A stretch of 64,000 bases of DNA from Piezodorus guildinii. Its lineage: Eukaryota; Arthropoda; Insecta; Hemiptera; Pentatomidae. The stretch lies in assembly GCA_023052935.1 (NCBI GenBank), contig CM041292.1:81230169-81294168 (forward strand), written 5' to 3'. This document shows positions 1 to 64,000 of this stretch, one piece after another; position 1 is the stretch's first letter, and every line of letters begins with the position of its first letter. A program made the translations under genes and the position numbers. The notes under the pieces were generated by a model. It ran no database searches. It saw only the letters and a list, made by a program, of their open reading frames with translations, and was not told the DNA's origin.

Positions 1-666
1 CAATATTTATTATTATTTTTTATTAATAATTATGCCAATTTTAATAATTTTTATTGCATGGAAATGAAAAGTCATAGATATGAAATTGTAAATTTTAAGA
101 TCATTCTAAGTGTTCAAGAAATCTTCAGATATTTAGTTTTAAAGTAGTTCTAGCAATTAAAGAAACTTTATCAAAAGTAGACCATCTACCCTCATTAATA
201 TCAGTTTAATTTCTGTTGGAAGAAAATGAGATGTTATCATTTTAAGGGTTGTTATGTAGCCAATTAACACTTCTAATTATTTCCACTTGCTTTTCCAATT
301 TCCTGACTCATAAATGCTAAATATTTATTAAAATAATATTATAACTAATCGTCATTGGTACTCTAAATAATCTGAAATTTATTGAGTCAAATCAAAATTT
401 GTTATCTTTATAACGTTAATGAATAGTTTTCATTATTGATCACATGTGTGTATACAATCTAGTGTTAAATGGTTTGTTATGTGTTTAAATAAATATATAA
501 TGGAGATTAGTTCTTATGATCAGAATCCAGCGGAAGATTTTTTTATAATTTGATTACATAACAAATTATTTCTCTTTGTTTGAAGGTAAATACAGAAAAA
601 TGTTTAAAAAATTTATCAGAGATTCTAAAATTCTTTGCTTATATTCTTACTTTTGTTATGTTTTAG
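1..666 (+). other. 3' part of an upstream intron
   Basis: AT-rich sequence ending in the acceptor tatgttttag (657-666). The first coding exon follows directly, so at least one 5' non-coding exon and the promoter lie outside the window. I see no coding or repeat structure here. Confidence 0.6.
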
Positions 667-675
667 GCCAAAACT

Positions 676-834
676 ATGGAAGGCGTGGATAACAACCTTG
701 CTCTTGCTGCTGATGTATTTGATCAGTTTTGCTCAGCTACCACCCTTCGATCAATCCTTGGCCATTTCAGATACCTCTGCGATCTTTTACAAATTAGACC
801 CACAAACTTCAATCATTTCTACCCAAAACTCAAG
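676..834 (+). CDS. Mical: Mical exon 1 (coding part): N-terminus of monooxygenase
   Basis: 53 codons, phase 0 at its end. Reads [18 protein letters not shown], then helices typical of the MICAL N-terminus ([18 protein letters not shown]). Bases 667-675 are 5' UTR after the acceptor. Donor AAG|gtactt. Confidence 0.93.
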
Positions 835-3800
835 GTACTTATTAAATAAAACCTTAAGGTATGCTTTTAGTTCCTACTCCATTATTATCTGTTATCTATA
901 ACACATGCTCTTTATTTGGAAAATTTAAATTTTTACTAATCTGTTATTGGTTTATGATTATTTGTATATTTTATATTTCAGCTGGAAATACATATATTTA
1001 AAACAAAATTATAATTTAATCTATCTGAACTTTATGTGAATTGATTAAGATTGTTAACTAATAGTAATGTTGAACGAGCTATAATTATTTTCATTTACAG
1101 TAATTTTCTATATTAAAATATTTTACTTATCTTTGGCTATTTTATATCATTCGAAATGTGCAGTTTTCATTGACTTAATTAAAATTTGATAATAATGTTT
1201 TGTCTTATCTTATCTTCAATGGTTTTTAATTCAATTGTGGTTTTGTATTATCTCCTTTATTTTACATTTTTTATTTTATACATTTATTATTCATAACTAT
1301 AAAGAAGCTGCTAACTGTCATAGGAAAGACCAGCCACTGTTTTGCATTCTGGTGCTAGTCATTGCATGTGCCCTAAATATAAATCAGGCTCATGTTTCTT
1401 ATGGCTAGTGGTATATTGTTTATTAGAGCATGCCATAACTCTGGTTGATAGTTTCTTTATAAAATTCAGTTGACTCTATTTTTGTTAGGTATCCATAATA
1501 TTTATCCCCTTTCTAGAAAAAATGTTTTCATAATTAAATAAACATTTAAAGTTTGTATGTAATTTAAATTGGAACCAGAAATTACATTTGATATTCTTAC
1601 TAATTAAAAAAAAAAAAACTATATGAAATATATTAATGTCTACTTAATTTATAAAATTATTTTGAAATTACCTTTAACTATAACGATATAAATACTGAGT
1701 TAAATATTACAAAAAAATTACTTAATACTCTATAGAAATGTTACATGGGAATTATTTAGCTACTTAATATATATGTCACTATTTAACATATACATTATTT
1801 ATTAGCATAATTAGAAGTTTTATACCTTTCACTCAACGGCCTTATATATCATAAATTTTTATTATTTGCTGTTCAAGATTAACAAAAATAATAACATTTA
1901 ATGGTGTCAAAATGTGATCTTTAAAATCCGATTCTTACATAAACATATAAATTGAATAAATAAAATAAAATTAATTTACACACTTAAATATAAATTATGA
2001 AACATAAATTCAACAAATAAGCATCTTGCATTGATCTTGATTTTCACTGAAAAATTATTTATATATGTTTTTATATGTTATGATAAATAAATATATAAAT
2101 AAAAAGAAGAGATTGTTCCGAATAATACATTCATAATGAAAAATTATTCTTTAAGCTGTATCTTAAGTCTTATTATAGAAACTTTTAAGAATGAAATGCA
2201 CCAACAGTTAAAATAATCTAATCATCTTTATTATGAAACCATGTCATTACTTACATAGTTTATTAATCCATTTTCTATTAAGCATTTTATTGCATTCGAT
2301 ATCCAAAATAAAATAAAACAGTTTTTATGAGTATTGGACACTAACTAAACTTTATGAAGTCACTACCCAGTATGTTATTCCAGATCATTGATGCTATTTT
2401 TTCTGGTATTAATTAATTGGTAAATAGAATTAACCTTTCATTTACCTTTTTAAATATCTCTTAAACCATGATCTGATATTTAATACCGAATTAATTTTTG
2501 TATTTCTTTTTTTTTTGTTAAACTATTTTTTTAATAATTAAACTCTGCATATCTTAAAATCTTTAACTTTGAGGTGAGAGGCTGTAAATTTTTTTTTTTT
2601 TTTTATTTTATTTTTTTTTTATTTTATTTTTTTTATTATCATAGATCACATAAGTTTATTATCGAAAATAATAAAGTATAATAATAATATAATAAGTATA
2701 ATAATAAAATAATAGTCTAGTAACAGGTGTGGAAAATCTCTGGTTGGTTGCTATTCTAAATCAAAATTGCTGATCAGTAAAAGAAGATATTAAATAGTTT
2801 TAACTATTTATTGCCTGCCAATGTTTCAACCCCTGTTGTGGGTCATCATTAGGGCGCGAGATCTGTCGACAAGCACTGTTGTCAGATCCAGCCTGCAATT
2901 CGCAATAGAGTTCTTCCTGATGATGCCCCCCAATTGATTTCGAAACAGCAGGCAATAAATAGTTAAAACTATTTAATTGTTACTTCTACTGACCGCCAAC
3001 CTAACTAGTTCCTTCCTTTAATTCTCAACAGTCAACTATCAAAATTGCTGATGTTCTCTCTGTTCATTCGTTATTGTTATTGGGTTGTGTCACATGAAAT
3101 GTCCGTTTTCAAGGTAAAGGATTTTTATTAAAAATACGATATGAAAACAAGGTAATTTTATTCGAAGTATTTATCTTCTTTTTCTACACATTTTTCTCAA
3201 CGTGACACCAACTTTTTTATCTCCGAACTGAAAAACTCTGAGCTTTGAAGTGAAACAAAATCTGAAAATGCACTTTTCACTTGATCATCATTTCCAAAAA
3301 GATTTCCTTTGATGAAGTTGTCTAAATTCCTGAACAGGTGGTAATCTGTTGGAGACAAGTCGGGAGAATATGAGAGAAAGAACTTCGTAGCCCAGTTCTT
3401 TCAATTTTTGCACGGTATGTTTTGAAACATGGGGTGGGGTCTTGCTGCCGTTCAGTGATATCATGAGGTACCCATGTATCGAGCTTTTTTACTTTCCTAA
3501 TACACTTCAAATGTCTGGAAACGGTAGATCCACTTGCATTTAATTTTGCTGAGAGTCCTTTAACTGTTTGGTAGGGGTTTCCTTCTACTGTATGTTTGAG
3601 GACATCGTTGTCTATTACGGACGGAGGTCTTCCTCGGGGCAAGTTTTCCAAGTCGGTATCCCCAGCTGAAAACTTAGCAAACCAACGGCGAATGGTCCGT
3701 TCATTAACACTCCCTTCCCCAAACGCCTTGCAAATATTTCTAGTGGCCTCAGCTGCTGAATGGCCGAGTTTAAAGACGTACAAAAATATTACTCGAAAAT

Positions 3801-6800
3801 CGCGTGTTTCCATGTTCATATTTGGAGGTATACTAAAAAGTGGGTAATTGATTGGGAAGCTAATGTTTATAATACAAAGGTAGAGGATTAGTAACTGTTT
3901 ACTTTATATATGTAAACATTCGGAAGAAAACAACAGAGACCTGCAAAATCCTTTATGTATTTCAGAAACTATAAAACGGACATTTCATGTGAAACAACCC
4001 AATATATTGTATATGACATACTTCTTATTATTATCATATATATATTTTTTACTATTGCTCTTTCATCTTATAAGTTTAATAATTGTAAATACCGAGAAAA
4101 CTTTCTTTGATTATTAATAAAAATACTGGATGTGTAGTTTTTTATCTTTTATGTATTTCTAGTCTTTCTAGATCCCATCTCTAAATCATTTTCCAAAATT
4201 ATTTTTTATAAACTTTGATTTTTCAGGCAAAGCTAAGATCATGGAAAGCCCAAGCTCTGTGGAACAAGTTCGATAAAAGATTCAGTCATAAGTGCTACAA
4301 CAGAGGCAAAGCATGTAGTAATCTGAGGGTATGGACAATTAATAATTTATTGCTTTTGGAAATAAAAATCAGTGTTTATTCAAAGTTTAACTTCCTTATT
4401 TTTAACATTTTTTTTATGCATCAAATTGGCAATAAAATATAAAAATTTCGAATGTGTACATCAATTTTCTTAGCTAATACCCTTTAAAAAAGGAATTTCT
4501 GAAATATAATTGTTTTTATTTATTTTTTTAGGTTTTAGTTATTGGAGCAGGTCCTTGTGGCCTGAGGTCTGCCATCGAAGCTCAACTTCTGGGAGCAAAA
4601 GTAGTAGTTGTTGAGAAAAGGGACCGAATAACAAGAAACAATGTACTTCACTTATGGCCTTTTGTTATTCATGATCTACGAGCTCTTGGTGCCAAAAAGT
4701 TTTTTGGTAGATTTTGTGCTGGAGCCATCGACCATATCAGTAAGATTAAAGTTATATATTGATTATATAAAAAAAAATTCTTTTATAATACATATTGCTG
4801 TTATTTTATTTTTTACAGGTATTCGACAGTTACAATGTATTTTATTAAAAGTATCTTGTTTACTCGGCATTGAAATTCATGAAGGTGTTGGCTTTGAATC
4901 TCTTATCCCCCCTCATCAAGATCCTCAAACCAATGAAAGTAAGTTATGCAATTTAATTTATAAGAAGATATATTTTTAGACTTTATTGGTACTACTGCAT
5001 ATTGTTTTAATTTTTAGTCCAATGTATAGGTGATTCTGTCTATAAAAAGTAAAGTTTTTTTTTATTTAGCTGAAGTAAGCTATAGGAGTGTGTTCGCGGC
5101 TTAATTATCTCTTTGCAAATGGCTGCTGTCCTAGGAACATTATGGATCTCTATATGTACTGAACTGAACCCAAGACCCTTCAAGGATTTTTATTTATTTA
5201 TTACAAAACAAAAAAAATTGACATAAAATTTAATTTGCCATCTGCATTTCCTTTGCAATAAGCAAATTTGTGGACTGCTGAAGCAGGGGCTCATCACAGC
5301 AGAGTTCGTTAAGTGATCAGCATATCTCTTAGCCACCGCCTGCGTAGTCGTCGGGGTGGGCTGTAAGGATTCGTAGAGCATTTTAATGTTTCTGTAAGAT
5401 TGTTGGTGTTGTATGTTAGTCTTTGGTGAAAGTTATTGTATTGTTCTGTAGCAGTGGCTGAAATAGTCGTTATGTATAACGTCCTTTGTTACGTAGAATG
5501 GTGTGTCCACTATTTTGCGCAGCACTTTCGACTGAAAAGACTGTATTCTTTGGATACTTGATGGTTTAGCAGAGCCCCACAGTTCTATCCCGTATGTCCA
5601 GATTGGTTTTAGCAAAACTTTGTAAAGAGTTAGTTTGTTGGTTAATGATAATTTAGAGCGTCTGTCAAGTAATCTAGATAAAAGACCGTATCGTCTGTTA
5701 AGTTCTTTGCGTTTTTGTTGAATGTGGGTCCTCCAGGTCGGTCTTTTGTCCAAGTGAATATCTAAATATCGAATTTCGTCGGAAGTCGAAATAGGAATAT
5801 TATTAAAGTTAATAGGAGGAGAAGGTTTATGGTTCAGAGTGAACACTACATGAGCACTCTTGGACTCGTACATCTTTATTTTCCACCTAGAAGCCCAAGC
5901 AGAAATTTCATCAAGGTGGTTTTGGAGGGATATTGCCGCTTGTAAAGGATCCTTATCTGAACAAAGAACAGCTGTTTCATCAGCAAAAGAGTCCCATTGT
6001 GCTGGGGAAGATCTGGCATGTAAATGTTAAACAATATTGGTTCTAAAACACTGCCCTGAAGTACACCTGCCTTAATTTGCTGAATGTCTGAGAGTTCGGT
6101 ACCCACTTTCACAGAAAAATGTCTATCCGCAAGGTAGGAAAGGAATATTAAATAGAACGTAGGTGGAAGTAAAATTTTCAGTTTGCAAAGCAATCCTTCG
6201 TGCCAAACCTTGTCGAAAGCCTGACTAATGTCAAGGAAAACACCTGGACAATATTTTTTTGACTCTAGTGAATTTGAAATGAAATCAACTAAACGATGAG
6301 ATTGTTGTATAGTTGAATGATGTTTTTTAAAGCCGAACTGATGATAGGGATTTTTAGAGATAGTTTTTCAAACTCTATGAATGTTATTACTTAATTAGTG
6401 TTATATTGATATAATGGTTATGACAGAAATTACCTCTAATCATTGATTTTTTTTCTTCTAGAATACTAAACTGGATTCAATTGAAATACATGAATAATAT
6501 TTAATGAAATAGTTAACTAGTCATTGAAACTTCAAAAAATTAATAAATAAACATTAATATTTGAAATATTTTTATTTTTAGTAAAGATATGAAGAGTACT
6601 TATGTTGTATAAGTTTTTGATAAGAAATTATTTTTATCCTAAAATATTTGGCGTTATTGTATGTTAAAAAAATAAAATAAATATAAAAAATATACTATAA
6701 TTTAAGTGAAACCATTAAATTTGTTTTAATGAACATTAATAAACCATTTTTTGTGTTAAGTGGTTGGATGGCGTGCAGCAACTGACCCAGCTGATCATCC

Positions 6801-9800
6801 CGTATCTCAATATGAATTCAATGCATTAATAGGTGCTGATGGTAAAAGGAATACTCTAGATGGTAAGGAATTTTTCGGACTGTCCTATTTTGCAATTTTT
6901 TTTGTTTTTTTCAAATGCCACTCACAATGATCATTTCCAGGTTTCAAAAGGAAAGAATTCAGGGGGAAATTGGCTATCGCCATCACTGCAAACTTTATTA
7001 ACCGACACTCAGAAGCTGAAGCTAGGGTTGAAGAAATTTCTGGAGTTGCTTTTATTTTTAACCAAAAATTTTTTAAAGAACTAACTGCAGAAACTGGAAT
7101 AGATCTTGAAAACATTGTATATTATAAAGATGATACACATTATTTTGTCATGACTGCTAAGAAGCATAGTTTGATAGATAAAGGTGTTATATTAAATGTG
7201 AGTACTTAAGGTTTTTATTAATTTAATACAATTTTTTATTTAAGCTATTATTTCCAATACCAAAGAGATGGATTGAACAGATTTATTTAGTTGTTTATCG
7301 CTTATGCTAAGGTAGAGTTAAGTATTATTTACAAATCAATCAATAAGCATAAATAAAAAATATAACTACACATATTTGCTTCAGATTGCTAAAAAAAGAA
7401 AGCTTCTTGATTTCTTAAGTTTATATCTAATCTTACTTTCTCTTAGGTGCTCCCTTATAATCTAATCTTACACTATCTTTGCTGTTCCCTTATTACAGTC
7501 TGAGAAAAATTTATAATCTCGAATAATTAGCTTAAATTATTTAATTTTCATTACTAATGCTATTAGTATTTAAAGATATACATCTCTGAGAGCTCACATG
7601 ACCTGATCATGGCTCTAAACACAGGGAAAAAACTTTAAAAAAATAAAATTTTAACTGAATCCTGATTATTTATTTCTGTTATCACATTCACAGAAATAAC
7701 AGAAATTTAAAAAAAGAGACAGAAATATCAGCAAACCTGGTGTCATTAGGTCCTACTAAACAGGAATACATAAATTGGATAGATGTATCCCTTCTTGTTT
7801 TGTTTTTTTCCTAGATATTTACAATATTATGGATTTAAACCCTGTTAGGTATCTTTAAGACCTCTTGGAATCAGAAATGTTAGTTGTGATTTTAATAATG
7901 CATGAGTAAATGAAATATTGATCTCATAGTCATTAACTGTAACATGATATTTAAGGAGATTTACGAAGATTCTTTGCTAATATTTTAATTTATATCAGCT
8001 GTTTCCAGTTTATTAACAATTATTTTTTTATATATTTAATCTGTCTAAAATGGCTGAGAAAGTTTTATTGAAGATCACTATATGGTTTGAAAAGGATATT
8101 TTTTTATTATTTAGAAACATTAGGAATTTCAGTATACTATTCCGAATCAATTTACTGATATTTTATTATGTAATCATATAGTTTCTAAATTAAATTAAAT
8201 TATTGTTTTATATGGTGTATTTTTAAATCATAGGATTGTCAAGATACTGCTAAATTATTAAGTCCAGAAAATGTGGATAAAGCAGCTCTCATGGAGTATG
8301 CCAGAGAGGCTGCTGATTTCTCAACGAATGGTCAGCTGCCATGCCTAGAATTTGCTGTAAACCATTATGGCCAACCAGATGTGGCCATGTTTGATTTTAC
8401 TTCTATGTATGCTGCAGAAAATGCTAGTAGAATGGCCGAAGTGGCTGGACATAGATTGTTCATTACTCTCGTTGGTGATAGTCTTCTTGAGGTATGAATA
8501 ACTAATATTCTTTGTACATTTTTTATTAGGATTTCAAATCTTTCTTTTGCTTTATATATTTGTAGTTATGTAATTTCGGAATAACTTGACTTGCTATGTA
8601 GGTATGTAGGGATCCCTTAGGTAATAACTATTTTTTAGTTATGAACAAATTATATTATCATATGATGACACTGCAGTTGAGTTGAAACATATTCTATCTT
8701 ATCAATCTGCAGTGAAAAAGAACTTGGCTTTGTCTAAAATGAAAACATCCTGATTTGATTATTTCAAAAGTTTTGCACAAGTTATTGACAAATTTTGTTA
8801 GCTTTCTTCTCTTCACCATTTGAGAACTGATGTGATCATTTTGCAACTTCCATAGCCAATTGTCAGAGCCTTTATTGACCTGTTAACCGGGCAGGACGTA
8901 TAGATATGTCAAATGTGAACAATATCGAGTATGTGTACATCCAAATATAAATAAACAAAAAAGTATATAATTCTTGTCTTTTCATTTATTTTAAGCATAA
9001 AAAATAATAATATGAAATTATGAATTAAATAGCTTCCTCCAGTTATATGCTGTGTAGTTAAAAAGGGTACTCCCCGGTTAACATGTTAATCAGTCTCAAA
9101 AATGAATTTTTGAGGCCTTGTTTGTTTGAACCTTGAAATGTTTGTTTTAAACTCTCCTTTTTTTTTCTTTATAGACCCATGTATCAATTGTATCCTCTTA
9201 GCCAATTGCTTCTAGTATAATAATGCCTATGGTTTTTATATTTGATTTGTTTTTAAATGTTTATTATTTAACCTTTTTATAGTTTTCATCTATAGCATTA
9301 TACGTAAGGGGTACTCACTACGTTTGCTATATCATATTTTTTGTGCTATTTTGCTAAACCCATCGAGTTTATACAAGAAATAACTGTAGAAACTCGACGA
9401 GTTTAGCAAAATAGCACAAAAAATATGATATAGCAAATGTAATGAGTACCCCTAAGGTTTATATCTCACATTCCTATCATGGGATCGTGTCTTGTCTGTT
9501 ACTTTATTTATTGTGTTTAATATATTGGACTAATTTTTTTAAGAATTTATGAATGATCTAGTATAATTTTTGTGACCAATCTGAGCATGTAACAATTTTA
9601 TTTATGTACATGTAGTTAAAGTGAGAAAAAAAGTAAACATTTTGGAATCATTGCGATTTTTAAATATTTTAGCCTTTCTGGCCTACCGGTTCAGGATGTG
9701 CTCGAGGTTTTCTGAGTTCCATGGATGCCTGTTGGGCATTAAGATCTTGGAGTCTTGGAGCCCATCCTTTAGAAGTCCTGGCCGAACGAGAAAGTATCTA

Positions 9801-11320
9801 CAGGCTGTTAGGACAGACCACACCTGAAAATCTGCAGAGAGACTTACAGTCATATACTCTAGACCCTCATACCAGGTCAGTATTTTTTTATTAAGGAATA
9901 AATTTAGAATGAATTTTCATAATAAAATAGAAATAAATTAACTTTGCAAGAAAATGGAAACTGTATTTTTTTATATTGTATTGAATCATGTATTACCTTA
10001 TAATTGACAAAATGAATGGAGGCAAGTAACAGTTTATGGTCAAGGTTCAATCAGAGCATTAAACAGGGGACAGTCTTTATTCACTTTTGTTTTTCAGTCT
10101 CATGGATGAGGTATGGAAGGTCTACAGGAGCAGAACACTGAAAGCAATGGTTAGAACCTCATGCCAGTTCTAGTACAAGTGTTTATATGTATGCAAAAGA
10201 TGTCCTGGCAGCAGACACCCTGCCTAAACTACAGGTATCAATAACTGAACAAAGTGCAGAACTTTCGTTATGAGGAATGAGAATTATGGGGAGGTCACTT
10301 CTAATGTGCTCTCTTTTCAAGTTTTGGATGTCTGTTAGTACCTGGAAACAACTACTTCCTGAGAAGGGAAAGAAGATCAGGAAGTGTTAAGTAGGATTAA
10401 GAATTATAATGGGGTATGCTCTCAGATATGCTTCACAGATATTGGAAGGAAGGAATGAAGCAACATAACAAAGTTTCTGCTATTCAAAGCTGTTCCTACC
10501 AGGTATACTCTATGGTGCAGAGGATGGGACAGTCCTGGTTCTGCATGTTAGCTAAGTTACAGCTTCGGAAATGAGAAGGATCCAGGGTAAACCCGAACAG
10601 ACTGAATTCGCAATCAATAGAAGTTATATTTCCTTATATTGTGTTTATCTCCTTTGTCTAACACAACTAAACCCTGAGCGGCTTTTTCTTCAGCTTTTCC
10701 ACCTTTCCTCAGAATATCACAGATTGATTACACAAGTGGGGTATAAAATTTAAGTTACCTCACTCTGGTCTTGGGGTGCTTTCACTATAGGCTTATTAAC
10801 CATTGACATGATTTCATGTCTCCAAATATGATATATTCATCTTTTAATTTTTTTTTTTTTTTTTTTGTCATTTTATGAATTTTTAAAATGTTTTATTGAA
10901 TTTTCAAAATGTTTGAAGTATGTCTTTATTTTATTTTAATGTTTTTACATTTTTTTTTTTTTTTTTACTATTATTTGGAGTTAAATTTTCAGTAAGAAGA
11001 ATAGGTCTTTATTTAATTTTTTATGTATTGTACTTTTTTAGTTTTTTTCATGCTTAAAACATATAAATGTTATTTTTAGATATCCTAATTTAAATACAAG
11101 AAGTGTGATACCAATTCAAGTCCGAAATCTTTTCTCAACTGATGATCCTGAAGCAGTTGAAAAGTTTTTGAAGCAACCCATCAATGTCCACCTCCATTAC
11201 GAGATGTCATTCCAAGAAAAAACGTAAACGAGGTATGAAATATATGTATATACCTTTTACTCTATTCATTTTAATGCAATAGTTGTGTTTTATTTTAAAT
11301 ATTATTATTGAGAAAAGCTT

Positions 11321-11373
<53 letters not shown>

Positions 11374-14300
11374 TTTTTAATGTAATTTTATCTCTTTCAT
11401 CATCTTGAGACATTCAAGCGAAGAATTATAATTTTTAAGTATCCTTCCTGCTTATTGAGGATTTGGGGTAAAAAGTTTAATATTACTCTGATAAATGTTC
11501 ATGCCCCAACAGAAGAAAAAGATGAGGATAAAAAGGACTTTCCTATAAGATTTAGAACAGACTACAGCGAGTTCCCCCTTCTTCAATATGAAAATAGTTT
11601 TGGGTGATTTCGATGCTGAGGTTGGTAAAGAACCAGTGTTTGCTCCTACTATTGGCAAACATAGCTTATATGTGAAGTCAAATGATAATGCAGAATAAAT
11701 TATTAGTTTTGCTGCATGTAGATCACTAGTAGTGATAAGTATGTATTTACTCACAAAGAAGGACACCAGCAAACATGGGTTTCACCAAATGGAACTGCAT
11801 TTCAAAAGAAATTCGGAAAAGAAAAAAATTGAAATTTCCCCATAAATACGCCCATAATTCAGTTATTTTTGAAGATGGAGAAAAATATGTATAGACTTTT
11901 AGAATCAGTAAAGCACGATTAAATAAAAAGCCATATGTATATTCAAGTAACAAATTATAATAGATGTAATTCCATCAAAAATCTGTTATATACTGAAGAT
12001 TGAGAAAATTCTAAAAGATTTTCGAGATCAAGACAATGCGATGAACAAAAAGCAAAAAAAAAAAAAATTTAAATCAACTTATGTGGTCAAGCCACAACTT
12101 ATAAGAGATGTGATTCCCTGATAACTTGGTTATTATTGATGATAAAGATAAAATGTAAGGTGTTCTGGAATCAGCAAATTTTATTTGAATGAAAATCGAA
12201 AGAAAAAAGAAACTAAATAGTAACACAGACCTGAATAAATGCTTTTGGTTTATTTTTCTCAATAATGAATCTTTGTAATCAACGAAAAATGAAGAAATCA
12301 TCCCCCTAAAAATTTGAGAACTTACGTTTCAAGATACGTAGAATCCAAATAACGAATAAAAAAAAAAATCCATTTCTCCTAATTATTAAATAAACAATGA
12401 TACATAACTTTTTTTGCTACTAGTGTCGTTTGATAGAGCATTAAATTTTTGAAAAAATGAAAATACAATCATTGAAATTGGTTAACAACTAGCTGAGATA
12501 TTGCGTTTTGAAATAAGCGGTAGTGATATGATATTATCCTTTGAATTATTGCTTTTCATATTACTTAATTGCCTATCATCAGCTATATAAACAGTTATAC
12601 CTTATTTTTGTTATTTGGAATAATGAACCATTTTGTAATAATTTGCAGCGTTTTTTTATTTGACTTCGCTGGACAAAAGATTGTTCTGTAATGTTTAAAA
12701 GAGCCACATATAAAATAGAATAATTTTTCTAAATACACGTTTTACTTTATTTTAATGTTGTTTTTATTTGATGTCATTACAGAGTGCCACCCAGAAACTT
12801 TATTGCATTGGTTAAAGCGCCAGGTGCATCACTACGATTCAGTGCCTAAAATTGAGGATGTAACTACATCTTTTAAATCTGGACTTGCTCTGTGTGCCAT
12901 TATTCACAGGTACCGTCCACATTTAATTGACTTCGCTTCTCTTAATCCGGAAGAAGTTGCTAAAAACAATCAATTAGCTTTCGATATTCTTGAAAGAGAA
13001 GCTGCTATACCTCCAGTAAGTAAAAATTTACTCCATGTAATTTAAACATTTACTGATATTTATTATTAACTTAATCGAATAACCATTTAAGTTATTTCAT
13101 ATTTTTTTGTTTAAATATGAATATAGTTTGGTATTCCTAATATGGAAATCTTATTTTACCATTTACTTTTGTAATTATGTAACGTATTTTGTTCCGCTAA
13201 TTTTAGCCGATTGCGTGATTCTCTCTGTCAGGTTGGTACTCAATTTAATTTGTGTTCTTTAGTTTTAGTTAGTGTGAGTTTAGAATAAGTTATAACTCTA
13301 GTTGTGGGTACGAGCAAGTATGAAATCAAGTCTATCAGTTGTTTAAATTCAGTAAAAACAATGATTTCTTGAAGAAGAAGTAAACTTTTGTTTACTTGAT
13401 GAAGATATGAAGTTTAAAATTTTATCAAGGGCTAAGTGTACTTTATTTAATTTTATTTAAATGTAATGTACATAATATGAATATATTTATATAGTATACA
13501 TTGATTTTGATTTTAAAGATTCATGATAGTGATATTTTTTTATCTGTTTTCTAGGTAATGACTGGTGAAGAGATGGCTGAGTGTGTTATACCTGATAGGC
13601 TTACCATGCTATCATACCTTTCGCAAGTGTATGAAGCTTTTAGAGGAGAGATTCCCCATATCAAACATCCTAAACTTGTAATTATAATTTATTTTGTTAA
13701 CTAATGAACAGGGTGTCTAGCAAGAAGTAAAACTGGGAAAAGTCAGAGATTTTAAAAATATATGAAAAAGTCAGGAAATTTGTACTTAGATCAGGGAAAA
13801 TGGTCCCTAGATAACATTGCTTCTTCTTCACTCAGACTGAAATTCCAATATGCCTATTTGTTGTGATGAAAATATCATAAAGCGAGTTTTAAAATAAATT
13901 TGTAGTCAGATTTGTAAATATTGATTATTATTAACAGCAGTATCCAAGTTCATCATAATTTATTGGTAAGTCAACTTAAACAACTACAATTTCAGCTGGT
14001 TTTAGGTAGATATAGTTAAATCTTATTGTAAAGTAATTTGTCATTATATCTATATATATAAAAATCTCGTGTCACAATGTTTGTTCGCGATAAACTCTGA
14101 AATTACTGAACCGACTTTGATCAAACTTCGTAAGTATCTGTTATTTGGTCCAACTTAAATGATAGGATAGTTTTTATTACTATTCTAAATGGTTGAAATA
14201 TATATTTTTCTAAAATGTAAAACAAAATTTGTTTAACTGTTGCAACACTGGTACCCCATTAACCTTCCCATATCTTCACATATGTGATTATTAATTAAAA

Positions 14301-17300
14301 TATGAGTGTGTGTTGATTGTTTCTATGCGTTCTTATTTATAAAACATACATTCACATTATAGTTTCCAGTTATAATAAAATACATATTACTATACGTTCC
14401 CAGAAAAATTATAAGTACTCATTTGAATGACTTGCAATGAGTTATGAGTTGCAAAGGAGTTATGATGATATACAACGGTTATGTTTAAAAGATAAAACGT
14501 TGTTATTGAATAATCTGGATGTGGCTACTTGGTTCTGATGGTATTCATCACAAACAGAGTTGTTCATTGGTTTTTACCTGTATTTCATTTATGTAACCTC
14601 ATTCAACATAGTCACTATCAACATTTTTCGTAATTTGTAACAATTTTAATTTAAATTATTTATTTACCAAATTGAATTCGCCAAACCGCAAACAAAGATA
14701 AAGAAGTGTATTTTTTTTTTTCTATTTTTTCAACGTGTCTTGATATTAGAAGCAAGATATTTATAGTTATATTAAATTAATTATAGTAATAGGTTAAGTT
14801 GTTTCAAAATCACTTTCCTTATTAACCGTAATTCTAACTTTAGCCTAATAAGTTGCCATTTTATTCTGTTAAATATACAATAGCGATCCAGTAGAAGTAG
14901 GCATACCCAAAATTACTCAATATATTTTAGCTGTAACGTAATCATGGTTTATAGTCACGTTTGCAACATAATTGTGATTGATCCAACGAATGGGGATATT
15001 TTCAATTGAAAACAACTTCGATAAATGTAATTGTTAAAAATATAATATTTATATTTCTTGAAAATATATACATCTTATAATAATGGAGTAGTTGTTGGAC
15101 TGTTTTGACTATATGGTAAAGAAGTTGTGAAGCCTCCAAGAAAACACACCAATAAGAAAAAATATTAAAATAAGTTTGTTTTATTGGTAGTTTCTTTGTG
15201 ACCACATCCCCAAACAACTGCTCCATCATATTTGTTTTATAGTTACTATTCATAAACGCATTTATGCAAATTTAAATAAAGACAAAATAAAATATTAGCG
15301 AGCAAAGCCGCTGGTTACAGCTAGTATATTTTTAATCTAGTATACCATATTAATTTGAAGTATTCTTTGTTTTGTCAATTTTCACTGAGATTTGGCCAGG
15401 TAAAAGGAATCTTACAATATAGAAAAGTCAGGGAATCTCTTTGAGCTGATTTGCTAGACACCCTGATGAAGCAATCTTTTTAATTTTTGTTTTGTTTAAA
15501 TATATTTATTATACTGTGTACCTTTTTCATTTTTAATATTCCTACTTGTTCTCTGTTCCAGGAAGAAACTGATGATGAAAAACACCATATTCCACATACA
15601 AGGGAACCTCGTGCTCGTCCACATTTGACAACCACACAAAAAATTTCACTTTTAGGTAAACTAACTAGCAAAACGCCTAAAAAAAGGAGAAGCCATTTAG
15701 GAGCTGTAAGTATATTTTTATTTTATATAAAAGTTACTGGTTTTTATTTGTAAGACCGATTTTTTCGAACTGGTCTTTTATATTATTAGTGAATGATGAA
15801 AAAAAAAAAAAAAAAGTCATTCATTGTTTGATGGACTACATTTTTTTTTTTTTTTTTAATTTTAAGAAGAAACATAAAATAAAAAAAAAAAATAAGTATT
15901 GTAATTGAAATGAAAGAATAGTACGAAGTTGTTCTGCAGGCACCTTGCATATTTCTGTATATTAACAGTCATATAGTAAGAACTCTGGAAAGTGTTATTC
16001 TTTTTATTTAATGAAAATTTATATATATATATATATTTACTTCCTATATTTTTGTCTTATGAAAATTTTCTTATGTGTTTATAGTTACTATTCAACTTTT
16101 TTAATAGTAGAACTTAAAATTTTAGCCCAAAAATAGTACAGGGTCCGACAATTTTTTTACAACTTTGTTTTAGCTTTTTATTAGGTTGTCTATCTTAATT
16201 TAGAAATTAAATTAATTTATATGATTAATTGCAATGCTTCATAACTTTCAATGAAATAGATTTTATTTCAATAATCTTTATTTATTTATATCTCTTATTT
16301 TATTGTTAATTACTCTGCAGATGTTTCAAAAAACCTAAATTAAAATTTATTTACCTAAGCTAAACAGAGTATTTATCAGGAACGATTGGCCACTGAAAGA
16401 AAGGAATGGTTGGAAAAAATGGAAAATGCCCGAGCTGAGCGAAGGACACAATATGCAGAAGAAGAGGCTCGGGAATACACAGAGCGTTCCGAACGTCTGG
16501 CAGAGCTTTCAAGAGTTAGGCATGAAAGAAGGGAAAGACTGAACGAAATAGAAAAGAACAGAAATGAACGTATTATAAGAAGGCAATACATGAGGCATAT
16601 CCTCAACAAGCAACTTGAGAAAAGTATGACAATGCTTTCAACCAATGCAAAGTCTGATGAACCGTTTGAAGACTATTCTTTGTTTGTATATCGAATGACT
16701 GCTCCAGATTTTAAGGATAGAGTTAAACATCTGGAAAATAAACTTCTTTATCCTGTAAGCGTTAGTTTTGAGAATGTGTTTATTGATGTGGTGCAACCTA
16801 AAAACACGTTTGAGTTATTACTAAATATGTTTTTTTCTGCATTTAATCTTTCTTCTCATTCCTCCCATATTTTATTTTTCTTAATCTATGCAAGGTTTGC
16901 ATGAATTAATATTTGATGTGTGGCATTATGAGAATTAGGTAACACATTAATTTTCCATTAGGTTTGTATTTTTTTCATAATGTCTAAAATTTTAATAACT
17001 ATTTTTTTACTTGAATTGCTATATGGACAAAAAAAAAAAGTATGCTTCTATGTGCTGTCTGATTTTGATTATTGGTCTATTTACTTATATGTATAGTTTT
17101 TAGCTAACTAATTTATTTCATAAGATCCATTAATCCTTTAAAAAGATAAGGCAACGTGTTTGGGATGGAGTGCGTACACTCTAGGATGGCCTGGGACTGG
17201 AAGAAACAGGAGGATTAAACGATGTACAATGAAGTTTGACTCCCTTATTTGACTCCCCTTTTTGTGTATTTAAATAAACCTTTCCTTAAATGTCCTGCTT

Positions 17301-20300
17301 AAACTTCCCTATAGTGTTGTAAGATTGTTACAATGTCTATTTGCCCTAGCAGTTGACTATAGTTCATTGGAAATAGACACAACTGGACTGTTGCATTATT
17401 CCACTGTTTTATGAGTCCAGCTAGATCTAGACTTATGAAGCAGTCCATTGCAGGATTAAGATTGTTCGCAAAATAATTATTTACATTTTTAAAATTGTAT
17501 TTCTCCAGAAAAAAATTAAGGAATGTTCTCAAAATTAGTTAGTTAGTTGAAATATATTATAATGAAGCATATTGATGGAATATGTTTTGGATTTTAAATT
17601 AGATGATAATACATTTTGTTTATTAATTATTCTTGTGCTAGTTAAAATATTTTAAGCAAAACTAATAATACTCTTATCACTCTCAAATTTTTAGGCTTTT
17701 TGATCAGCTATTTCCTGCCTTTGAGCATTTAATTAAAGGGTAAAAAGATATATTTGAATCTGTTTAATCCTTATCTTTCCTTATTTTGTTAAAATATCAT
17801 ATACTCCTGATAGGTAGTTAAAATCTCTACTACCATGGTTGAATGGGTTGAAATTGTTGGTTCTTTAAATTTATGTGAAACAGGAGCATTAAATTTAATT
17901 ATAGTTTAGGGTAATTACCACAATTAAAATTATAATGTAATTGACCTGTTGTGTAGTGGCGAGCTTCCTATACTGAAGTTCTTGGGTTCAAAGCTCGCAG
18001 ATGACCCTAGGATTTTTTGAGGTTGAATGGGTTGAAATTGTTGGTTCTTTAAATTTATGTGAAACAGGAGCATTAAATTTAATTACAGTTTAGGGTAATT
18101 ACAACAATTAAAATTATAATGTAATTGACCTGTGGTGTAGTGGCGAGCTTCCTATACTGAAGTTCTTGGGTTCAAAGCTCGCAGATGACCCTAGGATTTT
18201 TTAATGAGAGTAAAAAATTCTTGGTTATGCTATGCTTCAGAGGGGGCTTAAAATGGTGGTCCCCAAGCCTGTGCGATTGCAGTTACTCCTTTCAGATCCC
18301 TAACCTAATAAAACTTGGATATGGAAAATTTATGGCTCCCACTTAAGCATCGTCTGATTAGCCACATTAGCATAAAAGTGATGTTGAATGAATAAGCAAA
18401 AAATAAAAATTGGTGCAATTGAGTAGTAAGTAATATGTCCAATACATAATCCATATTTAGTCATGAAAGCGACCATTACATTACTTTACACTGACTGTCG
18501 TTTCTCTGTATCAGTACTATACTTAAGGCCAGTTGCACCAGCCTCAGTTCACCCTAAGGTAAGCTTACCCCAGGTAAAACTACGGTAGATAGTTTACCGT
18601 CGATTTCAGCAGGGAGTTTGTTGGTATGGCGTTTACTTATACTACTATTTCACAGGAGATGAAAGGTAGGTCGGCCATTTTACTTCCTTAATTCAATTCT
18701 TAACCTTATCACTTCATACTTGGACTTCTAAGAAATGCATTCTTATTTAAAGTTTTTATAAAGATATGTTATTATTATTTGTTTCCTGAATGTGAATAAA
18801 TGTGTTTGGATTGTGGTTGGGGGTGCGGTCATAAAATAGAAACACACATTTAAAACAAGTGCTATTTTAGTTGTTTAATTTATTTAATTGTTTTAAATGT
18901 GTGTTTCTATTTTATGACCGCACCCCCAACCATCTTCCTCCTCTAATTCCTCAACGGTCTACAAAAACTCCATAATTATTTTGGTTTTTAGTCACTTGTA
19001 TTTCCTATGGAGTCCTAAGAATGAAATTAACAACATACCCCCTTTTTTATTGAAAATTATAACCCTAATTATATAATTAAAACATTTTGTACAAAATTTC
19101 GGAGATATTTGTCTCTAGTCTACATTTAAATGCATTAATAATAAAATTAATTGTTAATGAAAAATCAATCATTTGTGTTCAAAATTTTCAAAAACAGATA
19201 TGGAACCTACTAAAAATCATCCTCACATACAGAATGTAGAAAACTTATTTTTAACAGGAATATAGTGGGAATTTTTAACTGATTTAAAAAGTTATAGGCC
19301 TAGGAATCACTAAAGAACTATTAATAATGATAATAACTTAAATATCTTATATTTACAAAACCAAACATGGTTAAATTATTTAGAGAGAATCTATTTCAAT
19401 GGATTAAAATTAAATTTATAAACTGTAATTATAAAATGAAAATGTTTTTTAAAAATTTTATGAAAGTAAAATAAAAATTAAAATACCTTTAGTAAATAAT
19501 GACTACACATTAATTAATTAATGTAGTTTCCATTTCTTTGAAATAGTAGCAAATAAAACAATTACATAAAACAAAAGTGATATTATTTCAAACTATTCAT
19601 GGAAGTTACCACTTTACTGAAGGTTAAACGGTGAGCCTTGCCCAGTGAAGTTTACCGTGGATTCAGCATCCCTACCCTAGATATTGCAACGGGCAATGGC
19701 TGACTTCAACGGAGGTTACCCTTACCACACTTTGACCTGGGCTGGTGCAACTGGCCCTTAGAGCATACAGACTGCCTCTTTGCTCTCCATTCATGAGGGA
19801 AGCCTCTCTTCCCAGTTTTAATATATCCAATATTAATTGGAAACCAGAAGCAGGTCACTGTTTTAGAATCCCTTTTTATGTCTAGTCGTCTGCAAAGTTT
19901 AATAGTGAACCACATTTTTTTGAAAAATCCAAAAAAAATTTTAAATATTTGTTTCTTGCAATCATACAAAAAGTAAAAAGGGTACTTTTAAACAAATAGA
20001 CAACAATCATAGCTGAATGTTTTTTAAGTATTATGCCTCATAAGTTCAACTACCACGTTGAATGGATTGAAATTGGTTGATTCTTTAAAACTTTTTTTTT
20101 TCTTGATACTAAGAGATTCATTCTCGTTCCTGATATTTAAAATTAAGATTTAATCCTTGTACATCAAAATTTGATTCTATGTATCAACTACGTTTATACT
20201 TAGAGTTTACTGATATGCATTTATTAGTTTTTACTTCATTAAAAATAAATTTGTATTATAAAATTTTGTTAGTTATATGTTATTGAGGTATTGAAAGTTT

Positions 20301-23300
20301 TTGTCAGGAACTAATGGGAGCTGAAAGACGAGAGTGGTTGGATAAAATAGAAAGTGCCCGAGCTGAAAGAAGAGCACGATATTCTAAAGAAAGAGGAAAA
20401 GAGCATGAAGAACAGTGTGAGCTCTAAAGGAGTATTGGAAGTTAACAGAGTGCGAAAAGAAAAGTTGAATGAAGATGAGAAAAATAAATCCACTAGTATG
20501 CAAAAACAGTATATGAAACATATATTGAGCCGGAAAATAGAAAAGTGTCTGACAATGCTCATGAGCAATACAAAGCTTGACGAGCCTGCAGAAGACTATT
20601 CTCTGTTTGTATATAGAAAAAATGCTCCAGATTTCAAGGACAGATTAAAACATTTTGAGAATAAGCTTCAAGTTACTGTAAGCTTTAATAATTAGAATTT
20701 CTTATGTATGTGGTGCAACCTAAATAAATGTGAAAATATAACTAAACACGTCTGTTTTCTTTTTTTTGTTTAATCTAGGTCTTCATTTTATTTTACTTAA
20801 CTTATCTGAATTTGGCATGAATTAATTTTAATTGTGTAAGTTAAAATGGTTCTAGCATTGATGTTATATTAAGAATATATCGAGTGTTATTGAAGAAATC
20901 ATTCATGTCTATGTATATATATATATATATATATGTCTATGTAAGATGTCATTTGTATGTATGGTCAAATTAACATATATATAAACCAATTATTTTAATA
21001 ATTATAATATTGCAAGTAGGAATGCTAAAGCCGGGTCCATGCTATGCCACAATAGGCCGGGCGAGCTAAGCCAGGCAGGACACAACTTCCATGCTGAAAC
21101 AAAGCCTACCGGGTTATTTCTACCTTTTAGTTGACTTTCAACTGGAGTGGTGACTTTGTTGAAGTGAATCTTTTATTTTGTTTTTTAAAGGGATCCGTTC
21201 TTTTTCTTTTTTTTTTTTTTTTTAATGATAAACGACTATGGCATTCCTTACCACCTATGGCTGTGGTGACACTTGCTTTAGGTCAGCCTATAAAAGACGT
21301 GGAAGAAGATTTTGGATTTACACGAGCCATAGAAGAGGATGAACGACACAGGGCAAGCGAATTGATGAAAGATTTAATTTTGGATAAGGCAAACACGAGG
21401 TTTGATACTGATTTAACCACTCTGGATGTCCCCACTGTATGTTTTTTGTTTTCTCATCCCAGCAAAGCCTCCCAGGTCGTCTATTCCAACGCAGCTTAGC
21501 CGGACCAGGTCACCCCGCTTAGTCTTCTGCGACATAGTGTTTACTTATATTTGAATCTTTAATCACAATCTGAACTAAGGTATAGATTTCTTTATTTTTT
21601 TTTTTTTTTTTTTGTAATAGGGAAAATTATTCATCTTACTTAATCAATGATGTTATTTCTCTCATCATGAAAAGTACGACTGGAAAACTAGAAGAATCTC
21701 GAATATTTTGTTTTCTGTTATGTTTGTCATCAGTTTCATAGCATTAATGAGTTTAATCTTTTTATAGATTTCAATGCAGCTTTTTGCCCATTGCCTGAGA
21801 ATCTGTTTCTGAATTATGTGGTTATCTGCATACAATTTAGTTTTAAGTAATATTGCTTATGTTATACATTGAAAATAACAAAACCTTCACCGATATCATT
21901 TTATTTGTATAGAAAATTTTGTAATACAATGCTATCTCAAAACGTAATTATCCGGTTTTAAGAATTAATATTTTTTTCCAAATGTCATGTACAGTGATTG
22001 TTAGCTGTACATGTTCATAAATTTTGATAAATTTTTTTTTATGAATATTTAATATTATTACTCCCAAGATTAAAGCTTATATGGTTGCTAATTCATATCA
22101 TTTGATGTAGGCTTATGCATAGGTTTTAGGTGTAATTTAAATTTTTTGGGTGCTGTTGATTTATTGTGATGTCCTCATTTTGTCTTTTTTTTTCTAATAA
22201 TCATTGATAATGTCCTATTTTATAACATTGATTTTATATTTAAATGGGTTGTCACTTACTGTTCAGTTAGCATGATGATATTTTTTTTAAGTAAATATAA
22301 GTATTTGTGTCGATATATTTTAATTGGTCATTAAATGTTAATTAATTTTGTCAGCTTATTTCTTCAGCAATGGCTTACAAAATATATTATTTGAAAATTT
22401 GTTTGAGATGCACATATTTTCTTAATTCAAAATCTCCACTAAGTTAAACAAACTTAGTCTCTTATTGTATTAATCTTTTGAGTGATAATGTATCATTTAT
22501 TTGTTGTTACTAAAAACAATTAAGAAACTAAATTAAAATTTTAGGACCGGGAAAACAGACCTATTGACCAAATTAGAAAGGCTGGAGCAACTGATGAAGA
22601 TTTTACGGGAAGGGTTAAGGACTTGGAAGCAAAATTAAGAGGAACCCACAGTGACAAGAAGCCCAAGGACTTGCTCAGAGCAATTGGTATATCAATTTGA
22701 TTTATTCTTTATGTCAACTCTTACATAACAGATTATATTTTAATTTATAATTTTATGTTCTATTTAACTTATGAATAAACGTTTTTCCATAGGAAAAATT
22801 GAAAAATCTGATTGGAATGTCAAGCAGATTGAAAAAAAGATGGAAGAAAACAGAATGGGAAGAGGTTTAGCTGCACACAAATCTGAAAAAGTGCCTAAAT
22901 GGAGCAAACAGCAATTCGAAGATAAGGTATATCATTGAAAATGACTAATTTTCAATTGATTGAAAAGTTGGAATTCAATTTAACCATTTTTATTTATTAT
23001 CAACAGTTTACTTTGGTCGAGAAAAAACTTAGAGCCAAAAGCAATGATGCTGGCCTCAGTGAAAAGTATTCTAGAATAGATGATAAAATGAAATCATTGG
23101 AGCGCAGAATCAAAGATGGTATAAAGTTGGAGCAAGGTCAGAGAGGCTCTAACAAAGTTTCTGCAATGGCTGCTCATTTGGCTACCATCAACAAACAGCC
23201 AGAACCTCAAATAATTCAGGTAAAATTTAGTTTCTTGATCATGTATTTATGTTTTGATTTTGGTGACTATAATCTTTAGTATCGATGAGATTTTGGAATG

Positions 23301-26300
23301 GACTTAATTCGAACCATTAGCCTTCTTATATTTTTAAAATACAGTGCACTCTTGAATGGTTTGCTATTAAATTGTTAATATTTTCAACCAATCTTGTATT
23401 TCTATAATGGATATATTTTTAGTTTTATTTATATCGTGTTTTGAATACATATATTTTTTGTTTTAAATGAAGTATTCTTGTTATGTTCCTTAAAGTATAT
23501 TCACAATTGGTTTCAAGATTTTTTTGCAGTTTATTGATTCACTAATTGAAAATTTTAATTTAATTTTTATCTCAAAAGGAGAATCACTGTTAAATTTGTT
23601 CACAGAATGAAATTGAAAATTATATTATGATTAAAATTAAAAAAGAAATCATTAAAGTAAAAGTAAAGTGCATAAAGCGATAGTTAAGTGGATATTACTT
23701 AAATTGAGTTTTTATTTTGCAATCATTTTCATCATAACTATCCCATTTGATAAATAAAAACTAAGCTATTATTAATATTAGCTCTTTAAAAAAATAAAAA
23801 AATAACAAGTTATAAATAAACAAAAAATTTATATAATATATTGTACTTTTTTGAAGTTTAAAAAATTACTTAATTCTTGTCAAAAAATAAAATAGAATTT
23901 TTTTAAAAATACTCAATGATTTATAATTAGCATATCAGGTGACCTAATATTTGTTTAGTTTATGAATCACATCCACTGTATTAATGCCATTGTTCATTCT
24001 AAATCTGGAAATATGGACTGCAGTCCTGCTTTAATGTTGTTAGTGTTAAAAGTTTAATTTTTCTTTAACGATTCTGAACGAGTAAGTTTTTATTTATTTG
24101 ATTATTTGTTTTATTATCTAATGAATCGTGAGTGTGGCCAAAAATAGATTTATTTTACTTTTCATGGTTTGATATTAAGTAGAATAATGTCTGCTCCTTT
24201 TTAGCACATCGGATTTATAATTATAATTATAAAAAAAATTTAAAAATTAGGATTAAATTGTAGCATGGATTCGTCAATATCTTATATGATTTTGTTACGA
24301 TTTTCCTCATTACAGTAACCCTGCAATGGGTGCATTTATTTCTAGGCGTACCATCTTGCGATACAACGCGTATTTTTATTACATAATATAAATTATGTTA
24401 CAGAACATTAAGTTACATAAAAAATAAAATAAGCTAAATAAAACTAATAAATATAAACTGATAAATTAATCATTTGTTATATATATATGATTTTGTTGTT
24501 TTCATTAATTTTATGATTCACATAGTTTTTTTTTTTATTGGTTTCAAAACCTATGGTAATGGGTGATCATCCAGAAATCAAAACATCAGTATATATATTG
24601 AATACATAGTTTTTAAAGCAAAATATAGAATTTTAAAGGTTTAGACAGTGTAATTTTTAGAATCATACGCTTTCTTTGATGACTTGTGTGTCCATAAAAC
24701 TGGTCCTTCCTTGGTATCTTAATTAATTAATTAACTTTACTTTGTTTTAAATAATGATGAAAAATCAATATATTTTTATTACTCAAATAAATTGATTTAA
24801 TAATGAAAATATTGAACATTACTTAAAATATTATGTAAATTTTTTACTTTCACTTACTATATATAGTAAGGAAAGTATTGCGATCGTGAAAATTTTCGAA
24901 TTCCAGTTTTCAACGGAAATACACGTTTTAGGGTCCCCTGAGTCCAAATAACCAAGTCCCGCAAAAAGGTCTGTGTGTGTGTGTGTGTGTGTGTCTGTGT
25001 CTGTGTGTGTGTGTGTGTGTGTGTGGTAACTCCCGGGCGGAAACGGTAAGTCCTATGAAACTGAAATTTCATATTTAAGACAACTATACGCCCGAGACGT
25101 GACAAAACTTTTTTCATCAAAAGGAGCTTACCAGAAGAGGCACTTTATACTATGCATTTTGCACCTTTTTTCGATTTTCTCAAAAACTGTTCCGACGATT
25201 TTGATTAAACTCGCTATATCGATGTAAAATTTAATGGGCTTTCATATCATGTAGGTTTTATTTGGATAAAAATGGTCTGACAGGGCTTAAATGCCGATAT
25301 TTTAAATTTTCTTCCTCTAAAGTACCTTTAATTTTTTAGATTCAATAATAATAACTAGATTATCTTGTTAACGCTGATGAAAAACGGGTAAATATATAAA
25401 TTGAATAAATTCGATACCCAACTAAAGGAGAAAACAGAAAAAATATATTTTTAATGAAATTTTTCGTTTTTGAACATAAGAGCAGTAATATACATGTATG
25501 ATATACCGTTGGAAAGCTAAACATTTTAGAAAAAATATCATCTCATACACAAGATTTTAGAAGTTAATAGAGAGTGATGAGAAGAAGATAAAACTAACTG
25601 ATTATTTTAGATAATAATATAATAGATTTTTTAATAAAACACATGTTTCTATATAAATTCAATTTGATTAATTCCTTAATAGTTTCACGTATTTTTATCT
25701 CTAACTGTATTTGAAAATTCTTTCATTGATTTTAAAAATCGAGGTAAGTGAAAGTCGTGTGTTGCCCGCACCAGATTTTTATCATACAAAGCCTGGAAAA
25801 AATTTTAAAAATTGATTTAATGTTTAATATTTTAAATTTTATTGAAATTGCTTTACAAAAAAAATTACTCAGTTTGAATTGATGATGTTGGAGGATAATG
25901 GTTAAATGGTGTTTATTAAAAGTTTTTCTGTAGCATGCTCGGCTTATTTAATTACCAGTTACTTCTTTATTTTATAGTACTTCTTTCCTCCATCATTTGT
26001 GTTCATATAAAAAAGTTGTGAAACAAAATACAAATGAGTAATATTAATTAATATTTATGTGTGAATAAATTAATATCAGTATAAATTGATATTTTAATGT
26101 AAATATTAATTAGTAATTATTTAAAAAGTAAACAATAAACAAGTAGCCCACCAAAGCTTTTTTGATATAATTATGTGGCAATCACCGTATCAAGATATTT
26201 TTCCTCTGAGGTAAAAGAAAAATATCCAAAAACTAGCAATGAAAACATTTAAAACTGTATTATACCATCTGACTTTGGCTTATTTTTATAGCATTCTACA

Positions 26301-29300
26301 GAAATTCTTAAGTGTCAATTAAATACATGATTAGTCCATTTTTAAAAATAATACTGTTTATGAACATTTTGGTCTTTGATGATTCAGTTTCGTTTTGCTT
26401 TTCATTATTCTTTAAATTTCCTCCATTCAGAAAAATTAATTATTTAGTGTAGTATGTAATCAATACATTTTTCATGTGGATGATAAATAATGACCAATTT
26501 TTATTTTTCAATTATTATAGATTTATGTTTAACTGTACCATAATTAATATCATAAAATTTATTATAGGTGTTTTAAATAAATCGTATCCATATTTTTCTG
26601 TGCCAAATAGTGTATTGTTTCTTTTTTTTTTCCAATGTTTTGGCCAAGGCCATTTTCCTTATAACATATTTTTTTTTTTTTTTTTATAAATTAAAAGATA
26701 ATGATCAACATTCATTCATTGTTATAAAATATTTACATACCATTAATCTGTCCGATTCATATATCTATAAATATATTTATATAGTCATAAAAACACCTTA
26801 GGCTGTACAAGCCTTTGAGCTACTGTTACAATTCTAGATTAAAGTAGTGTTTCTCTTTCAATTGTAATAACAAATAGAAACAAAGCATTATTTATCACTC
26901 ATTATCTTTTTTTTAAACTTATTTAGATTTTCAAAAACAAATCCAATAACAATTAAAAGCAACACTGAAAAACATTGCACCATAATTTAAATAACAATTC
27001 CTTAAATCATTAATAGTCACAGCTAAAATATTTAAAAATCATAATATATTAATATTTAATATACCAATTACACATCAAATCAAAATTCAAACAATATTTC
27101 AGTTTAAAAACTCAACCTTAAAACATTTGACTTAAAAATTCATCTAACTGTATTAAATTATAGAATTAATTTCTCAAATTATAGAATTATATTAAATCTG
27201 TTTAAAATGTCGGTACCTGTTTTAAAATTATACTTTAATTAATGTTTTGCGAAATATAAATTATTTTCTAAAAAAAACAAAATTTCCTTTTAATAAAATA
27301 TTGCATTGTTTGTGAATAATCTTTGTGTTTTCAAAGTCAAATTAATATTGATTTATTCTATCACTTATAAATGTGTCAAGTCTGCCCATGTTTGCAATGA
27401 GAACTTCAGAATTGTCGAATCAGATCTGTTGTTATAAGAATTAAGCCATTAGTGTGTTAGGTAGATACATTTTTCCAAACGATAGTTATGTGTACCATCT
27501 CATTTAGATGGATGTGATAAACATGAGTAAGATCCATTAGATGTCACGGTGGGCTGATTCCTTTCATGAAAGTCAAATTGAAGATTGAATCCTTTATCTG
27601 TTCTCCTAATGAGAGAAACATTGTTTCTTTAGACTGGCAAGCCAGCAGTAGTTGGAGGCTCTGGAGGTAGTGAGATGTGCCATTTCTGCAACAAGAGGGT
27701 CTATTTGATGGAGAGGTTGAGTGCTGAGGGGCGATTCTTTCACAGGGGCTGCTTCAGGTGTCAGTACTGTTCTACCTCTCTCCGGCTTGGTATGAAATGT
27801 TATTTATCATATATCTTTAATAATAATATAATATCAGATTTATTAATTAATTATCAGAAAAGCATAAAGTAATCATTATATATATATTGTATGCATAAAT
27901 TGATCAGTAGATAAGTATTTTATTGTCAATTAAAGTTACATAAGATGTAATGGGTGTTTCAAGCCAGATGTGCTTTTTTACACTCTAGATGTAAGCAATT
28001 TTTAGAATACAAAGTTATAATTTAACAAATAAGAAAAATAATAGAGGGAAAATTGACAAAAAAAAAAAAAAAAACTCTAAATAGACAGACATAAACAAAA
28101 AGATATAAACAAATAATTAAATATAAAAATCATATTGGGGATGGATAGTTGACTGTAGAAACTATTATAGGTGGAAATAATCAGGCGACAGTCTTTTTTT
28201 AAATATTTTAATTTTGCCGAGGTTTCGGCTCAAGCTAGTGAGCCATCATCAGGGCTACAAACATCAGAACAAAAGAGATACATATTAATGTGATAATGAT
28301 TTTTTTTTTAATGTAGTGACTATGATAACATTTAAAAAAAACAGAAAATATACCAACATACTTAAATTTTATCAATACAAATAATGATAATATGACGATG
28401 ATAAGCATAAAAACAAAACTTTAGACTTTAATATAGAAGTAAAAAATTATATATAAACGTACCATTACTGAGCCATGTCCAAGCATAAACTGAGGAAAAC
28501 AGAAAACATAGATGGTATGGAGGGAGTGGAGGGTTAAAAAAGACTGACTCCTGATTATTTCCACTTATAAAATATAAAAATCATTAACAAAATAAAATAA
28601 AAAGTAAAAAAATAAATCATTACTACTATAGAACAAGGTGTTTTAGCCTCTTATGCTTATAAATTTTATATTTTAAATCAGCTTTGAAATAATTTACATT
28701 GTGCCTAATATGGTCATGCTCACTGTTTTCACAAGCTTTGAAAAAATCTGTAGTTAACTTGTAAATGAAAGTTGACATGCTAGGCACATTCAAACAGTAA
28801 TGCATGAGATCTCCATTTCGGATAGCCACCAACTAGTCTCAAGCATTTATTCTGCAATATTTGCAATTGTTTATAATTTGTTTTTCAAGTGTTTGACCAT
28901 ACAGGACAAGCATGATATATAATAGATCTGATATAAAGATAATAAATTAACTTTTTGTTAATTATATTAAGTTTTGAGTATTTACAAAGTAATAAAAATA
29001 ACATTAGCATGACCCCAGTAGCTTTATGAATCTGCATGTTAATGTGGTTTGTAAAATTTAACTTTAAATGTATTGATTGATCATGGTATAGACGAAAACA
29101 AAGACAGATAGATGTGGTTAATATATTATCAATGTAAATAAATCGCACCCGTAAATTTTACTTATTACCAGTAAAATAAATCTTATTTCTTATTTATTCT
29201 TCTATTAAAAAAAATAAAATGAATAAATAAAAAAAATGGTGTCACAACAAATGACTTTCTTATTCATGACTTTCTTATTTCAACAAATGACTCACTTATC

Positions 29301-32300
29301 TCTGCTGTTAAAATAAATTTAAGAAGTTTTAAGGTTGCTGTTTTTCAGAAAATCGTTAAAGGGTGCAAAATGCATGGTGTAAAGTAGCACTTTCGGTCTA
29401 CTGATTTCAGTGAAAAAGTTGCTGTACCATCTTAGGCCTATAATTGTCTTAAATATGAAATTTTAGTATTGCAGGCATTTTCGGTTTCGTGCTATACTTA
29501 CCACACACACACACAGATATTTTTGGAACATTCAATAAAGCACCCACTACCTTCCATTCATCATCCAATTACTTTATTTCCCAAGTCTTTTAACACCTTT
29601 TTTTTCCATCTTAGTCGACGTTTCGGGGTTGTTTCCCCATTTTCAAGACTGAAACTTATTCCTTGCTACAACATTTTTCATTCTTCATTACATCTTATAG
29701 CACACTGCTACTTGTGCTATAAGATGTAATGAAGAATGAAAAATGTTGTAGCAAGGAATAAGTTTCAGTCTTGAAAATGGGGAAACAACCCCGAAACGTC
29801 GACTAAGATGGAAAAAAAAGGTGTTAAAAGACTTGGGAAATAAAGTAATTGGATGATGAATGGAAGGTAGTGGGTGCTTTATTGAATGTTCCAATTAAGA
29901 AAACTTCCACAAAAATTAAAAAAGAAAAGAAACAGATATTTTTGTATGACTTTGTTATTTGGACTAAGGGGAGCCTAAAATTTCTGTATGTGTATTTCTG
30001 TTAAAATCTTTATTATTTTTTTTGGTCAATGTAAAGTTTAAAAAATAGCAATTTCTTGTTGTTTCAAGTTGTACAACTTGAATTACTTATTTGCACCAGA
30101 CCTCACTAATTTCTAAAACCAAAATCCTTATGTCTTTAATAGCATATTTTAAATTGGTCCTTATCTCAGAGGGCTATTGGTCTTAAAATATGATAAGCCA
30201 CAACTCTTGCTTGTATTCTTAAATCTACGAACTAGCAAAAGAGCTCACAGACTTTAAAAGCTGTCCTTGACTATACTGGAAAGTTATTGATAGTGCATTC
30301 TTTGAATTATACTGTCCGGAATTGTGATTACATTATGTATTGTATGTATAAGATTACCAAGTATACCCTACATCAAAACTTAATTCTTAGATAACATCCT
30401 TGAATTATATGAATACATTACCAAATTTTATTTTAAAAACTTGTTCTTTAAAATCAATTAGCTGAGTGGGATGGAAAAAAAGGAGTGTCTCATTGACAGT
30501 GTCTTGCATGTTATCGTGACAGCGATGTTCCCAGATTATCAAGATCCTTCTGTTTTTTTTTTTTTTTGTTTTTTTTAATGGAAAGTTATGTTTTTTTACT
30601 CAAATTTTCAATAAGACAGGATGTTAAACACTGAAAAAAACAAATTCAAGCTTACAGACAAATTTTTAATACCAACGATTAAATGTTATTTCCATCAAAT
30701 TTTAGAAACTTACCAGGTTTTCTATCCTATAACTGGAAATTCTTTCTTCAAAAATTTATTTATTTTTTTGAACATTCTGTAGAACAAATATAGCTATATT
30801 TAGTTAATTAAACAAAATTAATCATTATTATGATAAATTTATTTTTATTTATCAGCTCAACAGGCGCATGTAGCTGCCCTCGGCCCTCAACTGCTTTTTC
30901 CCAGTCATCCCAGTGCCTGTCGGCGTGATATTCCTGTCACCTTCAACCACCAAATCCTTCCGCCTTCCCTTTGATCTGACTCCAGACAAGGTCTGGTTCC
31001 ATCTCGGGTTACCTGATATATTGTTTTGGCCCCTCACCCATCTTCCATCACAATTAGGTTACCATAGTTATTCCATGCATTTGCACAAAATGGGAGGAAC
31101 AAGAAAAGATCTCCAAACCCATCAAAACAGGCATGAGAAATTTCGTGTATTTGATAGATGAAGACGTAGAGATGCAAAGCCAATTTGGGCTAACAAAGAA
31201 TGCTAGTTGTTAAAAAGGTTTTCTCAGAAGTTAGCTGTTAAGTCTTCATAGACAAATATATTTCTATAAATCCATCAACCTATTCTAACATATGCATGTG
31301 TGTGCTCATTGCATTCCATGAAAAAGCTCGCCTTCAAAATCAATTGGTTTGGAAGGAAAAAGTTGAGACGTATTATGGATTCATCAATAGAAGAGACAGT
31401 ATTCTCTCTAAGGAGAATCTAGAAGACTATTTATGTGTATAAACCAATCTATAAAACTATCTACAAATCTATAAACCACATACTCTCGATAGACTATAGC
31501 CAAAATTTGTGTTGAAACCAAAACAATACAGCTTTTTTATTATTTGAAATTATATCTGTAATGGTGCAATGCAATAAGTAAATATACATTTTCAGTTTAA
31601 CATATGATAATGCCTTAAGTACTATCCATTTGTCAATCAGTTTGAGATTGAATTAATAAAAATTAAATAGGAATAATTTTTAAGTCGATTATGAACTTAA
31701 TTATGTACACTTATAAAATAATTGATCAAAACTTTTTTTAAAGTATTATAGTTGAGTGAGTTTATTCTAATCTATCATGTCATGTCTCAGTTATCCAGAA
31801 AGCTATTTTGATTTATTTTTAAGCTATGTTTATAGTCTATTCAGTTTTCATAAAATATTAGAAAAAAAAAAAGTGTTGTATTTTTATTCTATTTTTGTTT
31901 GTTTAGTAGATTTCTAGCTTCATTTTGGACAATTTATTTTCAGGAAATTATGCTTTTGACCGCGAAGGAAAATACGGCTCCAAATTTTATTGTGTCCAAC
32001 ATTTTGGCTTGCAAGGTTCAATAGGAAGGCGACTTAAGGATGATGCAAAAACTGATATACTCAAAACACCTGTTAAAGCAGAAAAATCGCTGGAACCAGA
32101 ATTGATACCTGTTGAGGTATAAATGAAATTTAAAACATTTTCTTGAGTTTCTGCAAACAATCTAATAAAATGCGTTTTGTTTTTTAGCCTACTTGTGTAT
32201 ATATTTTGACTAATTTAATTGTTTTTTTAAATTATGATATAAATTTAATTCATTTTATTTAAGGTGATTGGGTATTGTTTGTTTTTAATCTTTATTTTAA

Positions 32301-33520
32301 TTATTTAAAATTTATTTTAGGTTTTTTGGATGGATATATATTACTATCATAACAACCTTTTTTTTTTTATCAGTATTTCAATCGTAATATGTGAAATACT
32401 TGGATGAAATTTATGCATATTCCTGCATTTATCATTGTGCTGTCATTCTGTTGGTTCTTTCTAAATCTCATTTATTATTTTGATCTCTATAGTAAATATA
32501 GTTTATTTTTCAATTACTTTTTTTTTTAGTAGTTCCGTAAAACTTATCCAATTATTTATTTTACTTTTAAAAATTGTCCTTAGCATGAAATTACCATTGG
32601 TACAAGCCTACTATTTCTAGTTTGTAATTCAGTTCAGAATTCTAATGACCATCAAATCCTAAATATTTATAATCATAGGTTGAGATTTTTTTTCTGATAT
32701 TTTCTTCCTGTCAAATAAAGGTTTGACCTAAGGAAATTTGGGCTCGGCTAAACTTGGTTCAAATAAGGCATTTCACAGTTTATTTTCATTTCTATTTTGA
32801 GATGCTAGCCATATCGTTTGTTTTTACTATGAGGGATAACTTATTCAGTTATTACTACACATTTCCGGGAGAAAATTCACTACAAATGCTGGTTTCTTAT
32901 GGATTTTGGGATGATATATATTTTACCAGAGAGTATAGGAGGTTAAATTATACAAAACATAAGAATGGCTAATCGCTATGGTATTCTAATTCCAAATTCA
33001 ATATTATTAAATAAACTAATTAAGTTCGAAAAGATGCAAAAAAGTGAAATTACCAACAGGGAATGTAATGTGCACAGACAACTATCTATAGCTTGGCAAC
33101 CAAACAAATTGGTTAGTTTTGATTCTTGTACGACATTATTTTTTAGATTTAAACCCCTTTATTTGAGAATAAAATAAAATTAAAAACCATCATCTCATGG
33201 AAATTGTCAAATTAATTATTATCCCTCTATTGGCTGTTCTAACTCTTGTTTTGTGTAATACGGGCTTGTTCATTTTGGAAGATTCAGTTATTTCATACCC
33301 AACTAGGGCAATTAGCTTTGATCATTTATTATCTTTAATTTTAAGCTTCTTGTTAAATTTACACATTCTAGAGAGGGAATAATATTTTTTTTAAGATGTC
33401 AGACGATAAGAAGGAAGTAAAAGCTGGTGATTCGGAGCATATTAATCTTAAAGTCATGCTACAGGATAATGCCATTGTGCAGTTTAAAATCATTATTATT
33501 TTATTTTACCACCAATCAGC

Positions 33521-33569
<49 letters not shown>

Positions 33570-36500
33570 TTAAATCAAAGTTTGTAAACTCTGTTCTGCA
33601 ATTACAATAACTTATATACATCCTATTTTTGAAGCTTTGATGTAATGTTTTGTTTTCAAAAACGGAGTTTAATCTTAGGTCTAGTATTTTATTTCTCCTA
33701 GGATAAGAAGAAAGAATTATGTCCGAAAATTGTTATTATTTCATTATTCATTTTACATATCACATCTAATGTTCTTCTTCTCTGATTCTACAGTCCACGA
33801 TGAACTTAGGTCTCTACTACAATGCTTTGTGATTCTTCTCTGTTCTCCAGTTGATCACTCCAATTTTAGAAAGATCCTCATCTATGTCCCTAATTTACGC
33901 AGAGGTCCTTTCTTTATTTGTCTTGAGAACGTTTTGCACAGTTCTTTTTTGGGCATTCTATCATCTAGAATTTGCTAGATATGACCCAGCCAACTTATCT
34001 TTCTAGATTTAATGAGCCTTAAATTATCTTTATGCTGCATCAGGTCAATTCTTGGTTATGCCTAATTCACCATATACCTTGTTTGTTAGTAGGATGCGTT
34101 TTACAGTTGAACCCTATCCACATCTAATGTATTATGCTAAATTTTAATACTCAAGCTCTTAGTTTCCTGATGTTTAGATATTAATTTTGAAAGTAGATAA
34201 TAATCCTTATATCCACTAGAGAAGAAATTCTCATTTGAGTCTGCTGCTCAACTATGAGTACACAGCATACTGTATCAATTCTGAAGACACTTTTCAAAGA
34301 AAAAATAGAGGGGTATACTACTAAATAGAAATATATCGGCATAAGTCATTTTGAAATTGTTCATGGACGTATAAATCCAGCCTAACCTCAATATATGTGG
34401 TGATGCAGGATTCCCAGTGAGTCCAGGATTATGGTCTCCAATATTTTTTGCAACTGATTTCTTTCCAGTCCATACCTATCCAAAACTGATCCAGTATCTA
34501 CTGGGATGGTCCCCCTGCTTCCGAACAAACGTCCCGTGACTGTAAATTCTCTTTCGCCAAACTCCTCACAAAATTTTTCTTGCAGGTATGGCATACATTT
34601 CGTATAAATATTTTCTTTCTCCTCTTGAATTTTTTTGTCTTGTTCCCGGTCATTTGTCTCATATCTGATAGTGGGATCTACTATCAGTGCTTCCTTTTCT
34701 GTGGTACTAAATGCCAAGATGTCCATTAAATTCATATTGCTTATAATTTATTCATTAAAGGTAAACTGTAGTACTGTACTGATGTAGTATAGAACACTTA
34801 TAGGGATCATTGGAGGGGCATACACATATATTGATTATTTATCTATATTATGATATATTTTCTTTAATTTTAATTCTAATATAATTTTATATGTATAATA
34901 TTGTATTTAATACTACAGTTATAGATTTTTAATATTGTTGTTTTATGCTGTTTAATTATTGTTTTTTTCTTTTATCTTTTTTTTTATATTTAGAGATATT
35001 CGAGAGTAACTAATGGGAAAAAAAAAGAAGAAAATAAGAAAAGGAATAGAAAAAAAGAATTAAAAAAAATAAAATGAAAATTGTATAAATTTGTGATGAA
35101 TGTTACTTTAACTTTAATTTTTAATCTTACCAATAGACTCTTGTGGATAGTAAGTATGCTGTGTTGAAGCTACTTAATTAAATTGGTCACCATTTCTCTT
35201 TGAACCAAGTGTATCTCTCTTATCAGCTGTTTAAAAATATACGACTGATTTATTAAATCAATGTTTTATTTATTTTATTTAGGAATTTTGTTGTCCGTTG
35301 ATATGCCATAGCTATTTAGTATTTTTATATTTTAATTGGGAAAAGTGAAAATGTTATTCAGTGACCATGTTATTCCAGATTTTATTTGTAAAATTTAATA
35401 TAAAAACAGCTGTTGTCATGTACTAATTGTGAAGGGTATACTAATATTACCTCTTAGAAAAAAAAATTAATTACTGATTTATATTTTTTACTGAGAGAGA
35501 GAGGAGAGAGTTTTATTTAAGAGGATGATTTATGTTTTTACTTTCCAAATATTAAAATAATCAAAATAAACTTTAAGTAGATACAAGGCTTGCTTGAAGT
35601 GATTTATCAACAACCGAGACAAGTTCAACATGTTATAGTTGTTTAGATTAAATAATACGGCTTTTAAAGAAGGAAAATGTCAGGTGTAGTCCACTTCAGA
35701 TTTCTTTCTTTCTGGGAAATACAGCCCATTTTTCTAGTTTCTGGCAGATGATAATCATAATTTCTTGTACTTTTTAGATTATTTAGCACAAAAATAATAA
35801 TAATAATTGTAAAGCTTGAAATTATTAATTAAATTCAGTAAATAAGTGATAAGTAAAAAATGTAGAATAGTAAAGATTATAACATTAAACACATTAGATC
35901 TTTGTCTACTTCTTAGTATAATATGTTTTTATTCTCTTAAACTTTGATTTATCAATCAATTAGTAAATAGAAAGGTCAACTTTAAAAAACGTTTAAATAT
36001 CAAAATATTTCGATTACCCTTTTCGACGATTTAGTTACTAGGTCTGCCATGTTGTTTGAGCTACTATGTAAAGAAATATCGCAATGCTCCTATTTTTCTC
36101 CACTGTGTATTAGTTAAAAAGTAAACATTACTTAATGATTTAATTGATAAGATAAATAAATCAGGTTTGGCTGACTAGATTTTTAATTCAAAATAGATTT
36201 TGAAGCTTAGTATGGTACATTTAGATTCATAATCCAATTTCTTTATATTCAGTATTCATTAATCTGAAAATGTTTGCATTTTCCTTCTTATTATAGATAT
36301 TAGTTAGTTGTGAAATATATTTTTATGGGGAGCACTTACCTTCATCTTTCAGTATACTATGATTTCTATTATTAGCTGGCTGCTTTGTCTGATTTTTAAC
36401 ATCTATTATTGGTATTGAAAACAATTTATTTATGGTAGTTGTAATTTTTATTTTATTTAAGTTTAAAATTTCATTTATAAATGTTTCAGACTGTTGATGT

Positions 36501-39500
36501 TGGAACTCCCGAACGAGCAGAGTTTGAGAACTTATCTGATTGTGTCGAAGTGGAAGAGGATGAATGGTCTGACAGAAATTTCTTACCTTCAGCCACTGAT
36601 ACTGAAGCATCCCAAGATAGGCAAGTTAATCTATCTTTTTATTTCTTATAAAACCAGTACCATATTTATGGTATATTTGATAGTTTTAAAAAACTAAATG
36701 ATATTCTATTCAACAAAATAGTAAAAACTGAGTGAACCTCTTGGTTACATCTTTGAAATTTCTCCCGATGGTTTTTCGTGGATCTAAGTGTTCATAATAG
36801 GTAATTTATACTTACAGTCAATCTGTCCTTTTTGTAGTATTCTTTAGCAGTATCCAGAAATGTTAGAGGCTTATTGTTTATAAAGTCATTTGTTGTATAG
36901 AACCTCTCGTATTTTTACAATGGTTTTTAGTAAAATGGCTGAATTTTTAGGATATTTTAATTTTTTTTAGCTTTATCTTATACAGGTGTTATTAGTATTT
37001 AATTGATATTAAGTTAAGTGATCTTGATAATGACCTAATCATTTGTTCAGTTTGATTCTGTTCGCTCTGAAATACCTTACCATGAATCAACATTTTCATT
37101 TTCCAGTTATGTTGAGTGTTTCTTGTTTTATAATAATGTTTCATTCTGAATTACTGGTTCAATACCTAGATCTCAGAGGTTTTCTGAAGGTGTCTCTTAA
37201 GGGCTATACTCATTATTTTTACAATAATTGATTATCTATTTTAAAAAAGAAGTGGTGGTTGGGTGCAAACTAGTGATTGTTTAAATCAAATGAACTAGGG
37301 TTTGTTTAAGGAGGTTTATATTTTATTTGTGTTTATTGCTTGTTATAAATATTAGGTTTAGAGTGGGTTTTCTTATAATATATTGCTTTATTTACATGAT
37401 AGTCTTGAATTCCCATTCTGGTTATTACAGGATGACTATTTCTAGGTAGCATGTTGGATATTGGCAAAAAGAGATCCTTGTAAGAGTCGTTACCCTATCT
37501 GCATTATTTTTATCTATATAACCAGTTTAAATTATATTTAAATATCTAAGATTACATTTAATATCATATTAATTTTTATTAATAAACACCTACATATATA
37601 TATTCACACATTTACAATTATATTCACTTTCATACCTGTGTTTATTTTTATTCTATAATACATATTTATATTGAGACTTACATTTCCATTTTGTCATATT
37701 GGTTTTGTATTATTATTTAATATATGGATTATTTGTAATTGTTTGCTTAATTTTCAGCTCCAGTTCGAGCTCAAGCGAAGGATATGCAGAAGCTGAAGAC
37801 GGAGGTCTTGATCCTGAGGAAACCTTACGACTGGCTCAAGACTGGACTAGGCGCTATGCCTCTTCACATTATTCCAACTCTGAAGGTTATTCAAAATGCA
37901 CTCTCTGTTAGGAACAGAGATTGAAAATGATAATTATTTTTTAATAAAATGATTCCCTAGCATTATCGATCTACCCTCAAATTGGATTGTGCAACAACCA
38001 TGTTTAAGTTCCACGAAATAGGAAGAAGATATAAATGTATTAAACAAAAAAAATCATTCATTTTAAACTATAAAGTGATAATAAATGTAATTGATTTAGT
38101 TTTTGGATAACAAATATTCTTCTAATAGTTATAATTTTTTATTGCTTTTATTTTTAATTCTGAAAAAAAGGAATCCATGACTGTTTGTGGTATTTTGTGA
38201 ACTAAAATATGTGAGTAGGGCGTTCGAACCTACGTCACACCCTCCAGCAAGCCTGGAGGGCCGCTCTCATATGTTGGTCAGCGAGTCCATCGGACTTAGC
38301 CGGGAGGATCTTCCGAGGAAATTCCACCGACCATCCCCACATCCGCCACCCGTGGGACGCTCCCCATACGCGGTAATGAGATCCGCGCGAGGAGAGAATA
38401 AATAGTTGAGATGACGATTTCCAGTATTGACTAAGGGCCAGTGATTGGCAGACTTATGGTATGTTAAATTATGGTATACTATTTTACCTGTCATAGGTGA
38501 AATGGCGATTCACTATACCTGACAATGGTTCCTTTGGGCATGTCCAGAAGTCGAAACTAGAAAATGTTATAAAAATTTACATAATATCAGCAAAGCTGAA
38601 ATTTATGTATGTTATTTATATTATTATTATGCATATATATTTCAAGAAGCAGACACATAGGTCAGTTCTAACATGTGGGCAGATGATATAATTATTTCTC
38701 TGTTGTTTTAATGAAGGTGTGCGGTTATTATTTGTATTTGTTCTTTCTTTTTCCACCATTCATATAGTTGGCACCTTATCACAAAAATATAAGTTTCCTA
38801 ATATTGATGTCACTGTAAGGGTTATGTAGGTTTTATATATGTTTGTGTTCCTAATCCCTTGCTCTTTACTTAAACAAATATTAAAAAAAACAATAAAGTA
38901 TATAGTATTTACCAATATAGAATAAACATATGGAGTATAACTGTTGTTGTTGTTGTCAGCTTTGCTGAAATAATGTTAATTTTTATAAATTTGACTTCTG
39001 GCCTCGCCCAAAAGAACCATCAACAGGTATAGTCAATAGTATACCTAGCATCAATATGGAACATACCATAAGTCTGCAGATCGCTGTCTCTCAGTCTACT
39101 AGGTACTATATTTACCCATTTAAAATTTGTTTACAGGGAACTAAAAGCTCATATTAGTTTATTATTGAACCAATTTATTTTTTTATTAAAATCTAGAATG
39201 TTTACCATCTTAGTAATTCTTATATTTAAAAAATGACAAAAAAATGAAATTAAATAAAGTATTAATTTGATACTTTTTTTCAGAAAAGTAAAAAAAGTAA
39301 ACTCAGAAATTATCATTTCAACCTCTATTTTTTAAATATTATTTTTAGTAAAAGTATTTAAATAAATCACTGTAAATTGTATTGCATATTGTTTCAGATG
39401 AAACGACTGATTCCGATACTGAGGAGGAGGCTAAAAAGGACACTAGTCCTCGCCAGCACATTTCTGACTCCGGATCTGAAACAGAGGTGAAAAGCTCTTG

Positions 39501-42500
39501 TTGCTGTTTGTAAATTGTTCAAGAAAGCAGATATCTAACCAAACATTAAGCAGGTGGTCAGGTCTTTCCATAGGTTAAATTCAAACACTTTTATATCGAC
39601 TTGAGGTATTTATATTGAATGTAGCTTCCAATCAAAAACAATGTGATTTTTTAACTAACTTGTAACATGAAAGAGGTATTTTTTTCCTTTTAAAATGCTA
39701 TTATTAACACTGTGTAAAACCATACCACTTGCTAACGAAAAAATATTTTTCAACTTTTTTTTATTTTTATAATTTTTGTTTTTGCTGTTAATTTTGTTGG
39801 CTTAATTTTTTTTTTGGAGTAATTCATAAATGAATTGTTTTACACCATTGTTGAATGGAAATGTTAATTAGATTCAGTTATTCATTTTCACACATCTTTT
39901 TAATTTAAATTCTAGTATATTTATAAATTATGGTATGATTATAAATGCTACAATTTTCTGAATAATGAAAAACATATTTTCAGTTATTTATACCGTTAAC
40001 TTATGAATCAATTTTCCAGATGAGTACTGTTTTATGAACCCATTCTAGTTTTTGATCAAAGTTAAGTGCATATTTCAAATGCTACAGGTCTCAAGTTATT
40101 TTATTGTTATTATTTAATGATTTTTATGATTATCAAGGATTTAAGCATGATTGAAAATTACACTCTGTAACATTTTTCATTTTACAATGGTGGCAACGTT
40201 AAAACAAGAATTTCATTTGTTTTATTTTAAAGTTTTGATCAATTTATATATTTTAATTAAATGTTTTGAGAGTGATATCTGTTTTTTTTTTTGTTTTGTT
40301 TTTTGTTTTTTTATAAAACTTTTATTTGCTTATTAAACTTTTTGTTTACTTTAGCATTGATTTAAAATTAGTTAGCCAAATCTACTCTTATGCATGATTA
40401 TTTTCGTTATTACTTTCTCACAAAAAATAACAATGATATTACAAGAGATTAAAGAAAAACTTATTGAATATCAGCTAAGATGTGCAAAGTAAATTACTAT
40501 AAAAATAAATGAAGAAAAGACAAGTTATATGATAAAATTGTTGAAGATTGAAAAGTTCAGCATTGTAAAGAGGGTTAATAGTTAATGCTTTTACTAATAT
40601 ATTGTGAACTTTAATAGTACTCATACTTCTCGCCAGGATTGTGTTGTATCACTCAATATTTAAATTCACATCTGCTTCCCGTTTATATTATAATATAGGT
40701 GATGGATTATTAGCCTATTCTTAGACCCAAATGTTATCTATTGTTTATCAATTATTGGGACCGCCATGGTCTAGTTGATACAGCATTAGACTACTATTCT
40801 CCGGGTCCCGAGTTTGAATAATTATTTATTGGGAATTGGCAGAATAATTTTTTATCAGCGATGGAATGACCATTGGCCTAGAAGCATTATGAATCTCTTA
40901 TACATGCCGAACCGAAGACCCTTTATGGGTTGTTGAGGTACAGGGTTTTGGGTTATACATTATTATCAATTAGTTCCACTTCACCAATGATAAAAAAAAT
41001 CCTATAATCCATTTTGTAAATGTCCTTGGCTTCCCAACAACTTTAAAAATAATCAGTTACTGATACAAATAAATCTTGAGTGATAAATCTTAAGTTTAGG
41101 ATTTACTAGATATAATAATAATAAATATTATTGTTATTTAATAATTTAGTATTGTTAGTTATTAGTTAATTAATAATTAATTTAGCCATAAATATTATTT
41201 CTCAGTGTTAAATATTTTAAAAAATCTTGTTTGATTAAGTTTTAGTACAGTAAAATGATCTAAAAATAAATTTATAAAGATTTGTAAATTTACCAAAAGT
41301 ATTTCTATTTATTATTGTCATTTTATTCTGATTAAAATAGTCTTCTATTAAATTTAAATATTTTGTTAATGACTTAGGTGCCTTCAGAAGATGAATATAG
41401 CAGTAGTAGTTCAGAAGATGAAAATTCAGCTACAGAAATATCTACAGATTCTGAATTTGAACATGATGGCACAACCCATACTATTCCTGATATTGTGATC
41501 AGTGAAACTGTTCAGGTAAAGATAAATATGATATTTAGTACATTTAAAAAAGATGATTGTTTTTCCTTTGTTTCTATCATGTAGTCTAACATTGCTATGA
41601 TATTAAAAATTACTTGTTCTTTTCAATATGTAAATGCTCTTAAGTTTTGAATTTACACATTGTATAGTTTTTTCTTTATATGTTCTGAATACGTTATTTA
41701 TTTAAACATAATGTTTGTCCCTAGGTCCGCAAAGGGTTAATCGAAGCACCTAGACACGTGCAGCTCATTTCAAGGCAGGTCAATGGAAAAATTACTCCTC
41801 ACAGTGGTGATTTGAAACTGGAACTGAAAAGAATTGATGAACCTAAACCAACAACTCCCAACAATAATATAAATAATAATGAAAGACCCAGACCTTTTAT
41901 TAATCCAAACAGAGGTGATTACTTCCTCAATAGAACGCAGTCCACCGAAGGCATAGCATCAAAGATTTCTCTTGAACTGAAAAAGAAATATCTCCTTGGG
42001 CCATCTGGTATGCCTGGAAACATAAGAAAGTCAGGATCTGCCATAACTTTAGACACAAAATTCAAATCCTTGATTGACCAAATATCTGAACAGCAAAAAT
42101 TGTTGAATCCGGCACCAGTCCCAAGTCCTACGATGCAGGCTTTTCTTCAAGGAGCCGACAAATTAAAAACTTCACCAGTTTTGTTAGAAAAGAAAATTTT
42201 GCCATTAAAAGATTTCAAGCATATATGTAGCCTTGGAAAACAAGAAGATAAAAAGGATGAAGAGAAAGAAGTCAAAGAAGAAAAGAAAGAAGAAGAAGAG
42301 GTGAGATCAAGAAGTCCAGTTCACGAAACCAGTATTGTTGTGCCAGAATTTCCAAGAACTGAGCAAAAAGAGATAGAGAGTGATTCATTATCATCGGATA
42401 TGAGTTCTTCTGAGGAAGAAGATTCAGCTGAAAGTGAAGGAGAAGGAAATCCTGTATCACCTCCGAAACTGGAAATTCACAATTCTCGTGGAGAATTGAT

Positions 42501-45500
42501 GGAGGAAGAGTTGCAATTAGATTCACTTAATATTCCTGATGTTTGTCAGGCAGAACCAAAAAGACAGGAACTTAGAGATAAACTTGATCTTGTACCGTCT
42601 ACTGAAACTGGATTTGCCAAAGTCATAACAGTGCCTTCAAATGAAACTAATGGTCAAGTCCTAAAACAAGTGTCGACGCCAGCAGAATTATTTGTTACAA
42701 AAGAGGAAGTGCATAGCGATGCTAGCAGTCCTCCTTCACCTTCACTCAAAGATGATATTACTTTAGGATTGACTGAAACAGAGTTATCGGATTGGGCTAG
42801 AGATGAGGATGGTGTTGTTTCAGAGACATTTGATGATCTTGAATATAACATTAACCCTCAAACTATTCCATACAAAAAGCATCTAACCCCAAGGAGCAGG
42901 AGAAATGCCAGAGGTACTGCCCCGAAAATAGCAAGAACCGAGGAATTCGATGATGAGTTTACACATGTATGTGGTAAAGACAAACCCACCAATCTCCATA
43001 ATGTTGAAAATTTAGAATTTATGGATACTGCTGATGAAAGTAGTGATGAAGATTCAGGAGCTATAAATAAGATATTAAATCGTGGATATATACAGCTCGT
43101 AAACCCAGAAGATGATGAACTACCAACTCCAGTCGTCGAAGCTGTAAACTACTGTTTAGAAACCAGTATTGAAAGTAAAGAAGATCTCGATTCCAGAATA
43201 GGAGAATCTACAGACACCACAACGACTTCTGAACCGACTACAATCAAGGATAGCCCCATCGAACCTCCAGCTCAAGTAGTAGAAAGTGGTAGTCAGGACA
43301 AAATTAATCAAGAATATGAAATATATGTTCAGAAAATACAAGGTAAAATTTCTCCTTTTGGAAATGTCAGGAATTCTATTGATGTCAGAAAATCGAGAAA
43401 AACATACAAAAGATCTCCTCCTGATAGTTTAGAATCAGTAGGTGCTGTCGAAGCTCCTGCAATAACGACAATTGAGGAAGTGATTCCTAAACAGATTTCT
43501 ATTCCAGTTAAGAAAGATGATGTGAAAGAAGAGCCCCCTCCATCACCTCAGCCTCAGTTACAAACCCCTAAATTAGGTTTAAACTCTCCTACTACTCATA
43601 GAAAGCTAGAGCAATTAAATCAAGAGAGAGCTAAACAGAAAGATCTTATCCATGAAATGGTTATGAATAGGTTGATAGCACAAGGCAAATCGCCGACAGA
43701 GAGAAAGCAGAGGAGGTCTATCCGAAGTGTTCTTAGGTCTGGTGAAACACCTCCAGCTCCAGTTCCAAAGGAGAGACCCAAATCTGAAATGTTTGTCACA
43801 CCAGCTGCTCCACCCCCTATCAGGGAGAGAGCCTTCACTGTTACCACTGCTAGGCGCTTAGCAGCTAAGAATAATGTTATCGCTTCTTCATTGCCTGATA
43901 TACACAAAGCTTGCAGTACTCCAGGTCTGCCTAGCGAGCTCACGGTACCAAATCTCAGGGGCATGAGGGAACAAGCAAGGGCCAAGTTTAAAATGATGAG
44001 TGATGAAGAACTCGGCCTGAGTCCAGAAGATAAAATAAAAAAATTCAAACTTAAAATCCAAAAACACCTTCATGAAGCTAAACTTCCTTCTCCAACTCAA
44101 GTTAGTATTTCTTATTTACAAAAAATTTAAGATTATTTGTATCCAACTAAGCATTGGTACCCAATTTTCATTTTTTTTTTTAGGTTTATTTATTTCTGGT
44201 TCATTATTAACTTTTAAAAATCTGTTATGTCAATTTATTAAAAAAAAGTAGATAATTTTCTGTTTTTGGAGGGAAAGGGTAAGGCACCAGTAGTGGACTA
44301 TTAATCCAATTTCAATAGCTATTGAATTACAAAAATAATAATTGGTTTGATAATTACATACAGTTAGTAAATATTAATTATCACATAATGCCGGAAATTG
44401 TATCAGAATTAATGGATTGGGCGTTAAATAGTTAAGAACTGAACACATTTATTTATTTTTTAATGAAAACTATGTTAACTATTTCTTTTGGACAATGTTG
44501 TATGTGAACTTTCATTTATTTTTTAACTATTTTTCTATCCATTTTTATTAAGGCTATTTCTTTGAGAACATTTAATGCATTATTTTAATTTTTACTCAGG
44601 GAAATTACTTTATATAATTAGAACAACATTAATTGACAGTTTTAATATAATAGTTAAGATACATATTTTTATTGATTATAAGTTTAAATAATTTCTTGAA
44701 ATTTTGTTCAAAAATTGGTTTCGGTTTTGCTTTAGGTTAATCACTGATTATTTTACTTCTTAAAAATAAATCATTTGTCTTATCATTGTCATTGAAGTAA
44801 AGTAGTAACATTATTTTATTATTATATTCGACTTTTAATTTTGCCAAGGAATGAATCACATTTTTTTCTCCTTTTAAGGGTGAAAAAAGTGAAATAAATA
44901 AGAAGAGTAAAGAAGAAAGGAAAAGAAGTATTATTCAAGCTGTCTCTGATTTTTTTCTTAAAAAATCACCAACTCCGCCAAAAACTCCATCTAGTCATTC
45001 CCCCACCAAGTCTATACCATCTGTTTCTTCTAAAAAAGTAAGTTGTTTCAAGTGATTTTATAAAGTATTTTTAAATAATCATTCATAAAATTTGACAAAT
45101 ACTCATGTATGATTACTTATTAAGATATGCATATTGTAAATGAATTGATTAAAATTTATTATACAGTTTTGATTATTTTTTATCCCTTATGTTGTGGGGA
45201 AAAAAAAATTTGTTATCTTATCTGATGTTTGTTTTTAACACAAGACCTGAACTTCCTCCTCTCTGTCTCTGCTTTTTCCCTCTACATCCTCACTCCCATT
45301 TTCTTGAGATCTCCTTCCACATCATCCATCCATCTGAGCCATGGTTTCTCTTCCAATCTTTATCATCCTATATTTGGTATAAGCATGCTTTTCAGCTCTC
45401 TTACACATGTCTTTCTTGTCCATCTTAGCCTCAATTTTTTTAAATAAGTTACCAGATCAGGCTTTCTGACCATATTTTGTTTCTTAACATTTATTTACCA

Positions 45501-48500
45501 TGTCCCATGTCCATTTGTTATTTTTATACCTTGGGCCATATATGTTTCTAAGTATTTTTTTTTTCTCATATTAGCTCTATAAAAATATTAATCTTTGAAA
45601 TGACCCATGTTTTACTGCCATAGCTTATTGTTTTCAGGTTGAAGTATTTTCTAAGAGCACTTTGTGCTTGGTGTTGGAACTTTAGAACACATAACATTCT
45701 TTTTAACGCCAGGTTTACAGGACGCATCATTTTGACATATTCCTATGTTTATAAGGCAAATTCCAAAACCCCTTTGCATTCTTATTTTATATCTCTTGTA
45801 ATGACTTTTATATTTGTTTATCAAGGTAAATATATATTGAAGTCTATTTTTTTCAAAAGCGTTGAAGTATTAAAATTCTTTATGTTTTATACATCAGTTT
45901 GAAGCAATCGTAATTTAGACAAAATTTTGAATAAACATGCAGACATCACATCAACAATATATAGGAAGTACTGACAATACTTTGATCCGTTATCCAAATG
46001 GTTATCTCCAAAGAAACAAGCAATAAACAACTTTTGTCTATTACAGTAAGAGCACTAGGTTTACAGGATGCGTCATTTTGACATTTATAAGGAAAATTAC
46101 AAAACCGAGATAATGCATTATATAAATATTGAATAATAAAACCTTTCCATAAATACTTTTTTCCAAGTATTGTTATATGTATTCGTCAAATTTACACGTG
46201 TTCGTAGAGATAGATATATAAGAAATGTTCATAAACCTTAGTGTTAATAGAAAATGTGCCTGTTGCCTTTCGCAATCTTACTTTTTATTATATGTTTCCA
46301 TCATTATTCTCATTACTGGGGGATCTCAGATACTTAAAACAGACACTTTCTGCCTTGTCTCAGAAATTATTTGGCAAATCACAATGGAACAAACAGAATA
46401 TATATTTTTTCTGTTATTGGTTCGTTCTGTGAAAAGAATAAAACTAAAATGATAAGTAAATGTAAAATATCAAGTATGTTTAATTAACTTGCCTATTTTA
46501 AATTTTTGAGGTCAAATATCAAGATTTTGAAAACGTATTAGAGTATTTTATGCCTCATCATTATCTGATAAGTGTGATATTTGTCTGGCACTGTGTTGAA
46601 AATTGTTAAATATAACCTTGAAATCGTAAAACAATTATCTGATAGATTTAAAAAAAAAAATTAAATCTATAAAAGCTAACAAGACGATTAATTTAATAAA
46701 TAATAATAGCCCCTATATTTTTTACAGAATCCATTAAAAGTTATAAATTTAAATTTCTGATTTAGCATTGTTTTAAAAGTGTCTTAAAAACTAAATAAAT
46801 AGAATGTTTTATATTACTTTGTTGTTTACTCTATGCTCTCTTTTTCTTCTTTCATGGTTAAGTATTCTAGCTGTAAATTGTAAATATATATATTAATTTT
46901 TTATATATTTTACTGTTTGTTATATTAGTTCTAATGAAGATATTTAAAATAAATAAGAAAAATTCCTTTAATCATTAACCTTCTGTTGGATGCAGTAGAT
47001 AAATATATCTTGCAATTCCCTATTATTTTAATTGTAATGGCATTCCGGCCAAGCAGCTAATCCAGAAATCTTCCAGGCCAAGTGGTTGTTAAGCCTGAAA
47101 AAAAATTTACTGTTCGATCATTCTAGTAATAATAGGCCTGAGGACACTTCAAGATTTGTGGAAAGTCCCTGGACGTTTCCTATCACCATTGTACATACAG
47201 ATTATGAATTCTATGTTTAACTAAGATATTTTCTGTTGTGTTCAGCAGATCCTTTTGTTTTGTAATCTAGGACTTTTTTGTTTATTTATTTCACATCACT
47301 TTATGCCACTTTGGTTAATTGGGCGATGCTACGGTGGGATGCCTAAATTTTGTCTTTCCAGGTTAAATTAGACTAAGGATTTTTAAAGATTATAAAGCTC
47401 ATAATATTTTCTCCATTGAATGATAATGGACACTTTCGGATTTGATTTCATTAAACAAATTTATAAAAGAATTTTTGAAATTTGATTTGGTTAATTTGTG
47501 GTTTTGATTGATCATTTTTGGCTCTGTAAAAAAATACAATAGGCCCATTTTTGTTGTATTCCCCCTTATTTTGTTTAAACAAGAACAACTATTACATTGC
47601 TGCAGAAAATGTAAAGTTATGAAGTCATCAAACTGGTGTTATATGCTTATTGGTCATCCATTTAATTCTACACCTAGGTTAAAGACATCTGTAATTTTAC
47701 ATTTTAGGAGTAGTTTCAATTGTTAATGTTTTACATTGGATAGAAAACTAATAGGTTTTGTCAATATATATATTTATATCATTAGTTTCAATAGTCATGA
47801 CAGTATGTTTAAGGCCCATGGCCGTGTGATTTAGTTAGGATGCCACACAAAAAATGCGATGTCAGTCTATGTATTGATAATTCTTTTGAAATTATTCACA
47901 CACAATTACATTATTAATTTCGGTTGTAAATATCAAATTAAATTTCTTAGTTGATTATAAAATTTAATGTTTCATAATTTTAATGGTAATAATACATAAT
48001 TTTAATACTATAAAACAGCCTTTAATTATTTAATCTTCTGCCACAGAATTGCTATAATTTATTACTGTTTGTGCCTTGATTAGTCACTTCATTGTGGCCA
48101 AAAAGTATTCCAGCTATCATGATGGTCAGCATTAGATGAGCTCCCTCCTTACCGACCGTTTCGGCCAGGAGTATTTAGATTGTTTGTTTATTTATTTAAT
48201 GTCCCTTTATGCTGCTGTGGCTAATCGGACGATGCTACAGTGGTAGTTCTAAATTTTGCCTGTCCAAGTTTTATTAGGATAGGGATCTTTAACGAGTATC
48301 TGACATCGCACAGGCTCGAGACCACCTTTTAACGTCCCTTCCGAAGGATGGCATGACTAAGGATTTTATACTCCCATTAAAAAATCCTTGGACCACCGGC
48401 GGGTTTGAATCCGTGACCTTTGGCATAGGAGGCTGTTATGCTAGCCATCATGCTACAGGTGAACCCTAAATATTAATTTTCAAATTAAACATTGTTCAAA

Positions 48501-51500
48501 TTATTTTACCTTGAACATCAAGACAGGCTATCTCAGCGGCAGTGTTCAAATAGTGCTCCATATATGTGTTACTGGTTTTCAAGTTATCCATCTTTGTAAA
48601 GAATTTAAGACTGGTCAATGTCTTCCAAAGTATTTTTCTTCAATGTCACTCCAAACCAAAATATCAATTGGTTTCAGATTTCAAGAGCCATCTGTCATTT
48701 TTGGAAAAAGAGCCATTTGTCATTGCAAAATGGCTGTCATACAACACTTGAACACCCTTTTTACACATAGATTTTCTTTTAATTAATCTGATTTACCATT
48801 GCAATTACCGTACTGAAACACCATATTAGCATTTGCTACTATTAAGAGTGTAAAGTGTAATGAACGCTCTGTGAGAGCATCAACATTATAAGTTTGTTCA
48901 AAGATCCTAATGCTAATTCCAAGTAGTATTAATTCTTACAGTGTTCAAATAGTGCTCTAGTATTTTAGTAGTTATTAGTATTTTATGTTCAGTTTAGAAA
49001 CCAAGGTTACATTAGTATTCTAGATTATCTATCTAATAACTTCTAAAAAAAGCAAAGTTCCTTCATTAGCAGTTTTTTCTTAGTTTAGATCCTTAATGCA
49101 TATTTTCAGTTCGGATACAACACTTGAACACCCTTTTTACACATACATTTTCTTTTAATTAATAATTTAATTTGTCATTAATTTTTAATTTATTCAAATT
49201 AATAGTGCTCTTATCTCATAACTTAATTGTAATTTATCAATACTTATTCTATTATAAAATTGACTTACCTAGAAACTTTCATGATAAAACTTTTTTGCAC
49301 CCTGAACTAACTTCTCCTAGATAACACTGTTTGATTATAGTTATTCATGCATTGGTTGAGTTTCAACCATTGCCATGTGCCATCAAGTGTATGTAATGAC
49401 CAGAGCCATGCATCTTTTCAGAAGCCCTGTAGTTACTTGAGAATGACTGTGTGCTGATTCTCTCAGCGGCATCTTAATAATGAATATTATTAATATCTTC
49501 ATTTTGAAACATAAATAAACTTTAAGTATATAATTTTATAATTATGTATACATATAAATACTGATTTGAGCTAACCAGAAAACATAAACAATAAAGTATT
49601 TCCTAATTTTTTTTTTACCACAAACCAAACCATCTCATTCTTCAAATATAAATCCAATTTATCTCCTTTGTAATAATACCATCTATATTGTAAATCTATA
49701 TATATATAAAAATCTCATGTCACAATGTGTTTGTTCGCAATAAACTCTGACATTACTGAACCGACTTTGATCAAACTTCGTAAGTATCTGTTATTTGGTC
49801 CAACTTAAATGATAGGATAGTTTTTATTACTATTCTAAATGTTGAAAAATATATTATTCTGAAACGTAAAACAAAATTAGTTTAACTGTGGCAACACTGG
49901 TATCCCAGTAACCTTCTTATATATTCACATATGGGATTATTAATTAATTGGGGGAGCCCGTGGCTGAGTGGCTGGCGCGCTAGTTTCTCATGCTACAGGT
50001 CCTGAGTTCGAATCCCAGTCCCGGCGGGGCTATTATAAGGATGTAAAAAAAATGTGGATTCACTCACAACCTCTCCCCGGGTATGTGAGACCCGTCAGCC
50101 AAAGGGTGGCCTCTCACAAAATTAGTCGTAGGGAGTGATGACCCTACACTAAAAATTGCATCATGAAACGTGAGTGTAAACTCGCAAGAGTTTCCACTGC
50201 GAAGCCCAGGGCCTACACGGCCTGTCGTGCCACTGGAAGAAGATGATTATTAATTAAAATATAAGTGTGGGTTGATAGTTTCTATGCGTTATTTATAAAA
50301 TATACATTCACATTACAGTTGCCAGTTATAATAAAATGCATATTACTATACATTTCCAGAAAAATTGTAAGTACTTATTTGAATGACTTGCTATGAGTTA
50401 TGAGTTGCAAAAGAGATGATATACAACTATATAGGCATACCCAAAATTACTCGATATATTTTAGCTGTAACGTAATCGTATATAGTCATGTTTGCAACAT
50501 GAATATGATTGATATACATTGATCCGACGAATGGGGATATTTTCAATTGAAAACAACTTGGATAAATGTAATTGTTAAAAATACAATATTTATATTTCTT
50601 GAAAATTTATACGTCTTATAATAATGGGTTAGTTATTGACCGTTTTGACTATATGGTAAAGAAGTTGGTTAGAGGTGAAGCCAGCAAGAAAACACACCAG
50701 TAAGAAAATAATAAAACAAGTTTGTTTTATTGGTAGTTTCTTTGTGACCACATCCCCAAACAACTGCTCCATCATATTTGTTTTATAGTTACTACTCATA
50801 AACGCATTTATGCAAATTTAAATAAAGACAAAATAAAATATTTGCGAGCAAAGCCATGGATTGCAGCTAGTGGATACAGCTTATATTTTGAGAAAGTATA
50901 ATATTCATTAATTATTTGTGATTTAATAATATCTATTTCAACAATGTTTTGAGCAAAAACATCTATTATCAACCATCCCATTTATTTATTATTTGTTGTA
51001 GGATAAAGATGCTCCTCCGATTCCGCCGCCTCCTGTATCTTATAATCCTAGTCAAGGTAAGAAAAAACACAATTTTGTTTTATAAATATGGTATTATAGA
51101 AATAAAGTCACTCTTGTTAATGCAATTCAAGGTATATAATTATATATAGCAATTTTTATTCATTTTCACTGCAGTTGCATTATATACTAGTTTTATTCCA
51201 CTTCATATACAACATACCTTTGCAATTATAAATATGATCAAACTGCTAACGCTTCATCCTTATCAACCTTATTAAATGGCTAATTGCAAGTAAAAGACAA
51301 TTTCGATTTTGGCTTTTTTTTTTTTTTTTTTTTGCTTGTCACAGCTTTGAAGTTCAAATTACAATGTACATAATTAGAGCTTTATTGTTTATATAAAGAA
51401 AATTAAATTCAATATTTTCTCAATCAATAAATTGCTGAATGTTAATTATGCTAGTGGGTGTTAGTGTGATGAGCCAGAGGTATATGGTGTTAGTTGTAGA

Positions 51501-51810
51501 TGATAGCCAATCGGAAGAGGAGACACAATCTTGCACCTTTGCGGGAATGGATTCACTTCAAAGAAAGAGCAAACAGAACAGGAGACAAGTTAGACAAGCT
51601 CAAAGTAAAAGGTAAAACAATTTGTTTAATCATTTAATTTATAGTCATAAGTAAAAAGAGAAATATATATTGTAAATTCATTTTTGAGCTTTTTTTTTTC
51701 TATTTAACTATTAATTCAGATACTTAAATATATTTATTAGTCCTATATATAAAAGTAATGATAAAAGTTTCTTAAATTTTACAAAATCTCTTATCTCACT
51801 TTCTCTCTCT

Positions 51811-51877
<67 letters not shown>

Positions 51878-54800
51878 TGTTTCATTCATTACTGTGTAAA
51901 ATCATGCTGAATTTTATAATTTACTGTGAAAGGTTCAAGATGCTCTTTATCATTATATAAACCCAACAAAGAAAAATAACTTAGTTATTTTGTTTAGGTA
52001 AATTTGAATGTTTTTAAATCAATTCTTTTATATTAGCCATTATATGGTACCATTTAGATTTATATCTTAAATTATTTCCAACTATCTCAATTTTTAACTT
52101 ACCACCTCATCATTTTCCTGTTTCAAAAGTTCACTAGCTTCTTGAGGTGGTATTTCTCTTTGAAAACTCTATCAAAACTAAACATAATTATATCAACAAA
52201 TCAAATATTTCAAAGAAAAGAAGGATTCATTATATTATCAGTTTCACTTTAATGTTTTATCTAAGCAATTGAACCTCATATTACATTTAATACTGTTTAT
52301 AGTTAACCATAAAATCTTATAAATGAAGATATGAGTTCTGCAACTTAAAAAATACAGAGTGCTACTAATAGATAGTTACTCTATTTTATGCAATTTTATC
52401 CTAGTGCGTAGTTACTTTTTGTTTTAGTTAGTACATAAGCAAATTTAAGTATTTAATTATTTTTTTAAAAATCTTAAGTGTGAACTTATTTTATCGGTCT
52501 TATTATCTCATTTGTTTAATTAAAATGTTTCCTATTCAATGTTAAAAAGTTATGGAATATAATAAGTTTTTTTCAGAAAATGTCAATAAAATAATGTGGT
52601 GTATAAACAGAAAAATGACTCGTTTTTCTGATGAATATTTGTATTATTATTTCTTTTATATAAAATAAATTATTACCCAAAGTATAGTCCATTGTTATTT
52701 ACTGTCATTAGCCATCTGCTGGTCAGTTGCTCGATCCCACTATTATACCTTTCTTTTTGATGGCTGTCAAAGAACTCTTAGACCGCAATTTCAACTTCCA
52801 ATTTGTTTTCCTTAAAGAAAATGGACCACATTTCGAAACAAGTAGTGACCAATGGCCATGGTCTGGACTAAATAGTGGATGAGACAGGAGTTCAAACTCA
52901 TGAAGTTCTTTAAACTTTTCTTTGGTTCGAAGAGAAGTGTGAAGATAAGCATTATGTTATTTAAATAAAACTCCTTTTCAGTTCTTCAATCTTTCTAATT
53001 GTTTACAAGAGAAATTAGAGGACACTGTCATGTTTCTCCTTTGAAACAAGTAACTAAACTAAGGCTTTTTTTGAAGAAGTCAAATGGGATTAAACAAGCT
53101 TCAAGAATGCTCTAGTGGATAGAGCACTGGTCTACTGTTCTCCGCATCCTTGTTTCGAATCCTGGCTGTGACAGAATATTTTATTCTGTTTTTTTATTCA
53201 TTAGGCGATCCTGGAGTATAGTGACCCTCCTGGGCCACACCCAGCCTTTATAAATTGGGTACTTATAAATTAGAAAAACAAAACTTAGTGGCTGAGCATA
53301 ATCTCTGCCGAATCACCTCATTGCATAGCCTTTGGCCTAGAAACATTATGAATCTATATATATACTGAGCCCAAAACCCTTCATGGGTTGTAGAGGTACA
53401 TTCTGTTTATTTATTTTTTTTTTTATTTATTTAATTTTTTTTTTTTTTATGCACCCTACTAAAAATTAATTCTTACTACCTCTAGCTCCCTAGCTGTATT
53501 CCTCTTTTTAGAGTCAGATCAAAATACTCCTTATCATTTTTTTAATTTTATTTAAATGGTTGAATATAATATTCAACTATAAACAATTAATCTGGCAGAA
53601 ACTCTATTAAATAGAAGGTATTATTGGGTTATTTAATATGCTACCTCATTTTTTCATTGTGCTGGTAAAGTTTTATTGGAGTCGTAGATTTGATTATCGG
53701 TTTTCTCCTGTAGGCTTCGTATGGCACAAGAGGTTCAGAGGGAGCTTGAAGAGTTGGAAGTAAAACAAAAGGAACTGGAGGCCAAGGGGGTTGCTGTTGA
53801 AAAAGCTCTTAGGGGGAAGAAACAGGTATTTTATACTGTGGATATAATTAATGTGTTTAAATCGCTTTATGTTATTGTCTAAATTCAAATGTTTCTTGGT
53901 GATGTTTAGGTATCAGCGGAAGTGAAAACGAGCTTCTTGGTGAATGGCTTAGGCTGATGCGGGAGAGGAGTGAGGCACGGAGTAAAGAAAAACAGCTTGT
54001 AATAAGGGGCCAAGAAATAGAGCTGGAGCACAGGCATGCCAGGCTCCAAGCCCAGCTTTCTGAACTTATGGCTGCTTCTCCTGGTTAGTATTTTTTTTTT
54101 AAATAATAAAAGAGATTAGGAAAGTGATTGTATAAATTAATTGCCCAAATCTAGAGTTCATGTCGTCTATTTATGTGAGTTGGTTTAACTGATTTTATTG
54201 ATTCAGAAGAAGAATTAAATTGCACCTTAAAAACTCACAAATGTTAATATAATGATTAAACTATTAACTTGTAACATTCCATTTGTAACCTTCTCAGTTG
54301 AATGGTAACTAAATATATTTGTACGCAAACAATTTACATCATATACACTGCCGGACAAAATTAAAGGATCACTTCAATATTTTGAAATTACTGAACTGTA
54401 TAGGATATTTTTGAAAATATTCTTTTTTCTTTGGAAGTCACTCTTTATTATAAGGGTAATAAAAAATTCTTTTCTAGAAATTTTTAATAGGAAAACAAAT
54501 AAAAAAATAAAACTGTCCTACAGTCTCAAAATGAAAAAGTAAATCTTTGAAATTAAATGAAACAACAAAACTGAATAAAAAGGAAGAATTTGAGGAAAAC
54601 GGTCAATAATTGGTATTCCCACCTCTAGCTCTGATAATTGCTTCCATTCTTCTGCCCATTCCAGCGACCATGGCTCTTACATGTTGTTCTGGGATGTTGT
54701 TCCACTCTTCCACTAACATTTCCCTTAAATCTGCCAAATTGTATGGGTCTCGGGCACGGACACGTCTTCCAAGCATGTCCCATTCATGTTCTATTGGGTT

Positions 54801-57800
54801 CATATCTGGACTTCTGGGTGGCCAAACCATTACATCAATTTCTTCTTGTCTGAGGAAATTTTGCACTGATCGAGCAACGTGAGGTTGGGCATTATCGTAC
54901 ATAAAAATAAAGTTCTCTGCGATATTTCTGGCGAAAGGTATTACATGTGGCTCAAGTACCTCCCTAATGTACCTGTCAGCAGTTATAGAGCCATGGTTCA
55001 CAAGAACTAACTCTGTACAGGAGTTTAAATTTATGCTCCCCCACACCATCACTGACCCACCACCAAACGCAACCCTTGGAGAAAAAGTGTATGGAGCATA
55101 CCTCTCTCTCCCCGCCTTCTCCATACCTTTTTCCGTCCATCTGGAGATTGGAGACAGAATCTTGACTCATCGCTGAATAATACGAGGCTCCAATCTTCCT
55201 GAGTGTAGTTTAGGTGCTCCCGAGCAAACCTCAAGCGCTCAACCCGGTGTTTCCTGGAGAGAAGAGGTCCAGTAGCTCAATCCATAATCGTTGAGTCGTC
55301 TTTTCACAGTTCGCTCTGAAATTTGCACATTCCTGAACCTCTGGAGGAGACCACGCAGACTGTTACCAGTTGATCAGCGATCCCGAAGAGCATGCAGTTG
55401 CAAAAATCTCTCGTCACAGTGGGAAGTTGACCTCGGACGGCCTTGTCCGACTCTTCTTGTATGCCCTCCAGTTTGACGGTGCCTTTTAAGCACCCTGGAC
55501 AATACGGATTGTGACCACTGGAGCCATTGCGCAATATGCCTTTGAGAAAACCCTTCTTCACTCAAAGCAACAGCACGAATTGATTCCTCTTTGGTTAATG
55601 CTCTTCTGTTGGCCATCACAACGTTCTTACTAAACTCACAAGTAAAAACTAAAGTCTCTTGAATGTTAGAAAATCTTCAATAAGATGAATCTTTGCTAAC
55701 AACTAACCATTTACTGATAGGAAGAAAGAAAAGAAGAGGATTAACTGACCCTTTTCTCCATAAAGGGGTGGGAATATAAACAGGTAGAGGATTAACTTGA
55801 TATGATACAACACAAAGTTCAGTCTGGGACAAAGGAATTCCTATTTTTATCTCTTATGTAATAATAATATAAATATTTGTAAGTGGTCCTTTAATTTTGT
55901 CCGGCAGTGCATATTAAGGAAACATTCCATTTACTGACTTAGTGATTAATGAATAGAAAAATTTTGAATAACGATTTAATAAAAAATGATGCATGAGTGA
56001 CTTAAAAATGACTCCTACTTCTTGAATCTTTGCATAAAAATAAATGTAATTAAAAATTTGGTCACTATTTTAATTTATATGATATATACTGTTATACCTT
56101 CACTGAAAAGAAAAGGATCACATATTTGTCATACTTATTTTTATGATTTTTTTAGGTGAATCTAGACTTTAAAATAATTGACTGTGTGGAAAAATTCAGG
56201 CCATTTACCAGAAGTCCCTGAAAAAAAAAACATCAGATAGACAGAGTGCACAAACCACATTTTATTTAAGGGGAAACCTGTGGTGTAGTGGCTTGCTTTA
56301 CAGCCTTCCATGCCCTAGGTCATGGGTTCAAACCTCGCAAGTGGCAAAGGATTTTTTAATGGGATTAAAAAATCCTTAGTTTTACCGTTCTTTGGAGGGT
56401 GGTGGTCCCGAGCCTGTGTGATGCTTAGTACTCGTTATCCTTACCTACTTAGGTACTAATTAGTACCTATCCTGATTAAACCTGAATAGGCAAAATTTAG
56501 GGCTGTCACTGTAGCATTAAGTGATGTTAGATGAATAAAAAAACATTTGATTTATTATCTCTGGGTCTGATGAAGATTAAAAAACTACGTGAATATTTTA
56601 ATTTCAAGCTTATTATATTTTTTTACTCGGCAATAGGGATATATATCGGTACCAAACTTGGTTTTTTACTTTACCTTTGATCTAGAGAAGTTAAATAAAA
56701 TATGGATGTGCATGCAATGTTCCCAAGGGTCCCCTGGGAAGTGTTGGCCTCTAATTTTTTTTCCAAGTCAGAAATTTCAATACCTAGTTTCACCTAAAAA
56801 GATTGGTGAGGCATATGTGGGTTTCTCTCCTTATTAAAACGATTATACTGTTGTATCCCATGTGTTTTATATAATTAGCTAAATTGTGACTGCAGAAAAT
56901 CGAACATGTCTTTGAAACATTGATTAGTAAGCGTCGGTGGGGACACTATTTTATTTTGTTATTTATTTTATTAAGTAATGATCTTCATTAAAAAGTATAT
57001 TTTAATATTTTAAATTATCAATTATAGAGGTAGATAGATATACCAGGGCTGATATATTTCTTCCAAACACTTTGTTTATTATTTTACTCTCAAATTAACG
57101 TTTCGGGATCTCACTCCCACGATCAGAACTCTACTAGTAAAAATCAACATTTCCAATTTAAAAAAAAACAAAAAACTAGGTGATTATTTAAAAAAAATAT
57201 TATAAGCTAGGTGTCCATTTTAACAAAATCTAAATTGTAAAAATGGTTGTTAATAATATAGATTTTGTTAAAATGGACACCTAGCTTATAATTTTTTTTT
57301 TAAAATAAATTTGATAATTCACTTCACTTGAGTTTTTTTTGTGAAAATTGGAATTGTTGATTTTTACTTGTAGAGTCCTGATGATGGGAGTGAGATCCCG
57401 AAACGTTGATATGATGGACAAATAATAATTGAAGTGTTTAGAAGAAATATATCAGCCCTATTATCTACATCTAACATTATGCTAGTTCTTCCGGTGATAG
57501 GAGTATAATAATATAATTATCAATTATATGTTCAATCTTTGGAATATTTTAATTTTTGGTTTTTGTTGTTATTATTATTTATTTTCTTTTTTTCAGAGGG
57601 AACAAAAACAAATGAAGAAGTAGCTCTGGAAGGTCGCATATTACGTGAAATGCTTGAAATAGTCGAAAGGAGAAACTCTCTACAAGCACAACTAGAGGCT
57701 GAAAAAGAAAGGTGCCAACCTTCCAATCCAATCACATACATCATCCTAGCAATTGCTGTCTATTTCACTGTTCATTTCCTTCTCACTCTTTATCAAATGA

Positions 57801-60800
57801 ATAATTCTTTCCCTTACACCTAGAACTTTAGTTCATTTCCTCTTTTTTTTTATTGTAACATGTCAAAGTTAATTAATTTTTATGTTGACATTGGGAAAAT
57901 ATTAACTTTTGGGGGTCTTCATGCATGCTTTAAATGTAGATTTGCTTCTTTATTACTGTTTAAGTTACTTTTTCTTATTGCTTTAAATGTCAACTGCGAC
58001 TATTAGCTGGTAAATTGGAATTTTTCTTGGGCTATAAGTATTTATTGTATTTTCTAAATCATTTTTGATGAATAGTTCGACCAATGAGGGAAGCCACTCT
58101 CTTTTTTTTTTATTTCCGTACATAGATTCCAAGTCACATTTTATTTTATTTTTTAATATTCCGCATCTACCCAAGCGGGTCACATTTGATTTAATTGCTA
58201 GTTGTAACTATCAGTGGACCATTGATGGTATTAGCATCTGCTATAAGCAAAAATAATTTTTTTTTATTGCTTTTCTTCCTGGATGGCATGCTATTTTTGT
58301 TTTGTTTTTTCTATGCTTACTAAAATCTGATTATTACTATTTAATATCTGAAGACCAAACAATATGAAAATACTATGATAAATTTCTAGAATCCATTTAC
58401 CCAACTAATGTCATTTTATGTTATTAATTGACGTTATTAATTGTTTATTCAGAAGTACCTGTTTGACATATGTTTTTATGGAAAATAATTAGAAACTTTA
58501 AATAAATTTATATCTACATTGTAACAATAAGTTCTTTACTTCTTTTTTTTTCTATGTTTTAGATAACATACTGAGATTATTAGCTGAGTTATATATTTAT
58601 TTTTATTTTTTGGCGCCCACTCCCCATTGTGGTGACCGTTAACTGAATATTTTATGAAATATTTTATTTAGTTATTTTTTCATTTATATATTTTCTAAGA
58701 CATTTATATAAAATATGTTTTTATATTCACTAGAACCTTCATTATCTCGATGGGAAGGATAACCCAGGGAAATCCTTAATCATTTATTATTGTATTTTCT
58801 TTTTCTCATTAGGAAAAAGGTATTGCTTTAATTGATTAACCGAACTATTTATTTAATTCGTAGCATTTATGTATATGTAATATTATATGTTTTATGCTTA
58901 CATAGTTTTCTTTAATGGAAAGATTTATTATTTATTTTACTGCTCTAATTCTTTTTTTTTTTTTTTTTTTTTTTTTTTTGTATTCTTTGCAACATTTTCT
59001 ATGTGGCTATATTTCGTGTTCTAAGCTATGTAGCAAATTTGCTATATCTGAGGCGTAATTTTGTTATTTCATGGAACTTTAACCAGAAAATCTTATTTTT
59101 ATTCTTCTGTATAGAAAGTTCTTCTTTTCATTAAAAAAAAATTTACTGATTAAAAATTTTGAATTGAGTTATTAATTGATGATATAACGAATAGGAATAA
59201 TGAAATTTGAAACATGTTTTGACTTTGTTGAGAAAACAATCAATTTCATTTTCTTCTTCTCCTGCTTTGTGCATTAATTTTTGTTCATTTATTTAAAGTC
59301 ATTTTATGCTGTTGTGGCTAATCGGACAATACCACAGTTGGAGTTCTAAAATTTGCCTATCCAGGTTTAATTATGATAGGGATCTTTAACGAGTACCTGA
59401 CATCGCACAGGCTCAGGACCACCTTTTTATGTCCCTTCCAAAGGATGGCATAACTAAGAATTTTTTACTCATATTAAAAAATTGTAGGACCACCTAAGGG
59501 TTTCATCCTGTGACCTTTGGCATAGAAGGCTGTTATGCTAGCCAATATGCTACAGGTGAGCCCATTAATTCTTGAAAATCCTTTAGTTTCTTTCTTTCAG
59601 TAATTTAATGTCATGTTCCCACAAAGTGTCATATTTCATATTTCTTGCTTAGTGATTTTTTTTTTTTTTTTTTTTTACTACATTAATTTTTAATAAAATA
59701 GCTTTTATTTTTACTTTATTTTACTTTTATTAGCCTCATTTTAATTTGTTGATATAACGTTAATTTTTTTTGTAATTATACTTACTTTCTTAACTTTTTA
59801 ACAGAATAATAAAAACTTGGTCCATGCAAACTTTTGGATTACAATATTCAAGAAGATTTCTTAATTCTATTCAACTAATAATAGATAGGGATTTTTCAGT
59901 TCTGTTGTTTTTCAAATCTTCTGCCATTATTGTCACAATTTTACCTTAGTAAACAAAGGGTTGTTTTACAAAAAAAGATTAGTTTGTCTAATGCAATGAT
60001 GTCATTATTATAAATTTAATTATGGTTCTTAAGATTATAATTGGTTGATTTTTATTTGAATTACAAATAACTTTTAGTAATTGCTAACATGTATTCTTTT
60101 AAAAAAATGAAATTATTAATTATAATTTATAAGAAGAACTTTGTTGAATTTTGTCTGAATAGTAAATTAAACGACAAATCACAAATTTTATAATGTTTTT
60201 TGTCTGCTATTATTAGAAAACTGCTTCCAAGTCGAGAAACAGACCACTTATTTAATCAATAATGCTTTATAATCAAGATAATTATTCTTGTTTGCATTTG
60301 GCGCTGACTAATCATTAATTTTTTTTTGTAAATATATTAACTGTGTGATTTATTAATTAATTAATTAAAACTGAATTAATCAAGGTGATATTTAAACTTT
60401 TCGATGAATATTTTAATCTTAATCATATTAACTTTCCTTCTAATTCACTGTTCCCATCAATATAAAGTATACGTTAATGTATGTATGTGCCATGGAAATA
60501 ATTGTTTATATGTTACCATATAACCTTAATTATTATTAAAAACTTCAATGTGATTTTATATACTAATGCTTTGCATCATTTTTCTACTAATAGTCACCAT
60601 TTTCACTTTTGATTTTTGTGTGAATATACTCACCCATATTCCTTTGCACACCCAACAGAAGATGGCACCAAAATGTTATGACTTAGTTTTTTGCCTTTTT
60701 TTATCTTATCGGTAAGCACTTGTTACATCATTTGCTTAAAACTGAAGTAATAATGAGAAAATAAATTAATTATGTATTAGCATTTCTATTTAAATATTGA

Positions 60801-63794: not shown

Positions 63795-64000
63795 TGCATC
63801 ACATAAGAAAGTAGAAATAACTAGACATTATATAGCTTTAACCTTGTTACCTCTTAAGGTGTTATTTTTCTAGTGCAATCGCCTGCCTGAATAATGAAAT
63901 GAGTAGATATATATTACTAAAAGAAAAATTCATAAAATTATATATATATATATTTTATATTTTATCACAATTTGACTGATTATAAGCAATCTTCTGTAGT

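Follow-up and report, generated by a model that had tools for sequence, protein, structure and literature searches.

Inverted pseudo-LTRs (pLTRs) and one-sided tails are already known for Penelope-like elements (PLEs). In the excerpts of the published accounts used here, canonical endonuclease-containing PLEs carry inverted pLTRs, mostly head-to-head, one of which may bear a 31-bp tail, as in the elements described below, and both Pen2a_Av of Adineta vaga (PMC3846280) and PAc of Anolis (PMC11167929) show a pLTR, target-site duplications (TSDs) and AT-rich targets, again as here. In Pen2a_Av the full pLTRs are reported to exceed the inverted one in length by 37 bp (PMC3846280), and PAc bears a hammerhead near the start of its ORF (PMC11167929). 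According to the same excerpt, the Anolis PLE extends both target strands in vitro, with two reverse transcription start sites that bracket the tail and are apparently alike on the top and the bottom strand (PMC11167929). Minimal type I PLE hammerheads, some of which cleave as dimers, have been described by Lunse et al. 2017 and Cervera and de la Pena 2014, as summarized in the excerpt of PMC7761336.

In a 64-kb window, which is the whole stretch of DNA analysed, four short insertions, E1 to E4, had been read as inverted repeats lacking ORFs, each bounded by a perfect direct repeat of 13-15 bp, and all three features are borne out. E1 (2775..3037, 263 nt, + strand) lies between exact 15-nt duplications at 2760-2774 and 3038-3052, and E2 (28134..28569, - strand) between exact 15-nt duplications at 28119-28133 and 28570-28584. 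E3 (29526..29931, + strand) is flanked by the exact 13-nt duplication ACAGATATTTTTG (29513-29525 and 29932-29944), and E4 (57027..57514, 488 nt, + strand) by the exact 14-nt duplication AATTATCAATTATA (57013-57026 and 57515-57528). All four have a head-to-head architecture. The inverted arms are 182 nt long and 100% identical around an 8-nt loop in E3, 79% identical over positions 5-447 of 488 in E4 (82% in a 148-nt outer stretch) and 69% identical over positions 1-217 of 263 in E1 (85% in the outer 52 nt), while E2 is well paired only across its outer 34-35 nt (91%). A one-sided overhang of 32-46 nt occurs in 4/4 elements, with unpaired tails at 28134-28165 in E2, at 29895..29931 (+) in E3, where the tail falls between two PLE 3′ end classes at about q182 and q219, and at 57474..57514 (+) in E4, whose left arm ends at the short site. 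The E4 arms differ at 35 of 206 compared positions; two templates were considered for them and no clear case was found, since most differences with an attributable letter are rare left-arm letters (18 vs 3 in the right arm, with both letters common at 6).

No PLE-type ORF was seen inside E1-E4, and the sole stop-to-stop frame of at least 70 aa that overlaps much of any element has 97 aa (29436-29729). The supposed intronic position applies to E2, E3 and E4, which sit among exon-like ORFs of a MICAL-type gene, but not evidently to E1, which lies upstream of the first recognised coding stretch. Nor do the elements form one family, as had been assumed: there are at least three sequence families, namely E3, E4 and E1, with E2 at most weakly E1-like (a weak common 3′ end at best, E=0.047).

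Each element contains a hammerhead-like motif. The minimal type I hammerhead has the consensus CUGANGA, stem II and GAAAC, with almost no stem III and a short stem I, and the motif in E1-E4 likewise comprises a core, stem II and GAAAC with a short stem I and almost no stem III. Of the two facing motifs claimed for E4, the right-arm one (57374..57414, +) is intact, reads CTGATGA/T/GGGA..TCCC/GAAAC and lies inside the best-conserved stretch of the family alignment (best 40 of 1056 copies, E4 included), whereas the left-arm copy (57090..57130, -), found by model R1 at E=1.1e-6, has its core degraded to CTGATCG. E2 has CTGATGA with stem II GGCTC/GAGCC (28212..28256, -), and E3 has the core TTGAAAA in both its left arm (29610..29650, -; model R1) and its right arm (29767..29807, +). 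E1 carries the core CTAATGA in the left arm (2815..2856, -) and a right-arm remnant, CTGATGA .. GAAAC with stem II broken (2917..2946, +), which model R1 missed; the E1 left-arm, E2, E3 right-arm and E4 right-arm motifs were training rows of that model. A hammerhead-like core is thus present in all four elements, as proposed, with E1 and E3 off consensus. Specifically, E2, the right arm of E4 and the loci L127, L128 and L130 have the complete core (CUGANGA plus GAAA). The left arm of E1 (CUAAUGA) and PLE-B L121 (CAGAAGA) depart from it by one base, and E3 (UUGAAAA) by two. The E3-family core is TTGAAAA, not CTGANGA, in 37/40 copies (best 40 of 1461), and the changes C3U and G8A would, judging from the letters, keep the 3-8 pair.

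Stems I and II covary in a six-row alignment, with double changes in 6/9 pairs and 96.2% of cells paired, stem II pairing having been partly a selection criterion for the rows and stem I pairing not; 0/500 shuffles reached this pairing level. PLE-B, which is outside model R1, fits the fold with stem I GCAC/GTGC. A single instance of the strict motif CTGATGATGG..CCGAAACGT is found in the window, and none of 100 shuffles contains it; the loose motif shows no excess over chance in the window (8 vs 6.1 expected, with a maximum of 13 in 30 simulations), so the number of motifs is little proof by itself. Within E1-E4 the model R1 scan showed no two motifs in direct tandem. Exact-pattern scans also matched 28 viral and 37 prokaryote stretches, neither collection being insect.

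A search with the Rfam 15 hammerhead models, whose failure had been named beforehand as counting against the preliminary description, gave zero matches at the gathering threshold and at E≤10 in the window, in the E4 region alone and in six PLE/E4 loci. The scan, run without a known PLE hammerhead as positive control, also missed the motif in the motif-bearing PLE loci L122, L128 and L130, and therefore has little power. In Rfam the centre of E3 matches the mir-1 microRNA; this and the other Rfam matches in the scanned pieces were taken as hairpin artefacts.

The genome of the same insect holds 103 GIY-YIG places with open frames of up to 961 aa (best 150 of 2216 candidates scored). The L121 ORF matches PF01541 (E 2.4e-7), with no RVT_1 match, and the L122 ORF, which reaches 32.9 bits in the genome GIY-YIG scoring, has no Pfam match at E≤0.1, RVT_1 included; among the 91 homologues of the L122 ORF, precomputed domain annotation places RVT_1 in 76, PF26215 in 81 and GIY-YIG in 4. 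The ORF-bearing copies can accordingly be classed as PLEs with a predicted RT, assigned by homology, and a C-terminal GIY-YIG endonuclease in one ORF. The E3 arms match the 3′ ends of 21/30 GIY-YIG PLE loci, 16 of these at 92-98% in every matched piece, and E3 and the PLE loci have the same long and short ends. The expected link to a Penelope-like RT is therefore found, and identity to the cis-acting PLE 3′ region directly marks E3 as a non-autonomous PLE member. For the other three, the proposed Penelope-type origin is based on motif and architecture, and their matches to PLE loci are short (E4: L128, 83% over 47 nt, and L123, 92% over 25 nt; E2: L130:12-69, 80% over 59 nt, and L137, 79% over 38 nt; E1: L117, 80% over 82 nt). 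The architecture in question, with head-to-head or tandem pLTRs, a tail at one end and a TSD, is seen in both the elements and the PLE loci. Among the 20 neighbouring GIY-YIG pairs less than 8 kb apart (103 places, best 150 of 2216), 13 are head-to-head (-+), none is tail-to-tail (+-), and 4 ++ and 3 -- pairs make up the rest. One long and one short end were found in 8/11 PLE dimers examined out of these 13, two pairs, both PLE-B, being left out; one short end lies at q155, and one of the three remaining dimers shows long and short ends with a 12-nt repeat when the outer end is used.

Further genomic copies with target duplications, as anticipated, are numerous in the E1, E3 and E4 family searches, in which the best 40 of 501, 1461 and 1056 candidates, respectively, were scored. 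In the E1 family, 38/40 scored matches (E1 included, best 40 of 501) end at the base equivalent to 3037, and E4-family copies have their ends either at 486-488 or around 446-454 (best 40 of 1056). All 25 solid E3-family dimers, which come from the best 40 of 1461 and were selected for having a long right arm, show one long and one short end; L167 (partner 84%, at the stretch edge) and L194 (partner q1-51 only) are left out of this set. The same combination is present in 19/22 E4-family dimers, E4 included, with 1 long+long (L082) and 2 unclassified (best 40 of 1056), and no tail-to-tail pair within 1 kb was found in the 40 E4-family loci (best 40 of 1056). The long end is precise (q217-219) and carries a tail of ~37 nt in most dimers examined, whereas the short end is looser (q173-193, once q155). 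L082, L102 and L111 had suggested the hammerhead cleavage site as the end point of left arms, an idea dropped because E3-family left-arm ends vary widely. Exact repeats of at least 11 nt (11-17) flank 24/26 E3-family dimers, with L167 counted among the 26 here and in the polymorphism tests, compared with 1/650 mismatched pairings. In the E4 family, which is older than the E3 family, repeats of at least 9 nt occur in 7/22 dimers vs 37/462 in the control, and of at least 10 nt in 4/22 vs 15/462. No second arm was detected in 13/40 E3-family copies (best 40 of 1461), for most of which only about 360 nt upstream was covered, and one of these single-arm copies, L168, has a 23-nt inverted piece; two arms may therefore not be obligatory in this family.

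We consider it probable that the PLE machinery produced E1-E4 as short non-coding insertions, with both strands of a staggered break priming reverse transcription on one RNA. In the order of steps that we infer, including a single RNA molecule and an end-joining pathway, the PLE RT and its C-terminal GIY-YIG endonuclease would be the source machinery, and the E3 family would be a young, non-autonomous group whose units measure about 240-270 nt and derive from the PLE 3′ region (pseudo-LTR, hammerhead-like motif and tail). The endonuclease would cut the target with an 11-17 nt stagger, and each target strand would then offer its 3′ end as a primer for reverse transcription of one shared RNA, which would begin at the long start site for one primer and about 37 nt farther upstream for the other. 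Both cDNAs would extend toward the RNA 5′ end and be linked head-to-head by end-joining with short overlap or filler, which would yield a palindrome with a tail at a single end and a target duplication. The hammerhead motif would be inherited from the PLE, and its palindromic arrangement would be a by-product.

The best-surviving alternative, though we judge it unlikely, is that a single strand, either an antisense transcript or a cDNA, folds back and copies itself, with one end only being target-primed. It is the published reading for the Adineta vaga Penelope, as an antisense transcript, in the excerpt of PMC3846280, and it would account for a single template of both arms as well as for several dimer junctions that are symmetrical. 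However, it predicts equal outer ends, and most dimers examined differ by the ~37-nt tail; both E3-family outer ends adjoin the duplication (24/26). Additionally, 9/25 left arms stop inside the element, at +4 to +109, and 21/25 joins hold 1-49 nt without match to the PLE reference, neither of which suits self-copying.

Next, and also improbable in our view, comes two-ended target priming in which the templates are two separate RNA molecules carried by a single RNP dimer. The PLE protein is a predicted dimer and extends both strands in vitro, according to the excerpt of PMC11167929, and the arms do disagree at three sites, in 3/26, 3/20 and 5/10 dimers, the minor letter never being in both arms and the last site lying at the short-end junction. 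Against this, the arms agree 18/18 at a subfamily site split 9:9, for which random pairing gives about 4e-6 (best 40 of 1461), and a linked site 3 columns away likewise shows 18/18 agreement. The inner ends of the two arms are also correlated (r=0.75, permutation P about 6e-4, in the 16/25 dimers with a left arm extending to -4 or further, with L167, L168, L194 and L200 excluded). The arms further agree at three indel columns (24/25, 23/25 and 21/25). Such concordance would fit one RNA molecule and two transcripts of one source locus alike.

Far less plausible is the reading of the preliminary description, in which the palindrome is the propagating unit and its foldback RNA is transcribed, the head-to-head hammerheads acting as a dimer within it. 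The motif does occur in both arms of E4 and E3, and L198 and L194, the latter not among the 25, have the sole common junction position seen, -22/-27, with two filler letters unlike. But no two of the 25 solid E3-family dimers have the same centre, and their inner arm ends and filler differ (best 40 of 1461), so the palindrome is not inherited; some copies have no detected second arm, and the young E3 family mostly carries the TTGAAAA core. The facing arm is antisense and hence not a second ribozyme, and the predicted E4 and E3 folds bury the core in a long duplex. Terminal-inverted-repeat DNA transposons of the foldback or MITE type are scarcely credible, since the inverted repeats and short direct duplications that recall them come with a match of E3 to PLE 3′ ends, unequal ends with one tail, a duplication length that ranges between 11 and 17, and copies in which no second arm was detected. 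Neither an excision footprint nor a transposase-bearing copy with these ends was noticed among the loci inspected.

The reading that both target strands prime synthesis on one RNA has to face the arm disagreements, the looser short end, the single-arm copies, the two long ends of L082 and the common junction of L194 and L198. Since the start sites are apparently alike on both strands in vitro, the one-long-one-short rule needs a hypothetical coordination step. More tentatively, and at a little short of an even chance, PLE retrotransposition, at least in this insect, may usually be a symmetrical two-ended target-primed synthesis on one RNA, with two starts ~37 nt apart, each used once, and the cDNAs joined head-to-head. 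If true, a single reaction, distinct from that of LINEs, would leave all three marks, namely the palindrome, the tail on one side and the target duplication, and would not need the hammerhead. Foldback insertions that could otherwise be mistaken for MITEs or, from the Rfam match at the E3 centre, for a mir-1 microRNA would also be explained. With ends, junctions and subfamily markers that can be read off, such a family of short and almost identical insertions makes the questions of one versus two RNAs and of two primers versus self-priming testable.

Compared with the known systems, as far as the excerpts of their descriptions extend, the motif resembles minimal type I hammerheads and differs from them in the E3/PLE-A core UUGAAAA, in being unrecognised by Rfam 15 and perhaps in an extra base between core and stem II (U in 5/6 rows). 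Like metazoan retrozymes (PMC7761336), the elements are short, non-coding, hammerhead-bearing and dependent on a foreign RT; retrozymes, however, are described as direct repeats giving circular RNAs, whereas these elements are inverted dimers or single units, and the E3 3′ end matches a resident PLE. In contrast to canonical PLEs, E1-E4 have no ORF and only 263-488 nt, and TSDs here are 11-17 nt, against 8-10 nt in rotifer PLEs (PMC3846280). Together, inverted pLTRs and one-sided tails are shared with PLEs already described, and the copies reported here are unusually informative, a common template and private junctions being documented over many copies, unlike in the excerpted accounts of canonical PLEs.

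All four elements, E1 (2775-3037, plus strand), E2 (28134-28569, minus strand), E3 (29526-29931, plus strand) and E4 (57027-57514, plus strand), are bounded by exact direct repeats of 15, 15, 13 and 14 nt, respectively, in agreement with the perfect 13-15 bp repeats of the preliminary description, and all have the inverted-repeat structure it reported, to varying degree. E3 is the best palindrome (arms of 182 nt at 100%, loop of 8 nt), while good pairing in E2, the weakest, is limited to the outer 34-35 nt. Each element also carries a one-sided overhang of 32-46 nt without counterpart in the opposite arm, a feature absent from that description, which lies on the right in E1, E3 and E4 and on the left in E2, so that E2 is read on the minus strand. 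This overhang proved to be the key to interpreting the elements. The palindrome centre of E3 (29669-29748, both strands) passes the Rfam gathering threshold for mir-1, which we take as a foldback artefact; such an artefact could cause mis-annotation of other copies.

The genome measures 1.2 Gb, and the contig that carries the window 222 Mb. Since the host gene contains CH, LIM and bMERB domains (Pfam) and its large exon shows 53% identity to a protein annotated as MICAL3 in Lygus hesperus, we take it as a MICAL gene from a true bug; the top match, at 71%, is to an unnamed protein. The same gene region holds fragments, all on the minus strand, of a reverse transcriptase (RVT_1, 5433-6367), a mariner-type transposase (HTH_48, 3322-3903) and a Tc1-like transposase (DDE_3 and HTH domains, 54603-55676). 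A strong hairpin at 18813-18933, with below-threshold Rfam scores as MIR172/mir-9457, may represent a further foldback insertion that lacks the hammerhead motif.

A genome-wide search, as proposed earlier, found further copies of E1, E3 and E4. With the best 40 candidates scored in each case, E4 gave 108 matches (of 1056 candidates), E1 40 main matches (of 501), 38 of which end at the base equivalent to 3037, and E3 40 copies of 97-100% identity (of 1461). A search for GIY-YIG, in which the best 150 of 2216 candidates were scored, gave 103 GIY-YIG places with open frames reaching 961 aa; the ORFs of these loci contain a YIDD stretch, and Pfam recognised GIY-YIG in that of locus L121. The ORF of L122, from the group closest to E3 (PLE-A), had zero Pfam domain matches at E≤0.1, though the genome search scored GIY-YIG there; among its 91 homologues, RVT_1 occurs in 76, PF26215 in 81 and GIY-YIG in 4. 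E3 is matched by 21 of the 30 fetched GIY-YIG loci, at 92-98% identity in every piece for 16 and mostly at 77-96% for L114, L118, L137, L140 and L141, and a stretch of ~111 nt of L122 is missing from both E3 arms alike. The proposed Penelope type thus stands for E3, which, because its arms match resident Penelope-like element (PLE) loci, is a short non-autonomous relative of such an element; E1, E2 and E4 show only short matches to the fetched loci, and their putative membership rests on architecture and motif.

The hammerhead-like motifs of E4, E2, E1 (left), E3 and two PLE loci all fit a core with stem I, stem II and a two-base stem III. In this six-row alignment, for which stem II was used in choosing some rows and stem I in none, 96.2% of cells are paired, with double changes in 6 of 9 pairs (0/500 shuffles); stem III has 83.3% of cells in support and zero double changes. 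The model matches the 3' and 5' pseudo-LTRs (pLTRs) of PLE-B, a group not in the model, with an approximate E of 0.0026; stem I takes yet another form there, GCAC/GTGC. PLE-B carries two motif copies in direct orientation, as a dimer requires; the copies in E3 and E4 are opposed and buried in the predicted folds, which argues against a head-to-head hammerhead dimer within one RNA, as initially suggested. The E3 core UUGAAAA is retained in 37 of 40 copies, 27 of them letter-identical across 36 nt, and its C3U and G8A changes would preserve the 3-8 pair. According to PMC11167929, cleavage in PAc is partly restored by a C3G/G8C double change, and insertion in vitro does not require the ribozyme. 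Copies of the young mobile E3 family and of PLE-A (e.g. 29767-29807) keep the putative fold with C3U and G8A, which makes them a natural experiment on whether only the 3-8 pair is important.

Scaled to the E3 right arm (219 nt), fetched PLE copies have their 3' end at 217-219 (long) or 178-186 (short), with a single copy at 155; E3 itself is short at its left and long at its right end. Neighbouring GIY-YIG copies less than 8 kb apart (20 pairs) are head-to-head in 13 and direct in 7, with 0/20 tail-to-tail. Eleven of the 13 head-to-head PLE pairs were inspected for end type, and eight are long+short (one short end being that at 155); exact 12-17 nt repeats occur in seven, counted with no mismatched-flank control, and the eighth has an 11-nt repeat with one mismatch, judged by eye. 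The remaining three are long+long without repeats, and in each one flank runs into common sequence, which we read as the start of the next tandem unit; one of these three has a short outer end and a 12-nt repeat. A second arm is present in 22 of the 40 E4-family loci (E4 counted), of which 19 are long+short, 1 is long+long and 2 are unclassified. The solid partner of the long arm is short in 25/25 E3-family dimers, a sample picked by the long right arm that excludes short+short dimers by design. Exact repeats of at least 11 nt stand at the expected places in 24 of 26 E3-family dimers (L167 added), versus 1/650 pairings of flanks from different elements. The duplication signal is weak in the E4 family, which is older (at least 9 nt in 7/22 versus 37/462 in the control).

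Several loci show further arrangements. The inverted repeat extends past the element ends into the flanks by ~50 nt at L082:419-1313, the sole long+long dimer of the E4 family, and by 313 nt at L144:1-313 with L122:2357-2669, reflecting either insertion into the middle of a pre-existing palindrome or copying of the flank. A nested --++ PLE cluster (G000:C7:2038882-2048283), with outer and inner GIY-YIG pairs concentric to ≤1 nt and a 17-nt repeat at its ends, looks like tandem units joined as a head-to-head dimer. The PLE-B dimer formed by the L145 centre with L121 (C1:83.78-83.79 Mb) has inner arms of 839 nt, 100% identical, and a 528-nt spacer containing a 5' pLTR that matches the 3' pLTR 100% over 315 nt; it is apparently very young.

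At a subfamily site split 9:9 in the E3 family, both arms are concordant in 18/18 dimers (random-pairing chance ~4e-6), as they are at a linked site 3 columns away (18/18); concordance at three indel columns is 24/25, 23/25 and 21/25. Three other sites are discordant in 3/26, 3/20 and 5/10, the last at the short-end junction, and involve the minor letter only, which at these sites is common to both arms in no dimer. Mean arm divergence is similar in the G (0.0146) and T (0.0129) classes, so both were active at roughly the same time. The inner arm ends vary among the 25 dimers (right -45 to +3, left -49 to +109); in 21 joins there are 1-49 nt with no match in the reference, and the remaining 4 are overlaps of 1-8 nt. 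The junction position of L198 recurs in L194, which is not counted among the 25. Within an element, the inner end of one arm correlates with that of the other (r=0.75, 16 of the 25 dimers). Since arms are concordant, junctions differ and inner ends correlate, we conclude that the palindrome is formed afresh at every insertion from one source RNA, either one molecule or two transcripts of one locus, which these data do not separate.

These observations are most simply read as both strands of a staggered break priming synthesis on one RNA, from two start sites, with subsequent joining of the cDNA ends. Self-priming, as suggested for rotifer Penelope in PMC3846280, would account for the common template and the symmetry, but leaves the unequal outer ends, both abutting the duplication, unaccounted for, and we regard it as unlikely. 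Priming from both strands is consistent with the Anolis PLE in vitro, for which PMC11167929 describes cleavage and extension of both strands and a tail bracketed by two RT start sites; that study saw the strands start at no different sites, and the one-long-one-short rule therefore requires unexplained coordination. Among the papers surveyed, none was recognised that gives this rule with counts, arm concordance or two-ended priming for PLEs. Already published are inverted pLTRs, a head-to-head preference and a tail on one inverted pLTR (PMC3846280, PMC11167929), a rotifer copy with an inverted pLTR 37 bp shorter (PMC3846280), and hammerheads in PLEs (PMC11167929, PMC7761336). We therefore file the elements as of an already known type, and place the case for novelty in the mechanism.
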